Positions 1 through 64,000 of a stretch of 64,000 nt of DNA are shown piece after piece; positions within the stretch are counted from its first letter, which is position 1, and each line of letters begins with the position of its first letter. Origin of the DNA: Halorubrum sp. CSM-61. GTDB lineage: Archaea; Halobacteriota; Halobacteria; Halobacteriales; Haloferacaceae. The translations under genes and the position numbers were made by a program. The notes below the pieces were generated by a model, which was not told the DNA's origin, searched no databases, and was given only the letters and a program-made list of their open reading frames with translations. The DNA is taken from NCBI RefSeq assembly GCF_003781945.1, contig NZ_RJJW01000006.1:62001-126000 (forward strand), given 5' to 3'.

Positions 1-104
1 ATCGGCTCCCGTCGGAGGAAGGCGACGCGGTCGCCGTCGGGGGAGAGCCGCGGGTCCGCGGGCGTCGCGATGTCGTGGTAATCGGCCGCAGTGACGCGCT
101 CCAT
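1..104 (-). CDS. S9 family peptidase, N-terminal fragment (cut by window edge)
   Basis: Only the first 34 codons lie in the window; the gene runs off the left edge. The visible protein begins MERVTAADYHDIATPADP and continues into RLSPDGDRVAFLRREP. That SPDG motif is the opening of the first beta-propeller blade of prolyl-oligopeptidase-type (S9) serine peptidases, which in haloarchaea usually start with a YHDLA-like segment. The catalytic alpha/beta-hydrolase domain lies outside the window, so activity cannot be checked. The start is the ATG at 104. Other TolB-like propeller proteins share this motif, so the family call is likely but not certain. Confidence 0.6.
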   Translation of the reverse strand, partial: MERVTAADYHDIATPADPRLSPDGDRVAFLRREP

Positions 105-182
105 GGGGAGGGGTCGCTCGCCGGGCTCAAAAGGCGTCGGGAGCCGGAAAGGCGGTCGGGCGGACCCGATTCGGACGGCCTC

Positions 183-791
183 CTACTCCGCGTCGTTGTC
201 GAACGCCAGCGCCACGCCGTCGCCGTCGACGGTCGCGCCCGCGGCGCACACCGGGTGCTCGAAGTCGGCGCCGAGGACTTCCGTCGCGGCCGCCGCGGCG
301 TCGGGCGTCTCGGCGTCCGCGGCCGCGAGCGCGTACGGCTCGGGGCTGTCCGTCTCGTAGGTGGCGACGATGGTGGGCTCCTCGACGGCCTCGACGACGA
401 GCCCGTCGCGGCGGACGACCCCGATCGTGGCGGTCTCGGCGCCGACGACGCCCGCGATCCGCGGGGTGTCGTAGTCGTCCTTCTCGAAGTCGAGCGCGAG
501 CAGGGGCGTCGCCAGCGCGTCGCGGGCGGGGTACCCCAGTTCCAGCTTCTCAGCGATCGGGTCGACGTGCGAGCCGTTGCCGACTACCGCCAGCGGCTCG
601 TCGGTGGGCCTCCGGACAGCGCGAGCGCAGTTGTACGAGACGTACGGGTTGTCCGTGTCGGGCGCGTCGGGGGTGGGCCCGACGGTGAGCGTTCCGTCTC
701 GGTCGGTCACTCGGCGGTTCGGGAACGAGCGCGAGGAGACGCGGTAGGCGCCGATACCGGGCGCGACGACGACGAATCGTCCGACGTACAT
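183..791 (-). CDS. purO: IMP cyclohydrolase, archaeal type
   Basis: Converts FAICAR to IMP, the last step of de novo purine synthesis, in the cytoplasm. Archaea use this PurO enzyme instead of the cyclohydrolase domain of bacterial PurH. The N-terminus MYVGRFVVV followed by [12 protein letters not shown] is the family hallmark, and NPYVSYNC near residue 50 is a second conserved block. At 202 residues it has the usual family length. A TATA-like GCTTTAGCC on the minus strand lies about 27 bases before the ATG, so the message is probably leaderless. It stands alone; guaB, the next enzyme toward GMP, lies 46 kb away in this window. Confident assignment. Confidence 0.9.
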
Positions 792-943
792 ACAGGGTCG
801 TGGCTATCCGACCGGCTAAAGCGCATCGATATACGCACGTTCGGCGATCGATTTCGCGCGAAACTCCCCCGTCCGCTCTCCGTATCCCTCCCGCTCCGCC
901 ACGAACGTCTGTGAACGCGTGACAGAGGGCCGGCGACGCGCAA

Positions 944-953
944 CGCTTACAAA
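944..953 (+). promoter_or_regulatory. TATA box of tRNA-Gln
   Basis: CGCTTACAAA lies about 32 bases before the first base of the tRNA, the expected place for an archaeal TATA element with a short precursor leader. Seen in the sequence; promoter activity is inferred. Confidence 0.45.
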
Positions 954-981
954 GACCCACTGGCTATCGATGAGTGCGCAC

Positions 982-1054
982 AGTCCATTGGGGTAGTGGC
1001 CAATCCTGTTGCCTTCTGGGGGCAACGACCCTGGTTCGAATCCAGGATGGACTA
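982..1054 (+). tRNA. tRNA-Gln (anticodon CUG)
   Basis: The 73 bases fold as a standard cloverleaf. The acceptor arms AGTCCAT and ATGGACT pair. The D arm holds GGGGTAGTGG, the anticodon stem TTGCC/GGCAA closes a seven-base loop TTCTGGG with CTG at the centre, and the T arm carries GGTTCGAATCC. The discriminator base is A and CCA is not encoded. There is no intron. In archaea Gln-tRNA is first charged with Glu and then amidated. Confidence 0.93.
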
Positions 1055-1221
1055 TTCTCGCGGTTCGCTCCGGTCGATTCTCGCCCGACCCGACGACCTA
1101 CCGGCGGTCGGGCCGCGTCTCGATCCTCACGGTCGCGGTTCGACCGTCGCTCCTCCGAATTTCCACTGGAACGCGATCGCCGTCACGTACCGCGTTTTCC
1201 AATCGAAGCAAAGGGGCTCGA

Positions 1222-1812
1222 CTACTTCTCGACGTCGAGCAGCGCGACGCGTTCGCGGACGATGTCGGAGAGGTCGCCGGCGGTCGCCGCGATCTCGCGG
1301 TCGCCGACGTCGTAGAACTCTCGAACCCGCGCCTCGTCGAACGCGGGATCGAACTCGCCGCCTCCGGCGCCGATCTGCTCCGCTGGCGACGCGAGCAGTT
1401 CTCTCACTGACGCGGCGGCCGCGTCGAGGTCCGCGTCGGGTCGGTTCGCCCCCGGGACCCCGCCGAAGTCGGCGACGAGGACGACCGCGCGCTGTTCCCC
1501 CTCCTCGACCCCGAGTTCGAGCGCTCGGTCGATCTGGCGTCTGCCGGCCGCGTACAGCATGACCTCGACGCCCGGGTCGCGGGCGACGGCCTCGCCGCGG
1601 GCGATCGCGCGGGCGGCGAGACGGGTCGCCTCGCCGAGGTGCGCGGCCGAGACGACCAGCTCCGCGTCGAACGCCTGCACGACGGCGCCCGTCTCGGTCG
1701 CGATCTCGTCGAGCGAGGCGAGGAAGGCGTCGAGATCGTCGATGGCGGCGGTGCCCGCGACGAGGCGGTGGGGCGGGGTCGGCGGATTGGGGGAGTTGTC
1801 GCCATCGCTCAT
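1222..1812 (-). CDS. cgi121: KEOPS complex subunit Cgi121
   Basis: Likely the Cgi121 subunit of KEOPS, the complex that makes the universal t6A modification at position 37 of ANN-decoding tRNAs; in other archaea Cgi121 binds the tRNA 3' end. The 196-residue protein contains [20 protein letters not shown] and [18 protein letters not shown], which match the conserved Cgi121 core. Its start ATG overlaps the stop codon of hel308 by four bases, so the two genes form a translationally coupled pair, an arrangement common in haloarchaea. The first 12 residues are Pro- and Asn-rich and probably disordered. Family assignment is from motifs and neighbourhood. Confidence 0.82.
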
Positions 1813-4262
1813 CGGAAATCACCCAGACTCGCCTGCCCGTCGCCGTCGTCGTCGCTCGCGGACCCGGCGGTCGCCGCCGCGGAGGCCGACTTGTCCGGCC
1901 GCACGTCGTCCATCGAGGGGTCCTCGCGGCCGGCGTGTTCGAGGATGCGCTCGGCGGTGCGCTCGCGGCCGCGGAGCGCGCCGAGGACGACGGCCTTGTC
2001 GGCCTCGCGGAGGTCGGCGCGGGTCTCGATCCCGGCCTCGAACAGCCGCCGGGCGCGCTTCCGACCGACGTTGCGGACGCCCGCCAGATCGAGGAGCTCT
2101 TCGCGGACGCCGTACTCGATGCGTTTCCGGGCCTCGCGGACCGCGACGACGACGTCGCCGTCGACCCCCTCCACGTCGCGCGCGAGGGTCTCGGCCGCGC
2201 GCAGGAGCCACTCGGCGGTGTCGACCTTCCCGCGGATGTCGCCGGGGCCGACCCCGTACCGCTCGGTGATGCGGTCCTCGTCGACCTCGTTCGCCCAGTC
2301 CTCCAGCAGGCGGGCGGTCTTCAGCGACGCGAGCCAGTCCTCGAAGCGCACGTCCTCGTACTCGGAGGGCACGTCGCCGAGGAACTCGGTCTCGCGCTCG
2401 TAGCAGAGTTCGGTGTACTCCTCGCGGTCCCCCGACTTCAGGTAGAGCTCGTACATGTCGGGGGTGCGGCTGACGAGGTGATAGAGGCCGAGCGAGGTGA
2501 CCTCGGGAGGCGAGGCGCCGGAGTCGTCGGGCGCCTCCGTCTCCTCTCGCTCGACCGATTCCTCCTCGCCGGGTCGCGTGTACGTGCCGAACCCGGGCTC
2601 GTCGCCGTCGTCGCCGGTCCTGACGAACTCGCCGGTCCCCTCGGCGCCCGCGCTTGCGGCGTCGGCGTCCCGACCGACCGACCGGAGCCCGTCGATCATC
2701 TCGGCCGCGCTCATCGGGTCGAGGTAGAGCCGCGAGACGGTGTGACCGATGCCGGTCGCGGTCAGGCCCTCGCTCCCGCCGTCGCGGTCGCGCTCGACGA
2801 AGTCGTTGACGGCGAGGTAGTCGAGGACGGTGTCGGTGACGGCCGCGAGCCGTCCCTCGTCGTCGGTCTGGGTCGCGTAGAGGGTGTTGTCGAGGAAGGA
2901 GAGCAGCCCGTCGCGCGTGGAGGCGAACCCGGAGGCGACGGTGGCGAGCACGTGGGTCCGGAGCGCGGGCTCGGCGGCGAGCTTCGAGCGGACCGGCTCG
3001 GGGTCGGCCCAGAGGTACCGCTCGAACAGCTCCTCTTTGGTGTCGGCGTCGTTCGCGAGCAGGACCGCCTCGCCGTACGGGTCGAGGCCGGGACGGCCAG
3101 CGCGCCCGCACATCTGGTGGACCTCCAGCACGTCGAGGGGTTTCATGCCGCCGAACTCCCCGTCGTACCGGCGCCAGTCGCGGACGATCACGCGGCGGGC
3201 GGGGGTGTTGACGCCGGCGGCGAGGGTGGGCGTCGCGGAGATGCACTTGATCAGCCGGTCGCGGAACGCGTCCTCGACGCTGGCGCGGTCCTCGCTCCGG
3301 AGCCCCGCGTGGTGGAACGCCGACCCCTGCTCGACCGCGTCCGCGAGGTCGGACGCGGTGTCGGTGTCGGAGCCGGACCGGATCTCGTCGGCGAGCTCGC
3401 GGAGCCGATCGCGCTCGTCGTCGGTGAGCCGGGGTCCGGTCACGTCGGTGAGCTTCCGGGCCGAGGACTCGGCGTTGCGCCGGGAGTTGACGAAGACGAG
3501 CGAGGAGCCGCCCTGCCCGTCCTCCTCGGTGTCCAAGGCGTCGGCGACGAGACGGGCGGTCTGGTCCTCGCCGCGCTCGACGGGCACCTCCCGCTTGCTG
3601 CCGTCGGCGAAGTCGATGGCGTTGCCGAAGTGGACGCCCATCCGGAGGTCGATGGGTCGCCAGTCGGACTCGACGAGCTCGGCGTCGAGCCACTCGGCGA
3701 TCACGTCGGCGTTGCCCACGGTCGCCGAGAGCGCGACCGTCTGGAGCCCCGGGTTCACCTTCCGGAGCTTCGCGAGGGTCACCTCGAGGGTGGGGCCGCG
3801 GTTCGGGTCGTCGACGAGGTGGACCTCGTCGCTCACGACGCAGGTGAGGTCGTCGATCCACGGCGCGCCGTTGCGGATCAGCGAGTCGACCTTCTCCGAG
3901 GTGGCGACGATGACGTCGCGGGTCGCCAGCCACTCGCCGTCGGACTCGTAGTTGCCGGTGGAGACGCCCACCGTGACGCCGAACTCCTCCCAGCGCTCGA
4001 ACTCGGTCTTCTTCTCGCTGGCGAGCGCGCGCAGGGGGACGATGTACAGCGCCTTCCCGCCGCGCTCGACCGCCGAGAGCATGGCGAGCTCGGCGATCAG
4101 CGTCTTCCCGGAGGCGGTCGGCACCGCGGCGACGAGGCTCTCGCCGTCGGCGACGCCGGCGTCGACGGCGGCCGCTTGGGGCGGGTACAGCTCCGCGACG
4201 CCCTCCGCTTCGAGCGCCTCGCCGACGCCCGCGGGGAGCCCGGAGAGCGAACTCGGTTGCAT
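1809..4262 (-). CDS. hel308: Hel308 (Hjm) superfamily 2 DNA helicase, full length
   Basis: ATP-dependent 3'-5' helicase acting on stalled forks and recombination intermediates. In 817 residues the domains appear in order: Q-motif-like YPPQAAAV (26-33), Walker A PTASGKT (48-54), [12 protein letters not shown] (121-132), DEVH box (145-148), LSAT (about 178), motif IV FVNSRR, motif [15 protein letters not shown] and motif [19 protein letters not shown]. The C-terminus has the helix-hairpin-helix [19 protein letters not shown], then an acidic tail ending ASLGDFR, which resembles a PCNA-binding peptide. A run around residues 520-580 is low-complexity. It is first in an operon with cgi121. A shorter paralogue lies at 43288-45255. 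Confidence 0.95.
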
Positions 4263-4284
4263 TACCGAAGCGTGGGTCCCGACC

Positions 4285-4295
4285 CGATTTAAATC
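4285..4295 (-). promoter_or_regulatory. TATA box of hel308-cgi121
   Basis: Minus-strand GATTTAAATCG is centred about 28 bases upstream of the hel308 ATG. Transcription would start almost at the A of ATG, giving a leaderless message. Confidence 0.55.
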
Positions 4296-4329
4296 GTCGG
4301 AACGGGGCGGTGACGGGAGTCGTTCCTCC

Positions 4330-4926
4330 TTACAGCTCGCCCTTCGTGCTCGGCGTGTCGCTCCGGCGCCCGTCGAGCCGGGTCGCGTCGTCGAGCGCCC
4401 GCGCGAGGGCCTTGAACAGCGCCTCCACCTCGTGGTGGGCGTTGTCTCCCGTCTCCACCGCGGCGTGGAGCGTCAAGCCGGCGTTCTGTGCCAGCGACAG
4501 CGCGAAGTGATCGGCCATGACGCTGGTGAACTCGCCGACCGACTCCTGAGAGAACTCTCCCGAGAACTCGTAGTACGGGCGCCCCGCGACATCGACGACG
4601 ACGCTCGCGACCGCCTCGTCGAGGGGGACGCGTCGGTCGGCGTACCGCCGAATTCCCCGCTTGTCGCCGAGCGCCTCGTCGAACGCCTCGCCGAGGCAGA
4701 TCGCCACGTCCTCGACCGTGTGGTGGTCGTCGATGTCGGTGTCGCCGTCGCAGTCGACGGTCAGGTCGAAGAGGCCGTGCTTAGCGAACGATTCGAGCAT
4801 GTGGTCGAAGAAGCCGATCCCCGTGTCGACCTCGCTGTCGCCGTCGCCGTCGATCGCGAGGGTGAGGTCGATCGTCGTCTCCGCGGTCTCGCGGGAGACG
4901 GCCGCGCTCCGGTCGTGCTCGCTCAT
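4330..4926 (-). CDS. hisB: imidazoleglycerol-phosphate dehydratase
   Basis: Dehydrates imidazole glycerol phosphate to imidazole acetol phosphate in histidine synthesis; a manganese enzyme. The 198 residues are the usual length of a monofunctional HisB with no phosphatase fusion. The metal-binding signatures are visible: [16 protein letters not shown] near residue 40, [17 protein letters not shown] near 68, and [15 protein letters not shown] near 165. The start [18 protein letters not shown] fits leaderless initiation, with CTTAAGAATC about 27 bases upstream. RNA element A ends 69 bases upstream and would be transcribed toward this gene. Confidence 0.95.
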
Positions 4927-4994
4927 ACCGGTCCGTCACAGCCGATTCTTAAGGCGGTTGCGGGTGTGCGGAGAGTTCAATATAAGTGTACGAA

Positions 4995-5301
4995 GCGGTG
5001 GCGCGCGCCTCCGAACGCCCGCAGGGCGCGAGGAGCGCCGCGCGAGGGAAGCGGCGACCGAAGGGAGCCGCGAGGCTGGGGAGGTATGAGGCTGCGGTGC
5101 TGTGCGGATGGGTGGGACTCAAAGGGGCAGTCGCGAGGACGAAGCACGGCGACGCAAGCACTGCAGGGAGCGAGCGAAGCGAGCGACTGAAGCGCACAGC
5201 GAGCCGCGCGAGTCGTCGCGGCTGGGGCTTTGGAGGTGTTCACCGCAACGTCATCAGCGATCACTTATAAGCGAGCGGCTGGGGCTTTGGAGGTGTTCAC
5301 C
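4995..5301 (-). ncRNA. structured RNA element, copy A (hisA-hisB gap)
   Basis: Member of the six-copy family found in this window. The conserved GGTGAACACC occurs twice on the minus strand, starting at 5301 and 5244. Each has TTATAA exactly 26 bases upstream (5322-5327 and 5265-5270), so promoter and leader are duplicated in tandem. From 5244 the RNA reads CAAAGCCCCAGCCGCGACGA, a long hairpin returning as CTCGCGACTGCCCCTTTG, then CCTCCCCAGCCTCG, hairpin two (GCGGC/GCCGC) and TCCCTCGC, and ends with a third hairpin and GCCACCGC. The core is 250 nt. Transcription would run from the hisA stop toward hisB. Structure is seen in the sequence; expression is inferred. Confidence 0.6.
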
Positions 5302-5357
5302 CTCACTCCCCGATCGACTACTTATAAACAAACGCCGGTAAACTCACGCTCCGATAC

Positions 5358-6113
5358 TTAAACCTCGTCGGCCGCCTTCTGCGCCTCTCGCAGCGTGAAC
5401 TCGCCCTCGTACAGCGCGGTCCCCACGACGACCGCGGCCGCGCCGGCCTCCTTCAGCGCCGTCACGTCGTCGATCGTCGCCACCCCACCGGACGCGATAA
5501 CCGGAATCTCCACCGCGTCGACCACGCTCTCCACCGCTTCGCGGTCGATCCCCTCCAGCTGTCCCTCCACGTCGACGTTCGTGAAGAGGATCGCGCCCGC
5601 GCCCAGCTCCTCGTAGCGCGCGGCCGCCTCGGCGGGGTCGAGGCCGGTCCCCTCCGTCCACCCGCTCACGACGACCTCGCCGTCCTTCGCGTCGAGGCTG
5701 ACCACGACGCTACCGGGGTGAGTCCCGTCGATCTCGGCGACGATCTCGGGCGTCTCGACCGCCGCGGTCCCCAGAATTACGCGGTCGAGGCCCAGATCGA
5801 GGAGGTCGCGCGCGCCCTCGGCGGTTCGGATGCCGCCCCCGAGCTGGAAGCCGACCCCGTCGTCGTCCACGCCGTCGCCGACCGCCTTCACGACCGCCTC
5901 GATCGCGTCGGCGTTGACGCGCTCGCCCTCGAACGCGCCGTCGAGGTCGACGAGGTGGAGCGTCTCGGCGCCCGCCTCGATCCAGCGCTCGGCGGCCTCG
6001 ACGGGGTCGCCGTAGCGCTTGCCCGTGCCGCGCTCGCCGCCGACCAGCTGGACGACCTCGCCGTCCTGCACGTCGACGGCGGGGATCACCTCGAAGGAAG
6101 GGAAGTGGCTCAT
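5358..6113 (-). CDS. hisA: phosphoribosylformimino-AICAR-P isomerase
   Basis: TIM-barrel enzyme that isomerises ProFAR to PRFAR, the fourth step of histidine synthesis. Key elements are visible: FEVIPAVDVQDGEVVQLVGG at the N-terminus with the catalytic Asp, LHLVDLDGAFEG, FQLGGGIRT, the second catalytic Asp in VVSLDAKDGEV, and phosphate-binding IPVIASGGVATIDD. The chosen start MSHFPSFEVIP gives 251 residues, the family norm. An upstream in-frame ATG would add 22 non-conserved residues. A minus-strand GTTTAATC box 27 bases before this ATG supports leaderless initiation here. The stop codon abuts element A, which separates hisA from hisB. Confidence 0.94.
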   Translation of the reverse strand: MSHFPSFEVIPAVDVQDGEVVQLVGGERGTGKRYGDPVEAAERWIEAGAETLHLVDLDGAFEGERVNADAIEAVVKAVGDGVDDDGVGFQLGGGIRTAEGARDLLDLGLDRVILGTAAVETPEIVAEIDGTHPGSVVVSLDAKDGEVVVSGWTEGTGLDPAEAAARYEELGAGAILFTNVDVEGQLEGIDREAVESVVDAVEIPVIASGGVATIDDVTALKEAGAAAVVVGTALYEGEFTLREAQKAADEV

Positions 6114-6136
6114 ACCCGAGCGGAGCCGCGCGTGCC

Positions 6137-6144
6137 GATTAAAC
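6137..6144 (-). promoter_or_regulatory. TATA box of hisA
   Basis: Minus-strand GTTTAATC lies about 27 bases before the A of the hisA ATG at 6113. This spacing decides between the two possible hisA starts. Confidence 0.5.
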
Positions 6145-6203
6145 CGGTCGGTTCGGGCGGGAATCGGTTCCGGCGACATCGGTCGCCACCGGCCCGTGCC
6201 CGC

Positions 6204-7046
6204 TCACTCCACCGAGATGAGCAGCTGCGAGACGTCCTCGTCGAAGGCGGCGGGGTCGGTCGCGAGCGCGTCGGCCGTCTCCTCGTCCGCCAGCTCCGTC
6301 ACGACCGTCTCCGCGTCGGCCAGGTCTGGGAGGGCCTCGTCGACGACCTCGATCAACGGGTCCGTCGGGTACGCACCGCCGGCGACGAGCACGTCGGTGC
6401 CGTCGTGCCAGACGCCCAGCCGCGACTCGATCTCGACGGTCTCGCTGATCTCGTTCGTCGACCCGTCGGGAAGCGGGACCTCGCCGTCGAAGGCGTACTC
6501 CCCCTCCAGCTGCCACGTCGTCGCGGTGTGGCCGCTCTGTACCGTGGTCGTCCCCTCGTCGACGACCTCGACGTTCTCGATGCCGCTGTTCCGGAGCTGC
6601 GAGCGGAACGCGTCGACCGCCGCGGTCTCCACCTCGCTCATCAGGCGGTCGCGGCCGACGCCGGCCGGGAGACTGTCGATCGCCGGTCGGAGGTCGATCC
6701 GGGTGGCGAAAAAGACCACGGGCGAGCCGCTCGCGTCGAACGTCTCCGCGAGCGCCTCGGCGACGTCGACGTACTCGTAGATCCGCGTGTGTTCGAGCGC
6801 GGTCACCGTCACCGGACCGTACGACTGTTCGAACACCGTGCTCTCCGACTCGTCTATCTGTCGCCAGTCCTCGATCCGGTCGCTCGTCACCGTCGGCTCC
6901 GGCACCGGTCCGTCGCGCCCCCCGAGACAGCCCGCCAACCCCGCGACGGCGACGGCCGCGCCGCCCGCGAGCAGGCGCCGTCGCGTGACCCCGGTCTCGT
7001 CCCCGCTCGGCCCCGTCGCGTCTCCTCCGATGGTCGGTTCGTTCAT
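6204..7046 (-). CDS. Tat-exported lipoprotein, function unknown
   Basis: I do not recognise a specific function. The N-terminus from the ATG at 7046 carries a twin-arginine signal, VTRRRLLAGGAAVAVAGLAG, running into a Cys lipobox (AGCLGG). The mature protein should therefore be a lipid-anchored, extracytoplasmic protein of about 240 residues. The body is mixed alpha/beta with TVTALEHTRIYEYV, GSPVVFFATRIDLRP and ISETVEIESRLGVWHDG, resembling a haloarchaeal lipoprotein group of unknown function (perhaps DUF6517; unverified). It is transcribed divergently from the thiamine-type ABC operon, which may mean shared regulation. The in-frame ATG at 7145 would place 33 extra residues before the signal and is less likely. 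Confidence 0.75.
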   Translation of the reverse strand: MNEPTIGGDATGPSGDETGVTRRRLLAGGAAVAVAGLAGCLGGRDGPVPEPTVTSDRIEDWRQIDESESTVFEQSYGPVTVTALEHTRIYEYVDVAEALAETFDASGSPVVFFATRIDLRPAIDSLPAGVGRDRLMSEVETAAVDAFRSQLRNSGIENVEVVDEGTTTVQSGHTATTWQLEGEYAFDGEVPLPDGSTNEISETVEIESRLGVWHDGTDVLVAGGAYPTDPLIEVVDEALPDLADAETVVTELADEETADALATDPAAFDEDVSQLLISVE

Positions 7047-7149
7047 GAACGTGTGAAGGTCGGTACGCGGTAAATCGGTGTCGGTGGCGCTATCGCGAGC
7101 GATATCGCGATTCCATTCGTGTGCTTGCCCCGCCGCTGTCGACACGAAT

Positions 7150-7158
7150 CCCTTATGT
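7150..7158 (+). promoter_or_regulatory. TATA box of the ABC importer operon
   Basis: CCCTTATGT is centred about 28 bases before the ATG at 7184, consistent with a leaderless start of the substrate-binding protein. Confidence 0.45.
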
Positions 7159-7183
7159 AACCACTGGGTGCAACAACTCGGTA

Positions 7184-8488
7184 ATGACTAACGACGACGC
7201 GACCGAGACCGACCGGCGTGACGATCTCGACGACCGGCGGGCGGGCTCCCCGGAGGACGCTGCTGGACCGACCGCCGGACCCGCCGACATGCGCGCCGAG
7301 CGCCCCACCCGGCGGCGGTTCCTCGCGCTCGGCGGCGCGGCGGGGGCCGTCGCGATCGCGGGGTGTAGCGCTGAGCAGACTGACGGTGAGGACGGGAGCG
7401 ACGGTTCCGACGGGGCTGACGGCGACGGAGCGGACGGAAACGACAGCGAAGAGGACGGCGACGACGGGGACGACGAGGAGACGCCCACCCTGACGGTCGC
7501 GACCTACAGCAGCTTCATCGACGCGCCGTCGGTGAGCCCGGGCGAGTGGCTCAAGGAGGCGTTCGAGTCGCGCGTCGACGCCGAGTTAGAGTGGGCGACC
7601 CCGGACAACGGGGTGAACCACTACGTCGAACGGGCGAGTTCGGGCGTGTCGATCGACGCCGACCTCTACGTCGGGCTCACCACCGAGGACCTCGTGCGCG
7701 TCGACGAGGCGCTCGACGACGACCTGTTCGCCGAGCGCGGCGAGGTCGACGGCTTCGACGACGTGCGAGAGGGACTCCTGTTCGACCCGTTCGACCGCGC
7801 GGTGCCCTTCGACACCGGCTACGTGAGCCTCGTGTACGACGGCACCGCGATCGAGGCGCCGGAGACGTTCGAGGGCCTGCTCGACGACGAGCACGCCGGC
7901 GCGCTCATCGCGCAGAACCCCGGCGCCTCCTCGACGGGGCGCTCGTTCCTGCTCCACACGGTCCACATGTTCGGTGACGGACCCGACGGCGCGGTGGAGG
8001 GCGGCGACGGCGACCCCGACTACGATTACCTCGACTACTGGGAGGAGCTACAGGACAACGACGTGCGCGTGCTCGGCTCGTGGGACGACGCCTACAGCGC
8101 CTGGAGCAACGGGGAGGCTCCGATGGTCGTCTCCTACTCCACCGACCAGGTCTTCGCGGATATGGAGGGTGAGCCCCTCGAAGAACACCAGATCCGATTC
8201 CTGAACGATCAGGCGTACGCCACCCCGGAGGGGATGGCCGTCTTCGCCGCCGCCGACGAGCCGGAGCTCGCCCGCGAGTTCATGTCGTTCATGCTGGAGC
8301 CGGACGTGCAGGGGCAGATCGCCGAGCGCAACGTCGCGTTCCCCGCGACCGACACGGCCGAGCTCCCCGACGACTACGCCGAGCTGGCCCAGGAGCCGGG
8401 AGAACCGGTGACGTTCACGTACGACGAGCTCCAAGGCTCGGTCAGTGAGTGGGTCGAAGACTGGGAGCGGCAGTTCGCCGGGAACTGA
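7184..8488 (+). CDS. thiamine-type ABC transporter substrate-binding lipoprotein
   Basis: Extracellular solute receptor of an ABC importer. The start at 7184 gives 434 residues. A Tat signal RPTRRRFLALGGAAGAVAIA runs into the lipobox Cys in GCSAEQ, followed by an acidic Asp/Gly linker and then LTVATYSSFIDAPSVSPG. The mature domain resembles thiamine-binding TbpA proteins (VPFDTGYVSLVYDG, QNPGASSTGRSFLLHT, GSWDDAYSAWSNGEAPMVVS). It is first in a three-gene operon with a fused permease and an ATPase. Thiamine is the best substrate guess, but Fe3+- or phosphonate-type receptors are related. No TPP riboswitch was seen. Confidence 0.82.
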   Translation: MTNDDATETDRRDDLDDRRAGSPEDAAGPTAGPADMRAERPTRRRFLALGGAAGAVAIAGCSAEQTDGEDGSDGSDGADGDGADGNDSEEDGDDGDDEETPTLTVATYSSFIDAPSVSPGEWLKEAFESRVDAELEWATPDNGVNHYVERASSGVSIDADLYVGLTTEDLVRVDEALDDDLFAERGEVDGFDDVREGLLFDPFDRAVPFDTGYVSLVYDGTAIEAPETFEGLLDDEHAGALIAQNPGASSTGRSFLLHTVHMFGDGPDGAVEGGDGDPDYDYLDYWEELQDNDVRVLGSWDDAYSAWSNGEAPMVVSYSTDQVFADMEGEPLEEHQIRFLNDQAYATPEGMAVFAAADEPELAREFMSFMLEPDVQGQIAERNVAFPATDTAELPDDYAELAQEPGEPVTFTYDELQGSVSEWVEDWERQFAGN

Positions 8489-8495
8489 CGGCGGC

Positions 8496-10316
8496 GTGGC
8501 AGACGCCAGCCGCGGCGCCGACGGCGACCGCTACACGCTTCGCGACCGCCTCGCGGGACGCCTCCGCGGGCGCCTCCTGACCGCGCTCGCGGTCGTCACG
8601 AGCGCCGTGCTCGTCGCCGCGTTCTACTACCCGGTCGGGACGGTCCTGATCGAGGCGGTCGTCGTCGACGGTGCCCCCACCCTCGGCGTGTTCGCGGAGC
8701 TGCTCCGCGACCCGTTCTACTTCGGGGAGTTCGCCCGTTTGTTCGCGGGCGAGTCGCCGCTCGCGGTCGCGCGCGCCCTGCTCTCGCCGGACCGCAGGCT
8801 CGGGATCGTCGGCTTCACCGCGTACCAGGCCGCGCTGTCGACGGTCGCCAGCGTCGCCCTGGGGCTCCCGGCCGCCTACCTCCTCGCGCGCTTCGAGTTC
8901 CCCGGCCGGCGGACCCTGCGGTCGCTGACGATCGTCCCGTTCGTCCTCCCCTCGATCATGGTCGCCGTCGGCTTCGTCGCCACGTTCGGCACCGGCGGGA
9001 CCCTCAACGGGGTCCTCGGCGCGCTCGGGCTCCCGCCGGTCGACCTCATGTTCACGCTGGAGGCGATCGTGATCGCCCACGCCTTCTACAACGCGCCGCT
9101 CGTCGCCCGGGTGACGACCGCGGCGTGGGAGTCGGTCGACGCGAGCGCGGTCGAGACCGCCCGGAGCCTCGGCGCGGGGCCGGTCCGGGCGTTCTTCGAC
9201 GTGGTCGCGCCGCAGGTGTACCCCGCCGTGCTGACGGGCGCGGCGCTCACCTTCGTGTTCACGTTCGGCACCTTCCCCATCGTGCTCGCGCTCGGCGGGT
9301 TCGAGCTGGCGACGGTCGAGGTGTTCGTCTACCGGCTCGTCCGCGACCTGAACTACGCCGAGGCGGCCGCGCTGGCGATCGTCGAACTCGTCATCTCGCT
9401 CGGCGTCCTGCTCGCGTACCTGCGGTACGAGGCGAAAAATACGGTCAGTTCGCGTGGCGTCCGACCCCTCCCGCGCAAGTCCCTGATCCCTTCAACCCCC
9501 TCCCTCCGAGAGGTGCTCCCCCGGCTCGGGCTCGCCGCCTACGTCGTCGTCGCTGGGCTCGTCTTCGTCGCCCCCATCGCCTCGATGGTGCTCGCGAGCG
9601 TCACGGGCGGGGACGGCGCGCTCACGCTCGACCACTACCGGTTCCTGATCGACCGCCAGCAGACGGGGGCGGCGTTTCAGGTGCGCCCGTGGCCCGCGAT
9701 CCGCAACTCGCTGGCGTTCGCGAGCGCCGCGACCCTGCTCGCGCTCCCGATGGGCGTCGTCGTCGCCGTGTTGACGACGCGGCGGTTCCGCGGGCGGAAG
9801 CTGGTCGACGCGGCCGCGATGGCGCCGCTCGCGGTCTCCGGGATCATCGTCGGGCTCGGCCTGTTGCGGGGGCTCGTCTTCGGCGTGGAGATCGCGGGCT
9901 GGCGGTTCGCGGCGACCGGCGCGGTCGCCATCGTCGTCGCGCACGCGGTCGCGGGCTACCCGTTCGTCGTCCGGACGGTCGCGCCCGGGCTGGAGGGGCT
10001 CGACCGCTCGCTGATCGAGTCGGCGCGGGCGCTCGGCGCGTCGCGAGCGCGGGTGATCCGCGACGTGGAGCTGCCGCTCGTGTGGCCCGGCGTCGTCGCG
10101 GGCGCGGCGTTCGCGTTCGCCATCTCGATCGGCGAGTTCACCGCGACGGTGGTGCTCGCGACCGGCGCCGACGCGTACACGATGCCGGTCGCCATCGAAC
10201 GGTTCATCGGGCGTCGGCTCGGACCGGCGACCGCAATGGGCGTCGTCCTCCTCGTGGTTACCGGGTGCAGCTTCGTCGTCATCGAGCGGCTCGGGGGTGA
10301 GACGCGTGGGCTCTGA
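8496..10316 (+). CDS. ABC transporter permease, two fused permease domains
   Basis: Inner-membrane channel of the importer. The 606 residues contain two BPD-type permease halves, each with its own coupling-loop EAA motif: about residues 215-240 (ETARSLGAGPVRAFFDVVAP) and 505-535 (ESARALGASRARVIRDVELP). There are about 12 hydrophobic segments. This tandem layout is that of ThiP/FbpB-like permeases, which pair with a single ATPase. The GTG at 8496 lies 8 bases beyond the stop of the binding protein; an in-frame GTG at 8445 would overlap it by 44 bases. The 3' end overlaps the ATPase gene by 20 bases. Confidence 0.86.
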   Translation: MADASRGADGDRYTLRDRLAGRLRGRLLTALAVVTSAVLVAAFYYPVGTVLIEAVVVDGAPTLGVFAELLRDPFYFGEFARLFAGESPLAVARALLSPDRRLGIVGFTAYQAALSTVASVALGLPAAYLLARFEFPGRRTLRSLTIVPFVLPSIMVAVGFVATFGTGGTLNGVLGALGLPPVDLMFTLEAIVIAHAFYNAPLVARVTTAAWESVDASAVETARSLGAGPVRAFFDVVAPQVYPAVLTGAALTFVFTFGTFPIVLALGGFELATVEVFVYRLVRDLNYAEAAALAIVELVISLGVLLAYLRYEAKNTVSSRGVRPLPRKSLIPSTPSLREVLPRLGLAAYVVVAGLVFVAPIASMVLASVTGGDGALTLDHYRFLIDRQQTGAAFQVRPWPAIRNSLAFASAATLLALPMGVVVAVLTTRRFRGRKLVDAAAMAPLAVSGIIVGLGLLRGLVFGVEIAGWRFAATGAVAIVVAHAVAGYPFVVRTVAPGLEGLDRSLIESARALGASRARVIRDVELPLVWPGVVAGAAFAFAISIGEFTATVVLATGADAYTMPVAIERFIGRRLGPATAMGVVLLVVTGCSFVVIERLGGETRGL

Positions 10317-11430
10317 GGGAGCCCCTTCGTCCGGCGGTGCCGATTCCGACGCCCCGCCCGCCGTCGAACTCGACGGCGTCACCAAGCGCTACGGCGACAC
10401 CGCCGCCGTCGACGACGTGAGCCTCGGCGTGCGCGAGGGGGAGTTCTTCACGCTCGTCGGGCCCTCCGGCTGCGGGAAGACCACCACGCTCCGGCTGATC
10501 GCGGGGTTCGAGGAGCCGACCGCGGGGACGATCCGCTTCTCGGGCGAGTCGGTCGCCGGAGTCCCCCCGGAGGACCGCGACGTGGGCGTCGTCTTCCAGA
10601 ACTACGCGCTGTTCCCGCACATGACCGTCGGCGAGAACGTCGGGTACGGGCTCAACTTCGCGGACCCGCCGGCGGGCATGAGCCGCGACGAGCGCGTCGC
10701 CGAGCTGCTCGAACTCGTGGACCTCCCGGACGCCGCCGACCGCGACCCCGAGAGCCTCTCGGGCGGGCAGCGGCAGCGCGTCGCGATGGCCCGCGCGCTC
10801 GCGCCGGGTCCCGACCTCCTCCTGCTTGACGAGCCGATGAGCGCGCTCGACGCGCAGCTCCGAGAGCGCCTCCGGGTGCAAGTCCGGAAGATTCAGTCGG
10901 AGCTGGGAATCACCACCGTCTACGTCACCCACGACCAGGAGGAGGCGCTGGCGATCTCCGACCGCGTCGCGGTGATGCGCGACGGGCGGCCGGAGCAGAT
11001 CGCGCCCCCGCGGACGGTGTACCGGAAGCCGTCGAGCCGGTTCGTCGCCGAGTTCGTCGGCGACAACAACGTGTTCGCTGGGCGGGTGGTCGACGTGGAG
11101 GAAGGCGCGGTCGAGGGCGACGACGTCCCTCGAATCGCTGCCGTCGACGTCGGCGGCGAGATTCTACGTGTGGACATTGACGACGTCGACATCGAGCCCG
11201 GCGATCGCCGCACTTTCTGCGTCCGTCCCGAATACCTCCGGATCGGCGACGGGGAAAGTCGGCTTCGGGCGACCGTCGAGAGCGCGGAGTTCCTCGGCGA
11301 GACGACCCGGGTGACGCTCGACTGGGGCGGGCGCGACCTCGTGGTCCGGACGCGCGACCCGCTCTCCGGCGAGGTCGTCGTCGGTTTCGACACCGAAGAC
11401 GCGCACGTGATCGACAGCGACGGAGCGTGA
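10297..11430 (+). CDS. ABC transporter ATP-binding protein
   Basis: Energises the importer at the cytoplasmic face. In 377 residues the nucleotide-binding domain shows Walker [10 protein letters not shown]-loop [13 protein letters not shown], signature LSGGQRQR, Walker [13 protein letters not shown] and switch His in [11 protein letters not shown]-terminal OB-type extension (about 250-377, with [12 protein letters not shown]) is like the TOBE domain of Pot/Fbp/Thi-type ATPases. The GTG start at 10297 overlaps the permease gene; a second GTG at 10306 is possible. It is last in the operon, and element B lies 26 bases beyond the stop in the opposite orientation. Confidence 0.9.
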
Positions 11431-11455
11431 CGGACGGCTACTTATCAGGGGATAT

Positions 11456-11766
11456 GCGGTGGCGCGCGCCTCCGAGCGCCCCAAGGGCGCGAGGAGCGCG
11501 TGCGAGGGACGCGGTGAGCGCTCGGAGAGCGCGAACCGCGAGGCTGGGGAGGCGTGAGGCTACGGTCGCTGTGGGGCGGGACTCAAAGGGGCAGCCGCGA
11601 GGGCGAAGCCCGCCGACGTAAGCACTGGAAGGAGCGAGCAAAGCGAGCGACTGGAGCGCGCAACGAGGTGCGCGAGCCCTCGCGACTGGGGCTTTGCAGG
11701 TCTTCGTAGTTGGATCGACGACAACCGCGTATCACCGAGCGGCTGGGGCTTCGGCGGAGTTCACCG
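11456..11766 (-). ncRNA. structured RNA element, copy B
   Basis: Same family as copy A. On the minus strand TTATAA (11787-11792) lies 26 bases before GGTGAACTCC at 11766. A second, decayed leader starts near 11708 and its TATA is poorly preserved. Hairpin one pairs CAGTCGCGAGGGC with GCCCTCGCGGCTG, including one G-U pair. Hairpin two is CGCGGT/ACCGCG with an inner GCGCTC/GAGCGC, bracketed by the invariant CCCCAGCCTCG and TCCCTCGC. The 3' end GCCACCGC is at 11456. No terminal inverted repeats were found. It lies between the convergent ABC ATPase gene and the small zinc protein gene. Confidence 0.58.
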
Positions 11767-11826
11767 TCGATCCGTAGTCAACCGTTTATAAACGATCGAC
11801 CGCCGAAACCCCCTCACTCGAGCCGT

Positions 11827-12084
11827 CTACTTCCAGTGCCAGAAGTGGTTCCCGTCCTCCTCGACGGGGTCGGTCCGCTCCCGGAGGGCGGCGACGTCGT
11901 CGGCGGTCGGCTCGTGATCGTCGGGGAGCGACTCCATGCACTCGAAACAGAGGAAGAACTCTGAGCCGTCGGTGAGCTCCAGCGTCAGTCCCTGCGTCGA
12001 CTCGAACGCGAAGTTCCACAGGTCGCCGATCCCGCCGGCGATCCTGACGGACCGCTCGCAGACGTCACAGGACTCCGAGGCCAT
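11827..12084 (-). CDS. small zinc-binding haloarchaeal protein
   Basis: An 85-residue protein with two Cys pairs, CDVCERSVRIAGGIGDLW near the N-terminus and CFECMES in the middle, which probably bind one zinc ion. Between them lies GLTLELTDGSEFFL, a short beta-rich stretch. It belongs to a group of small conserved haloarchaeal proteins without known function that I recognise only by pattern. The start MASESCDVC has a TATA-like GCGCATTAGCG about 27 bases upstream. The gene sits between RNA elements B and C, which point away from each other around it. Confidence 0.72.
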   Translation of the reverse strand: MASESCDVCERSVRIAGGIGDLWNFAFESTQGLTLELTDGSEFFLCFECMESLPDDHEPTADDVAALRERTDPVEEDGNHFWHWK

Positions 12085-12169
12085 ACGTCGCGGTTGCGGC
12101 TCCGCGCGCTAATGCGTGTCGCCGTGGAGACGGCGGTGTTTACTCATAAATGATCGCTGGTGGTTCGGC

Positions 12170-12574
12170 GGTGAACACCGCCAAAGTCCCAGCCGCTCGG
12201 CGATACGCCATCGAACAATTCGCGGTGAACACCGCCAAAGCCCCAGCCGCGAGGCGGGCGCACGCTCGCTGCGCGCCTCACTCGGTCGCTAGCTCCCTCG
12301 TTGCGGTGCTTACATCGCCTGCGCCCGCCTCGCGGCTGCCCCTTTGAATCCCACCCCGCACAGCACCACCGGAAGACGGTCCTGCTCGCTCACTCCGTTC
12401 GCTGCGCGGGCTGCGACTTCCGTGCTCCCGCTCGCTCCCATCGGTCGCTCACGGGACCGCAGCCTCACGCCTCCCCAGCCTCGTCGGTCGCCCGTCGCTT
12501 CGCTCCGGACGACCGACTCCCTCGCGCGGTGCCGCTCGCGGCCCTCCGGGCCGCTCACGGGCACGCGCCACCGC
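12170..12574 (+). ncRNA. structured RNA element, copy C
   Basis: Same family, read on the plus strand. GGTGAACACC occurs at 12170 and 12224; the first has TCATAA 26 bases upstream, the second only a decayed box. Hairpin one is a perfect 19-bp stem (CAGCCGCGAGGCGGGCGCA with its complement) and is followed by CCCCTTTGAATCCC. An extra insert near 12375-12450 makes this the longest copy. Hairpin two is GTCGGTCG/CGACCGAC, flanked by CCCCAGCCTCG and TCCCTCGC. The 3' end GCCACCGC is at 12574. It faces the 3' end of the APC permease gene and is divergent from the zinc protein. Confidence 0.58.
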
Positions 12575-12662
12575 ACATCTCTCTAGAAACAGACCCACCG
12601 TCTGCACGTTCACCCATAAATCGCTCCCGCCGATCGAATCCGAACGTCTCCCCACCGACCGA

Positions 12663-15032
12663 TTACTTCTCCGCGTCGCCGTCGCCGTCGTCGTCGATCT
12701 CCGGCGTCGACGGCTCCGGCTCGACGCCGGTCTCGGCGGGCGTCTCGTCCGTCTCGACGATGTCGTTCGCTCGCGCCCCGCTGCCGAACAGCCGGGCTCG
12801 GATCCCGCGGTCGCTGCGCTTCTCCGCGAGCAGCACGGAGCACTCCACGTCGTTCAAGACGTCCAACACGAGCGATCCGCGGACGATCCGCGAGAGCAGC
12901 CCCTTCTCCGTGGCGCCGACGATGAGCATCGTGGCGTCGCGCGCGGCGCGCTCGATGGACGCCTCGACGTCGCCGCTCTCGACGCGCAGCGTCGCGTCGG
13001 AGAGGTCGTGCTGGTCGGCCCACCCGGAGAGGAACGCGCGTCCCTCGGCCTCGTCGTCGGCGACGTGCAGCAGCGTGACCTCGCTGTCGAACTCGGCCCG
13101 GAGCATCTTCGCGACAGCCCCGGACAGGTCCGAGGCCGGACCGCCGGCGGTCGGCACTAAGATCCGAGAGGCGTCGAACCCGCGGTCGCGGAACACGAGG
13201 AAGTCGGAGGGGAGCGAGTACGCCAGCTCGTCGACGGCGGACTCGGCTCGCCCCGGCGCCCCGTGGGAGTCCTCGCCCCAGCCCATCACCGTGAGGTCGG
13301 CGCCGTAGGTTCGCGCGGCGTCGAACACCTCCTCGAACACGCGGTGCGATAAGACGACGTGGGTCTCGACGTCGACGTCGAACGTCTCGGCGTCGTCGCG
13401 GGCCTTGTCGAGCAGGTCGTGTGCCGCCTGGTGAGCGCCGCGGTCGCGCGCGGCCTCCAGCGAGGTCTGGTCGGGCACGTTCGCGATGTTGACCGCGACG
13501 ACCGTCCCGTTCCGCTGCTTGGCGATGGCCGACGCGAGCGTGATCAGGTGCTCCTCGGTCTTGGGGTTCGCGAGCGGCACCATCACCCGGTAGTCGCCGC
13601 CGCTCGGCTGGACCGAGGTGGCCGCCGACACCGCGGGCTTGGGGAGCTCGTCGGAGCGGTCGAGGATCCACGTCCCCAACACGCCCCGCGCCTCCACCTT
13701 CCCGCGGGCGTACAGCAGGTACCAGAGCACGGCGAAGGCGACGAGTCCGGCCGACAGCGCGATGATCCGCGGCTCGATGTAGGCGATCAGCGCGAACGAC
13801 GATATCGTCCCGATTATCGGCACGATCGGGTAGAAGGGGACCTCGAAGTCGGGGTCGTACCCCTCGACCTCCGACTCGCGCATCACGATCAGCGCGAGGT
13901 TGAGCAGCCCGTAGACGATGAGGTGGAGCACGGAGCCCATCGTCGACAGCGACTCGACGCCGCCGGCGACGAGGAACACGAGGATGAGCGCGCCGGTGAG
14001 CGCGATCGACTTGTACGGCGTGCCGAACCGGTCGTGAATCTCGTTGAGCTTCGGGGTGACGATCTTCTCGCGGCCCATCGCGAAGTTGATCCGCGACGAC
14101 GACAGGATCGACGCGTTCGCCGACGAGGCGGTCGCGAGCAGCCCGCCGATCAGAAGCATGCCGGCGCCGACGGCGCCCAGCGAGAAGCCGAACACCTCGT
14201 AGTTGCCGAACAGCAGGCGTGCGGCGTCGACCACCGCGGTCTCGTTGTTCGCGACGAGGTCGTTCGGGACCGCCGCGAGCAACACCAGCAGGAACAGCGC
14301 GTACACGACCGTGACGATCACGACCGAGCCGAGCACCGCGAGCGGGAGGTTCCGCCCCGGGTTCTTGATCTCCTCCGCGACAGAGGTGATCTGGACGAAC
14401 CCGAGATACGAGACGAAGATGATCCCCGTCACCGGGAGCACCTCGCTCGTCGTTCCCGGCGGCGCGAGCGGTCGCAGCGAGTCCATGTCCGCGTTCAGCA
14501 GGCCGACGACGGTGAAGACGGCGAGGATCCCCAGAAGCGACATGACGATGACGATCTGGAGCCCGCCGGTCTCCTTCGCGCCGAAGTAGTTGACCGCGAT
14601 GAACAGCAGCGCGCCGACGAGCCCGATCACCTGCGCCGCCTCCAGCGTCACCACCCCGAGCCCGACCGGTTCGAGCCCGACGAGCGCGTTGACGTACTCG
14701 CCGAAGCCGTACATGTAGAACGCGGAGGCGAACGCGAGCCCGAGCCAGTTCGCCCACCCCGCGATCGAGCCGAACATGGGTCCGAGCGCGCGGTTGACGT
14801 AGAAATACGCCCCGCCCGACTTCGGCATCGCGGTCCCGAGTTCGGAGGCCGACAGCGCGGTGAACAGCGCGATCACGCCGCCGAGGACGAACGTGAGCGC
14901 CGCGAGCGGTCCGGCGCGGGCGACCGCGGTGCCGGGCAGGACGAAGATCCCGGCGCCGATCATCGTCCCGATCCCGATCGTGAGCGCCGCGAGCGGCCCG
15001 AGGTCCTTCGCGAGCTCCTCGTCCCCGCTCAC
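12663..15032 (-). CDS. APC-family amino acid permease fused to UspA domains
   Basis: Membrane transporter with a cytoplasmic sensing tail. The first 430 or so of 789 residues form an APC permease of about 12 helices ([15 protein letters not shown] near the N-terminus, [35 protein letters not shown]). The rest holds two universal-stress-protein domains ([19 protein letters not shown] near 495; [17 protein letters not shown] near 640; [15 protein letters not shown] near 735). Such fusions are common in haloarchaea. The start is the GTG at 15032 ([12 protein letters not shown]); the frame stays open upstream but that stretch has no conserved sequence. The substrate is probably a cationic or neutral amino acid. 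Confidence 0.88.
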
Positions 15033-15239
15033 GGCGGACCACCTCGGACGGTTGTTACTCTCCGGACGTGTGTCATACCGCTTCTCTCTCCCCCGTTCGT
15101 ATAAACCCGGCCGATCCGGGCAACGGTACCGTCTCCGGAAGCCACGACCCGTCCGCGCGGCCGCGACGACCGGGACTTTCGAGCGTATCACAAGGAACAT
15201 ACCCCAGCGCGACGCGGTACGATCCATCAGGTGGATCCC

Positions 15240-16352
15240 GTGACGAAGAAACGCGAATACCGCGACGACTACGACGACAAGACGCTGTACATCCCCGGCC
15301 CGACGGAGGTCCGCGACGACGTGATCGAGGCGATGGCGGAGCCGATGTTCGGCCACCGGATGGACCGGATGACCGACCTGTACACCACCATCGTCGAGGA
15401 CACGAAGACGTTCCTCGGCACCGACAACGAGGTCGTGGTCCTCACCGCCTCCGGCACCGAGTTCTGGGAGGCGTCGACGCTCAACCTCGTCGACGAGAAC
15501 ATCTTGGTGCCGACCTGCGGGAGCTTCAGCGAGCGCCACGCCAACGTCGCCGAGCGCCTCGGGAAAGACGTCGACCGGCTGGAGTACGAGTGGGGCGAGG
15601 CCGTCAAGCCCGAGGACGTCCGCGAGCACCTCGAATCGACGGACAAACAGTACGACGTGGTCGCGACCGTGATGAACGAGTCGTCGACCGGCGTCCGCAA
15701 CCCCATCGAGGAGATCGGCGACGTGATCAGCGAGTACCCGGACACGTACTTCGTCGTCGACGCCGTCTCCGCGCTGGGCGGCGACTACGTCGACATCGAC
15801 GACCACGACATCGACGTGATCTTCGCGTCCACCCAGAAGGCGTTCGCGATGCCGCCGGGACTCGCCGTCTGCGTCGTCAGCGACGACGCCTACGACCGCG
15901 AGGTCGAGAAGGGCGACTCCTCGTGGTACGGCGGCTTCCGCCGCACGATCGACTACTACGACCGGAAGGGCCAGACCCACTCGACGCCCTCGATCCCGGT
16001 CATGTTAGCGTACCGCAAGCAGATGAAACACATGCTCGAAGAGGGCCACCGCGCCCGCGACCAGCGCCACCGGGAGATGATGGAGTACGTCCACGACTGG
16101 GCCGACGAGCACTTCGCGATGTTCCCCGAGGCGGGGTACGAGTCGCAGACGGTCGCCTGCATCGAGAACACGCAGGAGATCGACGTCGCGGCGACCATCG
16201 AGCAAGTGAGCGAGGAGTACGACATGGCCTTCTCGAACGGCTACGGCTCGCAACTCGGCGAGGAGACGTTCCGGATCGGCCACATGGGCGAGCACACGGT
16301 CGAGAGCGTGAAAGCGCTGACCGACGCGATCGAAGACGTCGCGGACCTGTAG
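15240..16352 (+). CDS. class V aminotransferase (alanine-glyoxylate / serine-pyruvate type)
   Basis: PLP-dependent aminotransferase, probably of the serine-pyruvate/alanine-glyoxylate group. The N-terminus [20 protein letters not shown] and the PLP-lysine region [19 protein letters not shown] are diagnostic. The substrate motif [19 protein letters not shown] and C-terminal [10 protein letters not shown] also fit. The length, about 370 residues, is normal. I chose the GTG at 15240 ([11 protein letters not shown]), matching related haloarchaeal starts; another GTG lies three codons upstream. It is divergent from the APC permease. The exact substrate cannot be read from the sequence. Confidence 0.88.
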
Positions 16353-16379
16353 CGCGGACAGTCCGTCGGTATTCCCTTC

Positions 16380-16691
16380 TCACCCGTCCCGTCGCGGCTC
16401 GACCAGCTCGATCCGATAGCGCCGTCCGCCGGATCGCGTCTCCTCGACACCGACGACGACGAACGACTCCTCGCCCACGTCGATCATGTCCCCCGGCGAC
16501 AGGGGGCCGTCGTCGCCGGACTCGCCGCGCCGCCGTCGGTTCTCTCGCGCCCGACGGTCGGTGTCGCCGACGACCTCGGGACCGACGCTGACCGTCCCCC
16601 GTTCGGCCGCGATCACGCGGTTCCAGAACGCGTCCGAGGGCGGCCGCGGCCCCACGCGCTCGGCCAACTCGGCTCTCGTCAGTCGCTTCAT
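16380..16691 (-). CDS. hypothetical protein, 103 aa
   Basis: Function unknown. The protein starts MKRLTRAELAERVGP, has an Arg-rich charged middle (TDRRARENRRRRGESG), then a probable small beta domain SPGDMIDVGEESFVVVGVEE. The C-terminal half could be a short SH3- or KOW-like barrel, but this is a guess. It is last in a cluster with DUF424 and the TPR protein, spaced 9 bases from the DUF424 stop, so co-transcription is likely. Codon use is like the neighbours. Confidence 0.6.
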   Translation of the reverse strand: MKRLTRAELAERVGPRPPSDAFWNRVIAAERGTVSVGPEVVGDTDRRARENRRRRGESGDDGPLSPGDMIDVGEESFVVVGVEETRSGGRRYRIELVEPRRDG

Positions 16692-16700
16692 GCCCGCACG

Positions 16701-17000
16701 TCAGAGCCAGAGCAGTTGTGCGTGTCGGGTCTCCTCGAACTCCAGGACGGTCTCCTCGTCGACGAGCCCGGCCTCGACGGCGACGCCGACGGCCTCGGTG
16801 CCGACGATGTTCGCGACCTGCGCGCGTTGGAGGCCAGCGACGACCTCCTCGGCGGTCGCCTCGACCGCGTCGTCGCCGCCGTAGAACTCCTCGCTGACGG
16901 TGATCGTCGCGCGTCCGTTGTCGTACGTCTCGCCGAGGCAGTCGGCGTCGCAGACGGAGACGAGCCGCCCCTCGGCGGTCTCGCGCTCGCGGAGGAGCAT
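16701..17000 (-). CDS. DUF424 family protein
   Basis: Small archaeal protein of 99 residues matching DUF424: it begins MLLRERETAEGRLVSVCDAD, then GETYDNGRATITVSEEFYGG and the conserved helix AQVANIVGTEAVGVAVEAG. The family is near-universal in archaea and has been linked by context to translation, but its molecular role is not established as far as I know. The start overlaps nothing and lies immediately after the TPR gene stop (17001), so the two are surely co-transcribed. Confidence 0.8.
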   Translation of the reverse strand: MLLRERETAEGRLVSVCDADCLGETYDNGRATITVSEEFYGGDDAVEATAEEVVAGLQRAQVANIVGTEAVGVAVEAGLVDEETVLEFEETRHAQLLWL

Positions 17001-17912
17001 TCAGAAGCCCTCGGGCCCCTCGCCTTGGAGCTCTCGCTCCGGCTCCTCGCCCGCGCTGCCCCGTCCGCCTCGGTCGCCCCGCCCGCCGCGGCCACCCGCA
17101 CCGGGCCGGCCGCCGGCTCCCGGCTGACCGCCCTGTCCGGGTCGCCCGCCGGGACCGGGGGCCTGTCCGGTCTGTTCCTCGACCATCTGCTCTTCGGCCT
17201 CGCGGCGGATCTCCTCGGCGCGGTCGGCGACCTCCTCGGCCTGCTCGTGTTCGCCGGCCTCTTCGAGTGCGCGAGCCTTCTCCTCTAACACGTCCGCGCT
17301 CCGGTAGCCGAGGCGGATCGCGTTGTCGAAGCAGCTGACGGCGTCCTCGGCGAGCCCGCGCTCGACCAGCAGGAACCCGCGGTTGTACCACGCTTCCGCG
17401 AATCGCGGGTCGGTCTCGACGGCGCGCTCGGCGTGCCGGAGCGCCTGCTCGCCGCGGCCCGACTCCCAGAGCGCGTACGCGAGGTTGGTCTCGGCGGTCG
17501 CGGCGTGCTCGGAGTCGTCGTCGATCCGCAGCGCCTCCTCGTAGGCGCCGATCGCCTGATCGAACTCCTCCAGCTGCGCGTGGGCCGCGCCCTTGTTCAC
17601 CCACGCCTCCTGCGCGTCGAGCGAGTCCTCCTCGGCGAAGCTGGCGGCGCGCTCGAACGTCTCGGTCGCCTCCTCGAACTTGTTGATCCCCATGTACGAC
17701 AGCCCCACGTCGATCAGGCGCTCGACGTCGATCGCGTCGCTCTCGACGTTGCGCCTGTCCATGATGTCGGTGAGGACGCGGGAGTCGACGGGGTCGACCG
17801 TGTTCGGGTCGGCGTCGATCTCCTCGGGGTCGAGGGTGAACTCCTCGTAGTCGGCGTCGACGCCCTGCCCGGCGGAGAACTCGTGGCGGTCGTCGTCGCG
17901 TTCGTCGGTCAT
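17001..17912 (-). CDS. TPR-repeat protein with Gly-rich tail
   Basis: A 303-residue cytoplasmic protein with about five tetratricopeptide repeats between residues 65 and 215 (LIDVGLSYMGINKFEEATET, AWVNKGAAHAQLEEFDQAIG, AWYNRGFLLVERGLAEDAVS). A helical Glu-rich segment follows, then a Gly/Pro/Arg low-complexity tail (PGPGGRPGQGGQPGAGGRPG) and the end GEGPEGF. TPRs make protein-protein scaffolds; the partner is unknown. It is first in the operon with DUF424 and a 103-residue protein. The RGG-like tail could bind RNA, which is inference only. Confidence 0.8.
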   Translation of the reverse strand: MTDERDDDRHEFSAGQGVDADYEEFTLDPEEIDADPNTVDPVDSRVLTDIMDRRNVESDAIDVERLIDVGLSYMGINKFEEATETFERAASFAEEDSLDAQEAWVNKGAAHAQLEEFDQAIGAYEEALRIDDDSEHAATAETNLAYALWESGRGEQALRHAERAVETDPRFAEAWYNRGFLLVERGLAEDAVSCFDNAIRLGYRSADVLEEKARALEEAGEHEQAEEVADRAEEIRREAEEQMVEEQTGQAPGPGGRPGQGGQPGAGGRPGAGGRGGRGDRGGRGSAGEEPERELQGEGPEGF

Positions 17913-18053
17913 ATACCCGGTTTAGCGGGTCACGAGGCGTAAGGGTTGCGTCGGAGCGCCGCGAGACCGGCGATCCGGTCCCGCGGAGGCCCCGTTCTCG
18001 CAGCCCGCGGAGGCCCCCGTTTTTGCGGACTGACACGGCGGAACCCCGCGGCT

Positions 18054-18599
18054 TCAGTCGTAGGTCACTGGCTCACCGATCTCCTCTTCCAGCTTCTCTC
18101 CGAACGCCGACCCGTTCTCGACGGACCCCACGACGGAGAACTCGCCGCTCGATTCGAGCACGACGGCCTCCACCTCTTCGAGGGACCCGAAGTCCTTCTT
18201 GCGGACGGCGCTCCGGATCTCGTCTCTCGCCACCCGCTGACGCCGCATCTCTCGGTCGACGAACTCGCCACGGAAGTACAGCAACGCCGGCGGGTTCGTG
18301 ATGATCCGTCCGAAGAAGGGCCACCGGACCTGAATCCACGTGACGGTGTACTGCAGCGTGATGAGGAGCCCGAGGGCGACGACGGCCTCCGCGAGCGCGA
18401 CGCCCTTCGCCGTCAGCGCCCGGCCGAACACGGAGCCGATCGCCACGGTCACGATGAAGTCGAAGGCGTTCATGCTCGACAGCGTTCGGCTCCCCGACAG
18501 ACGGAGGAACAGCACGAGCGTGACGTACATGGAGACGCCGACGACGAGGATCCGGACGAGCGGCTCCCAGCCGGTGAAGTAGAAGGTAACGTCGGTCAT
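18054..18599 (-). CDS. YetF/DUF421-type membrane protein
   Basis: A 181-residue membrane protein with three N-terminal transmembrane helices and a C-terminal soluble domain. The conserved YetF/DUF421 core is visible: RILVVGVSMYVTLVLFLRLSGSRTLS, then FDFIVTVAIGSVFGRALTAK, and in the soluble part NPPALLYFRGEFV and EVEAVVLESSGEFSVV. The start ATG at 18599 overlaps the stop of the ion-channel gene by four bases, so the pair is coupled. DUF421 proteins have no firm function; a link with the channel in cation or stress handling is inferred from the overlap. Confidence 0.83.
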   Translation of the reverse strand: MTDVTFYFTGWEPLVRILVVGVSMYVTLVLFLRLSGSRTLSSMNAFDFIVTVAIGSVFGRALTAKGVALAEAVVALGLLITLQYTVTWIQVRWPFFGRIITNPPALLYFRGEFVDREMRRQRVARDEIRSAVRKKDFGSLEEVEAVVLESSGEFSVVGSVENGSAFGEKLEEEIGEPVTYD

Positions 18600-19684
18600 G
18601 AGTCGATGGGGGGCCAGTGCCAGGCGTCGGCGCTCACGATCCCGAGCAGCTTCCGTCGCCGCTCCGCCAGCTCGTCGAGCGCGTCGGCGAACTCGTCGTC
18701 GGCGACGGCGGGGACCCCCTCGGCCCGAAGCCTGTCGAGATCGGGGGGCGGCGGCGTCTCCTCGGCGGGATCGATGAACGCGTTGTTGAGGGTCTCGAGG
18801 TAGTTCTGCGTCGCCGATCGGGCGTTGTCGACGAGCACGGCGTCGGGCTGTTCGTCCTCCGGGACCCCGAACCGGAGGACCGTCATCGACTCGTCGAAGA
18901 CGGCGACCGCCATCGCGGAGGCGTGTTTGGCCTGTTCGCTGTGGTAGTAGTGGAGGATCGGATACGACTTGTGTTGGTCTGCGAGCGTGTCGAGCCGCGA
19001 CGCGAGGGAATTGAGCGGGAGGTGGAGCCCGTCGAAGTCCTCGCCGTCCCACGCCGCGCTGACGAGCCTCTCGCTGTCCGCCCCCATCCCGGAGACGCTG
19101 CTGGCGAACGAGCGCTTGTTCGAGACCGCGCCGAGCACCGAGAGGACGTACGAGACGCCCATCGTCACGAACAGCATGCCGCTCGCGGTCGTGAGCGACG
19201 AGGCGATCTGCCAGACGCCCGCCGGCGGGTAGAAGTCGCCGTTGCCCATCGTGAACATCGTGTAGGCGACGTAGAAGATCCTGCCGCCCCACGTGAGCGG
19301 AACGTCGTCGCGGGCGGCGATGAGCGCGTTCTCGCCGCCCGCGAAGACGAGCGTCCACCCGCCCCAGATGAGGCCCACCCACATGACGAGCGTCGACGTC
19401 AGGATGATCGGGCCGGCGAGGCTGAGTATCCGGGACCGCGTCCCGCCGAGCTGGCGGAGCCCGCGCCAGATCCAGGTCGTCAACCGCGACGAGAGCGGCC
19501 CGGAGCCGCCGTCAACCCAGAGCGTCGTCCACAGGATGTCGACGATCGCGGCGACGAGCACCGTCGCGCCGACGGCGAGATACAGCGGTCGCACCGCCGA
19601 CGCGGCCTGAAGCGGGGCGGGGACGCTTCCACTCGAAACGCCGCCGAACAGTGGCGGCGCGAGACAAGCGACATCGGCGATCAT
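18596..19684 (-). CDS. two-TM ion channel family protein (putative K+ channel)
   Basis: A 362-residue membrane protein. Hydrophobic segments lie near residues 30-55, 90-115 and 160-185. Between the last two is the pore-like MFTMGNGDFYPPAG, whose TMGNGD resembles the TVGYGD K+ selectivity filter. The altered filter (N for Y) and the helical C-terminal half (HLPLNSLASRLDTLADQHKS) are typical of a haloarchaeal/bacterial branch of Ion_trans_2 proteins whose selectivity is unproven. It is coupled by a four-base overlap to the DUF421 gene. The upstream 160 bases are AT-rich and then meet element D. Confidence 0.75.
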   Translation of the reverse strand: MIADVACLAPPLFGGVSSGSVPAPLQAASAVRPLYLAVGATVLVAAIVDILWTTLWVDGGSGPLSSRLTTWIWRGLRQLGGTRSRILSLAGPIILTSTLVMWVGLIWGGWTLVFAGGENALIAARDDVPLTWGGRIFYVAYTMFTMGNGDFYPPAGVWQIASSLTTASGMLFVTMGVSYVLSVLGAVSNKRSFASSVSGMGADSERLVSAAWDGEDFDGLHLPLNSLASRLDTLADQHKSYPILHYYHSEQAKHASAMAVAVFDESMTVLRFGVPEDEQPDAVLVDNARSATQNYLETLNNAFIDPAEETPPPPDLDRLRAEGVPAVADDEFADALDELAERRRKLLGIVSADAWHWPPIDS

Positions 19685-19847
19685 CTTCGTGAGCGTAGGG
19701 TGGTGACGTGGAAAACAGTACGGAGCGTGCTATTACTAACTATTTATAGAAACAAATTTTTCTAGGAAAATACAGAAATAAAAGTGCCGGTGAGATCACG
19801 AGAAGCTGCTGTTTTCGCGCTACCAATCGATCAATACGAACAGCGTG

Positions 19848-20291
19848 ATCGAGAGCGGGAGTGGGTATAGCACGCTTGTAGAGTGGTTGTTTATACGTGA
19901 TCGAGCGGTGTTGCTGGCGGCTGTTTATAAGCGAGCGGCGGCGCTGCGGTGAACACCTCCAAAGCCCCAGTCGCTGTGGGCGGCGCACGCTCGCTGCGCT
20001 CCTCGCTCGCGGTGCTCGCTGCGGTGCTTACGTCGCCTGCGCCGCCCACAGCGACTGCCCCTTTGAATCCCACCCGCACAGCACCGCAACCGCGCCTCAC
20101 GCCTCCCCAGCCTCGTCGCTGGCGGCGATAGCCGCCAGCGACTCCCTCGCGCGTGCTCCTCGCGGCCTATCGGCCGCTCGGAGGCACGCGCCACCGCGTT
20201 GTTATTTATAAGCGATCGTCGCCATCGCTCACGGATCCTTTAAGTACTGATTCGCCACCACCGATCTGCGATACTCACTCCCGCTATCGAT
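19848..20291 (+). repeat. 444-bp element with terminal inverted repeats, copy D
   Basis: Both ends carry the same about 21-base sequence in opposite orientation: ATCGAGAGCGGGAGTGGGTA at 19848 and the complement of ATCGATAGCGGGAGTGAGTA ending at 20291. The interior holds ncRNA copy D. Over most of its length this unit matches copy E (36441-36888) in inverted orientation, including the segments outside the RNA core, which marks the whole unit as a mobile, MITE-like sequence. No coding capacity and no clear target duplication were seen. Confidence 0.75.
19948..20197 (+). ncRNA. structured RNA element, copy D
   Basis: Clean 250-nt copy. TTATAA at 19925-19930 lies 23 bases before GGTGAACACC. Hairpin one is a perfect 20-bp stem starting CAGTCGCTGTGGGCGG, followed by CCCCTTTGAATCCC. 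Next come CCTCCCCAGCCTCG, hairpin two GTCGCTGGCGGC-GATA-GCCGCCAGCGAC and TCCCTCGC. The third hairpin (GCGGCC-TATC-GGCCGC) ends in GCCACCGC and a T-rich stretch. It is divergent from the ion-channel gene. Confidence 0.62.
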
Positions 20292-20297
20292 CAAAAA

Positions 20298-20387
20298 TCA
20301 GTCTTCGGCGGCGGACTGTTTGAGTTGCGTCGGACCCGAAAGCGAGAGTTCGACGGGGTCACCGGTCTTGAGAGCGATCCAATACAT
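20298..20387 (-). CDS. candidate 29-aa microprotein
   Basis: A short reading frame MYWIALKTGDPVELSLSGP followed by a helical, charged tail TQLKQSAAED. A minus-strand TATA-like GTATAAATC lies about 35-40 bases upstream of the ATG, in the divergent promoter region shared with the membrane protein at 20430. The stop lies 6 bases from the end of element D. Codon choice (GTC, CTC, GCC, GAC) is haloarchaeal, which favours a real gene, but the length is too small to be sure. I know no family for it. Confidence 0.35.
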   Translation of the reverse strand: MYWIALKTGDPVELSLSGPTQLKQSAAED

Positions 20388-20429
20388 ATTGGCCCGGTCT
20401 TTTTGATGATAGCTCGGTGATTTATACGT

Positions 20430-20786
20430 GTGACAACACCAGGACTCATCGGTTCGGTAGTGGCATTCGCGGTCGCGCTCCTGATCGGGGGGCTCGCGAT
20501 CTACATCAGCGCCCGCGTGATCGCGGACACCGACGACTACAGCTACGCCGTCATCACCGCGCTGGTTGGCGCCATCGCGTGGGCATTGACCGCGTGGATC
20601 CCGCTTTTCGGACCCGTTATCGCCCTGATCGTGTGGATAGCCGTCATCAACTGGCGGTACCCCGGCGGCTGGGTGCAGGCGGGACTGATCGGGCTCCTCG
20701 CGTGGGTCTCCGCGCTCGTCATCCTCTTCGTCCTGAACGGGCTCCTCGGTCTCGGGATCGGGGCCTTCGGGGTCCCGGGGGCGTAA
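20430..20786 (+). CDS. hydrophobic membrane protein, 118 aa
   Basis: Function unknown. Nearly the whole protein is membrane-embedded, with about four predicted helices (GSVVAFAVALLIGGLAIYIS; YAVITALVGAIAWALTAWIP; FGPVIALIVWIAVINW; AGLIGLLAWVSALVILFVL). It starts with a GTG (VTTPGLIG). TTTATAC just upstream overlaps the start and probably serves the divergent microgene, so this gene's own promoter is unclear. It is followed after 4 bases by a 67-residue membrane-associated protein, likely in the same operon. Confidence 0.7.
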   Translation: MTTPGLIGSVVAFAVALLIGGLAIYISARVIADTDDYSYAVITALVGAIAWALTAWIPLFGPVIALIVWIAVINWRYPGGWVQAGLIGLLAWVSALVILFVLNGLLGLGIGAFGVPGA

Positions 20787-20790
20787 TCCG

Positions 20791-20994
20791 ATGGCGTCCG
20801 CACAGCTCCTCGGGACCGCGTGGACGGTCTGGAAACTGGCGAGGAAGCGCTTCGGTCCGGTCGGTGCCCTGATCGCCACCGCCGTCGTGATCGGCGGGCT
20901 GGTCTACCTCGCGCCGCGATTGACCGAGCGGTACCCGGCGCTGGCGGCGGTCGTCGGTGATCCGGCGCGTGAGAACCCCACCGTCTCCGCGTAA
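20791..20994 (+). CDS. small membrane-associated protein, 67 aa
   Basis: Function unknown. MASAQLLGTAWTVWKLARKR is an amphipathic start, followed by a single membrane helix GALIATAVVIGGLVYLAP and a short tail ending NPTVSA. It follows the 118-residue membrane protein by four bases, so co-transcription is likely. Codon use fits the host. Confidence 0.6.
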   Translation: MASAQLLGTAWTVWKLARKRFGPVGALIATAVVIGGLVYLAPRLTERYPALAAVVGDPARENPTVSA

Positions 20995-21063
20995 CGGCGG
21001 CGTCGCTCGGCGGTAACGCTTATTGGGGATACGGTTATCCGGACGTGTGACGCACGTTCTCCC

Positions 21064-21591
21064 GTGACTACTCACGGTTCGGACGAGAGTCCTCGACGGG
21101 CAGACACCGAATCCGGCGTCGCCTCCGCTTCCGGGGCGGGCCTCCTCCGGAGGCTCGTTCGAGGCGTCGTCGGCGGCCTGATCGCCACCGCGCTGATGAC
21201 CCTCTACCGGTTCCCGGTCTTCCGTGCCCTACCGCCCACCTCGGACTTCTGGGCGAAGTACGTCGGCGGCGGTGCCACCGAGACGTACCCCGGCGTCGGG
21301 CTCGTCCTGCACTTCCTGTACGGGGGCGTCGCGGGCGGCCTGTTCGCCGTCCTGATCGACGCCCTCGGATTCGAGACCGAACGCGAGGACAGCCTCGGCG
21401 CGATCGCGCTCTCGCTCGTGTACAGCCTCGCGCTGTCGGTCTTCGGGACGCGAGTCGTCTTTCGTGTCCTCCTCGACGAGGACCTCGATCCGGACGAGGC
21501 CGTGATATTCCACGTCGGACACGTCATTTACGGGCTGACGCTGGGGACGTGGGTGGGCTTCGACAAGCGGACCGGCGAGGCCTACGAGTGA
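21064..21591 (+). CDS. integral membrane protein, 175 aa
   Basis: Function unknown; a pattern common in haloarchaea. After a polar N-terminus of about 30 residues come four hydrophobic stretches: GVVGGLIATALMTLYRFPVF, LVLHFLYGGVAGGLFAVLI, LGAIALSLVYSLALSVFGTR and FHVGHVIYGLTLGTWVGF. The arrangement with conserved Gly-Gly and His residues (HFLYGG, HVGHVIYG) looks like a haloarchaeal family of uncharacterised four-helix proteins. The likely start is GTG (VTTHGSDES), with CTTATTGGGG about 45 bases upstream as a candidate promoter. It stands alone. Confidence 0.68.
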   Translation: MTTHGSDESPRRADTESGVASASGAGLLRRLVRGVVGGLIATALMTLYRFPVFRALPPTSDFWAKYVGGGATETYPGVGLVLHFLYGGVAGGLFAVLIDALGFETEREDSLGAIALSLVYSLALSVFGTRVVFRVLLDEDLDPDEAVIFHVGHVIYGLTLGTWVGFDKRTGEAYE

Positions 21592-21678
21592 GCGGATCGA
21601 GGGGGGCGGAGCGGTCCGTCTGACATATGCGATTGCGGCGAGTCGAGGAGAAGGCCTCGCTTCAGCGCGGGGAGGACG

Positions 21679-22386
21679 TCAGAGAAACCGATGCGTGTGC
21701 TCGTACCCCCTTCTCATGAGTTCGTCGACCGGTGAGTTTCGGACCTCGACCTCGACTGCACCCTCGCGGATCGCCGTGACCACCGCCTCCGGCGTGAGCT
21801 CCGGCGCGTCGATCCGGGTCATCGTTCGGCCGACCTCGAAGGGGAAGTGGGCGTCGCTCCCGCCGACGACCGGGACGTCGAGCGATTCGGCGAGCGCCCG
21901 CACGCGATCGGCGTTGTCGGGATGTTTCCCGTTTATCTCGACGGCGTCGAACGGCGCGTCGCTCTCGCGAACGCGACTGTCCCGGTACGGGTGCGGGACG
22001 ATCGCGGCGCATCCGTTGTCGTGCGCGCGCGACACGACTTCCTCGGGGGTCCGTTCGCCGGAAACGGTCCGACGCGGCGGGTCCGGCCCGACGACGAGGA
22101 GGTGTCCGGCCGTCGTCGTGACCTCGACGCCCGGGATGAATCGCGGACGTCCCGTCACGCGGTCGAACGGCCTGTAGTAGTCGTGGTTGGTCAGGGCGAC
22201 GCCGTCGAGGCCGGACCGGCGTCCCCAACGCGCCAACAGACGCGCACCGATCGGGTCGTAGGGGGTCGGCGCCCCCGGGAAACCGTGGAAGAACCGGGTG
22301 TGCGCGTGGAGGTCAACCGTGAACCTCGACCCCTCGCGTGAGGCGTCACCGGGTTCGGATCGGTCAGCGGATCGGTCAGATCTCAT
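21679..22386 (-). CDS. PHP-domain metal-dependent phosphoesterase
   Basis: Member of the PHP superfamily of metal-dependent phosphoesterases. Metal-ligand motifs are visible: DLHAHTRFFHG near residue 24, LTNHDYYRPF near 63, IVPHPYRDSR near 132 and GGSDAHFPFEVG near 180. The 235-residue length fits stand-alone PHP proteins, some of which hydrolyse nucleotides or 5' ends of RNA; the substrate here is unknown. The ATG at 22386 overlaps the lipid-kinase stop by four bases, so the two are coupled. In haloarchaea this pairing suggests a role in phosphate-ester metabolism, by inference. Confidence 0.85.
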   Translation of the reverse strand: MRSDRSADRSEPGDASREGSRFTVDLHAHTRFFHGFPGAPTPYDPIGARLLARWGRRSGLDGVALTNHDYYRPFDRVTGRPRFIPGVEVTTTAGHLLVVGPDPPRRTVSGERTPEEVVSRAHDNGCAAIVPHPYRDSRVRESDAPFDAVEINGKHPDNADRVRALAESLDVPVVGGSDAHFPFEVGRTMTRIDAPELTPEAVVTAIREGAVEVEVRNSPVDELMRRGYEHTHRFL

Positions 22387-23294
22387 GCGTCGGTCGGGGC
22401 CGGGTCGTACTCCTCGCCCACGACCAGCCGCAGGACGTTCGATCGAACAGTGAGCGCGAGCTCGCGTTCCTCGATGACCTCCCCGTCCAGGCTGAATCTC
22501 ACGGGGTCCGACGAGTCGGTCTCGATGTCCAACGACGCGGCTTGGAACCGCTCGATGTGCGCCGAATCGCGTCCGAACAGGCGCTCGAGCACCGTGTCGC
22601 CCATCAGATCGATCGCGGGCACGTCCCTGACGATCATGACCTCGAAGCGGCCGTCTTCCATGTCGGCCTGCGTCGTTCCGTCCGCCGCGAACTGACGCCC
22701 GTTCCCGACGACCACGCAGAGCGCTTCGCCGCTCCACCTCGGCTCGCCGTCGTCGCTCCCTTCGTCGTCGATGGTGAGCCGCAGCGGATCGAACTCCGTC
22801 ACGGTGCGGAGGGTCGTGAGCACGTACGCCAACCCGCCGATGCGGGACTTCAACGCCCCGGACGTGTCGTCCACCGACTCGGCGGTGAACCCGGCGACGC
22901 AGGAGTTCACGAAGGGTCGATCGGTCGCCATCCCGAGATCGACGGTGCGCCGGGAACCGTCCTCCAAAGCGGTGAACGCGGTCTCGATATCGGTGATCCC
23001 GATCTGCTTCGCGAAGTTGTTTCCCGTTCCGAGCGGGAGGATTCCGAGCGTGACGTCGTCGAACGCGTCGGCCCCGTCGATCCCCCGAACGACCTCGTTG
23101 ACCGTCCCGTCTCCGCCGCCGGCCACGATCGTCGAGTAGCCGGCCTCGATCGCCTCCTCGGTCAGCGTGACGATCTCGCCCTCCCGCTCGGACTGTTCGA
23201 GCGCGTACCCCAACAGGTCCGCCCGGGCCCGAACCGTCTCGGTGTGGGAGCCGCTTCCGCTCTCCGGGTTGTGAATGATCACGGTCTCTCCCAT
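22383..23294 (-). CDS. diacylglycerol/lipid kinase family protein
   Basis: DAGK_cat-type kinase of the YegS/BmrU group that phosphorylates a lipid or related alcohol with ATP. Visible motifs are HNPESGSG at the N-terminus, the ATP-binding VAGGGDGTVNEVVRG near residue 57 and LGILPLGTGNNFAKQIG near 83. The C-terminal beta-sandwich includes GEALCVVVGNGRQFAADG and FSLDGEVIEE. The 303 residues match the family. A candidate promoter TATATTATACG lies further upstream near 23430. In archaea the likely substrate is an isoprenoid lipid precursor, but this cannot be read from the sequence. Confidence 0.88.
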   Translation of the reverse strand: MGETVIIHNPESGSGSHTETVRARADLLGYALEQSEREGEIVTLTEEAIEAGYSTIVAGGGDGTVNEVVRGIDGADAFDDVTLGILPLGTGNNFAKQIGITDIETAFTALEDGSRRTVDLGMATDRPFVNSCVAGFTAESVDDTSGALKSRIGGLAYVLTTLRTVTEFDPLRLTIDDEGSDDGEPRWSGEALCVVVGNGRQFAADGTTQADMEDGRFEVMIVRDVPAIDLMGDTVLERLFGRDSAHIERFQAASLDIETDSSDPVRFSLDGEVIEERELALTVRSNVLRLVVGEEYDPAPTDA

Positions 23295-23460
23295 GTCTAT
23301 GCACCCTCGATCGCGGCGGGGCTGCTGGGCGTCCGGATTCTTCCCTTCGAAGCACTCACTGGCGTTCGAGACATGCTGTCCCGATCGCGCCTCCGTCGAA
23401 TTGTTAGGAGGTCTTCCGTCCGTTTACGTGTATATTATACGCGGATGTGCGTGGGCTCCG

Positions 23461-24084
23461 TTACGCCGTCGAACAGTCGCAGCGTCCCCGCTCCAGCAGT
23501 CGGTCGACGGAGTGTTGGGAGTTACACTTCGAGCAGTAGACGCGGACCTGCACGGTGACGGACGGGTCCCCGACCGCGAGGTGTCCCCGACTCCGGAGCC
23601 GGTCGATCTTGTCCTGGACGATCGCCTCCGTCCGAGCGCTGAACTGCCGGATGCTCTCCGCCTCTCGGCCGACCCTGTCCCCCTCGTTCCGCTCGTACTC
23701 GGCGTTCCGGTAGTCCTTCAGATACGTCCGAACGGCCTGATAGCTGACGAACTCCCCTCGCAGCCGCTCGACGTCGACGCCCGCGCGTTCGAGCCACCGG
23801 GTGGCCTCGACCCGGTCCCCGGGGCTCACGTCGTCGTCGGTGAGGAGCCGGTAGTAGTTCGCGGCCGCGCCGTCGAGGTCGGCCGTTTCGGCCTCTCGCA
23901 ACGCGGATCGCAGCAGCTCCCGGTTGAAGTGGTCGGCGAGCTCACGGAGGCTCCGCCGGTCCTCGGCTCTCGTCCACAGGTGTTCGAGCTCGTCGCCGAG
24001 CGGCTCCAGTTCGCGCTCCCGGAGCAGACGGGCGACTTTCGACTCCCGTCCGGGCCCTGACGAGTCTCGGTTAGGATCGGCCAT
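23461..24084 (-). CDS. rdfA: rod-determining factor RdfA
   Basis: Matches RdfA, a haloarchaeal factor reported to be needed for rod-shaped cells. The 207 residues show the family order: KVARLLRERELEPLGDELEH, RSLRELADHFNRELLRSALR, the block YRLLTDDDVSPGDRVEATRW, then FVSYQAVRTYLKDYRNAEYE. A C-terminal zinc ribbon has CSKCNSQH with the second pair in CDCSTA. The start MADPNRDSSG has a minus-strand CGCTTACTAC about 27 bases upstream. This genome also has a bactofilin-like protein at 57332, so two shape factors lie in the window. Haloarchaea often carry several RdfA paralogues. Confidence 0.87.
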   Translation of the reverse strand: MADPNRDSSGPGRESKVARLLRERELEPLGDELEHLWTRAEDRRSLRELADHFNRELLRSALREAETADLDGAAANYYRLLTDDDVSPGDRVEATRWLERAGVDVERLRGEFVSYQAVRTYLKDYRNAEYERNEGDRVGREAESIRQFSARTEAIVQDKIDRLRSRGHLAVGDPSVTVQVRVYCSKCNSQHSVDRLLERGRCDCSTA

Positions 24085-24240
24085 ACCGGCGTCTCGGCCG
24101 CCGAAGTAGTAAGCGTTTCCATAACACCGGTCCCGTTGTTACGAATTGGCTGTTTCGCGAGATCCGCGCGCTCGTCTCAGATAATACCGGCTTAACGAGT
24201 CTGGACGGGTGACCGATCGGATCGAGAAGGAGACGATCGG

Positions 24241-25947
24241 TCACTGGGGACTCGCGCCCGGATCCGACGGTTCCCACGGCGAGGGCGGCGTCGCGTCGTC
24301 GCCCGAAGTACCGTCGAACACGGCTTCGAACAGCGTGCGTTCGGCCCCCCGGAAGTGCTCGCTGAACGTCGCCTGCGTGACTCCGAGTAGCTCGGCCACC
24401 TCCTCGCCGGTGCTCTTCCGCGGCCAGTCGAAGTAGCCGGCGTGGAACGCGGTCTTGAGCACGGCCCGCTGCTTCCTCGTGAGCTGGTTTTCAAAGGCCA
24501 GGTGGAAGTCGGCGATAGACGGGTCGTCGCGGGCGACCGTCCACTGGGCGCGGAGCGTCGCGTCCGGGTAGTGCTCTTTGACGATCTCGACCAGCTGGTG
24601 TTTGTCCCGCCCCGGCGGAACGTCGACGACGAACTGCAGTTCGCCGTCCGCGACGGTGATCTCGGTCACGAGAGCGCCGTGTTTCGCGAGCTCCGGTACC
24701 AGCTCCTCCCCCCAGTTCGTGGTGACCTCGATCTCGTACGCGTCGCCTTCGGGAGAGAGGATCCGGAAGTCTTCGATCAGCCGCGAGCGTTCGGCGAGCT
24801 CCCGGAACTCCTCCATCGGGATCCCCGCGACGCTGCCGTACGCGAGGATCCCGGGATCGGTCCGAATGAGGTGCTCGATCTCGAGGGTCAACCCCCCCGC
24901 CGACGCGGAGACGATTTCGTCGGCGTCGCCCCCCTGATCGAACGTCAGCTGGAGCACCGTGTCGCTCATGAGGGCGTCCTTGCGCTCGACCGCGGTGATG
25001 GCGTGGCCGATGATCTCTCCCAACCGCGAGAGGTTCTCTCGGTCGGTGTTGGCGAAGGCGTTCGGCGACTCGTCGTAGACCGCTAAGACGCCGTAGAAGA
25101 CGCTCTCGTAGGCGACGGGTATCGCGGCCACGGTTCGAAACCCGCAGGCGCGCATCTGCTCGTAACGGCGCTCGGACTCGGACACCGATTCGATGTCCCG
25201 GACGACCTGTACCTCTCGGGTCCGAACCGCCTCGACTTCGGCCCGCTCGCGCTCCGTCTCACCGTCGAACGGGATCTCGGCGGCGTCGAACTCGCAACCG
25301 GCGGACGCGGACTGGCGCATCGAGAACCGATCGGTCGAGTGCGTCACGCCGCCCATCCACGCGAAGCCGTACGCGTCGGACTCGACGAGCCGCTCACAGA
25401 CCGCCCGCTCGAGGTCCTCGCGCGTCGTCTCCGTGATGAGCGCGTGGATGACGTCCTGGCTGATCCGGTACAGTCGGTTGAACGCCTCCAACTGCTCGCG
25501 GTGGCGGATCCGCTCGCGCTCCTGCCGGGACTGCTCGATCGCGTACTGGATCGAGTGGACCAACAGGTCGCTCGTCACCTCGTCTTTCACGAGGTAGTCG
25601 ACGGCCCCGCGCTGGATCGTCTGGACGCCGAGATCGCGGTCGTCCTGTCCCGTGAGCACGACGACGGGGGTGAACTCGACCGCGTCGACGACGCCGACGA
25701 GCGTGTCGAAGCCGGTGCTGTCCGGAAGCTCCAAGTCGAGCAGTATCACGTCGAACTCCCGTTCTGACAGGCGTTTCAACCCCGCTTCCAGGGTTGACTC
25801 GTGGTGAACCGACGACCGGTCGGGAGCCGACCCGTCGAGGTCGATCCGCCTGAGCTCAGCTCCCGCCCCCTTCAGCATCTCCTCGACGAGCCGGGCGTCG
25901 CCGGGGTTGTCCTCGATGAGGAGGACGTCGAGCGTGTCGTCACTCAT
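24241..25947 (-). CDS. response regulator with GAF and bacterio-opsin-activator HTH domains
   Basis: Output regulator of the phosphorelay operon. In 568 residues: a CheY receiver (1-130; DVLLIEDNPGDARLVEEML, phospho-acceptor in VILLDLELPDSTG, switch Lys in YLVKDE), a GAF sensor (about 175-330), a BAT-type GAF/HTH-associated domain, and a C-terminal helix-turn-helix (about 505-560; LTRKQRAVLKTAFHAGYFDW and VAELLGVTQATFSEHFRGAE). It should bind DNA when phosphorylated. The start overlaps the preceding receiver gene by 8 bases. Target genes are unknown. Confidence 0.9.
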   Translation of the reverse strand: MSDDTLDVLLIEDNPGDARLVEEMLKGAGAELRRIDLDGSAPDRSSVHHESTLEAGLKRLSEREFDVILLDLELPDSTGFDTLVGVVDAVEFTPVVVLTGQDDRDLGVQTIQRGAVDYLVKDEVTSDLLVHSIQYAIEQSRQERERIRHREQLEAFNRLYRISQDVIHALITETTREDLERAVCERLVESDAYGFAWMGGVTHSTDRFSMRQSASAGCEFDAAEIPFDGETERERAEVEAVRTREVQVVRDIESVSESERRYEQMRACGFRTVAAIPVAYESVFYGVLAVYDESPNAFANTDRENLSRLGEIIGHAITAVERKDALMSDTVLQLTFDQGGDADEIVSASAGGLTLEIEHLIRTDPGILAYGSVAGIPMEEFRELAERSRLIEDFRILSPEGDAYEIEVTTNWGEELVPELAKHGALVTEITVADGELQFVVDVPPGRDKHQLVEIVKEHYPDATLRAQWTVARDDPSIADFHLAFENQLTRKQRAVLKTAFHAGYFDWPRKSTGEEVAELLGVTQATFSEHFRGAERTLFEAVFDGTSGDDATPPSPWEPSDPGASPQ

Positions 25948-26407
25948 GGTCGTCTCGTGCCGGCGGGAGCCGAACGACCTCGAGCCAGAAGTCCTCGAAG
26001 GTCTGAATGGTGGCGATGAACTCCGACGGATCGACCGGCTTCGTCATGTAGGCGTTCGCTCGTAGCTCGTAGGACTTGACGATGTCCTCTTCGGCCTGCG
26101 AGCTCGTCAGCACGATCACCGGGATGGACGCGAGGTGCGGCGCCGTCTCGTACAGCTCTTCGAGAAACTCGTTGCCGTTCTTCCGAGGGAGGTTGAGATC
26201 GAGGAGGATGAGGTCGGGCCGCGGGGCGTCCTCGTACCCGTTGCGCTTGTTCATGAAGTCGAGGGCCTCGATCCCGTCGTTCACGACGTGGAGGGTGTTG
26301 GCGATGCGACTCTCGTTGAACGCCTCCTGGGTGAGCCGGATATCGCCGGGGTTGTCCTCGATCAGCAGGATGTCGGCCCTCTTGTTCGAACGGGCCCGGT
26401 CACTCAT
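25940..26407 (-). CDS. single-domain response regulator
   Basis: A 155-residue CheY-like protein, mostly a single receiver domain: ADILLIEDNPGDIRLTQEA holds the acidic pocket, LILLDLNLPRKNGNEFLEEL has the phospho-acceptor Asp, IPVIVLTSSQAEED the conserved Ser/Thr and YMTKPVDPSEF the Lys. It is of the Rcp1-like type that typically follows phytochrome or PAS kinases. The ATG at 26407 overlaps the kinase stop by 8 bases, and the 3' end overlaps the next regulator by 8 bases, so the three genes are translationally linked. It probably shuttles phosphate between the kinase and the HTH regulator. Confidence 0.9.
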   Translation of the reverse strand: MSDRARSNKRADILLIEDNPGDIRLTQEAFNESRIANTLHVVNDGIEALDFMNKRNGYEDAPRPDLILLDLNLPRKNGNEFLEELYETAPHLASIPVIVLTSSQAEEDIVKSYELRANAYMTKPVDPSEFIATIQTFEDFWLEVVRLPPARDDHE

Positions 26408-29051
26408 CGTCATCACCCGCGGGCGGGAGAGTGAACGAGAAGGTCGCGCCCGCTCCCGGACGGGAGTCGACCCAGATGTCGCCCCCGTGACGCTCGACGA
26501 TCCGCTTACAGAGCGCCAGTCCGATCCCCGATCCGTTCCCGTCCGGACCGTCGAGGCTCTGGAACACCTCGAAGACGCGGTCGGCGTCGGCCGGATCGAT
26601 CCCGACGCCCTCGTCGCTGACGGAGACGACCCATCGCTCGCCGTCTCGCTCGGCGGAGACCCGTATCCGCGGAGGAGCGTCGCCGCTGTACGCCATCGCG
26701 TTATCCAACAGGTTCTGGAACAGCTGGTGTAACTGTCCTCGGTCGCCCTCGACGCGCGGCAGGGAGTCAACCGTGATCTCGGCCTCGCACTCGTCGGACC
26801 TCATCTGGAGGGAGTCTCGGACGTCCGCGACGACCGCCTCCAGCTCGACGGGCTCGAACGAGTCCCCCTTCGACTCGATCCGCGAGTACGCCAACAGCCC
26901 GTCGATCATCTCGCGCATCCTGTCGGCGCCGTCGACGGCGAACTCGAGGAACTCCTGTCCGTCCTCGTCGAGCGCGTCCGCGTAGCGCTCATCGATGAGT
27001 TGGAGGTAGCTTGAGACCATCCGAAGGGGCTCTTGGAGGTCGTGAGACGCGGCGTACGCGAACTGTTCGAGCCGCTCGTTGGACTCTTCGAGCTGTCGTT
27101 GGCGCTCTTTTCGCTCGCTGATGTCCCGTCCGATACCCGCGATCATGTGTTCGTCGTCCGGCGTGTCTATCACGGACGCGACGAACTCCACCGGAATCCG
27201 ATCGCCGCTTTTCGTCCTGACGGACGCCTCGATGCGGCCGTTTCCGGTCTTGAACGTCTCGCCGATGTTGTCGGCGAGCCGCTCTCGGTCCTCTTCGACG
27301 ATGAGCCCCAGCGGACCCATCTCCTCGATCTCCTCGTCCGTGTAGCCGGTGACGGAGCGGACGCTCTCGTTCCAGCGCCGGAAGTTCCCCTCCCTGTCGA
27401 TGACGTAGAACAGGTCGTCGATCGTGTTCAAGACGTCGTTGATGTAGTCTTTGTGCGCCTTGAGCTCCCGTTCCCGGTCGCGGATCGCCTGTTGATGTCT
27501 CCGTCGTTCGGTGACGTCGCGGAAGTATACCGAGAGTCCGGTCACCGAGGGGTACGCCGACACCTCGAACCAGGCGTCCAGCGGCGGGAAGAACTCCTCG
27601 AAGGAGACGGACTCCTGCTCTTCCATCGCCCGGACGTAGTTCTCGTAGAACGGAGAGTCGGCGGCCTCCGGAAACAGGTCCCAGACGACTGCTCCGTTCG
27701 CCTCCTCGGGGGACACTTCGAGGAGTTCGGCCGCACAGTCGTTCATATAGGTGAACCGCCACTCGTCGTCGAGTCCGAAAAAGCCGTCCGAGACGCGGTT
27801 GAGGATCTGGTGCAGCTCGCTCTCTAAGCCCCGCTGACGGTTGTGTCGTTCCGTCATGTCGCGGGTGATCTTCAGGTATCCCTCGAGAGTGCCGTCGGCG
27901 TCGCGGATCGCGGTGATCGTCACGTTCGCCCAGAACCGGGACCCGTCCTCGCGGACGCGCCACCCCTCGTCCTCGACGGATCCCGCCTCGGCCGCCGCTT
28001 TGAGGTTGCGTTCGGGGACGCCCGCCTCCCGGTCCGTTTCGGTGTAGAACGCCGAGATGTGTTCGCCGAGGATCTCCTCCGCCTCGTACCCCTTGATCGC
28101 CTTCGCTCCTTCGTTCCAGCTGGTGACGTTGCCGTCCGGATCGAGGCTGAAGATGGCGTACTCCGTGATAGCGTCGACCAGCGAGTGGAACTCAGCTTCG
28201 GTCTCCCGAAGCGCGTCGGCCGACCGCTTCTGGTCCGAGACGTCCGTGTACCACTCGATCCGACCGCCCGAGAACCGACCGGACGTGACGGGCTTGCTTC
28301 GGTGTTTGAGCCACCGCTCTTCGCGGTTGTCCCCCCCGATAACGTGGATCTCGAACTCCTCGGCGTAGGTGTTGTCGTCGTACGCCGCGAGGAGGCGCTC
28401 CTCGAAGCGGTCGGACTCCTCGACCGCCTCTTTCAGGCTCTCTTCGATGACCCGCCGTTTGTCGCGGCCGATCAGCTCGGCCGCGTCGACGCCGAAGTAC
28501 CGACCGATATCCTCGTCGGCCCAGACGATCGAGTAGGCGTCGTCGAGCAGGAAGGCCGCGTCCTCCCCCCCTTCGACGAGGCTCATCAGGACGTCTCTGG
28601 ACCGCGGCGTCGACCCGCGAAGGGACGGGTACGTCACGTCGTCGGACCGGACGACACCGAGCGATCCCCGAAACTCGGCGTCCGAAGACGGCGCGATCAC
28701 TCGCACGACGCACTCGATCGGCTCCCCGTGGGCGGTCCGGATCGACAGTTCGACGGGGACGGGATCACGCGACTCGCGCTGGCGCGCGATCTCGTCGTTC
28801 AGGCGCTCGACGTCCTCGTCGCTGAAAAGGACGGAGACGTGCTCTCCGAGCAGTTCCTCCCGGGAATATCCCGCCGTCGCCGCGAACGCCTCGTTGACCG
28901 CGACGAATCGCATATCGGAACTCAACTGATAAACACCGTCACTCACCGTCTTCGCGAGGTCCTCGGCGAGAGCGTCGGACCCTCCACGGGTCGCCTCGTC
29001 GACGGCGTCCGGGAAAAAGTCTCCGTTGCTACTACCCGGCGATGGGCTCAT
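26400..29051 (-). CDS. multi-PAS soluble histidine kinase
   Basis: Cytoplasmic sensor kinase of 883 residues with no transmembrane helices. About five PAS domains run from residue 30 to 640 (FVAVNEAFAATAGYSREELLG; SIVWADEDIGRYFGV; AIFSLDPDGNVTSWNEGAKA; FTYMNDCAAELLEVSPEE; LFYVIDREGNFRRWNESV). HisKA has FAYAASHDLQEPLRMVSSYL with the phospho-acceptor His, and HATPase_c has NLLDNAMAYSG, VSDEGVGIDPADADRVFEVF and GSGIGLALCKRIVERHGG. The start at 29051 is preferred because a TATATAAG box is centred 29 bases away; the ATG at 29063 is too close. It heads the phosphorelay operon. The signal could be redox or light through bound cofactors. Confidence 0.92.
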   Translation of the reverse strand: MSPSPGSSNGDFFPDAVDEATRGGSDALAEDLAKTVSDGVYQLSSDMRFVAVNEAFAATAGYSREELLGEHVSVLFSDEDVERLNDEIARQRESRDPVPVELSIRTAHGEPIECVVRVIAPSSDAEFRGSLGVVRSDDVTYPSLRGSTPRSRDVLMSLVEGGEDAAFLLDDAYSIVWADEDIGRYFGVDAAELIGRDKRRVIEESLKEAVEESDRFEERLLAAYDDNTYAEEFEIHVIGGDNREERWLKHRSKPVTSGRFSGGRIEWYTDVSDQKRSADALRETEAEFHSLVDAITEYAIFSLDPDGNVTSWNEGAKAIKGYEAEEILGEHISAFYTETDREAGVPERNLKAAAEAGSVEDEGWRVREDGSRFWANVTITAIRDADGTLEGYLKITRDMTERHNRQRGLESELHQILNRVSDGFFGLDDEWRFTYMNDCAAELLEVSPEEANGAVVWDLFPEAADSPFYENYVRAMEEQESVSFEEFFPPLDAWFEVSAYPSVTGLSVYFRDVTERRRHQQAIRDRERELKAHKDYINDVLNTIDDLFYVIDREGNFRRWNESVRSVTGYTDEEIEEMGPLGLIVEEDRERLADNIGETFKTGNGRIEASVRTKSGDRIPVEFVASVIDTPDDEHMIAGIGRDISERKERQRQLEESNERLEQFAYAASHDLQEPLRMVSSYLQLIDERYADALDEDGQEFLEFAVDGADRMREMIDGLLAYSRIESKGDSFEPVELEAVVADVRDSLQMRSDECEAEITVDSLPRVEGDRGQLHQLFQNLLDNAMAYSGDAPPRIRVSAERDGERWVVSVSDEGVGIDPADADRVFEVFQSLDGPDGNGSGIGLALCKRIVERHGGDIWVDSRPGAGATFSFTLPPAGDDDE

Positions 29052-29075
29052 GATACGGATCATCCGTTGTTACCA

Positions 29076-29083
29076 CTTATATA
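29076..29083 (-). promoter_or_regulatory. TATA box of the kinase operon
   Basis: Minus-strand TATATAAG is centred about 29 bases before the ATG at 29051 and 17 before the ATG at 29063, favouring the inner start. Confidence 0.55.
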
Positions 29084-29130
29084 CACATCGCTTAACGGAT
29101 AGATAATCGGGCGTAACACCAGTGAAACGG

Positions 29131-29826
29131 TCACGGTTTCCAGTCTCCTTCCATGTCGCGGTCGTACATCTCGCCGGTGGCTTTTCGCTCTCGGGGCCAG
29201 AACGCGATCACCGCCATGGCCCCGTACACGGCCACGACCGCACCGACCACCACCGAGCCGGGTATCTGGACCACGCTGGCGGTGGCGAGCGGCCCTTGGT
29301 CCGCCCCGAACACCGTGAGCCGAACGATCCACGCGATCAGCAGGACCGTCTGGAGCGGGAGATACACGCGGCGGTATCGGCGGGCGTACGCCTCGACGAA
29401 GGGGCTCTTGAACGCGGGGCGGCGGAGGTCGGCGCCGAGCTCCTCCCGCCAGTCGTCGTGATCGGCCCGGTTCGCGGGATCGATGGCGGCGGCGAACACG
29501 TTCCGCTCGAGCAGGCGGACCCGGGCCCGCCACACGTCGTACCGCTGGTACCGACGGCTTTCGACGGCGTGGAACGTCATCACCGTCAACATCCCGATCA
29601 ACAGGAGGTAGTGGGGGTTGTCGGGGCTGGAGAACACCCACGTCAACACGGCCGCGATGATCGTCACGGTCCAGTTCGTCGTCTGGTCGAGCCGCCCCCG
29701 CCACGTCGTCACTCTGTCCACCTCGCCCCGATAGAGCGCCGTCAGGACGGACGGGACCTCGTCGGTCGACGTGTCGTCGACCGGATCGGTCACTAGCGAC
29801 TCCTCGGTGTCCGCGGAATCGGGCAT
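29131..29826 (-). CDS. DUF2270 membrane protein
   Basis: A 231-residue protein with the DUF2270 core RGEVDRVTTWRGRLDQTTNW, SSPDNPHYLLLIGMLTVMTF and YDVWRARVRLLERNVFAAAI. Hydrophobic segments occur near residues 50-65, 75-90, 160-180 and 190-215, with an Arg-rich linker between the pairs. It is widespread in haloarchaea and some bacteria without a known role. The ATG at 29826 (MPDSADTEESL) is preferred to an upstream ATG that would add 47 unconserved residues. It is downstream of the divergent gap before the MscS gene; operon membership is unclear. Confidence 0.85.
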   Translation of the reverse strand: MPDSADTEESLVTDPVDDTSTDEVPSVLTALYRGEVDRVTTWRGRLDQTTNWTVTIIAAVLTWVFSSPDNPHYLLLIGMLTVMTFHAVESRRYQRYDVWRARVRLLERNVFAAAIDPANRADHDDWREELGADLRRPAFKSPFVEAYARRYRRVYLPLQTVLLIAWIVRLTVFGADQGPLATASVVQIPGSVVVGAVVAVYGAMAVIAFWPRERKATGEMYDRDMEGDWKP

Positions 29827-29963
29827 ACGCAGTTGCGACCACGCATCGCAAAGAGCATTTGGGTGCCGAAAGGGAGCGCTCTTACAGAGGGGTCGACCCG
29901 TCGAAGTCGCACGGAACCGGCACCCGGCGACGGCAGCCCGAGCGTCGGGGGACCGCCGACCGC

Positions 29964-30863
29964 TCACTCTCGTTCATCGGGGTCGCGGAGACGGATCTGC
30001 CCGGAGAGTTCGCGTTCGGCGGGCGAGCTCATGTCGATTCCCTCGGCTTCGAGCCGGTCTTTGACTCCCCGAGCGTACGCCGACCGGACCGCGAAGACGT
30101 CGCGTCGGGTCGGGTCGGTGATCCAGTAGTGGACTCGGACCGAAACTCCGTCGTCGCCGAGTTCGTCGACGTACGCGGTCGGCGACGGCTCCGAGAGGAT
30201 CCCCTCGGTCTCGGCGGCGACGCCGGTGAGATGCCGAAGTACGTCGTCGAGATCGTTCTCGTACCCGACGCCGAGCTCCTGGACGACCCGGTGTTTCCCC
30301 CGTCCGTACGACCGGGTGATCTCGTGTGCAGTCAGGATGGTGTTCGGGATGGTCACGAGGTCGCCGTCGGCGGTCTCGACGCGGGTGATCCGGAGCGCGA
30401 TCGACTGCACGACCCCCACCCCGCCGTTCCACTCGATGTGGTCGCCGACGTTGAACTCGGGGTCGAGGACCAGCGCGACCCCGCTGACGAGCGATCCGAT
30501 CACCTCGCGCGCCGCGATCCCGACCGCCAGCGCGACGGCGCTGATGAGGAGCGCGGAGTCGCTGAGAAGCTCCCCGTAGCCGGCGACCGCCACCCCGACC
30601 AGCGCCCCCACCAGCACCACGAACAGGCGGAAGTACAGAACGATGGCCGCTTGGAGGGTCGGATTGTTGCGGTTCCGTCGCCGGACCGCCCGCCTGAGCA
30701 CCGGCTGGACGACAAGCAGCCCGATCAGGAGGACCGCGGAGAAGCCGGCGAGAAACCACCCGAGCTGAACGAGGAGCGGCCAGAACACGATCAGCTCGTC
30801 CGCACCGGGATCCGGTTCGGGGGCCTGTTGGAGCAGGGTCGCGGCGAGGTGGCCCGTCGTCAT
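29964..30863 (-). CDS. MscS-family mechanosensitive channel
   Basis: Small-conductance mechanosensitive channel that releases solutes on osmotic downshock. The 299 residues have transmembrane segments near 30-52, 72-95 and 100-125. The pore-lining third helix region ALAVGIAAREVIGSLVSGVA is followed by the family motif FNVGDHIEWNGGVGVVQSIA and IPNTILTAHEI. The C-terminal alpha/beta domain (residues 195-285) includes VRVHYWITDPTRRDVFAV. An extra N-terminal helix is normal for archaeal members. The gene stands alone on the minus strand. Confidence 0.9.
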   Translation of the reverse strand: MTTGHLAATLLQQAPEPDPGADELIVFWPLLVQLGWFLAGFSAVLLIGLLVVQPVLRRAVRRRNRNNPTLQAAIVLYFRLFVVLVGALVGVAVAGYGELLSDSALLISAVALAVGIAAREVIGSLVSGVALVLDPEFNVGDHIEWNGGVGVVQSIALRITRVETADGDLVTIPNTILTAHEITRSYGRGKHRVVQELGVGYENDLDDVLRHLTGVAAETEGILSEPSPTAYVDELGDDGVSVRVHYWITDPTRRDVFAVRSAYARGVKDRLEAEGIDMSSPAERELSGQIRLRDPDERE

Positions 30864-31241
30864 CTGCGCTCGAGGCGACCGGGCGGATCCCTCGGAACCG
30901 CCGCGGACGCACCAGTCCGCCGACCGCTCTCGGGGGACCGCCGGATCCGAGAGCCGGCTGCCCCCTCGCCGACCCGATCCACCGCCTGGTCGCCCGCCGG
31001 ACTCGTCTTTCGGGCCTCGAAGTCCATACCCGAGTTACTCGTTCGAACGGGTTAACTAATCGCGACCTATCGCGGTTCGCGGTGGGCGCGCGGCGCGGTC
31101 GACGGGCGGATTTCAGCGCGCCCGCGAGAGGGACCGCTATCAGTATATTGGCCGCAGCGTTTTGTCGCTGTTCTCCCGTCGTGAGAGCATGGAGTCGAAC
31201 GCTCGCCGTGACATCGGTGTGGCTCACGTGACGGAAAATCC
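30864..31241. other. 378-base divergent intergenic region
   Basis: Between the divergent MscS gene and the membrane protein at 31242. I see no convincing small gene or repeat. A short palindrome CGCGACCTATCGCGG-like cluster near 31062-31080 and AT-rich CAGTATATTGG near 31140 are possible promoter parts. The latter is about 90 bases from the downstream ATG. Confidence 0.3.
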
Positions 31242-32255
31242 ATGAGCCAGCGGAACGTGCTCAGACGGTGGCGCGACTGGTTCCCGACGCCGACGCCGGA
31301 GGGAGACATCGGTATCGTCCGATGGATCCTGCTGGAGGCCAACCGACTGGCCGTCACGGGATCGCTTCTCACGTTCGTCTTCGTCTCGTTCCTGCTCATA
31401 AGCAGCATTTGGACCTTCGAGATGCAGAACCTGCTGACCGAGACCTCGACGGTCCAGACGATACTGAACACCCTCTTGAGCGGTATGATCCTCCTCGTCT
31501 CGATCGTGGTGTCCATCAACTCGATCGTCCTGTCGTACGACATGAACTCCGTCAACAACCAGGAAAAGCGCGTCGAGGGCGCGGCGGACTTCCGCCGGAA
31601 ACTGAGCGAGCTGTCCCGACCGGCCGAGAACCCGTCCGACCCGTCGTCGTTCCTGAGGGTGATGTCGCGGACGATCCGCGAACGCGCCCGCGGGCTCGGC
31701 GACCACGTCAGCGGACTCGACTCGGACGAGGTCGAAGCGATCCGAACCTTCGGCTCGGCCGTCGCCGAGAAGGCCGACACGCTCGGGGACGTCGACGACA
31801 CGGACGGGGCCGAGTTCGCGGTCCTCTGGAAGGGGCTGGAGTTCAGGTACGGCGACCAGATGGAGCGGTCTCGGACGCTCAGATCGATACACGACAACGA
31901 GGGGGCCGATTCCCTCACGGACCAACTCGACCGTCTCATCGAAGCGCTGGAGCTGTTCGCCATCGGGAGGGAGTACTTCAAAACGCTCTATTACACCCAA
32001 GAGGTGTCGAAGCTCTCACAGACGCTGTTGGTGATCTCCCTCCCGGCGATCCTGATCAACGCGTCGACGATCCTCGCGATAAACGCCGGGCTGCTCCCCG
32101 AATTCTGGATATTCGGTCTCCCGCCGCTGCAGACGTTCGTCGCCGCGGCGTTCACGGTCTCGCTCGCGCCGTACCTGGTGTTGACCGCGTACATGCTCCG
32201 GCTCGCCGCGGTCGCTCGACTGACGACGTCCGCGGGGATCTTCTCGCTGAAGTGA
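31242..32255 (+). CDS. four-helix membrane protein, 337 aa
   Basis: Function unknown. Two membrane helices lie near residues 37-55 and 78-98 (SLLTFVFVSFLLISSIW; GMILLVSIVVSINSIVLSY) and two near 265-283 and 300-325. Between the pairs lies a charged cytoplasmic domain of about 160 residues (GAADFRRKLSELSRPAENP, AVLWKGLEFRYGDQMERSR, LTDQLDRLIEALELFAIGRE). I recall similar proteins in other haloarchaea but no assigned role. Codon use is normal for the host. It is monocistronic by spacing. Confidence 0.7.
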   Translation: MSQRNVLRRWRDWFPTPTPEGDIGIVRWILLEANRLAVTGSLLTFVFVSFLLISSIWTFEMQNLLTETSTVQTILNTLLSGMILLVSIVVSINSIVLSYDMNSVNNQEKRVEGAADFRRKLSELSRPAENPSDPSSFLRVMSRTIRERARGLGDHVSGLDSDEVEAIRTFGSAVAEKADTLGDVDDTDGAEFAVLWKGLEFRYGDQMERSRTLRSIHDNEGADSLTDQLDRLIEALELFAIGREYFKTLYYTQEVSKLSQTLLVISLPAILINASTILAINAGLLPEFWIFGLPPLQTFVAAAFTVSLAPYLVLTAYMLRLAAVARLTTSAGIFSLK

Positions 32256-32370
32256 CCGCCTCTCGCTGACCGCCGGCGGGGCCGGTCGTATTCGTGACGC
32301 TCCGGGGGCGTACCGAACCGCTTCACCCGAATTATTGTAACTTTCTCGATGTAGGATTTTGATTACACCG

Positions 32371-32384
32371 AGTATAATTATACT
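32371..32384. promoter_or_regulatory. palindromic promoter box of the ferritin-like gene
   Basis: AGTATAATTATACT is a perfect 14-base palindrome centred about 31 bases before the ATG at 32409. It occupies the TATA position, so a dimeric repressor bound here would block the promoter. Iron- or redox-responsive control (DtxR/SirR type) is a guess based on the ferritin-like gene that follows. Confidence 0.45.
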
Positions 32385-32408
32385 GCGTCCGGCCGACGAT
32401 CGGATGCT

Positions 32409-32864
32409 ATGTCTTCAGAACGGACCGTCGAGCTGCTACGACGGAGCTACGAGGACGAGATCGAGACCGTGATGAACTACCAGACGAACGCGATCATCCT
32501 CGAAGGGGTCCGAGCGGAGGAGATCAAGGAGAGCCTGCAGGAGGACATCCAGGCGGAGCTCGCTCACTCGAACAAGCTCGGCCAGCGCCTCAAGCAGTTG
32601 GGCGCGCGCCCCCCGTCGTCGAAGGACTTCACGGCTCGGCAGGACTCGCTCCAACCGCCCGAGGACTCGACCGACGTCCTCGCGGTCATCGAGGGCGTCC
32701 TCGACGCGGAGGAAGACGCCATCTCGACCTATCACGAGCTGATAGACGCCGCGGAGGAGGCGGACGACCCGGTGACCGAGGACCTCGCGGTCGAGATTCT
32801 CGCCGACGAGGAGGCCCACCGAGCCGAGTTCAAGGGATTCCAGAAAGAGTACCGGAACGAGTAG
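32409..32864 (+). CDS. ferritin-like (Dps/DUF892-type) di-iron protein
   Basis: A 151-residue four-helix protein with repeated carboxylate/His motifs of a ferritin di-iron site: YEDEIETVMNYQTNAI (helix 1), EDIQAELAHSNKLGQRLKQL (helix 2, ExxH), EEDAISTYHELIDAAEE (helix 3) and LADEEAHRAEFKGFQKEY (helix 4, ExxH). This is the pattern of ferritin-like/bacterioferritin-type proteins that store iron or detoxify peroxide. The promoter carries a perfect palindrome at the TATA position, consistent with metal- or stress-regulated expression. The exact subfamily is uncertain. Confidence 0.83.
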   Translation: MSSERTVELLRRSYEDEIETVMNYQTNAIILEGVRAEEIKESLQEDIQAELAHSNKLGQRLKQLGARPPSSKDFTARQDSLQPPEDSTDVLAVIEGVLDAEEDAISTYHELIDAAEEADDPVTEDLAVEILADEEAHRAEFKGFQKEYRNE

Positions 32865-32955
32865 CGCCGCCGGTTCGGTCGCCGCCGGCCGGTCCTGACT
32901 CTCGGTCCGTCCGTCGACGATCTGGGCCACTCGTGGCCGCGCGTCGCTCGACCGG

Positions 32956-33105
32956 TCAGGCGGCCCGTCGAGTGACGAAGATGAGGACGCCCGCGATCAG
33001 GAGACCGACGCCCCAGTAGACGGAGGGGAAGGGAAGGTACACGAGCAGCAGCGTCACGATGCCTGACGTGATGAGGGACCACCCTATCGTCGTTCGAATC
33101 GCCAT
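32956..33105 (-). CDS. small two-helix membrane protein, 49 aa
   Basis: A short gene that length cut-offs usually miss. The 49 residues begin MAIRTTIGWSLITSGIVTLL and form two helices, IGWSLITSGIVTLLLVYLPF and YWGVGLLIAGVLIFVTR, joined by a PFPS turn, with a basic end RRAA. It looks like a haloarchaeal small hairpin membrane protein. Codons are typical of the host (GTC, CTC, ATC, GGC). It is convergent with the ferritin-like gene. Function unknown. Confidence 0.6.
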   Translation of the reverse strand: MAIRTTIGWSLITSGIVTLLLVYLPFPSVYWGVGLLIAGVLIFVTRRAA

Positions 33106-33235
33106 ACTTCGCCTTCGTTACCGAGCGGAATAGTTAGCCGCACGGTTTGGTCGGCGGCCGATTCCGTCCGCGTTTCGCCCACGGATAACATCTGATTAAC
33201 GCGAGTCGCGGGTCGTCGGCGATCGCACGGGCCCG

Positions 33236-34810
33236 TCAGACGGGGATCTCGACGAGCGCCATCTCGTCTCCGGGGACGACCTCGCGGAGCGTCGACTCGA
33301 CTTCGCCCCACGTCTCGGGCCGGTACCCGTCGATCCCGAAGCTCTCCGCGAACGACCGGAAGTCGGGGTTCGTCAGTTCGGTCCCGAACTGCTCGCCCGT
33401 GTGCTCGCGCTGCTTCTCCGAGATGAGCCCGTAGTCGTCGTCGTTGAAGACGACGATCGTGAATCCCAGCCCGAGCCGCGTCGCGGTCTCGATCTCCGCG
33501 GCGTTCATCAGGAACCCCCCGTCGCCGGTCCCCACCACCACGTCGGCGTCGACGGCGAGGTCGGCCGCGACGCCGCCGGGAACGGCGATCCCCATGCTCG
33601 CGAGCCCGTTCGAGACGATGCAGGTGTTCGGCTCGTACGTGCGAAAGCCCTGCGCGATGGCCGCCTTGTGGCTCCCCACGTCGCAGATCAGGACGTCCTC
33701 GTCGGCCATCGCGTCCCGGAGGTACGGGAGCGATCTCGCCACCGAGAACGGGTCGTCCGGGTCGGGCTCGCGGGAGGCGGCGGCGGCGATCCGCTCGCGT
33801 CTGTCCTCGCACCACGACGGGGCCGTCACGCCGTCCAACCGCTCGCGGAGCCCGCGGAGCGTCGCCGAGATGTCCGCCACGATCTCGACGTCCGGGTTGT
33901 AGTGCTCGTACACCTCCGCCGGTTCGTGGTCGACGTGGACGATCGCCGTGTCGAGGTCGGGGTTCCACGACTTCGGGTCGTGCTCGGCGATGTCGTACCC
34001 GACCGCGAGGACGCAGTCGGCCCGCTCGATCGCGGCGGCCGCCTCCCCGTCAGGCCCGGACTCCAGCGTCATCAGCGACGCGTCGTGCCGGTCGGAGACC
34101 GCCCCCTTTCCCATGTACGTCGACGCGACCGGCGTGCCGACCCGTTCGACCAGCTCTCGGAGGCTGCCGGCGGCGGGAGTCCTGACGGCTCCGTTCCCGG
34201 CGAGCACCAGCGGCGCCTCGGCGTCCGAGACGAGGTCCGCCGCCCGGTCCAGCGAGGACCGGTCCGGGTCCGGGCGACACACCCGCCGACGGACGGAGAG
34301 CGGCTCCGCCTCGATCGCCTCGGCGGCCACGTCCTCGGGGAACTCGAGGTGGGTCGCGCCCGGCTTCTCGTACTCGGCCAGCTTGAACGCCTTCCGCACC
34401 GACTCGGGGACGGTCTCGGGCTCGGCGATCTGGCTGTTCCACTTGACCACCGGCTCGAACATCTGTACGATGTCCAGCGCCTGATGACTCTCCTTGTGCA
34501 GTCGCTCGCGCCCGCCCTGCCCCGTGATCGCCACCAGCGGCGACTTGTCGAGCTGGGCGTCGGCGACGCCGGTGACGAGGTTAGACGCTCCCGGCCCGAG
34601 CGTCGCCAGACAGACGCCGGCCCGTCCCGTCAACCGCCCGTGGACGTCGGCCATGAACGCCGCGCCCTGCTCGTGGCGCGTGGGGATGAACTCGACGTCG
34701 GAGTCTTCGAGCGAGAACAGCAGGTCCTCGAGCTCCTCGCCGGGCAGCCCGAAGACGTACTCGACGCCCTCCGCTTCGAGACACCGGACCAGCAGGTCGG
34801 AGGCCTTCAT
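33236..34810 (-). CDS. thiamine-diphosphate enzyme, acetolactate synthase large subunit-like
   Basis: ThDP-dependent enzyme of 524 residues. The N-terminal Pyr domain has VFGLPGEELEDLLFSLED with the catalytic Glu and RHEQGAAFMADVHGRLTGR. The central domain follows (AGNGAVRTPAAGSLREL), and the C-terminal PP domain has the ThDP motif GTGDGGFLMNAAEIETA through VFNDDDYG. No regulatory (IlvH) gene lies nearby, so a catabolic or acetoin-forming AlsS-like role, or another 2-ketoacid carboligase or decarboxylase, is as likely as branched-chain synthesis. It overlaps the aldehyde dehydrogenase gene by four bases, which favours a two-step catabolic pathway. Confidence 0.85.
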   Translation of the reverse strand: MKASDLLVRCLEAEGVEYVFGLPGEELEDLLFSLEDSDVEFIPTRHEQGAAFMADVHGRLTGRAGVCLATLGPGASNLVTGVADAQLDKSPLVAITGQGGRERLHKESHQALDIVQMFEPVVKWNSQIAEPETVPESVRKAFKLAEYEKPGATHLEFPEDVAAEAIEAEPLSVRRRVCRPDPDRSSLDRAADLVSDAEAPLVLAGNGAVRTPAAGSLRELVERVGTPVASTYMGKGAVSDRHDASLMTLESGPDGEAAAAIERADCVLAVGYDIAEHDPKSWNPDLDTAIVHVDHEPAEVYEHYNPDVEIVADISATLRGLRERLDGVTAPSWCEDRRERIAAAASREPDPDDPFSVARSLPYLRDAMADEDVLICDVGSHKAAIAQGFRTYEPNTCIVSNGLASMGIAVPGGVAADLAVDADVVVGTGDGGFLMNAAEIETATRLGLGFTIVVFNDDDYGLISEKQREHTGEQFGTELTNPDFRSFAESFGIDGYRPETWGEVESTLREVVPGDEMALVEIPV

Positions 34811-36201
34811 TCGACCACCGTTCCGTCTTCCGGTTCGTCGGCGAGCCAGACGGTCTTGCGGTTGACGAACTCCTTGATGCCGGCCTCGGAGAGCTCGCGG
34901 CCGTACCCCGAGATTCCGACCCCGCCGAAGGGGACCCGCGGGTCGGACTTCACGAGCTCGTTCACGTAGACGCAGCCGGCGTCGATCTGGCCGGCGAGCC
35001 GCTCGCCCCGGTCGCGGTCGGTCGTCCACACGCTCGCGCCCAGCCCGAACTCGGTGTCGTTGGCCTTCTCGACCGCGGCCGCCTCGTCGTCGACGCGGTA
35101 CACCGCCGCCACCGGGCCGAACACTTCCTCCGTGTCCACGGGACACCCCTCCGGAACGTCGGCGAGCACCGTCGGCGGGTAGTACGCGCCCTCGCGGTCG
35201 AGCGGCTCGCCGCCGGTGACGAGCGTCGCCCCGGCCTCGACGCTGTCGCGCACCTGCTCGTGGACCTCCTCGAGCAGGTCCTGGCGGGCCTGCGGTCCCA
35301 CGTCCGTCTCGGAGTCCTGCGGGTCGCCGACCGCGAGCGACTCGACGGCCTCCGCGAACCGGCCGAGGAACTCGTCGTACGCGTCGTCGACGACGACGAA
35401 CCGCTTCGCGGCGATACACGACTGCCCGCCGTTCTGGTTGCGGGCCCACGCCCCGGTCGTCGCCGCGGCCTCCAGATCGGCGTCCGATAAGACGACGTAC
35501 GGGTCGCTCCCGCCGAGCTCCAACACCGTCTTCTTCAGGTTCTCGCCGGCGGTCGCGGCGACGGCACGCCCCGCGCCCTCGCTCCCGGTGAGGGTCGCGG
35601 CGGTCACGCGGTCGTCGGCGACCACGTCCTCGACGCGGTCGGACGGGATCAGAAGCGACTGGAACACTCCCTCCGGGTAGCCCGCCTCGCGGAACACCTC
35701 CTCGATGGCGAGCGCGCACCCGGGGACGTTCGAGGCGTGTTTCAGCAGGCCGACGTTGCCCGCCGTGAGGTACGGCGCGGCGAACCGGAACACCTGCCAG
35801 AACGGGAAGTTCCACGGCATCACCGCCAACACGGGCCCCAGCGGTTCGTAGGCGGTCTTGACCGCCGTCCCCGGCGGGCTCGGGTGGTGCTCGGGTTCGA
35901 GGTAGGCGCTCGCGTGCTCGGCGTAGTGGTCGCAGGCCCGCGCGCACTTCTCGACCTCGGCCTCGGCCTGCGAGATCGGCTTGCCCATCTCCCGCGTTAC
36001 CGTCTCGGCGTACTCGTCGGCGTTCTCTCGGAGCACCTCCCCCGCCGACGCGAGCAGTCGCTCCCGATCGGCGAGCGGGCGCTGTCTCCACGTCTCGAAC
36101 GCCGCCGTCGCGGTCCCGAGCATCTCGTCGACGTCCGACGGCGAGTGCCCCTCGTACGATTCGATCACTTCGTCCGTCGCCGGATCGATCACGTCCATCA
36201 C
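34807..36201 (-). CDS. NAD(P)-dependent aldehyde dehydrogenase (succinate-semialdehyde type)
   Basis: Oxidises an aldehyde to an acid. Motifs in 464 residues: VMPWNFPFWQVFRFAAPYL near 130, TLTGSEGAGRAVA near 215 (cofactor loop), catalytic Glu in VLELGGSDPYVVLSDADLE near 240, and catalytic Cys in NQNGGQSCIAAKRFVVVDD near 273. It also has DTEEVFGPVAAVY and PFGGVGISGYGREL. The Cys environment (GQSCIA) is like succinate-semialdehyde dehydrogenases. It is first in a pair with the ThDP enzyme. The start could be the ATG at 36201 or the adjacent one at 36198. A CACTAAGTCAC box lies about 25 bases upstream. Confidence 0.88.
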   Translation of the reverse strand: MMDVIDPATDEVIESYEGHSPSDVDEMLGTATAAFETWRQRPLADRERLLASAGEVLRENADEYAETVTREMGKPISQAEAEVEKCARACDHYAEHASAYLEPEHHPSPPGTAVKTAYEPLGPVLAVMPWNFPFWQVFRFAAPYLTAGNVGLLKHASNVPGCALAIEEVFREAGYPEGVFQSLLIPSDRVEDVVADDRVTAATLTGSEGAGRAVAATAGENLKKTVLELGGSDPYVVLSDADLEAAATTGAWARNQNGGQSCIAAKRFVVVDDAYDEFLGRFAEAVESLAVGDPQDSETDVGPQARQDLLEEVHEQVRDSVEAGATLVTGGEPLDREGAYYPPTVLADVPEGCPVDTEEVFGPVAAVYRVDDEAAAVEKANDTEFGLGASVWTTDRDRGERLAGQIDAGCVYVNELVKSDPRVPFGGVGISGYGRELSEAGIKEFVNRKTVWLADEPEDGTVVE

Positions 36202-36204
36202 CGC

Positions 36205-36440
36205 ACCGTTTGGTACACAGTGACTTAGTGTTCGGTACTGATCGATTCCGACCTGAACGATTTTCGAATATTTATGAAAGAAAAGTATTTTCTCAAGCTA
36301 TCTGTACGATTATATGTTGGTAGCAGTTCGGTATTCATGGAGGTTACGCCGGTCTCGGATCGAACTATAGGTGACGGCTTTGTTGAAAGCCTGTTTAAGT
36401 GGCATATTGGCTTCGCTGTGGTCAATACGGCACAGCCATA
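36205..36440. other. AT-rich spacer with possible IS relic
   Basis: Visibly AT-rich next to the GC-rich genes. It contains the perfect hairpin GGCTTT-GTTG-AAAGCC (36376-36391). GGCTTTGTTGAAA-type ends occur in some haloarchaeal insertion sequences, so this may be a scar, but no transposase remains. The promoter of the aldehyde dehydrogenase gene lies at the left end. A 66-residue frame here is not convincing. Confidence 0.3.
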
Positions 36441-36888
36441 ATCGATAGCGGGAGTAGGTATTGCAGATCGGTGGTGGCGAATCAGTATTTAAAGGATCCG
36501 TGAGCGGCGGCGACGATCGCTTATAAAGAACAACGCGGTGGCGCGCCCCAGTGAGCGGCCGCCATCGGCGGCCGCGAACCGACGGTGCGAGGGAGTCGCT
36601 GGCGGCGACAGCCGCCAGCGACGAGGCTGGGGAGGCGGGAGGCTGTGCGGTCGGGTGGGACTCAAAGGGGCAGCCGCTGTGGGCGGCGCAGGCGACGTAA
36701 GCACCGCAACGAGGGAGCGAAGCGACTGAGTGAGGAGCGCAACGAGCGTGCGCCGCCCACAGCGGCTGGGGCTTTGGAGGTCGTCACCGCAGTGTCGCCG
36801 ATCGCTTAAAAACAGCCGCCAGCAACACCGCTCGATCACGTATAAACAACCACTCTACAAGCGTGCTATACCCACTCCCGTTATCGAT
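36441..36888 (-). repeat. 448-bp element with terminal inverted repeats, copy E
   Basis: Left end ATCGATAGCGGGAGTAGGTA at 36441; the right end, reading inward from 36888, is ATCGATAACGGGAGTGGGTA. The interior carries ncRNA copy E. It is the near-complete inverted match of copy D (19848-20291), including non-core segments such as CAGATCGGTGGTGGCGAATC and AGCACGCTTGTAGAGTGGTT. The right end lies 6 bases from the gdhB stop codon. Confidence 0.77.
36536..36788 (-). ncRNA. structured RNA element, copy E
   Basis: The 253-nt minus-strand copy. TTTTAA (36806-36811 in plus coordinates) lies 23 bases before the GGTGACGACC leader at 36788. Hairpin one is a perfect 20-bp stem starting CAGCCGCTGTGGGCGGC. 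Compared with copy D, one T-A pair has become C-G, a compensatory change. Hairpin two is GTCGCTGGCGGC-TGTC-GCCGCCAGCGAC between CCCCAGCCTCG and TCCCTCGC. The third hairpin has diverged but still folds. It would be transcribed away from the gdhB stop, in the same direction as gdhB. Confidence 0.62.
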
Positions 36889-36894
36889 CGCCGT

Positions 36895-38202
36895 CTACGG
36901 GAACAGCCCGCGGTACTCGTGTGCGCTCGCGGTGCGTTCGAGCGCGAGCGTGTACGCCGCGGTCCGGAGGTCCGGCAGGTCCTTCTGGTCGTACTGCTCG
37001 ATCGTCTGGTCGAAGGCCTTTCCGATGCGGCGCTCCAGCTCGGCGTTGACCGTCTCTAGCGGCCACGAGAACTCCTGTGCGTTCTGGACCCACTCGAGGT
37101 ACGAGACGATGACCCCGCCGGCGTTCGCGAGGATGTCCGGGACGACCTGGATGTCCCGCTCCGTGAGCACCTCGTCGGCGGCGACCGTCGTCGGCCCGTT
37201 GGCGGCCTCGACGATCGCGGAGGCCCGCAGGTCGCGGACGTTCTCCGCGGTGATCACGCCCTCGACCGCGGCGGGGATCAGCACGTCGACGTCGAGGGTC
37301 AACAGCTCCTCGTTGGTGATCTGGTCGGGGTCGTCGTACTGGTTCCCCCCGCTGGTGCGCCGGTCCTCCAGCGTCGCCCGGGGCTCCCCGGCCACGTACT
37401 CCTCCATCAGCCCCCCGGCGTCGACGTGGGCGCCGAGCGCCGCTACGTCGAGCCCGTCGGGGTCGTAGGCGGCGCCGCTCACGTCGGAGGCGGCGACGAC
37501 CCGCGCGCCGGACTCGTCGAGGAGCCGGGCCGCGTTCGACCCGACGTTGCCGAACCCCTGGACCGCGACGCTGGCGCCCGAGAGGTCGCGGTCGAGGTAC
37601 TCGAAGAGCCGCTCGGTGACGATGGAGACGCCGCGGCCGGTCGCGGCGACGCGGCCCGGCGTCCCGCCGATCTCCAGCGGCTTCCCGGTGACGACCTGCG
37701 GGACGGAGTGGCCCTCGTACATCGAGTACGTGTCCATCATCCACGCCATCGTCTGCGGGTTCGTGTTCATGTCCGGCGCGGGAACGTCGGTCTCGGGGCC
37801 GATCATCCGACGGATCCCCTCGGTGTACCGCCGAGTGAGGCTCTCCAGGTCGTTTTTCGTCAGGTCCTTCGGCTCGCAGATGACGCCCCCCTTCGCGCCG
37901 CCGTACGGGAGGTCGACGAGCGCCGTCTTCCAGGTCATCCACCCGGCGAGCGCCTCGACCTCGCGCTGGGTGACCGACGGGTGGAACCGGACGCCACCTT
38001 TAAAAGGCCCCCGGGCGCTGTCGAACTGGCAGCGGTACCCCTCGAACACCTCGACCTCCCCGGAGTCGAGCTCCACCGGGAGGGTGACCTTGAGCGTGCG
38101 CTCCGGGTGTTTGAGCCGCTCGAAGATACCGTGGTCCACGTCGGCGTACTCCTCCGCGCGGTCCATCTGTGCGAGCATGTTCTCGAACGGGTCGTCCGCC
38201 AT
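36895..38202 (-). CDS. gdhB: glutamate dehydrogenase
   Basis: Interconverts glutamate and 2-oxoglutarate plus ammonia, linking nitrogen assimilation to central carbon metabolism. In 435 residues: substrate domain with FEGYRCQFDSARGPFKGGVR and the catalytic-Lys region DLPYGGAKGGVICEPK, VPAPDMNTNPQTMAWMMDTY, then the Rossmann cofactor domain VAVQGFGNVGSNAARLLDES and the C-terminal VPDILANAGGVIVSYLEWVQ. The length is standard for hexameric archaeal GDH. Cofactor preference cannot be judged reliably. The name gdhB follows haloarchaeal usage and may differ between species. MITE-like element E abuts the stop codon. Confidence 0.94.
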   Translation of the reverse strand: MADDPFENMLAQMDRAEEYADVDHGIFERLKHPERTLKVTLPVELDSGEVEVFEGYRCQFDSARGPFKGGVRFHPSVTQREVEALAGWMTWKTALVDLPYGGAKGGVICEPKDLTKNDLESLTRRYTEGIRRMIGPETDVPAPDMNTNPQTMAWMMDTYSMYEGHSVPQVVTGKPLEIGGTPGRVAATGRGVSIVTERLFEYLDRDLSGASVAVQGFGNVGSNAARLLDESGARVVAASDVSGAAYDPDGLDVAALGAHVDAGGLMEEYVAGEPRATLEDRRTSGGNQYDDPDQITNEELLTLDVDVLIPAAVEGVITAENVRDLRASAIVEAANGPTTVAADEVLTERDIQVVPDILANAGGVIVSYLEWVQNAQEFSWPLETVNAELERRIGKAFDQTIEQYDQKDLPDLRTAAYTLALERTASAHEYRGLFP

Positions 38203-38430
38203 GATCGGCCCGACTCGGCCCCGGGTGATATCGGTTTCGGCAATTATGGCCTATGACAGAAATTAACAGGCACGATCAGTCGGCGGGGCGGTCCTCCGCC
38301 GGCGGGGGGAAACCGCGCATCGAGGGCGGCGCCGCGACGACTGTCGACGCCCGTCGCTTTCGACCGGACTTATACGTCGGCCCCGAGAACGACGGTCCAT
38401 GACACTCGGACGTTCGCCGGGGGTGCGTCG

Positions 38431-38895
38431 ATGACGACACAGACGCTCCATCCCCGCGTTCAGGTCGTGTGGGTCCTCCGTGCGGTCCTCATCGCCGCGG
38501 TGGTGACGGCGCCGTTCGCCGGCGCGGTGTACTTCGATCGGCTCCCGGAGTGGGTGCCGATCGCCGTCGGGGCGGTCCTCCTCTCGCTGGGCGTGGCGCA
38601 CGCGCTCCTCCGGTACCGCCGCTGGAGCTACGAGATCCGGGAGGACGCGCTGTACCTCGACCGCGGCGTGGTCACGCAGGTCCGGACGACGGTGCCGCTG
38701 GTGCGGATCCAGCACGTCGACTCCCGGCGCGGTCCCGTCGAACGCGGCGTCGGACTCGCCTCCTGCGTGGTGTACACGGCCGGCTCCCGCGGCGCGGACG
38801 TTCGGATCCCGGGGCTAACACCCGAGGGGGCGAGCGATCTCCGCGAGGAGCTGAAGCGACTGGCCATCCGCGCGGACGGGGAGGACGCGGTGTGA
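38431..38895 (+). CDS. PH-domain (bPH2/YdbS-like) membrane protein
   Basis: A 154-residue protein with two N-terminal helices (VWVLRAVLIAAVVTAPFAGA and PIAVGAVLLSLGVAHALL) followed by one bacterial PH domain of the YdbS type: YRRWSYEIREDALYLDRGVV, VPLVRIQHVDSRRGPVERGV and VVYTAGSRGADVRIPGL. The stop overlaps the start of the next gene by four bases. The YdbS-YdbT pair layout is conserved in bacteria and archaea. Function unknown; membrane-associated. Confidence 0.83.
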   Translation: MTTQTLHPRVQVVWVLRAVLIAAVVTAPFAGAVYFDRLPEWVPIAVGAVLLSLGVAHALLRYRRWSYEIREDALYLDRGVVTQVRTTVPLVRIQHVDSRRGPVERGVGLASCVVYTAGSRGADVRIPGLTPEGASDLREELKRLAIRADGEDAV

Positions 38896-40766
38896 AGCTC
38901 GCGCCCCAGTCGGTCCCGTACCGCGCGCTCCAGAAGGTGTCCGGGATCGTCGTGATCCTCTTTTTCGTCGTGAACAACAATCCCGACTGGGGGTTCGCGG
39001 TCGCGGCCGGCGTCGCCGGCGCGGTCGTCCTCGCCGCGGTCGGGTACGAGGTCGCGTACTACCGCCGGTTCGACTACGAGCTGACCGACGACACCCTCGA
39101 CATCTCCTCCGGCGTGATATCGCGGCGCGAGCGGGAGATCCCCTACCGCCGGATCCAGAACGTCGACGTGAGCCGGAGCGTGATCCAGCGCGCGATCGGC
39201 GTCGCCGCGGTCGACTTAGAGACCGCCGGCGGCTCCAGCACCGAGGGATCGATCCGCTTTGTCACCCCCGACGAGGCGACCCGGCTCCAGCGCGAGGTCC
39301 AGCGTCGGAAGGCGGCCGGATCGGCCGGATCGGCCAGAGCGGGCGACGAAGACGCGGGTCGAGCCGGAAGCGGTGCCGGAACCGGAGCGGGTGTCGGGGC
39401 GGACCGCGTCGGCCCCGACGAGGAGGAGCTGTTCGCGATCTCGCCGGGCGAGCTCGCCCTCGTGGGCGCCCTCTCGTTCGACGGGCGGCTCATCGGCCTG
39501 CTGGCCTTCCTGAGCTCCGGGTCGGTTCCCGTCCTCTCCAGCTTCATCCCGGACGCGTCGGCGGTCGCGCTCACCGCGACCGCGATCGTCGGCGTCGGCG
39601 GGCTGTTCCTCGTGTCGTGGGTGCTCGGCGCGGGAGTGGCCTTCACGAACTACTACGGGTTCCGTCTCTCCCGCGCCGGCGACGAGCTCCGGTACGAGCG
39701 CGGGCTGTTCCGCCGGTACAGCGGCTCGATCCCGACCGAGAAGGTGCAGGCGCTCCGGATCGCCGACAACCCGGCGAAGCGCGCGCTCGGCTACGCGAGC
39801 CTCTCGATCGAGACCGCCGGCTACGCCCCCGGACAGGGCGGCGAGCAGGGGAGTCAGGCGGCCGTCCCGATCGCGACCACCGACCGGGTGTACCGGCTGG
39901 CGCGCGAGGTCGAGTCGTTCGGCGACCCGCAATTTAACCGCCCCCCGAAGCGGATCCGGTGGCGGTACGCGTTCCGGTACGCCATCGTCGTCGGCGTCCT
40001 CGTCGCGATCGCGTTCGGGATCGAGTGGTTCCTCGGCGCGGGCCTCCCGTGGTACGCCCCGGCCGCGCTCCTGCTCGCGGTTCCGCCGGCCGCGCACCTG
40101 AAGTGGAGACACCGCGGCTACTGGCTCGGCGAGGACCACCTCCTCACCCGGAACGGGTTCTGGAGCCGCACGGTGACCGTCGTGCCGTACTACCGGATCC
40201 AGAACGTCATCGACGCCCGGACCGTCTTCCAGCGCCGCTGGGACGTGGCGACGATCGTCGCCGACACCGCCGGCGGCGGCTCCATCGCCGGCAGCGACGC
40301 CGCCGCCGTCGACTTCGCGACCGACGAGGCCGTCGACCTCCGGGAGACGCTCCGCGAGCGGCTTCGGATCGCCGTCGCGGAGCACCGCGATCGCCGGGAC
40401 CGGTTCGAGTGGTTCGACGGCGACGCGGAGGGTGCCGACCCAGTCGACGAACAGACCGGTGAGGCCGACGAGCCGACCTCCGACACGAACGACGGGGAAC
40501 GCTCTGACGATGGAGGCGAGAGCGGCGAGAGCGGCGAGCGCGACGAGGACCGGTCTGACACCCCGGACGACGGCGTGATCCGCCCCGACTTCTCGGGGAG
40601 CGATCGGGACTACTCCGAGCCGGCGGAACGGATCGACACCGGCGACTACGCGGTGGACCGCAATCCGTCGGACGTGGGTGGAACGAGTGAGAGCGGAGAC
40701 GGGGATGAGGACAATGACAGTAGTGACGACGAGAAAGCGGAAGACGCGGACGACGACGAGAAATAA
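38892..40766 (+). CDS. triple PH-domain (YdbT-like) membrane protein
   Basis: A 624-residue membrane protein that starts at a GTG (VKLAPQSVPYRALQKVSG) coupled to the preceding gene. It has three bPH2 modules, each preceded by a helix pair: RRFDYELTDDTLDISSGVIS near 65, NYYGFRLSRAGDELRYERG near 255 and HRGYWLGEDHLLTRNGFWS near 415. The hallmark YRRIQNVDVSRSV, PTEKVQALRIADNPAKRA and YYRIQNVIDARTVFQRRW recurs in each. A Gly/Ala/Asp linker (about 145-180) and a very acidic, probably disordered C-terminus of about 110 residues are notable. Function unknown. Confidence 0.85.
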   Translation: MKLAPQSVPYRALQKVSGIVVILFFVVNNNPDWGFAVAAGVAGAVVLAAVGYEVAYYRRFDYELTDDTLDISSGVISRREREIPYRRIQNVDVSRSVIQRAIGVAAVDLETAGGSSTEGSIRFVTPDEATRLQREVQRRKAAGSAGSARAGDEDAGRAGSGAGTGAGVGADRVGPDEEELFAISPGELALVGALSFDGRLIGLLAFLSSGSVPVLSSFIPDASAVALTATAIVGVGGLFLVSWVLGAGVAFTNYYGFRLSRAGDELRYERGLFRRYSGSIPTEKVQALRIADNPAKRALGYASLSIETAGYAPGQGGEQGSQAAVPIATTDRVYRLAREVESFGDPQFNRPPKRIRWRYAFRYAIVVGVLVAIAFGIEWFLGAGLPWYAPAALLLAVPPAAHLKWRHRGYWLGEDHLLTRNGFWSRTVTVVPYYRIQNVIDARTVFQRRWDVATIVADTAGGGSIAGSDAAAVDFATDEAVDLRETLRERLRIAVAEHRDRRDRFEWFDGDAEGADPVDEQTGEADEPTSDTNDGERSDDGGESGESGERDEDRSDTPDDGVIRPDFSGSDRDYSEPAERIDTGDYAVDRNPSDVGGTSESGDGDEDNDSSDDEKAEDADDDEK

Positions 40767-40799
40767 CACTCTGCCGCGTTGCCTCCCGCTCGCGTCGCC

Positions 40800-41990
40800 C
40801 TATTCGTCGAGGAGCTTCTGAGCGATCGTGTTCCGGAGCACTTCGCTCGTCCCCTCGTAAATCTCGTTCAGCTTCGCGTCGCGGTAGAACCGCTCCGCCG
40901 GGAAGTCCTTCGTGTAGCCGTAGCCGCCGTGGATCTGGATCCCCTCGTTGGCGACCTCCCGTGAGATCTCGGAGGCGTACAGCTTCGCCTGCGCGGCCTC
41001 CTTGACGAAGTCCTCGCCGCGCATCTTCAGATCGGCCGCCTCGTGCATCAACAGCTCGGCGGCGCGGACCTTCGTGTCCATGTCGGCGAGCTTGTGCTGG
41101 ATCGCCTGGAAGTCCGAAATGGGGCGATCGAACTGCTCGCGCTCCTGCGCGTACTCGGTCGCCTCGTCGAGGGCGGCGCGGGCGATCCCGACCGAGCGCG
41201 CCGCGATGGTGATCCGGCCGCCGTTCAGCGTCTTCAGCGCCTGCACGAACCCCTCGCCCTCCTCGCCGAGCCGGCGCTCCTCGGGGATCCACATGTCGTC
41301 GAACCGGAGCTCGGCGGTCGGACACCCCTTGTCGCCGAGCTTGTCCTCCGTCCCCTCAACGACGAACCCGTCGTCCTCCTCCGGCCGAACGACGAACGAG
41401 GAGATCCCCTTCCGCCCCGCGTCGGGATCTGTCTTCGCGAACAGCGTGACCGTGTCGGCGACTGAGCCGTTCGAGATCCAGAGCTTCCCGCCGTCGACGA
41501 CGTAGCCGTCGCCGTCGCGCTCCGCGGCTACGCCGCTCCGCTTCGAGGCGCTCCGCGCCTCGCGTTCCGCGGTGGTCGACATCGCGGGCACGTCGGAGCC
41601 GGCCTCTGCCTCCGAGAGCGCGAAGGCACCGATGTCCTCGCCGGTGTTCAGGGCGGTGAGGTACTCCTCCTTCTGTTCCTCGTCGCCGAACTCGTAGAGC
41701 ATGTTGCCCGCGAGCGACGTGTGGGCGGCGACGACCGTCCCGAGCCCGCCGGAGCCGCGCGCGATCTCCGAGAGCCCGATCGCGTAGCTGTGGTAGTCGA
41801 GCCCCGCTCCCTCGTACTCGACCGGGAACGGCATTCCCATCAGTCCCAACTCCGCCATCTCGCCGATGAGATCGGCCGGGAACTCGTCGGTCTCGTCGAT
41901 CTCGGCGGCCCGCGGGACCACCTCCTCGTCGACGAACTCCGCGACCGTGTCCCGGATCTGACGCTGCTCTCCGGAGAGAGTGAAGTCCAT
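40800..41990 (-). CDS. acyl-CoA dehydrogenase with in-frame repeat insertion
   Basis: FAD-dependent acyl-CoA oxidation, first step of beta-oxidation or branched-acyl catabolism. Family motifs: FTLSGEQRQIRDTVAEFVD, AFALSEAEAGSDVPAMSTTA (FAD/substrate), YVVDGGKLWISNGSVADTV, and catalytic Glu in LNEIYEGTSEVLRNTIAQKL. From MDFTLSGEQ there are 396 residues. Odd feature: a 15-residue insert EARSASKRSGVAAER follows AER of TTAER in the FAD loop, duplicating AER at its end. It is encoded by GC-rich palindromic DNA (41517-41561). Without it the sequence would read TTAERDGDGY, as is usual. Confidence 0.92.
   Translation of the reverse strand: MDFTLSGEQRQIRDTVAEFVDEEVVPRAAEIDETDEFPADLIGEMAELGLMGMPFPVEYEGAGLDYHSYAIGLSEIARGSGGLGTVVAAHTSLAGNMLYEFGDEEQKEEYLTALNTGEDIGAFALSEAEAGSDVPAMSTTAEREARSASKRSGVAAERDGDGYVVDGGKLWISNGSVADTVTLFAKTDPDAGRKGISSFVVRPEEDDGFVVEGTEDKLGDKGCPTAELRFDDMWIPEERRLGEEGEGFVQALKTLNGGRITIAARSVGIARAALDEATEYAQEREQFDRPISDFQAIQHKLADMDTKVRAAELLMHEAADLKMRGEDFVKEAAQAKLYASEISREVANEGIQIHGGYGYTKDFPAERFYRDAKLNEIYEGTSEVLRNTIAQKLLDE
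41517..41561 (-). repeat. 45-bp palindromic in-frame insert
   Basis: The insert encodes EARSASKRSGVAAER. Its DNA has two hairpins, CGAGGCGC-GGA-GCGCCTCG and GCGGC-GTA-GCCGC, and three copies of GCGGAGCG at 15-16-base spacing on the minus strand. The length is a multiple of three and the flanking GCGGAACGC/GCGGAGCGC looks like a target duplication. Confidence 0.7.
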
Positions 41991-42130
41991 GATCGCGGGT
42001 GTCCGCACGGCAACTTAGCCGTTTCCACACGGTTGTACACGGGTCCGGCGTTGGGGGGACGAGGTCGGGCAGAAAGCGGACGCCGCGAAGCCGTGTTCGA
42101 CCGTGCGAGCGCCCCCGTCGTTCCACGAGG

Positions 42131-42140
42131 CTTTTTATGC
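42131..42140 (+). promoter_or_regulatory. TATA box of the squalene/phytoene synthase gene
   Basis: CTTTTTATGC is centred about 31 bases before the ATG at 42167, so the transcript would have at most a few untranslated bases. Confidence 0.5.
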
Positions 42141-42166
42141 GTTGTGCCGTAAGTGTCCGTAACCGA

Positions 42167-43234
42167 ATGAGCGGACGTGAACACGGTCCCGTCAATCCCG
42201 ACCTCGAGTGGTGCCACGAGGCGGTTCAGGGCGTCTCTCGGACCTTTGCGCTAACGGTCGACGTGTTGGAGGAGCCGATGGCTTCGCAGATCTGCGTGGG
42301 GTACCTCCTCTGTCGGGTCGCCGACACCGTCGAGGACGCCGGGCACATCCCCCCCGAGGCCCAGAGCGGCGTGTTGCGGACGTATCGACGGGCGATCGAC
42401 CCCGACGACGGGACGGACATCGCGGCGTTCCGCGAGGCGGTCGACGAGTGGCTTCCGGCCCCCGCGGAGCGCGACGACGACTGGGAGGTCGTCGCCGAGG
42501 CCCCGACGATCGTGGCGACGTTCGCGGAGTTCGAGCCCGAGGCCCGCGAGGCGATCGTCCCGCCCGTCCTGGAGATGGTCGACGGGATGGCGATGTTCGT
42601 CGACCGCCACGCCACCGAGGGCGGGCTCCGCATCGACGACCGCGACGAGTTAGAACAGTACTGCTACTACGCCGCGGGGACGGTCGGCAACCTCATCACG
42701 AATCTGCTCACCCGCGGCGACGTCACGGAGGACCGCGCGCGGCGGCTGCGCGACACCGCCGAGGAGTTCGGACTCCTCCTCCAGCTCGTGAACGTCTCGA
42801 AGGACGTGTACGACGACTACACCGAGGAGAACAACGTCTACCTCCCCGCCGAGTGGCTCGCCGACGAGGGGGTCGAACAGGAGCGCGTCGTCCACCCCGA
42901 AAACCGCGAGTCGTCCGCCCGCGTGGTCGACCGGACCGCAGAGTACGCCCGCTCGTTCCTCGACGACGCGCAGGCGTACTTAGAGACGATGCCGCTCTCG
43001 AACGGGAACACGATGGAGGCGTGGACAGTCCCGTACCTGCTCGCGGTCGGCACCCTCCGCGAGCTCAGCTCCCGGCCCGAGGACGCGCTCACCGAGACCG
43101 GCGTGAAGATCTCCCGTCAGGAGGTGTTCGCGGTGATGTCCGTCGCCAACGACGCGGGCCGCGACTCCCTCGCGGAACTCCGGAAGACGATCGCCCGAAC
43201 TCCCTTCCACCGGGCCGTCGAGCCCGCGGACTGA
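42167..43234 (+). CDS. squalene/phytoene synthase family protein, probable squalene synthase
   Basis: Condenses two prenyl diphosphates head to head. In 355 residues both Asp-rich Mg2+-binding motifs are present: LLCRVADTVEDAG near 50 and LVNVSKDVYDDYTEENNVYL near 207, with YCYYAAGTVGNLITNLLT between them. N-terminal WCHEAVQGVSRTFALTVDVL and the eukaryote-like VSRTFAL segment favour squalene synthase over the CrtB phytoene synthase of carotenoid synthesis; substrate use is not proven. Squalenes are major neutral lipids of haloarchaea. The start ATG at 42167 is supported by the TATA box. It converges with the second Hel308-like gene. Confidence 0.85.
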   Translation: MSGREHGPVNPDLEWCHEAVQGVSRTFALTVDVLEEPMASQICVGYLLCRVADTVEDAGHIPPEAQSGVLRTYRRAIDPDDGTDIAAFREAVDEWLPAPAERDDDWEVVAEAPTIVATFAEFEPEAREAIVPPVLEMVDGMAMFVDRHATEGGLRIDDRDELEQYCYYAAGTVGNLITNLLTRGDVTEDRARRLRDTAEEFGLLLQLVNVSKDVYDDYTEENNVYLPAEWLADEGVEQERVVHPENRESSARVVDRTAEYARSFLDDAQAYLETMPLSNGNTMEAWTVPYLLAVGTLRELSSRPEDALTETGVKISRQEVFAVMSVANDAGRDSLAELRKTIARTPFHRAVEPAD

Positions 43235-43287
43235 CCGGCGTTCTCTCTGCCCTCATCCCTCTCCGTCTCTCTCGCTCCTCCCGCCTG

Positions 43288-45255
43288 TCACAGCCGCGAG
43301 CGCGCCCTCGTGATCGCCGGCACGCGCACCCCGATCGTCTCGGCGAGCGCCTCGGCCGCGCTCAACAGCCACTCGGCGCGCTCGATCCGGGAGTCGAGGT
43401 CGCCCGGCCCGATCCGGTACGACTCCACCAGCTCCTCGACTGTCGCGCCGCCGATCCACTCGTCGAGGATCCGCGCCGTCTTCACCGACTCAAGCCACTC
43501 CTCGAAGTCGTCCGTCTCGTCCATCGCGGTCGTCAGCGCGCCCGCGTTCGCCCGCGCGAACCGGTAGATCTCGGCGCGCTCCGCGTTGCCGAGGTAGGTG
43601 TCCTGCATGTCGGGGGTGTCGCAGATCACCTCGAAGACGGTGAGCGTCGTCGCGTTCGGCATTCCCGCGGCGATCCGGAGCCCGGAAACGACCCGCTCGG
43701 CGGTCTCCGGCCTGACGTACTGCTTCGACGCGGTCTCGCCGACGGGCGTGGCGACCAGCCGGTACGCCTCGACGCCGCCCTCGCCCGTCTCCCGGCGGAT
43801 CAGTCCGGCCGCCACGAGGTCGTCGACCGCGACGGCGACGGCGTCGGCCAGCCCGCCGGCGCCGGCCTCGCGGGCGTAGAAGGTCCCCTCGAACACGTCG
43901 AGGATCTCGGCCTCGGTCTCGGCGAACCCGGTCGCGACCGCCGAGAGGACGTGGGTCCGCAGCGACGCGGGGTCGGCGAGCTTCGACTCGACGGCCTCCG
44001 GCTCCCCCTCGACGTACCGCTCGACGAGCTCGGCCTCGGTGTCCGCGTCGCCGACGAGCACGGCCTCGCCGTACGGGTCGAGGCCGGGGCGGCCGGCGCG
44101 CCCGCACATCTGGTGGACCTCGAGCGTCGGGAGCCACTCCATCGCCGACCCCTCGTACCGCTTCTGGTCGCGGACCACGACCCGCCGCGCGGGGACGTTG
44201 ACGCCGGCGGCCAGCGTCGGCGTCGCACAGATACAGGCGAGCTCGCGGTCGCGGAACGCCTCCTCGACGACCGCGCGGTGGCCGGCTCGTAGCCCGGCGT
44301 GGTGGAACGCCACGCCGGACCGCAGGCAGTCGGCCAGCTGCCGACCGGTCGCGGTGCCGTCCACGTCGGCCGCCTCGTCGCCCGCGGTCGCGGCGGCCGA
44401 CTCGACCCCGAGACGCTCGGCGAGCCCGTCGTCTGCGAGCCGCTCGGCCAGCGCGACCGCTTCGGTCCGTGACCGGACGAACGCGAGACACTGACCGCCC
44501 CGATCGACCGCGTCGGCGACGAGGGCGGCGGTGACCTCGGTGTCGTCGGGATCGCCGTCGTCACTGCTCTCGTCGCTGTCCTCGTTCCCGATCTCGACCG
44601 CTATCGCCGTCCCGTCGTCGAACGTCACGTCCCCGCCGACGGCGACTCCGGTGCGGAGGTCGACCGGCCGCCACTCGGACTCCACGAGCGTCGCGTCCAG
44701 CCACTCCGCGATCGCCTCCGGGTTGTCGACGGTCGCCGACAGCGCGACCACCTGTAGATCCGGATTCCGGCGACGGAGCGTCGCGAGGGTCACTTCGAGG
44801 GTCGGGCCGCGGCGCTCGGCGCCGAGGAGGTGGACCTCGTCGACGGCGACGCAGGCGAGCTCGTCGACCCACGACGCGCCGTTGCGGATCGCGGAGTCGA
44901 CCTTCTCGCTCGTGGCGACCAACACGTCGTTGCCCGCGAGCGCCTCGCCGGACGCGTCGAAGTCCCCGGTCGAGATGGCGGCGTCGACCCCGGGCAGCGC
45001 CGCGAACGCCTCGTACTTCTCGCGGGCGAGCGCGCGGAGCGGACAGACGTACAGTCCGGGGCCGTCGGCGGTCAAAAGCGCCAGCTCGGCGACGAACGTC
45101 TTCCCCGAGGCGGTCGGCACCGCGGCGACGACGTTCTCGCCCTCGCAGACGCCGGCGTCGACCGCGGCCGCCTGCGGCGGGTACAGCTCGCGGATCCCCC
45201 GGTCTGCGAAGTGGTCGACGAACCGCTCCGACAGCGGGAGGTCGCGGACGCGCAT
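43288..45255 (-). CDS. Hel308-like helicase, short paralogue lacking the C-terminal HhH
   Basis: Superfamily 2 helicase of 655 residues, clearly related to Hel308 at 1809-4262: [20 protein letters not shown], Walker A PTASGKT (47-53), DEVH in [57 protein letters not shown] and [20 protein letters not shown]. It has the winged-helix and ratchet regions (TPDMQDTYLGNAERAEIYRF) but stops at IGVRVPAITRARSRL. It lacks the helix-hairpin-helix and PCNA-like tail of the long form, so DNA engagement may differ. The start MRVRDLPLSERF is preferred to an upstream ATG by homology with the other copy. Confidence 0.9.
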   Translation of the reverse strand: MRVRDLPLSERFVDHFADRGIRELYPPQAAAVDAGVCEGENVVAAVPTASGKTFVAELALLTADGPGLYVCPLRALAREKYEAFAALPGVDAAISTGDFDASGEALAGNDVLVATSEKVDSAIRNGASWVDELACVAVDEVHLLGAERRGPTLEVTLATLRRRNPDLQVVALSATVDNPEAIAEWLDATLVESEWRPVDLRTGVAVGGDVTFDDGTAIAVEIGNEDSDESSDDGDPDDTEVTAALVADAVDRGGQCLAFVRSRTEAVALAERLADDGLAERLGVESAAATAGDEAADVDGTATGRQLADCLRSGVAFHHAGLRAGHRAVVEEAFRDRELACICATPTLAAGVNVPARRVVVRDQKRYEGSAMEWLPTLEVHQMCGRAGRPGLDPYGEAVLVGDADTEAELVERYVEGEPEAVESKLADPASLRTHVLSAVATGFAETEAEILDVFEGTFYAREAGAGGLADAVAVAVDDLVAAGLIRRETGEGGVEAYRLVATPVGETASKQYVRPETAERVVSGLRIAAGMPNATTLTVFEVICDTPDMQDTYLGNAERAEIYRFARANAGALTTAMDETDDFEEWLESVKTARILDEWIGGATVEELVESYRIGPGDLDSRIERAEWLLSAAEALAETIGVRVPAITRARSRL

Positions 45256-45331
45256 TGGATACCTCCTTCGGCGGGAACGCATTTAAAAAGTCGCGCGGAG
45301 CGGCGTCACCGGTCTTCGACCGGCGTCGCCC

Positions 45332-45919
45332 TCACTCGCCCGCGTCGAACTCCTGGAACAGCTTCTCGAAGTCGTCGTCGTCCTCGGTCACCGCCTCCAG
45401 CGACTGATCGGCCCGCGACCGGAGCTCCCCGATCCGGTCGGTGAGCCGCTGGTACTCCTCGTGGTCGGCGAGCTCGGTGGCGCTCTTCTCGGTCTCCAGC
45501 ATCGCCTTCTTCGAGGTCAGCGAGAACAGCTCCTGCATCTCGGTGTCGTACTCCCCGCGGCGGAGCAGTCCCTCGACGGTCTCGCGGAGGGTGTCGCTGG
45601 TGACCGGCTTCACGAGGTAGTCGTCGAACCCCATCTTCAGGATGTCGAAGTCGGGTTCGACCGCGGTCACCATCGCGACCCGGCAGTCGACGCCGCGCTC
45701 GCGGACCGCGGAGAGGACCTCGTCGCCGGAGAGCCCCGGCATCCGACGATCTAACAGTATCGCGTCTACTCCGTCGTCGACCTCGTCGAGCTCGTCTAAC
45801 GCCTCCTGACCCCCGTACGCGGTCCGGACTCGATACTCGTCGCCGAGCCACGCGGCGTACAGGTCGGCCAAGTCTGGTTCGTCCTCAACCACGAGGACGA
45901 GCGGCGATTGCTCACTCAT
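45332..45919 (-). CDS. response regulator with HalX domain
   Basis: A 195-residue haloarchaeal regulator. Receiver domain 1-120: VLVVEDEPDLADLYAAWLGD, phospho-Asp in AILLDRRMPGLSGDEVLSAV, conserved T in VAMVTAVEPDFD, Lys in DDYLVKPVTSDTLRETV. The C-terminal HalX domain is helical (SLTSKKAMLETEKSATELAD; YQRLTDRIGELRSRADQSLE). HalX regulators lack a classical DNA-binding domain and their output mode is unclear. No kinase gene is adjacent, so it is an orphan. It is divergent from nothing; an AT-rich CTATATTAAAATACC stretch lies upstream near 45970. Confidence 0.9.
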   Translation of the reverse strand: MSEQSPLVLVVEDEPDLADLYAAWLGDEYRVRTAYGGQEALDELDEVDDGVDAILLDRRMPGLSGDEVLSAVRERGVDCRVAMVTAVEPDFDILKMGFDDYLVKPVTSDTLRETVEGLLRRGEYDTEMQELFSLTSKKAMLETEKSATELADHEEYQRLTDRIGELRSRADQSLEAVTEDDDDFEKLFQEFDAGE

Positions 45920-46073
45920 GGATTCTCGGAGCGACGACGTGTTCGCTCACACGTTTCGTCTCTGCGCGGACTATATTAAAATACCTCTTCGGGCCCGCGT
46001 CACCGGTTCCGGGACCGGGTCGTGATCGCTCCGGGACCGGGTCGAACCCCCGGACCGAGCGGTTCCCGCCGCG

Positions 46074-47561
46074 TCACTCGTTCGGGCTGTAGTTGGGCGC
46101 CTCGTCGGTGATCATCACGTCGTGCGGGTGGCCCTCCGTCTGGCCGGCGCTGGAGACGCGGACGAACTCGGCGCGCTCGTGGAGCTCCGGGACCGTCTCG
46201 GCGCCGACGTACCCCATACCGGAGCAGATACCGCCCGTGAGCTGGTGGAGCTCGGAGGCGAGGCTCCCCTTGTACGGGGTCGCGGCCTCGACGCCCTCCG
46301 GGACGAACTCCTCGTCTTCGTCCTCCTCCTTGAGGTAGCGGTCGCCGCCGCCAGACTTCATCGCGCCGACCGAGCCCATCCCGCGGTACTGCTTGTACTT
46401 TTTCCCCTGCATCGTGATGACGCGGCCCGGCGCCTCGTCGGTGCCGGCGAAGTACGAGCCCAGCATGACCGCGTTCGCGCCCGCGGCGAGCGCCTTGATC
46501 GCGTCGCCGGAGTAGCGGATCCCGCCGTCGGCGATCACCGGCACGCCGTGTTCGGCGGCCACGTCGGCCACCTGCGAGACGGCGGTCATCTGGGGCATCC
46601 CCGCGCCGCTCACGACGCGAGTGGTGCAGATCGAGCCCGGACCGATGCCGACTTTCAGCCCGTCCGCGAAGTCGACGGCGGCCTCGGCGGCCTCGCGCGT
46701 CCCGACGTTGCCGACGACCACGTCGGCGTCGACCGTCTCTTTGATCGCCCGCGCCGAGTCGAGCACGTTGAGGTTGTGGGCGTGCGCGCAGTCGATGAAG
46801 ATCACGTCGACGTCGGCCTCGTCGGCCGCGACGGCGCGCTCCTCCTCGAAGGGCCCGACCGCGACGCCGGCGAGCAGGCGCCCGTCCTCGTCGCGGGCGG
46901 CCTCCTCGTGCTCGCGGCGCTGGAGGATTCCCTGCATCGTGACGAGCCCGACGAGCCGCTCGGCGTCGTCGACGATCGGGACGCGCTCGATCTTGTGGTC
47001 GTACATCAGCTCCAGCGCCTCGCGGGCGTCGACGTCCTCGGGCGCGGTGATGACCTCGTCGGTCATGGCCTCGCTGACGTCGTCGTCCTCGCCGACCTCG
47101 AGGTAGGGGCGGATGTCGGTGCCCGAGATGATCCCGAGGACCGCGTCGTCCCCGTCGACGACCGGGGCGCCGGAGACGCCCTGCCGCTCCATCACGGCGT
47201 CGGCCTCGCGGACCGTGTCGTCGGGCGAGACGGTCACGACGTTCTCGCGTCGGATGACCAGCTCGTGTGCGCGCTTGACGCGCTCGACCTCTTCGGCCGT
47301 CTCCTCGACGGTCATGTTGCGGTGGAGGACGCCGAGCCCGCCCTCGCGGGCCATCGCGATCGCGAGGTCGCTCTCGGTCACCGTGTCCATCGCCGCCGAG
47401 AGGACCGGGACCGTGAGCTCGACGTTCTTCGAGACGCGCGCCGAGAGGTCCGCGTCGTCGGGCTCGACGCGGCTCTCCTTGGGTTTTAAGAGCACGTCGT
47501 CGAACGTCAACGCTTCCGGGACGTCGAGTTTCGCCGAGAATCGGCCGGAGTCTGTCGCCAT
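46074..47561 (-). CDS. guaB: IMP dehydrogenase
   Basis: Oxidises IMP to XMP with NAD+, the committed step to GMP. The 495 residues follow GuaB order: [40 protein letters not shown], then a CBS pair (about 95-215; [20 protein letters not shown] and [20 protein letters not shown]). The barrel continues with the catalytic-Cys loop [17 protein letters not shown] and the flap [20 protein letters not shown]. The ATG at 47561 has CTTTTTATCG centred about 25 bases upstream, giving a leaderless message. An upstream in-frame ATG (47648) would add 29 unconserved residues. Confidence 0.95.
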
Positions 47562-47580
47562 ATAAACCGTCGTGAGTCGC

Positions 47581-47590
47581 CGATAAAAAG
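47581..47590 (-). promoter_or_regulatory. TATA box of guaB
   Basis: Minus-strand CTTTTTATCG centred 25-26 bases before the A of the ATG at 47561; start-site spacing predicts leaderless transcription. Confidence 0.55.
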
Positions 47591-47930
47591 CGTTGCGAGT
47601 CATCACGGACGTGTACGTCGTTGTCATCCAGATCCACGTAATATGCAAAATTGTGGATCGATTTTGGATCGAATCGCGCTGTTCGCCGAGACGACAACCT
47701 CGGGAGTCGCCGTCGCTCCAGTACCTTCGCGGTACCGTCGACGAGTAGCTACCTGTCCGATGGAAAACCGATCGTTCGTCCGAATTTCATCCGATAGTAG
47801 CCGGGTCGCTACGTCTTTGTGACCCAGCCGATCGACGCGACGAAAACCGCACACGGATCGGTCACCGAGCTCGGGGTGACTTCGAAGAATTATCAGCTAT
47901 TTCGTTCTTCCGTCGTCATATCTCTGACGC

Positions 47931-47941
47931 GCTTATAAATA
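47931..47941 (+). promoter_or_regulatory. strong TATA box in the guaB-DUF5794 gap
   Basis: GCTTATAAATA is a near-consensus archaeal TATA. The predicted start lies at about 47963, and an ATG sits exactly there (47964). Confidence 0.5.
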
Positions 47942-47963
47942 GCGTGTACGAACTACTCGTTCC

Positions 47964-48038
47964 ATGCGGGCACGTCTCACACAACCTTTAACGCAACCGA
48001 AATTGATATATGGTGTATGGACTCCGACAGTCCCGTGA
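47964..48038 (+). CDS. candidate 24-aa leaderless peptide
   Basis: A strong TATA box at 47931-47941 predicts transcription from this ATG. The frame reads MRARLTQPLTQPKLIYGVWT and stops after PTVP. It has repeated LTQP and no known homologue that I recognise. It could be a leader peptide, a microprotein, or simply the start of a longer regulatory transcript running toward DUF5794. It overlaps the candidate 68-residue frame in another phase. Evidence is only the promoter spacing. Confidence 0.25.
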   Translation: MRARLTQPLTQPKLIYGVWTPTVP

Positions 48039-48223
48039 ACGCGCGCATCGCCGGCCAGCCGATTCCCAACCTCGGCGCCCGCTTTACAGCCGGCAATCCG
48101 CGCAAACGCTTTACATGGGCTCGTCGGGCCGCTCGCGGATTCGACTCCGTATGCCGGGCCCTCGGCTATCGCGGGTCGTCCGCTTCCTACCGTGTACCCG
48201 TCGGTCAGGGGCATCGTCCCTGA
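48017..48223 (+). CDS. candidate 68-aa basic protein before DUF5794
   Basis: The frame starts MDSDSPVNARIAGQPIPNLG and its TGA ends one base before the ATG of the DUF5794 gene, a spacing that would allow coupling. CCTTTAACGC about 27-30 bases upstream could be its promoter. Against it: the protein is strongly basic (RKRFTWARRAARGF), unlike haloarchaeal cytoplasmic proteins, and I know no family. It may be a 5' untranslated region read as protein. Confidence 0.25.
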   Translation: MDSDSPVNARIAGQPIPNLGARFTAGNPRKRFTWARRAARGFDSVCRALGYRGSSASYRVPVGQGHRP

Positions 48224-49240
48224 ATGAGCGTCTCACGTCACCCGATCGCCCTCCGGCTGGAGCAGCGAGTCGGGAGCGCGACGAAGCTGCTCGCGACGGT
48301 GATGGTACTGCCGCTCGTCGACGGGATCTTCCCCGCCCTAGTCGTCGCCGGCGTCCTGACGACCGCGACGGGCGTGATCGAGACGGGTATCCTTATCTTC
48401 GGCGGCTCGGCGACCGCCGCGGTGATCCTCGCGGAGATGGACGGCAGCCGCCGGCAGATGGCCGGGTCGGTGCTGCTGATCGGCGCGATCATCGTCCCGC
48501 TCGCCGCGCTGGAGGCCGCCTTCGCTCCCACGTTCAGGGGGTTCCTGAACCTCCCCGTCTTCGAGCGCTTCGCCGGGCTGGTGATCCTCACGATCGCCGC
48601 CAAGACCGCGAGCTCGGAGATCGGCGAGTACCTGCCGAGCCCCGGCGTCATCATCGCGCTCGGACTCGTCGCCAGCTTCGACCCGTCCGGGTTCGTCATC
48701 CGGACCTCTCCCGAGTACGTGCTCAACGGCGCTGCCGCGGCCGGCGTCGGCGTCGGATTCGCGCTGGCGATCGCGCTGCTGTCGCCGCACCTCCGCGGGC
48801 GCGTGGACATCGACCGGTTCCGGTTCGGCTCCGCCGTCGCGCTGGGCGTGCTCGCGCTACCGATCCTGCTCGGCCCCTTCGACCTCATGCAGACCGAGGC
48901 GCCCATCGCGCTGGCGGTGCTCGGCGTGACGACGCTGTTCGCCTACGACCCGAACGCCGGGCCGGCCGACGGTCTCGCGGACGACGGAACCGGCGACGAC
49001 CCCGACGACGCCGGCGCCGAGGCCGGCGCGAACGTCGCGGACGATGTCGACGACGACGCGGAGAGCGGCGAGGACGCGGAGCAGTCCGCGCCCCCGCTCG
49101 ACGCGCCGACCGCCCCCGGCCCCATCGTCGACGACGACGTGGCGGTGATGGCCAACGGCGGCGACCCCTCGACTGCGAGCGACGACGGAGACGGGACGGA
49201 CCCCTTCGCGGACGACGACTCCCGAGCGCCGTGGCTGTAG
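48224..49240 (+). CDS. DUF5794 membrane protein
   Basis: Conserved haloarchaeal membrane protein of 338 residues. About seven hydrophobic segments lie between residues 20 and 230 (LATVMVLPLVDGIFPALVVA, GVIETGILIFGGSATAAVIL, MAGSVLLIGAIIVPLAALEA, GVIIALGLVASFDPSGFVI, AGVGVGFALAIALLSPHLRG). An acidic disordered tail of about 100 residues follows. I recognise it as DUF5794; DUF5795 follows at 49337 as in other haloarchaea. No function is known. The 662 bases upstream hold no sure gene. Confidence 0.82.
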   Translation: MSVSRHPIALRLEQRVGSATKLLATVMVLPLVDGIFPALVVAGVLTTATGVIETGILIFGGSATAAVILAEMDGSRRQMAGSVLLIGAIIVPLAALEAAFAPTFRGFLNLPVFERFAGLVILTIAAKTASSEIGEYLPSPGVIIALGLVASFDPSGFVIRTSPEYVLNGAAAAGVGVGFALAIALLSPHLRGRVDIDRFRFGSAVALGVLALPILLGPFDLMQTEAPIALAVLGVTTLFAYDPNAGPADGLADDGTGDDPDDAGAEAGANVADDVDDDAESGEDAEQSAPPLDAPTAPGPIVDDDVAVMANGGDPSTASDDGDGTDPFADDDSRAPWL

Positions 49241-49336
49241 GCGCCGACTGACGCGGCGAGCCGGACGCGGTCGACGGGAACCGTTCCCCGCCCCGCGTGT
49301 CGCCGGGGTTTAGGTGCTCGGCGGTGTACGACGGGT

Positions 49337-49564
49337 ATGTCAAATCGCGTCGTGCAGGGGCGGATGGTGACGCCCGAGAAGCTCGCGGAGCTCGTCGAGG
49401 GCGAGTCGATCCTCGAGGCCGAATCGATCGCGGACGCCGACCGCGACTGCCCGGAGTGCGGCGGCGACGTCATCACCGTCGGCTACATGCCGAGCGTCAC
49501 CGAGTTCGTCACCGGCTACAAGTGCCAGGAGTGCGACTGGAGCGCCGACGACCGGGAGGAGTGA
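49337..49564 (+). CDS. DUF5795 zinc-ribbon protein
   Basis: A 75-residue haloarchaeal protein. MSNRVVQGRMVTPEKLAELV precedes a zinc ribbon with two CxxC knuckles, CPECGGDVITVGYMPSV and KCQECDWSADD. It is next to DUF5794 in many haloarchaea, which suggests a shared role. GTTTAGGTG about 30 bases upstream is a weak promoter candidate. Function unknown; a nucleic-acid or protein adaptor role is only a guess from the ribbon. Confidence 0.82.
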   Translation: MSNRVVQGRMVTPEKLAELVEGESILEAESIADADRDCPECGGDVITVGYMPSVTEFVTGYKCQECDWSADDREE

Positions 49565-49656
49565 GCCCGCGGCGTCGCCGTCACTCTCTCGCCTCGTTCC
49601 GTCTCGCCCCGCCTCGATCGGCCGTTCCGTCGGCCGATCGCTCGCGATCGAAACCC

Positions 49657-49664
49657 CTTTATCC
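49657..49664 (+). promoter_or_regulatory. TATA box of tRNA-Trp
   Basis: CTTTATCC is centred about 37 bases before the tRNA, allowing a 10-base precursor leader. Confidence 0.5.
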
Positions 49665-49697
49665 GCGTTTCGGCAACCAACTGATGCGAGATCACGC

Positions 49698-49872
49698 GGG
49701 GCTGTGGCCAAGCCAGGCATGGCGACTGACTCCAGAGGCTTGCGCCCGGGACGACACTCCAGACTGATATACCGAGCGGCCGACTGATCATCGGCCGTGT
49801 TGACGACCCTCTGGAGTTCCGAGGCGCACCGGAGATATCAGTCGATCGGGGGTTCAAATCCCTCCGGCCCCA
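49698..49872 (+). tRNA. tRNA-Trp (CCA) with long intron
   Basis: Acceptor arms GGGGCTG and CGGCCCC pair, with discriminator A at 49872. The anticodon CCA is at 49732-49734, the anticodon stem ACTGA/TCAGT is split by an intron of roughly 100 bases, and the T arm GGGGGTTCAAATCCCTCC closes the 3' half. As in Haloferax pre-tRNA-Trp, the intron has C/D-box-like CTGATATA and TGATCAT. Intronic CCTCTGGAGT (49808-49817) is perfectly complementary to ACTCCAGAGG (49729-49738), which spans the anticodon. This fits the known intronic guide RNA that directs 2'-O-methylation of its own precursor. The 3' end is the attachment site of an integrated element. Confidence 0.93.
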
Positions 49873-49874
49873 TA
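49857..49874 (+). repeat. attachment site, left copy (18-bp direct repeat)
   Basis: AATCCCTCCGGCCCCATA, the last 16 bases of tRNA-Trp plus TA, recurs exactly at 52244-52261. Confidence 0.88.
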
Positions 49875-50127
49875 CCCTTCCTTTCAAACCCTAAAACCAC
49901 CAGACGCCAGTATCTCGGTATTCTGAGCGTACTCTGTACTACTGGTTTCAGCGTTGATTTGAGTGGGTAATGGGTACAGCCACCACGCTGTATGGCGATC
50001 ATTTCGATGCACGTTGTGAGCAATAGTTGCGACATTTAGGAGGGATGGAGTCTCCCCCGCTCGATGAAGTAATACGCTTGATTTGGCAAAGACCCTTATT
50101 CTCGGTACGTATAAATGCCTGATAGAG
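49875..50127. other. spacer at the left end of the integrated element
   Basis: About 250 bases without a gene. Near 50108-50117 a CGTATAAATG box may drive the following gene. GGGTACAGCCACCACGCTGT near 49975 is weakly similar to the hairpin at the other end of the element, which might mark integrase or excisionase arm sites. No excisionase gene was seen. Confidence 0.3.
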
Positions 50128-50958
50128 ATGGGAACTGATAACGAGAATGAACAAGAATCACGCTCTTGGAGCCCACAACTTCCGAATTATGACACTCCTG
50201 CTTGGAGATATCTTGACTTCACACAATTAATTTCAATTCTTGAACGTCAATCTCTCTGGTTCAATCGAGCAGACCTATTTGAAGACCCATTAGAAGGATC
50301 TCTATCTAGGGCTAATGTTGAAACGAGAGAGATTCGATATGAGGACACAGAGATTCCTCCGTCGGTTCTCGAAACTTTGTCTCAGGCGGCTCGACAACAC
50401 CGGAAAACCACGTATCTGAGCTGTTGGCATCTCAATAATTATGAATCAGCGGCGATGTGGGAGCAGTATTCTACTAACGAACAAGGAATCGCTATCCAGA
50501 CAACTGTTGGTGATTTGATAAAATCTTTGACTGATAAGCCCGGTGTTTTCATGAGTGGCGAAGATACGCCTGATGATGCAGATAAAATTGATAGAACAAT
50601 CACCTTTGGAAAGGTACAGTATATCGACTATGACCGACAGTTGATGCCAGAATCCAATTTATATGCTCCTCTATTTTTTAAACGACTTAGCTTTGAACAC
50701 GAACGAGAATTTCGAGCCGCATTCTCCAAACACTTTGAAAAATTGCGAGAAAGTGATGAAGCCGATTTCATGCATAATTCTAGTGAGAACCCCGCGGGAG
50801 TGTATGTTGACGTGAACCTTGAGAAACTCATTGACACTCTCTATATTTCACCAACCTCCCCGGAGTGGTTTTCAGAACAAGTTGAATTAATCAAAGAAAG
50901 GTATGGTATTGAATGCGACATTCAAAAATCATCGTTAGATGAAGATCCAGTCTTCTAA
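50128..50958 (+). CDS. DUF2971 family protein (element cargo)
   Basis: A 276-residue protein matching DUF2971: WRYLDFTQLISILERQSLWF at the N-terminus, FNRADLFEDPLEGS, the central TTYLSCWHLNNYESAAMWEQ and GIAIQTTVGDLIKSL. Later come KRLSFEHEREFRAAFSK and YVDVNLEKLIDTLYISPTSP. DUF2971 proteins occur on phages, plasmids and genomic islands; no activity is established to my knowledge. AT-rich codons show recent transfer. The ATG at 50128 follows a TATA-like GTATAAATG; the TTG at 50083 is less likely. As sole cargo it may be a defence or host-interaction gene, by inference only. Confidence 0.8.
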   Translation: MGTDNENEQESRSWSPQLPNYDTPAWRYLDFTQLISILERQSLWFNRADLFEDPLEGSLSRANVETREIRYEDTEIPPSVLETLSQAARQHRKTTYLSCWHLNNYESAAMWEQYSTNEQGIAIQTTVGDLIKSLTDKPGVFMSGEDTPDDADKIDRTITFGKVQYIDYDRQLMPESNLYAPLFFKRLSFEHEREFRAAFSKHFEKLRESDEADFMHNSSENPAGVYVDVNLEKLIDTLYISPTSPEWFSEQVELIKERYGIECDIQKSSLDEDPVF

Positions 50959-51066
50959 GTCCAACTCACCAGATTTGTTCTACTACTGATGACCGTGTTT
51001 CTGAACCCGGGTACAGATATGTATCTCGCATACCATTATTAACAGGTGGTGAGAGATTGGTATTTG

Positions 51067-52104
51067 TTATAACAAGTCGATGTACTCCTTCCGACCTTCT
51101 CGCTCTTGTTCCTTCGTTCGGGCGTCGTAGTGTTTGTCCAAGACGGCGACAGACACATCGACTCGTTCACTCAATTTTTCCTTCGGCCAGCCACGGTTGA
51201 TGTGATAGGTGATCGAACCGCGACGGATGGGATGAAGTGAGACAGACGATGGACAGCTCGGTGCCTGATCGACGGATTGGGCGGCCTCACAGTCGTTGAT
51301 CACTCGGTCGTGGGGGCAGTTGTTCGTCAGAACGCACGGACGGGTGATCGGCACGAGCGTTTTGTACGCCCGTTGGCGAGGTACTCGGCTATTGATCGTC
51401 GTGAACAACGGATCGCGCCCGTAGTCGTCCTCGACGTTTTCCCGCTTCCCCTCGATGTAGTCAACCAGTGTTTTTCGCAACGCCTCTGAGATCGTCACGT
51501 CGCGCTCACCCGAGTTTCCGTTCTTCAATGCGGTTCCCGCGGACTTCCGATTTCGGAACTGGAGGATCGACTTTTCCCGAGTTTGTACGAAGTCGTTCTT
51601 GTCCAGAGCGAGCGCGCCGCTGATGCGACAGCCGGTATGCCACAACGTGTGAAACAGGGCGTGATTCCGACTCCCGTACTCGTAGGTCTTCAGATACCGG
51701 AGTACGTCCTCGGCGTGATCGAGTCGGAGCGTGTCGTCACTCCGCGCCTGTTCATTCGAGAGGTTTGGCACGGTCATTTTGTCGGCCAATCCCTGCTCGA
51801 CCAGATCGACGGATTCGCACCAGCGAACGAAGACGCGGAGGTGCTTCACGTTGTTGTGGAGCGTGACGATCTTGATGTTCTCACTCCGGCGCTGTTGCTT
51901 CCAACTCTCGATGACGTACCCGGATATGTCTCCCGTCGTTTCGATCTCGTGTTCCTCGCAGAACTCGATGAAGTGTTTCGTGGGGAATCGGTACGCACGA
52001 ACGGTTGAGTCTTTGACGACGCCCTTCTTGGAGGCGAGGAACTGTCGTCGTGCTTGCCGCGGCGATACGATCTCGTCAACGTCCTCGTTTGGGTTGGGAT
52101 TCAT
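51067..52104 (-). CDS. tyrosine recombinase (integrase) of the tRNA-Trp element
   Basis: Site-specific recombinase of about 345 residues that should integrate and excise the element. The N-terminal SAM-like core-binding domain is DSTVRAYRFPTKHFIEFCEE to NVKHLRVFVRWCESVDLVEQ. The catalytic domain has the first Arg in LFHTLWHTGCRISGALALDK, the HxxR box in VSLHPIRRGSITYHINRGWP and the nucleophilic Tyr in VLDKHYDARTKEQEREGRKE. The position equivalent to the second active-site His appears as N in YHINRG. The ATG at 52104 is chosen because TTGAGGATG precedes it at ribosome-binding distance; 52110 and 52125 are alternatives. It lies next to the right attachment site. Confidence 0.88.
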   Translation of the reverse strand: MNPNPNEDVDEIVSPRQARRQFLASKKGVVKDSTVRAYRFPTKHFIEFCEEHEIETTGDISGYVIESWKQQRRSENIKIVTLHNNVKHLRVFVRWCESVDLVEQGLADKMTVPNLSNEQARSDDTLRLDHAEDVLRYLKTYEYGSRNHALFHTLWHTGCRISGALALDKNDFVQTREKSILQFRNRKSAGTALKNGNSGERDVTISEALRKTLVDYIEGKRENVEDDYGRDPLFTTINSRVPRQRAYKTLVPITRPCVLTNNCPHDRVINDCEAAQSVDQAPSCPSSVSLHPIRRGSITYHINRGWPKEKLSERVDVSVAVLDKHYDARTKEQEREGRKEYIDLL

Positions 52105-52187
52105 TGGCATCCTCAACCGCAACACGGTGACGACCGTCGGGGGAGTTCTCCGCGCACCCGTCGAATATCAGCATTCGCGGTGCGGTA

Positions 52188-52231
52188 GCCGGTGGATGCT
52201 GTATTCGTTGCGTACAGCATCTGCCACCGGC
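52188..52231. repeat. hairpin beside the right attachment site
   Basis: GCCGGTGG-ATGCTGTA then a 9-base loop, TACAGCAT, CTG and CCACCGGC form a 16-bp stem with one small bulge, 12 bases from the right att copy. It may be an integrase arm site, a transcription stop, or a structured leader of the integrase transcript. Confidence 0.6.
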
Positions 52232-52243
52232 GAGGGGGTTCAT

Positions 52244-52261
52244 AATCCCTCCGGCCCCATA
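52244..52261 (+). repeat. attachment site, right copy (18-bp direct repeat)
   Basis: Exact repeat of 49857-49874. The bases before it (GAGGGGGTTCAT) resemble but do not equal the tRNA T arm. Confidence 0.88.
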
Positions 52262-52298
52262 GCGTTTTTTGCTCTATCTCATCATTTCCGAGAGGTGT

Positions 52299-52415
52299 CT
52301 ATTCGACGATCAGGTCGTCGCGATGGTCGACGGCCGCCCGGAAGAGCTCCTCGAGCTCGTCGTCACGGAGCCGCACTTTGTACTGGTCCGTCTTCTCGGT
52401 CGCTTCGAGGCGCAT
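52299..52415 (-). pseudogene. truncated integrase, N-terminal fragment (38 aa)
   Basis: The frame MRLEATEKTDQYKVRLRDDE followed by LEELFRAAVDHRDDLIVE matches, by my recollection, the first 38 residues of a common haloarchaeal tyrosine integrase that normally continues into a GxxGLR block. Here TAG follows, and 38 bases later comes the right attachment repeat. The rest of the integrase is missing. This is probably the left-over of another integration at the same tRNA. It could also be the N-terminal part of a split SSV-type integrase, since it reads toward the tRNA. Confidence 0.55.
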
Positions 52416-52500
52416 GGGACATTCTCTAACAAGGTCACACAAAAGGCGGCAGAATCCACGGACCGACCGGCGTGATCGAGGCCAAATCAGGGTTTGTTAA

Positions 52501-52519
52501 CGAGTTCTTTCAGAACTCG
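52501..52519. repeat. perfect hairpin at the left edge of the TnpB element
   Basis: CGAGTTCT-TTC-AGAACTCG, an 8-bp stem with a three-base loop. It may be the left-end hairpin of the IS200/IS605-type element or a terminator. Confidence 0.45.
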
Positions 52520-52530
52520 CTACTTACCTG

Positions 52531-52609
52531 AACTGTGCGGCGCTAAGGCCCCTTCCTCAACGAACGAGCGAAGCGAGCGAGTAGGGAGGGGATACAGCGC
52601 CGCACAGTT
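52531..52609 (+). repeat. 14-bp inverted repeat enclosing an omega-RNA-like hairpin
   Basis: AACTGTGCGGCGCT (52531-52544) is perfectly complementary to AGCGCCGCACAGTT (52596-52609). Inside, CCCCTTCCT (52549-52557) pairs with AGGGAGGGG (52583-52591) and is preceded by GAGT, the same design as the right end of the TnpB element (CCCCACCCT with GAGT-AGGGTGGGG at 53997-54040). It may be the relic right end of a second TnpB-type element, or a left-end structure of this one. Confidence 0.55.
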
Positions 52610-52686
52610 CTCATATACGTCCGACACTCGGCCCACAGGCCCACGCAACCGCAACTCTTATTTGTGTATTTTGTGTATTATGTGGT

Positions 52687-52809
52687 GTGGCAACGCGCAA
52701 GAATATCTCTATCCGTGACGACCAAGCCGAGTGGGTGGAGGACAACCACCTCAACCTTTCGTCGTTCGTTCAAGAGAAACTTGACGAACTCATCGAAGAA
52801 CGCTCGTAG
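52687..52809 (+). CDS. small ribbon-helix-helix-like protein upstream of tnpB
   Basis: A 40-residue frame, GTG start, reading MATRKNISIRDDQAEWVEDN and ending SSFVQEKLDELIEERS. The KNISIRDDQAEWVE strand-helix and the second helix SSFVQEKLDEL look like a short ribbon-helix-helix DNA-binding protein. Its stop codon touches the ATG of tnpB (TAG-ATG), so the two are translated together. I recall the same arrangement before other haloarchaeal tnpB genes. It might autoregulate tnpB or the guide RNA. Length cut-offs usually hide it. Confidence 0.7.
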   Translation: MATRKNISIRDDQAEWVEDNHLNLSSFVQEKLDELIEERS

Positions 52810-54033
52810 ATGAACTACAACTACAGGTATCGGCTCCGACCGGCCGACGCGCTCGAAGAGCAGTTAGCGTGGACTGTCGATACCTGTAGACAGGTTTACA
52901 ACCACTTTCTCCACCGACTCAACCGAACCGACGACACCTCGGCATACTCCGAACAGAAACTCCTACCGTATCTCAAGAAGTGGTGGAACGACCTGAAAAA
53001 CGTTCACTCGAAAGTCCTTCAGAAAGTCGTGCAACGGCTGTACGACAACCTTTCGACGCTTCACGGACGCAAAGAGAACGGCTACCGTGTCGGCACGCTC
53101 AAGTGGAAAGCACCGAGCGAGTACCGCAGTTTCACCTACAGTCAATCCGGCTTCAAGCTCAAGAACACGAGCGGTCGGACGAAATTGTGGCTCTCGAAAC
53201 TCGGAGAAATCCCGCTCACATTCCACCGCGACCTGCCCGACAACGCCGAGATAAAGACCGTCACCATCAAACAGGAACCCACGGGCAAGTGGTACGCCAT
53301 TCTCGGCGTCGAAACCCCCGACGACCCGCCCGCGAACCCCGAGAATCCCGAGCGGTGCGTCGGCATCGACGTGGGGATTCTCAAGTACGCCCACGACACA
53401 GACGGAACCGCCGTCGAATCGCTTGACCTGTCCAACGAACGCGACCGGTTGGAACGCGCACAGCGTAACCTCTCTCGGAAACAGCACGGTTCCGCGAATT
53501 GGGAGGCACAGCGCCGTGTCATGGCCGAGCGTCACGCGGAGTTGAAAAACAAGCGGCGAGACTTCCTCCACAAACTCTCGAACTACTACGCCCGAGAGTA
53601 CGAGCTTGTGGCAGTCGAAGACCTCGACGCGAAGGGGTTGGTCGAGCTACCGGGCAACTCGCGGAACCGGGCAGGTGCGGCGTGGGGGACGTTCCTGCGG
53701 ATGCTCGAATACAAGTGCGAACGCGAAGGGACGCACTATGTCGCGGTTGACCCGAAGGACACATCGAAGGAGTGCGCGTCCTGCGGCGTTTCGACAGAGA
53801 AGCCGCTGTGGGTGCGCGAACATTCCTGTCCGGCGTGTGGGTTCGAGGCGGATAGAGACGCTAACGCGGCGTGGAACATTCTTTCTCGCGGTATCAAGAA
53901 GCGGTTAGGAGCGGAACGCTCCGAATCAACGCCTGTGGAGACTGCGCTCCCTGTGGATACATCCGTATCTGCAAAGCACGTCGTGGAAACAGGAAGCCCC
54001 ACCCTCAAGGAACCAGCGTCAGCTGGTGAGTAG
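52810..54033 (+). CDS. tnpB: TnpB, RNA-guided nuclease of the IS200/IS605 group
   Basis: A 407-residue TnpB, the ancestor type of Cas12. RuvC active-site residues are all present: Asp187 in CVGIDVGILKYA, Glu270 in LVAVEDLDAKGL and Asp350 in ADRDANAAWNIL. The zinc finger has Cys322/Cys325 (ECASCG) and Cys340/Cys343 (SCPACG). The bridge-helix region KNKRRDFLHKLSNYYAREYE is intact and the N-terminal wedge domain begins MNYNYRYRLRPADALEEQLA. No frameshift is seen, so it should be active. The gene is coupled to the 40-residue RHH-like gene. The guide RNA should come from the 3' end of the gene. Confidence 0.92.
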   Translation: MNYNYRYRLRPADALEEQLAWTVDTCRQVYNHFLHRLNRTDDTSAYSEQKLLPYLKKWWNDLKNVHSKVLQKVVQRLYDNLSTLHGRKENGYRVGTLKWKAPSEYRSFTYSQSGFKLKNTSGRTKLWLSKLGEIPLTFHRDLPDNAEIKTVTIKQEPTGKWYAILGVETPDDPPANPENPERCVGIDVGILKYAHDTDGTAVESLDLSNERDRLERAQRNLSRKQHGSANWEAQRRVMAERHAELKNKRRDFLHKLSNYYAREYELVAVEDLDAKGLVELPGNSRNRAGAAWGTFLRMLEYKCEREGTHYVAVDPKDTSKECASCGVSTEKPLWVREHSCPACGFEADRDANAAWNILSRGIKKRLGAERSESTPVETALPVDTSVSAKHVVETGSPTLKEPASAGE

Positions 54034-54048
54034 GGTGGGGTAGTTCAC
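53900..54048 (+). ncRNA. predicted omega RNA (reRNA) of tnpB
   Basis: By analogy with other TnpB systems the guide scaffold overlaps the 3' end of tnpB. Visible structure: outer stem CCCCACCCT (53997-54005) with AGGGTGGGG (54032-54040), inner hairpin ACCAGC-GTCA-GCTGGT (54012-54027), then TAGTTCAC at the element end. The guide would be the flanking DNA beginning GAAGGGCCTCGATCC, which is the 3' end of hicA. The 5' limit is not determined. Confidence 0.5.
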
Positions 54049-54296
54049 AGAAGGGCCTCGATCCACCCGCACCACGCGTCAAAGTCGTCGGCACCGCACT
54101 GCTCGGCGATCGACCGGTACGTGTCTTGAGAGATCTGGTCGCTGTCAGTCATCGGAACGCTCACGATACGGACCTCGTCAGTGTCCGAGCTCTCGTACCG
54201 GAGCTTCACGTGGCTTCCCTCGCGACCGGCCGGGCGATATCCCATCGATCGCAGTGCCTTCACGATCTCTCGACCGTCAAAACTCGCATAGACCAT
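54045..54296 (-). CDS. hicA: HicA-type toxin (mRNA interferase)
   Basis: An 83-residue protein with the double-stranded-RNA-binding-like HicA fold: FDGREIVKALRSMGYRPAGR, then the catalytic-His motif EGSHVKLRYE and a central strand RIVSVPMTDSDQISQDTY. It is somewhat longer than many HicA toxins, with an added C-terminal helix GADDFDAWCGWIEALL. In HicAB systems this protein cleaves mRNA when free. It lies 7 bases downstream of the antitoxin gene. The TnpB element begins exactly at its stop codon. Confidence 0.78.
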   Translation of the reverse strand: MVYASFDGREIVKALRSMGYRPAGREGSHVKLRYESSDTDEVRIVSVPMTDSDQISQDTYRSIAEQCGADDFDAWCGWIEALL

Positions 54297-54303
54297 TCAG
54301 GAA

Positions 54304-54561
54304 CTACTCCCACGGCGGCGTGCCGGCGCCTTCGACCTCGTCAGCGTCGATCCCGATCTCTTCGAGGAACGCTTCCTCGTCATCGATCGGCTCGCCGCCG
54401 CCGGCGTGGAGGGTCAACGCGTCCGCGAGTCGGGAGAGCGCGACCGGCTTCGACTCCCCCGACGCGGCGACGCCCGACTCGACATCGCGAGCCGTCACGA
54501 GGTCACCCTCATACGTGAACTCCACCCCGTCGGCGCGGTCGTTCTCCGAAGTGGTCGCCAT
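54304..54561 (-). CDS. hicB: HicB-like antitoxin
   Basis: An 85-residue acidic protein upstream of hicA. FTYEGDLVTARDVESGVAAS is the short RNase-H-like beta motif of HicB proteins and KPVALSRLADALTLHAGG a following helix. No separate DNA-binding HTH or RHH domain is visible, so autoregulation may need the toxin. The ATG at 54561 (MATTSENDR) is preferred; an earlier ATG adds four residues. The order antitoxin-toxin is the reverse of many bacterial hicAB loci but common in archaea. Confidence 0.72.
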   Translation of the reverse strand: MATTSENDRADGVEFTYEGDLVTARDVESGVAASGESKPVALSRLADALTLHAGGGEPIDDEEAFLEEIGIDADEVEGAGTPPWE

Positions 54562-54624
54562 TACCTGTCTCAAGGCGTGGAATGGGTGAAAAGTGTTCGG
54601 TCATACTGTGTGAGAAGTCGCTAC

Positions 54625-55242
54625 CTACTTCGTGGTGACTGTCGTCGTTTCGCTGGCTACGGTATCTCCGTCGAGAACCAGCCGAATCGTGAGATCGTGC
54701 GATCCTTGGTCCATCACGATATTGTCCGAAATGGTGACGTACTCGCTCGTAGAGGCTCCGGGCTCGATTTCCGCCGTACCGTAGGGATCGTCAGTCCGAG
54801 ACGCACCGGCGATCTCGATCTCCACCGAATCATACTGAAGCGAAATATCGCCGTCGTTTCTCACTGAGAAACTCACGGAAGAGAGTTCGAACCCGCAGGT
54901 ATCGAACGATTCGTAGAACGTGGTGTCGACCTCGGAGATCGTGGAGTCGATCCCGTCAAGCTCGACCGTATCAGTCGCTGAAACAGGCCCGTTGTCAGTC
55001 TCGATCGTCAGCGTAACATCGTGTTCGCCCCCGGAATCGGCCACGTAGCCGATACCCGAATACGAGTCCTCGGCGAACGTCGCTCCGGAGGTGCCATCCG
55101 ACGGGATCGTGACTTCTCCCTCCCGGATCGTTTCGCCGTTGACCTCGAGCGTCGCGTCGTACTCCCCGCCGACATCGCCCGCGTTGTCGGCGCTGAACTG
55201 GACCGAGGTCAGTTGTCCGTAGTCCCACGTCGAATCGACCAT
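54625..55242 (-). CDS. orphan CARDB-like beta-sandwich protein without signal peptide
   Basis: A 205-residue protein of two Ig/CARDB-like repeats. Repeat one has LTSVQFSADNAGDVGGEYDA, EVTIPSDGTSGATFAEDS and HDVTLTIETDNG; repeat two has LSSVSFSVRNDGDISLQYDS, AEIEPGASTSEYVTISDN and HDLTIRLVLDGDTV. Such domains are normally extracellular, but no signal peptide or anchor is present. A stop lies three codons before the only ATG, so this may be the 3' remnant of a larger secreted protein or a true cytoplasmic binder. It lies in the mobile island, and its base composition is lower in GC than the core genes. Confidence 0.6.
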   Translation of the reverse strand: MVDSTWDYGQLTSVQFSADNAGDVGGEYDATLEVNGETIREGEVTIPSDGTSGATFAEDSYSGIGYVADSGGEHDVTLTIETDNGPVSATDTVELDGIDSTISEVDTTFYESFDTCGFELSSVSFSVRNDGDISLQYDSVEIEIAGASRTDDPYGTAEIEPGASTSEYVTISDNIVMDQGSHDLTIRLVLDGDTVASETTTVTTK

Positions 55243-55400
55243 TTGAGTGAGGCCTCACGTCAGCCGCGAAGCTACCCACTCTCGGGAGCAGTGCACAGAC
55301 AGCAGAGATCGACCTGATCGCGGCCGACGTTCACGAGCTGGGTGACCCCGAACACGCCGAGGCAGTGATCAGCTAACAGCGGGCGTAGTCACCGAGACCG

Positions 55401-56570
55401 TTATACCGGCAACACGCCGTCGTCATCATCGCCGTCACTCTCGTTCTCCGTTCCGTCATCCGACCCGTCGTCGGTCTCGTTTTCGGTGGTGCCGTCGTCA
55501 GTTTCGTTACCGCTCGTGTCGTCGCCGTCGGACGTGCCGTCGTCGGTCTCGTTTCCGCCGCCCTCGGAGCCCGACGAGTCGCTCCCGTTCCGCACGTCGT
55601 CGCCCTCGCCGAAGATGTCCGTCTCGATCGTCTCCTCGTAGGTGAGCGCGTCGAGCGGCACGGTGGCCTCCTCGCCGCCGGGGAACTCGATCACGGCGTG
55701 GAACTCGATCCGGAGACCCGACACCTGATGCCCGCGAACGTCCTCGTCGAGGTGGGTGACCCACCACTCGTCGAGGTGGCGGTTCTGGAGCGCCGTCGTG
55801 AACTCGATCGTCTCGGTGCTTTCGGAGGGGATCACGTACCCCTCCTCGGTCTGTCCCGACCCCATCTCCACCCCGTTCATCGTGATGTCGTAGCCAATCT
55901 CCGTGACCGCGTACGGTTCGAAGTTCGGGTTGTAGACGGTAAACGCCATGTCGATGGGCGTCTCCGACTCGCTGACGGACCCCCACTCGCCCCGGGTCTC
56001 GTTGACGTAGAGGACGGGGTCGTCCGTCAGCGGGCTGTCGGCGTTCACGGGCCGCGTCTCGTCGGAGTTGAACGCGCCGAGCAGATCCGTCTGGATCTCG
56101 CGGCTCCGCGAGAAGTCGACGCCCCGACCGAGCCGGTCCGAGGTCGCCGTCGCGTCGATGTCGAGGGTCGTCCGCTCGCCGTTGCGGACGTGGCTCACCC
56201 ACCACGGCGGGATCTCCTCGTTCCGAAGCCGCGTCTCCAGCTCCAGCGTGGAGTTCCCGGTGCCGACGCGCACGCCCTCCCGGCCGCCCTGCGCCATCTC
56301 GATGTCGTTCATCGAGACCGTGTAGTTCACCGAGACGCCGTCGAGGCCGACCCCGACGGGGTTCGGGTTCGACACGACCAGATCCGTCTCGATCGCCGTG
56401 GTCTCGTTGGTCACGTCGCCGAAGGTGTTGTCCACGGCGGCGACGCTCGGCACGCCGAGTATCCCGAGGGCGAACGCCCCGCCGACGGTTCCGCCGACGA
56501 CGAGCACCCCGAGGAGCGCGATCTTGAGCTTCGAACCGACGAGCGCGGAGACGGCGTCGCTCGGATTCAT
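55401..56570 (-). CDS. LEA type 2-like membrane-anchored protein
   Basis: A 389-residue exported protein. One N-terminal transmembrane helix (KIALLGVLVVGGTVGGAFAL, residues about 15-38) is followed by two LEA14/WHy-like beta domains: VVSNPNPVGVGLDGVSVNYT near 75 and TVYNPNFEPYAVTEIGYDIT near 220. Each carries the conserved NPN motif, plus PPWWVSHVRNGERTTLDI and DEWWVTHLDEDVRGHQVSG. The tail is a Gly/Asn/Asp/Glu repeat ending DDGVLPV. LEA14 domains are linked to desiccation and osmotic tolerance; the role here is unknown. The start at 56570 (MNPSDAVSAL) gives the usual membrane anchor at the very N-terminus. Confidence 0.82.
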   Translation of the reverse strand: MNPSDAVSALVGSKLKIALLGVLVVGGTVGGAFALGILGVPSVAAVDNTFGDVTNETTAIETDLVVSNPNPVGVGLDGVSVNYTVSMNDIEMAQGGREGVRVGTGNSTLELETRLRNEEIPPWWVSHVRNGERTTLDIDATATSDRLGRGVDFSRSREIQTDLLGAFNSDETRPVNADSPLTDDPVLYVNETRGEWGSVSESETPIDMAFTVYNPNFEPYAVTEIGYDITMNGVEMGSGQTEEGYVIPSESTETIEFTTALQNRHLDEWWVTHLDEDVRGHQVSGLRIEFHAVIEFPGGEEATVPLDALTYEETIETDIFGEGDDVRNGSDSSGSEGGGNETDDGTSDGDDTSGNETDDGTTENETDDGSDDGTENESDGDDDDGVLPV

Positions 56571-56681
56571 ATTCGCTGAACCCGACGGAATCGTAAAATC
56601 GTACCGCATTGGCATCGTCTCGCACAGTTTTCGGCTCGGTAACAGGTCTCGCCGGACGCGTTCGGCAGCCCGATTCGCGGC

Positions 56682-56879
56682 CTACAGCACGTCGCCGATC
56701 CGGACCGGCTCGCCGTCAAGGTCGGGTTCCTCGGCGACGATCTGTAACACCTCGTGGTCGGTGACGTCGCGGTACCCCTTCCCGGTCGCCTCTTCGATCA
56801 GGTCCTTGTCGAGCTCGAACTCGGTGCCCTCGTAGACGACGTCGACGCCGTCGTCGGTGAACGTCAGGTCGGTGCTCAT
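56682..56879 (-). CDS. DUF5800 family protein
   Basis: A 65-residue acidic haloarchaeal protein. FTDDGVDVVYEGTEFELDKD and LIEEATGKGYRDVTDHEVLQ match DUF5800, a small family of unknown function. It stands between the LEA-like gene and the DUF5786 gene on the same strand, with gaps too large for tight coupling. Confidence 0.82.
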   Translation of the reverse strand: MSTDLTFTDDGVDVVYEGTEFELDKDLIEEATGKGYRDVTDHEVLQIVAEEPDLDGEPVRIGDVL

Positions 56880-56995
56880 GGAGGTCGGTAGGCTTCGACC
56901 GGATAAAAGGGGCGTGACACGACGAGGGGCGTGGTGCGGCGGCGTTCGACCGAGAGATTGCCCTTCTGCGTTCCCTCGCCTTCGGGAGGGCCGGG

Positions 56996-57178
56996 CTACT
57001 CGTCGCCTTCGTCGTCTTTCATCTCCGAGAGGCGCCCGACGAGGTCGTCGGTCGACGCGCCGCCCTCGATGGAGACCTCGCCGTCGTGGTCGTTCTCGTG
57101 GACGTTCACGGCGCCGTCGTCGTCGGTGTCCACGTCCTGGTCTTTCTGCTCGCTCTCGTCGTACGATCCGAATCCCAT
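56996..57178 (-). CDS. DUF5786 family protein
   Basis: A 60-residue acidic protein with the DUF5786 signature MGFGSYDESEQKDQDVDTDD, then HEGEV-like HENDHDGEVSIEGGASTDDL and a C-terminal helix VGRLSEMKDDEGDE. The family is specific to haloarchaea and abundant; function unknown. The start ATG at 57178 is certain from the MGFGSYDESEQ block, so longer upstream frames are wrong. It is divergent from the bactofilin-like gene. Confidence 0.83.
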   Translation of the reverse strand: MGFGSYDESEQKDQDVDTDDDGAVNVHENDHDGEVSIEGGASTDDLVGRLSEMKDDEGDE

Positions 57179-57301
57179 GAGTAACCCTTCAGCGCCGGCT
57201 TCAAAAGGGTAGTGACACCGCGACGGTTCGGCAACGCCCCGCACACGGGACCGAGGCGCACCACCGGTCCGCGTCGGACGCCCGTCGGACGACGCCATAC
57301 G

Positions 57302-57308
57302 GTTTATA
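57302..57308 (+). promoter_or_regulatory. TATA box of the bactofilin-like gene
   Basis: GTTTATA is centred 27 bases before the GTG at 57332, which supports a leaderless GTG start and excludes the longer in-frame ATG at 57212. Confidence 0.55.
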
Positions 57309-57331
57309 CGGGCGGAGGGAGTGTTCCCGGT

Positions 57332-58507
57332 GTGTCGCTGAGGGGAGGCGGTCCGATAGAGGAGCTCACCGTCCCGTCCGGGACGACCGTCGAGGAGCAC
57401 GACCTCGTCACCGACGGCGACGTGCTCGTGGGCGGCCAGTCGACCGTGGAGTTCGGGCTCCGCGGGCGCAACGTCGCGCTGGGCGAGCGCGTGAGCGTCG
57501 AGAACGACATCGAGGCCGAGGGAGACTGCCGGCTGGACACGTGGTGTTCAGTCGACGGCAACGTCCTCGTCGGCGAGGACGCGTACCTCGGCGAGCGGGT
57601 GACCGTCACCGGCCGGCTGATGGTCTCCGGCGACCTCGACATCGGCGACGACGTGACGATCGAGGAGGGGTTCGAGGCGAACGGCTGGATCGTCATCCGG
57701 AACCCCGTTCCCACCCTCGTCTTCTACTTCATCGTCCTCTCTCAGCTCCTGCGGCTCGGCGAGACCGACGCGGCGGACGACCTCGCGGAGGCGCTCGCCG
57801 ACGGCGAGGAGGTGCGCGACCCCCTGCTGATCCCGCGCGGCGCCGAGATATCCGACGACGCGTGGCGCGTCTCGACGCCAGCGACCGTCGGCGACGACTG
57901 CCGGCTCCACGGTAACCTCCGCGCGGAGTCGATCCGCGTCGGCGAGCGCAACGAGGTGTTCGGCTCCCTGCGCGCCCGCGAGGAGATCACGGTCGGCGCG
58001 GACACGGTCATCCACGGCGACGTCACCACGCGCGGCGGAACCGTCACGGTCGAGGCCGGCGCGCGGGTCCTCGGCGACGTTTCCGCCGGCGACCTCGTCG
58101 TTCACGACGGCGCCGAGATCGACGGGACCCTCCGCGCCCGCGGCGAGATGAAGCTCGTTCAGGAGACCGGCGGCGGCGAAGATCGGGATGGAGAGGACGA
58201 GGCCGAGAGCGATGAGGACGACGAAAGTGAGGACGCAGACGGAGATGAGGATGAGGCGGACGAGACGGACGCCCACGGGCTGTCCGACGAGGACGAAGCG
58301 TCTGACGGCGACGACTCCACGGACGGCGATACGGCGGACTCGGAAGCAGTGACCGAAACCGACGAGGACGACGCGGCCGACGAGGACGCCGAGTCCAGCG
58401 AAGAGAGCTCTGACGATGAGTCCGATGCCGACGACTCAGAGGCTGCGGGTTCAGACGTTGATGAGCCGGAGACCGAAGAACGAGACGCCGACGCTGAAGC
58501 GACGTAG
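57332..58507 (+). CDS. bactofilin-like polymer-forming cytoskeletal protein
   Basis: Beta-helical polymer-forming protein related to bactofilins (haloarchaeal members are known as halofilins and affect cell shape). Of 391 residues, 20-290 hold short beta-helix rungs (DGDVLVGGQSTVEFGLRGRN, GNVLVGEDAYLGERVTVTGR, VHGDV-like VIHGDVTTRGGTVTVEAGAR, VLGDVSAGDLVVHDGAEIDG). A hydrophobic helix-like insert VPTLVFYFIVLSQLLRL near 130 may contact the membrane. The last 100 residues are an extremely acidic low-complexity tail. It starts with GTG. Together with RdfA at 23461 it points to a shape programme. RNA element F follows on the same strand. Confidence 0.8.
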   Translation: MSLRGGGPIEELTVPSGTTVEEHDLVTDGDVLVGGQSTVEFGLRGRNVALGERVSVENDIEAEGDCRLDTWCSVDGNVLVGEDAYLGERVTVTGRLMVSGDLDIGDDVTIEEGFEANGWIVIRNPVPTLVFYFIVLSQLLRLGETDAADDLAEALADGEEVRDPLLIPRGAEISDDAWRVSTPATVGDDCRLHGNLRAESIRVGERNEVFGSLRAREEITVGADTVIHGDVTTRGGTVTVEAGARVLGDVSAGDLVVHDGAEIDGTLRARGEMKLVQETGGGEDRDGEDEAESDEDDESEDADGDEDEADETDAHGLSDEDEASDGDDSTDGDTADSEAVTETDEDDAADEDAESSEESSDDESDADDSEAAGSDVDEPETEERDADAEAT

Positions 58508-58614
58508 CTGAAGCGACGTAGCTGAAGTTATTTATAAGCGATAGGCCCTGTGGAGACTGTCTTCTTCAGACGAATCCTCTTCCGAAACACCTGTCCGTCG
58601 AAGCGTGCTTCCTG

Positions 58615-59046
58615 ATCGACTGCGGGAGTAAGTATCGCGAATTGGTGGAACGGTTGTTTATAAGTGGCCGAGTGATGTTGCTGACGGCTGTTTATACGCG
58701 ATAGGCAGCGCTGCGGTGAACACTTTCAAAGCCCCAGCCGCTGAGGGCGGCGCACGCTCGCTGCGCTCCTCGCTCGCGTTGCTCGCTGCGGTGCTTCCGT
58801 CGCCTGCGCCGCCCTCAGCGGCTGCCCCTTTGAGTCCCGCCCCGTACAGCCTCACACCTCCCCAGCCTCGTCACTGGCGGCGGTAGCCGCCAGTGACTCC
58901 CTCGCACGCGCTCCTCGCGCCCTTATCAGGGCGCTCGGAGGCGCGCGCCACCGCATTTCATTTATAAGCAATCGTCGCCGTCGCTCATGGCTGTTTAAAT
59001 ACTCGCTCGATGTCGACGATCTGCAACATCTACTCCCGAAATCGCT
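58615..59046 (+). repeat. 432-bp element with terminal inverted repeats, copy F
   Basis: Left end ATCGACTGCGGGAGTAAGTA at 58615; right end, reading inward from 59046, AGCGATTTCGGGAGTAGATG. The CGGGAGT core agrees with copies D and E, but the ends are more diverged, so this is an older insertion. The interior carries ncRNA copy F. It lies in the convergent gap between the bactofilin-like and exonuclease genes. Confidence 0.68.
58715..58954 (+). ncRNA. structured RNA element, copy F
   Basis: The 240-nt copy. TTATAC (58692) lies 23 bases before GGTGAACACT. Hairpin one is a perfect 20-bp stem starting CAGCCGCTGAGGGCGGC; the T-A pair of copies D/E is A-T here. Hairpin two is GTCACTGGCGGC-GGTA-GCCGCCAGTGAC, with a G-C to A-T double change relative to D/E. 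The invariant CCCCAGCCTCG, TCCCTCGC and GCCACCGC are all kept, and a T-rich ATTTCATTTATAAG follows the 3' end. Confidence 0.62.
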
Positions 59047-59066
59047 CGTCGCTCTGCCTACAGAGA

Positions 59067-59831
59067 CTACCCCTCGACGCTCTCGCCGACGAACACGTCC
59101 TCGTGGAGCGTCTCGGTGACGACGTCTGCGAGGGTCCGGAGGTTCTCGGTGTCCTCGCGGTTGTACGAGACGAGCTGATCGAGCGCCTCGTCGTCGCCGC
59201 GCTCGTACTCGCGCCAGAGCCGCACGGCGTCCCGCCCCGAGAGGTCCGGGCGGTCGCGGTCGATCCCGAGCTGCTTCTCGATCGGCTTCAGCCCGCCGGA
59301 GAGCCCGACTCGCTTACAGGGATACATGAGATCGAGGTGGGGGGTGTCGATCTCCATGTCGAAGGAGGTCTCTAAAAAGGGCACGTCGAACCGGGCGCCG
59401 TTGAACGTCGCGAGCAGGCTGGCGTCGGCGAACCGCTCGCGGAGCCGCTCCGCGGTTAGGTCCTCGCCGGCGACGAGCGTGGTCGTCTCGCCGTCCTGGT
59501 GGAAGCTCACCGTCGTCACCTGGTTGCGGTGCTCGTCTAACCCGGTCGTCTCGATGTCGAAGAAGCAGGTCTCCTCGCGGAAGTTCTCGTAGAGCCGCCA
59601 GCGCTCCCCGCTCGGGAAGGCGCGGTCGAAGTAGGCGGCGTCGCCGTCGTCGAGGCGCGTCAGCGCCTCGGCGATGAACGACTCGATCCGGTCGGCGGTG
59701 GTCGGGCCGACGCCTGAAACGCCGACCGAGGGATCGAACGTCTCCCACGTGGTGACGCCCTCGCGCCAGAGCCGGCGCTCCGTCGCCTCGCCGACCCCCT
59801 CGACCGGGATGAAACTGTTCTCGATGCGCAT
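59067..59831 (-). CDS. RNase H-like DEDD exonuclease (YprB type) with N-terminal HhH-like domain
   Basis: A 254-residue protein. The first 60 residues look like a helix-hairpin-helix pair (FIPVEGVGEATERRLWREGV; PSVGVSGVGPTTADRIESFI). The rest is a DEDD-type 3'-5' exonuclease domain: CFFDIETTGLDEHRNQVTTV (first Asp-Glu), LLATFNGARFDVPFLETSF (second Asp) and LVSYNREDTENLRTLADVVT (final Asp). This YprB-like group (sometimes called ribonuclease H-like) probably trims nucleic acids in repair or RNA turnover. The start MRIENSFIPVEG follows a three-unit tandem repeat. Confidence 0.85.
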   Translation of the reverse strand: MRIENSFIPVEGVGEATERRLWREGVTTWETFDPSVGVSGVGPTTADRIESFIAEALTRLDDGDAAYFDRAFPSGERWRLYENFREETCFFDIETTGLDEHRNQVTTVSFHQDGETTTLVAGEDLTAERLRERFADASLLATFNGARFDVPFLETSFDMEIDTPHLDLMYPCKRVGLSGGLKPIEKQLGIDRDRPDLSGRDAVRLWREYERGDDEALDQLVSYNREDTENLRTLADVVTETLHEDVFVGESVEG

Positions 59832-59861
59832 ACCTGACCGCGGCGGCGCGCGGGCAAAAAC

Positions 59862-59931
59862 CCGACGGGAGGCGGCGGCGGATTCCGACGGGAGCCGGCG
59901 GCGGATTCCGACGGGAGGCGGCGGCGCGATT
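59862..59931. repeat. three tandem 23-24-bp repeats
   Basis: CCGACGGGAGGCGGCGGCGG followed by ATT repeats three times (59862-59884, 59885-59907, 59908-59931) with single-base changes. It fills the divergent gap between the exonuclease and SRAP genes. Confidence 0.75.
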
Positions 59932-59962
59932 TATGCCGACGCGGACCGAAGGAGGAGACAGC

Positions 59963-60706
59963 ATGTGCGGCCGCTACACCCTTTTCACCCCCGCCGGCGA
60001 CCTCGAAGCCCGGTTCGACGCCGACTTCGCCGGCGTCGAGCCGAGCTACAACCGCGCGCCCGGGCAGGACCTCCCGGTGATCGCCGACGCGGACCCGACC
60101 GCCGCGACGCGGATGGAGTGGGGGCTCACCCCCTCGTGGGCCGACGAGTCGTTCGACCTCATCAACGCCCGCGCGGAGACGGTCCGCGAGAAGCGCAGCT
60201 TCGCCGACGCCTTCGAGCGCCGGCGGTGTCTCGTTCCCGCGGACGGGTTCTACGAGTGGGTCGAGGGGGACGGTGGGTCCGGCGGCGACGGGGCGCACGG
60301 CGGCACCGGCAAGACCCCCTACCGCGTCGCCTTCGAGGACGACCGCCCGTTCGCGATGGCGGGGATCTACGAGCGGTGGGAGCCGCCGGAGCCCGACACG
60401 ACGCAGACCGGACTCGGGGCGTTCGGCGGCGGAGCGGAGGAAGGCGGCGATTCGGACGACGGCGGACCCATCGAGACGTTCGCGATCGTCACGACCGAGC
60501 CGAACGACCTCGTCGACGACCTCCACCACCGGATGGCGGTGATCCTCGGGCCGAACGAGGAGGAGACGTGGCTCGAGGGCGACTCCGACGAGGCCGCCGC
60601 GCTGCTCGATCCGCATCCGGCCGACGAGATGCGGGCGTATCCGGTCTCGACGCGGGTGAACTCGCCCGCCGTCGACGCGCCGGAGCTGATCGAGCCGGTT
60701 GAGTGA
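59963..60706 (+). CDS. SRAP domain protein (HMCES/YedK family)
   Basis: Protein that forms a covalent DNA-protein crosslink at abasic sites in single-stranded DNA. In 247 residues the catalytic Cys is residue 2 (MCGRYTLFTPAGDL), Asn in YNRAPGQDLPVI, Glu in RAETVREKRSFADAF, DGFYEWVEG, and the active-site His in LHHRMAVILG. A Gly/Asp-rich insert near 105-115 and another at 150-165 are typical low-complexity loops of haloarchaeal copies. The start is certain because Cys2 must be exposed; AAGGAGGAG provides a strong ribosome-binding site, unusual in this mostly leaderless neighbourhood. Confidence 0.93.
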   Translation: MCGRYTLFTPAGDLEARFDADFAGVEPSYNRAPGQDLPVIADADPTAATRMEWGLTPSWADESFDLINARAETVREKRSFADAFERRRCLVPADGFYEWVEGDGGSGGDGAHGGTGKTPYRVAFEDDRPFAMAGIYERWEPPEPDTTQTGLGAFGGGAEEGGDSDDGGPIETFAIVTTEPNDLVDDLHHRMAVILGPNEEETWLEGDSDEAAALLDPHPADEMRAYPVSTRVNSPAVDAPELIEPVE

Positions 60707-60767
60707 CAGACTCAGAACGTGTCCGCTGGAAGTAATATTTTTATTGCTGATAACTGAACGAGACGTA

Positions 60768-61022
60768 ATGCCCGCTGCCCTCCAAGTCGGCGTTCCCGGC
60801 GGCCCGCCGCTGATAGTCGTCCTCATCCTCGCCGCGGCACTGGTCGTCACGGCCGTGTGCGCGTCTCTGATCGTCTACCTCGACGCGGTGGACCGCGACA
60901 GTAGCCACGCGCTCGCGTGGACGGTCGCCGCGCTTCTCGGCGGCGTCGTGGTCTGGGTGCTCTACCTCGTCGTCCGCGACGAGGTCGGCCGGAGCGGACT
61001 GGCCGCGAAGGGCCGCTCGTGA
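60768..61022 (+). CDS. small two-TM membrane protein, 84 aa
   Basis: Function unknown. After a short start (MPAALQVGVPGGPP) there are two transmembrane helices, LIVVLILAAALVVTAVCASL and LAWTVAALLGGVVVWVLYLV, with an acidic loop YLDAVDRDSSHA between. ATATTTTTATTG about 30 bases upstream is a good TATA box. It is a common haloarchaeal layout (phospholipase_D-nuclease N-terminal-like), but I cannot name the family. It converges with the Rsm22-like gene. Confidence 0.65.
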   Translation: MPAALQVGVPGGPPLIVVLILAAALVVTAVCASLIVYLDAVDRDSSHALAWTVAALLGGVVVWVLYLVVRDEVGRSGLAAKGRS

Positions 61023-61067
61023 GTCCGGCCTCGCCTCTCCACGGCCGGAGTCGGGACCGCGGCCCGC

Positions 61068-62537
61068 TCAGGGGGCGACCAGGTCGACGACCGTCTCGTC
61101 GTCGACGACCACGTTGTACGCCCCCTCGTCGTCGTTCCAGAGCACGAGCCCGTTCTCGACGAAGACCACGGAGCCGTAGTCGGCCGCGCGGAGGTCCTCG
61201 TTGAGGACGGTCTCCCGCGTGCAGACGAGGTAGTGGTCCACGGTCTGGGAGCCGTCGCCGACGCGGTAGAGGGCGTTGTCGCCCTCGCTCAGGTCGTGGC
61301 TCAGCTTCACGGCGAGGAGGTTCACGCGGTCGGTGACGTGCTCCTCCGAGTCGGCCATACGCGCGCAGCGCCCCGCGCTCGCTTGCATGTCCACCCGTCG
61401 CTTTCCGTCCGGGCGGAGGATCGCGTACGCGAACTGCACGTCGACGTTGACGAACTCGCCCGGCTCGTCCCCGGAGCCGCGCTCGGCCGCCTCGTCGAGC
61501 CGGCGCTGGAACGGCGGGACCTCGAGGTCGTCGGCCACGTCGAACGACCACCCGCCGTCCGAGGGCGTCGCGTTCGGCCAGAGGCGGAGGGTCGGTGCGT
61601 ACACCGACACCCCGCTCTCCGGGGTCGCGACCGCGCGCTCGACCTCGCGGAGCCCCATGGCGGTGTTGCGGTCGGCGGGCGCGAACGCGACGACGCTCCC
61701 GTCGTCAGCGAGCCGGTCGAGGGCGGCGTCGGCGACCGCGACCGGCTCGTCCAGCTCCGAGAGGACGTTCCCGAACACGACCAGATCGAACTCGTCGGGA
61801 GCGTCGCCGCGCGCCTCCGCCTCCGCGCCCCCGCCCGTCGCGGTCTCGCCGTCGATCCCGAAGAAGGACTCCGCGGTCTCCTCGCGTATCGTCGGCCGGA
61901 AGTTCCGCCCCGTCTCGTCGAGCATGTGTTCGAGCACGTCGGCGGCCGCGCTCGGCTCGACGGCGTGGTAGTCGACGACGGCGTCGTCCGGGAGGTAGTC
62001 GTGAAGTCCCAAGGCGGGACCGCCGACGCCCGCCCCCACGTCGAGGACGCGGAGGGTCCGGTCGAGCAGCCCGTTCTCGACGAGGTCGTCGAGGACGTAT
62101 CCGACCGTCGCGTAGTAGGCGGGCAGGTGGTAGATCGCGTACCCGAGCGCCGCGACCCGGTCGTACGCCACGTCGTTCCCGTAGAGGTAGTCGTCCTTCA
62201 GCCGGCGCACCGCCTCGCGCAGCTCGTCGCCGGACTCCCCGCGGTGCCAGTTCGCGCCGAACTCCCGGACCAACAGGTCTTCGAGGGCGAACGAGTACGC
62301 CTCGGGGAACGCCGTCGGGGCCCAGCCGGGGTCGGGGACGGGCTCCTCGGGGACGGGCTCGAAGGCGCCGTCCTCGCGCTCGCGGAGCCGGAGGTCGAAC
62401 GCCTCCTCGCGGAGCGTCTCGCGGACGACGGCGGGGTGGGCGCCCCCCTCGATGTACTCCGCGATCTCCTCGGGGTCGATCGGTCTGACGTTGCGCAGGT
62501 AGTTGGCGTTGTTCCGGACGGCTGCTCTGTCTATCAT
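61068..62537 (-). CDS. Rsm22-type methyltransferase domain protein
   Basis: A 489-residue protein with a SAM-dependent methyltransferase core: LRVLDVGAGVGGPALGLHDY near 160 (motif I), FDLVVFGNVLSELDEPVAV near 255 (motif IV with NVLSE), and LRLWPNATPSDGGWSFDV. This fits the small-ribosomal-subunit Rsm22 family, which acts on rRNA or ribosome assembly. The C-terminal 100 residues (LAVKLSHDLSEGDNALYRVG; YNVVVDDETVVDLVAP) are a separate beta-rich extension that is common in haloarchaea. It lacks an obvious Fe-S Cys cluster. The substrate is not proven. Confidence 0.82.
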   Translation of the reverse strand: MIDRAAVRNNANYLRNVRPIDPEEIAEYIEGGAHPAVVRETLREEAFDLRLREREDGAFEPVPEEPVPDPGWAPTAFPEAYSFALEDLLVREFGANWHRGESGDELREAVRRLKDDYLYGNDVAYDRVAALGYAIYHLPAYYATVGYVLDDLVENGLLDRTLRVLDVGAGVGGPALGLHDYLPDDAVVDYHAVEPSAAADVLEHMLDETGRNFRPTIREETAESFFGIDGETATGGGAEAEARGDAPDEFDLVVFGNVLSELDEPVAVADAALDRLADDGSVVAFAPADRNTAMGLREVERAVATPESGVSVYAPTLRLWPNATPSDGGWSFDVADDLEVPPFQRRLDEAAERGSGDEPGEFVNVDVQFAYAILRPDGKRRVDMQASAGRCARMADSEEHVTDRVNLLAVKLSHDLSEGDNALYRVGDGSQTVDHYLVCTRETVLNEDLRAADYGSVVFVENGLVLWNDDEGAYNVVVDDETVVDLVAP

Positions 62538-62588
62538 GTGGGTCCTCGTCTCAGTCGCGGTCGCGGCGTCGTCTTGGCGTCTCTCGCG

Positions 62589-63362
62589 TTACTCGTGTCG
62601 ATTCCGGCTCTCGCGGTCGCCGCGGGCGCGCTCGTACAGGTCGGCGAACGCCGCCGAGTCGGCGTCGGCGATCTCGCGGGCCGCGTCGGCCACGTCGTCG
62701 GCGCCGTCGAAGGCGCGCTGGATCTCGGCGTACACCGCGGGCGACCCCTCGGTGACGGTGTCGGCGACCTCGTCGAGCGCGGCCGAGACGGGGGTGTGGA
62801 ACTCCTCGCGCACGTCGTCGCCCGCGAGCCGCCACGCGAGCACGGCCGCGTGCGCGCCGGCCTGCACCGTCTCCATCGCCTCGTCGTGCTCCGCGGGCGT
62901 CGTCTCGAACACCTCGTTGCCGCCGGCCTCGATCGCGGCCGAGATCCCCTCGATCACCGGGCCGCCCTCGTCGACGACCGCGGCGACGTTGCCGGGGACG
63001 CGCGGCGGCGCGAACAGCGGGTGGTAGCTCGCGCGCTCGCGGTCCGGGGCGTGCTCGCGCATCGCCGCGACCGCGTCGGTCATCTCCCCGGAGACGTCGA
63101 GGATCGCCCGCTCCGCGCGGGGGGCGTACGCCTCGACGGCGGCGGGCACCGCCGACATCGGCACCGCGAGACACACCGCGTCGTGGGCGGTGTCGCCGTC
63201 GACCGGGACCGTCTCCGCGTCGCGAGCGTCGGCCGCGTCGGCGGCGACGTCAGGGTCGCTGTCGGCGAAGGAGACGGTCGCGTCGACCGGCGACTCGTCG
63301 GCCGACACGGTGTCGGCGATCCAGCGGCCGATCTCGCCGGCGCCCACCACGAGGAGGTCCAT
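62589..63362 (-). CDS. tyrA: prephenate dehydrogenase
   Basis: Oxidative decarboxylation of prephenate in tyrosine synthesis. The 257 residues start with the Rossmann fingerprint MDLLVVGAGEIGRWIADTVS. They contain AVCLAVPMSAVPAAVEAYAP, ILDVSGEMTDAVAAM and YHPLFAPPRVPGNVAAVVDE, the substrate-binding block of TyrA proteins in halophiles. No chorismate mutase domain is fused. It is 50 bases downstream of nothing in its own strand and 51 bases before the Rsm22-like gene, which it probably precedes in an operon. Confident family call; cofactor (NAD or NADP) uncertain. Confidence 0.86.
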   Translation of the reverse strand: MDLLVVGAGEIGRWIADTVSADESPVDATVSFADSDPDVAADAADARDAETVPVDGDTAHDAVCLAVPMSAVPAAVEAYAPRAERAILDVSGEMTDAVAAMREHAPDRERASYHPLFAPPRVPGNVAAVVDEGGPVIEGISAAIEAGGNEVFETTPAEHDEAMETVQAGAHAAVLAWRLAGDDVREEFHTPVSAALDEVADTVTEGSPAVYAEIQRAFDGADDVADAAREIADADSAAFADLYERARGDRESRNRHE

Positions 63363-63458
63363 CTGTCGTCCGTACGGACGGGACGAGCGCCTTAAAAGGG
63401 CTCGACTCGGGCGGACCCGTCGCCGCAGTCCGAGCCGCTCTCGGGTCGCGAGCGGGCG

Positions 63459-64000
63459 TCACTCCGACGGCGACCGCCCGGTCCCCCCGCCGAGTCCGAG
63501 GAAGCCGTCGCCCGGCGCGATCGCCTTCACGGCCGGGAACAGCGCCAGCGCGATGGCGAGCTCGAGGCCGCCGACCGCGAGGAACGCGGGGGTGTAGCCG
63601 AACAGGTCGGTGGCGCTCCCGCCGATGAGGAAGCCGGCGAGGAACCCGAGCGAGCCGAACACGTTGAACAGCCCCATCGCCGCGCCGCGAGCCTCGGGCT
63701 CGACGAGGTCCGTGACGAGCGCCATCGTCGCCGGCGCCATCAGCGCGCCGCAGACGCCGACGAGCACCATCAGCGCGGCCGCGAGAGGGTATATCGGCGC
63801 CACGCCGACGCCGATCGTGGCGATCCCGTACGCGATCGACCCGACCACCACGGGGAGGAAGCGACCCACCCGGTCCGACAGCGAGCCGAACGGGACCTGC
63901 AGCACCGCGAACGGGACGAAGAAGAGCGCGAGCGTCGCCCCCGCGGCCCCCGCCGAGAGGCCGAACGTCTCGGGGTCCTGGAAGTAGTAGACGCCGACCA
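63459..64000 (-). CDS. MFS transporter, C-terminal part (cut by window edge)
   Basis: The frame is open to the right edge. Visible residues begin VGVYYFQDPETFGLSAGAAG and run through the MFS loop motif FGSLSDRVGRFLPVVVGS. They continue into LMVLVGVCGALMAPATMALV, GAAMGLFNVFGSLGFLAGFL and a final helix AFLAVGGLELAIALALFPAV. The end is a Gly/Ser tail (GGGTGRSPSE). That is the second six-helix half of a major facilitator. The substrate is unknown; drug or sugar-type MFS would both fit. The start lies beyond the window. Confidence 0.85.
   Translation of the reverse strand, partial: VGVYYFQDPETFGLSAGAAGATLALFFVPFAVLQVPFGSLSDRVGRFLPVVVGSIAYGIATIGVGVAPIYPLAAALMVLVGVCGALMAPATMALVTDLVEPEARGAAMGLFNVFGSLGFLAGFLIGGSATDLFGYTPAFLAVGGLELAIALALFPAVKAIAPGDGFLGLGGGTGRSPSE

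Follow-up and report, generated by a model that had tools for sequence, protein, structure and literature searches.

What is a second hairpin doing 5' of a tnpB gene whose own 3' end already overlaps one? In the window, the whole 64,000-nucleotide stretch of Halorubrum sp. CSM-61 DNA analysed here, the sequence-only reading had noticed what it called a solo, omega-RNA-like hairpin, framed by a perfect inverted repeat, and had offered two explanations: either both ends of TnpB elements bear a structure of this kind, or a second guide RNA without its own nuclease lies upstream. The hairpin is not solitary: it belongs to a TnpB element of the IS200/IS605 type (Table 1), of which it is, with high confidence, the left-end (LE) subterminal palindrome, IP_L. 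By analogy with IS608 and ISDra2, it is most likely the site where the transposase grips single-stranded DNA.

The palindrome has two nested stems. The outer inverted repeat, GAACTGTGCGGCGCT/AGCGCCGCACAGTTC, is indeed perfect, but it spans 15 bp rather than the 14 bp (52531-52609) first reported, being one base wider on each side; the inner stem, CCCCTTCCT/AGGGAGGGG, has 9 bp, including one central T-G pair. The LE region is predicted to fold well both as RNA (-51.4 kcal/mol, z -5.2) and as DNA (-29.1, z -6.8), and in each case none of 200 shuffled sequences folded as well. The likeness of the inner stem to the right end (RE) of the TnpB element, also part of the initial reading, is real: LE AGCGAGCGAGTAGGGAGGGG and RE AGCTGGTGAGTAGGGTGGGG are 80% alike. 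An Rfam search of the LE region returned just two weak miRNA matches, far under the cut-offs.

Table 1. Parts of the TnpB element and its left-end palindrome (positions in the window).
Feature	Position	Strand	Basis or remark
Whole IS200/IS605-group (IS1341-type, tnpB-only) element, 1521 bp	52528-54048	+	Plasmid alignments, drop of identity in the flanks, locus without the element
TTAC, target/left cleavage site (C_L), host DNA kept at left junction	52524-52527	+	
Outer left arm GAACTGTGCGGCGCT	52530-52544	+	Innermost 6 bp family-wide, remainder perfect in this copy only
TAAG, candidate guide sequence G_L, foot of inner hairpin	52544-52547	+	Position as in IS608 G_L
Inner left arm of LE palindrome CCCCTTCCT	52549-52557	+	Compensatory changes with 52583-52591
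Inner right arm of LE palindrome AGGGAGGGG	52583-52591	+	
Outer right arm AGCGCCGCACAGTTC	52596-52610	+	Same letters in twin L009
Small upstream gene, 40 aa, antitoxin/ribbon-helix-helix-like	52687-52809	+	Weak Pfam CcdA antitoxin match, E 0.022, below cut-off
tnpB, RNA-guided endonuclease family protein, 407 aa	52810-54033	+	PF07282 E 1.7e-24; PF01385 E 9.7e-21
RE hairpin CCCCACCCT...AGGGTGGGG, overlapping tnpB 3' end; presumed omega-RNA scaffold end	53997-54040	+	
TAGTTCAC, right cleavage site (C_R TTCAC)	54041-54048	+	Guide would begin at 54049

The extent of the element can be read from its junctions. Megablast alignments to plasmids run from base 1 to base 1521 of the predicted element, and another copy in this genome, on contig C9 and 98% identical (the twin L009, whose contig ends inside the element), shares its sequence from TTAC on and none before. 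Among 62 independent copies, pairwise identity is ~0.25 just outside TTAC on the left and right after TTCAC on the right; the left junction motif reads TTTAC, CTTAC, ATTAC or GTTAC in 45 of them and TTAAC in another 10, and TTCAC is found at 53 RE ends. A relative from the genus (L188, genome G044) has both flanks joined, with neither element nor hairpin between them, the exact junction having diverged there. A TnpB/IS605 OrfB gene, whose product matches the NCBIfam guided_TnpB profile (E 8.9e-86), a subterminal palindrome at each end, an insertion point 3' to a short fixed motif and the lack of terminal inverted repeats make this an IS1341-type element, for which exact boundaries (52528-54048), both end hairpins and the guide start (54049) are now given. 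By analogy with ISDra2, TTAC is likely also the TAM of TnpB. The small-gene reading frame is present upstream of tnpB in relatives as well. The gene between the LE and tnpB is interchangeable: antitoxin-like and 40 aa long here, DUF2080-like in the related locus L013 (E 0.0016, just below the cut-off) and tnpA elsewhere.

The hairpin recurs with the element. In 80 haloarchaeal loci encoding TnpB relatives (71-92% identity), it lies ~250-420 bp before tnpB in 74 (72 parsed automatically and two, L076 and L107, by eye); of the six others, L058 and L068 are damaged, L086 is degenerate, L088 and L098 lie too near a contig end, and L113 has no such hairpin. A clear RE hairpin, defined by 8 or more matching letters out of 10 in the arms, is present in 68 of the 80. 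Aligning the left and right ends of many haloarchaeal TnpB elements, the check proposed at the outset, shows both hairpins again and again, so that such a structure does stand at both ends, and the LE hairpin, far from being absent from other copies, is found in them. The hairpin likewise stands in front of tnpA wherever a TnpA of 90% identity or more is encoded (16 of 16 loci), the tnpA of this genome among them. That gene is the only Y1 transposase gene in the genome and sits within a tnpA-tnpB element, the left end of which has the same hairpin, CCCCCACCCT...AGGGTGGGG. A search by the hairpin pattern alone matched 33 of 146 genomes of the order, as against none with the reversed control. 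When 30 of the matched loci were read, tnpA or tnpB lay on the 3' side in 24, three were miniatures with an RE hairpin close by (L155, L163, L175), one was the C9 twin at its contig end, and two were lone hairpins (L172, L182).

Pairing in the LE hairpin is kept through compensatory changes, in the inner and the outer stem alike. In 45 distinct sets of arms, pairing holds in 644 of 675 cells, and two-sided changes number 16, against a shuffle mean of 4.5; none of 1000 shuffles was as high on either pairing or the two-sided count, in a test that ignores the relatedness of the sequences. Three pair types, T-A, A-T and G-C, recur at the central position of the inner stem, and in L120 the outer stem reads GGCGGGT/ACCCGCC in place of GGCGCT/AGCGCC.

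How might such a palindrome serve transposition? In IS608 of Helicobacter pylori, which inserts 3' of TTAC, the transposase recognises the hairpins of both ends in single-stranded form, and the four bases that precede the hairpin foot on its 5' side pair with the site to be cut, which at the LE is TTAC (PMC5934647). The layout is comparable here: the left end consists of TTAC, 16 nt (usually 13-14), TAAG and the hairpin, and the right end of GAAG, the hairpin and TAGTTCAC. The TAA of TAAG is near-invariant among copies and complementary to the TTA of TTAC; TAAG is inferred, on the IS608 model, to pair with the TTAC cleavage site, a match that is only partly Watson-Crick. In a second RE type, foot and site change jointly, CAAG occurring with TTGAC (also in L011). 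If the analogy with IS608 and ISDra2 holds, a dimer of the Y1 (HUH) transposase TnpA would bind both hairpins on single-stranded DNA, the bases 5' of their feet (TAAG at the LE, GAAG at the RE) would pair with TTAC and TTCAC to place the cuts, and the element would leave and re-insert beside TTAC as a single-stranded circle. The two hairpins would be alike because one transposase reads both, with the RE hairpin alone also forming part of the omega RNA. Lacking a tnpA gene, this copy would need a transposase supplied in trans; the element that holds the genome's only Y1 transposase gene has the same hairpin at its left end. Such reliance on TnpA from elsewhere is not certain in haloarchaea, because in one Haloquadratum strain IS605 elements moved though all tnpA copies were pseudogenes (PMC3119063).

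The likeness to the IS608 IP_L lies in the TTAC target, the short guide bases 5' of the foot and the similarity of LE and RE. Two points count against the transposase-site reading: with an apical loop of ~25 nt and an outer stem, the hairpin is larger than the 20-25 nt hairpins of IS608, and its outer stem, ~6 bp long in the majority of copies, lies on either side of the hairpin that includes the putative guide bases. The hairpin is also C-rich/G-rich, the RE site is TTCAC rather than TCAA, and the copy lacks tnpA. A precedent is found among haloarchaea, where near-terminal palindromes at both ends of IS605-type elements were described in 2011 in Haloquadratum and Natronomonas (Dyall-Smith et al. 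2011, PMC3119063), together with a 4-6 bp targeting sequence, core-deleted derivatives (PATEs) and inserted small mobile repeats (PMC3119063). The present element shares with them the similar palindromes near both ends, the 4-6 bp targeting sequence, the probable absence of target duplication, the longer end-to-palindrome distance at the 5' side, the core-deleted miniatures and the small repeats in or near the palindrome. It differs in coming from another genome and in its unusually long perfect outer stem; ISNph and ISHwa are likened to it by description. The LE hairpin is a further member of these described palindromes, with little that is new in principle.

The other explanation offered at the outset, that the LE hairpin is transcribed as a second omega-like guide RNA sending TnpB to another site, draws on the resemblance of its inner stem and of GAGTAGGG(A/T)GGGG to the RE, a likeness for which a shared transposase already accounts. 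What follows the two hairpins sets them apart. After the RE hairpin, 8 conserved nt give way to a flank at ~25% identity, different host DNA at each insertion, and it is this variable host DNA that would make the omega-RNA guide. After the LE hairpin, by contrast, pairwise identity is 94-100% for 8 nt and then ~27-75%, so that the 3' sequence is conserved element interior instead of a variable flank and the hairpin lacks the guide position that would make it specifically omega-RNA-like. Neither of two candidate LE guides, one in each register, matches a TTAC-flanked site in the 3.7-Mb genome when as many as 3 mismatches are allowed. The ISDra2 reRNA, or omega RNA, derives from the right end (PMC8612924), and the sotRNAs/omega RNAs of H. 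salinarum occupy the same position relative to tnpB (PMC12558985). Like them, the RE hairpin sits at a scaffold end adjoining the variable flank; the LE hairpin, with no variable flank after it, falls into another class. A second guide RNA without its nuclease is accordingly unsupported by the sequence, since what follows the LE hairpin is conserved DNA of the element with no TTAC-flanked genome match; such an RNA is extremely unlikely, and the structure does not warrant annotation as one. A weaker form, in which the LE hairpin would serve TnpA and, once transcribed, also bind TnpB without carrying a guide, acting as a decoy or tuning nuclease activity with the help of this copy's very stable 15-bp stem, has a very slim chance of being right.

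Two further readings deserve mention. The hairpin could be left over from the right end of some other TnpB element, or be a separate miniature element, that lies upstream by chance; miniature LE+RE elements (L155, L163, L175) and two lone hairpins (L172, L182) do exist in other genomes. Such an accident is nevertheless very improbable: spacing, orientation and context are equal across dozens of independent insertions, the LE type is distinguished from the RE type by GCGCTAA...ATACAGCGC, plasmid alignments take in the hairpin as part of one 1521-bp unit, the empty locus lacks it along with the rest of the element, and no copies of the tnpB element were seen to start downstream of the hairpin with a TTAC junction of their own. 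The position of the hairpin, ~80 bp upstream of the antitoxin-like gene at 52687, would also suit a transcriptional terminator or operator for that gene and tnpB. This is hard to reconcile with a hairpin that is kept in gene-less miniatures and before tnpA, tnpB or other small genes, and that is followed by no T-run; as the sole function it is highly doubtful, whereas a double role as transposition end and terminator or operator may exist.

The perfect outer stem of this copy is a separate matter. Of 117 hairpins, 108 have an outer stem of 4-7 bp, against 15 bp in this copy and 12 bp in the next longest (the lone hairpin L182), the family-wide portion being only ~6 bp; the 108 short stems speak against a long outer stem as a functional feature of the family. 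The twin has GAACTGAG--GCGCT where this copy has GAACTGTGCGGCGCT, with identical right arms, and the left arm here is the exact complement of the right arm that the two share. As exact complementarity to the other arm is the expected signature, comparison of the two copies suggests that the perfect stem most likely arose in a single template-switch event that corrected the imperfect palindrome (quasipalindrome) usual in the family. Such correction at quasipalindromes is a known mechanism (PMC7202029, PMC3820800), and a perfect stem beside a 98% identical copy without it would be a small natural example of the change from quasipalindrome to palindrome in a transposon end. A second much extended outer stem, a near-perfect 19-bp outer palindrome, is seen in L182, which has neither transposase nor RE.

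The insertion site has features of its own. The right end of the element falls in the stop codon of a hicA-like gene (54045-54296, PF07927), and the stop is preserved: TAA (from TTAC) if uninterrupted, TGA (from TTCAC) now. An inverted repeat of 11 bp around a 3-nt loop (52498-52522; TAACGAGTTCT/AGAACTCGCTA, 91%) lies immediately to the left of where the element inserted and is possibly the end of the hicA transcript; a repeat akin to it is kept in the relatives L188 and L191.

A compact module of ~55-60 nt with two hairpins (CGTCCCCAGAAATCnnnGATTTCTGG-TGTGCGAACGAGACGCnnnGCGTCTCGTCAACG) is found at the LE regions of ~18 of the 80 TnpB loci, where its letters vary and its pairing stays. It may adjoin the LE hairpin, lie reversed within the apical loop, stand in tandem, or occur inside or near some tnpB genes. 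In the genome studied here it is present on contig C23 (L013, ~1178-1231), and it was also read at L203-L232. Its exact pattern occurs in 24 of 146 genomes of the order, with TnpA or TnpB relatives near 20 of 30 loci read. The module is similar to the SMR-A small mobile repeats (PMC3119063) and about half as long.
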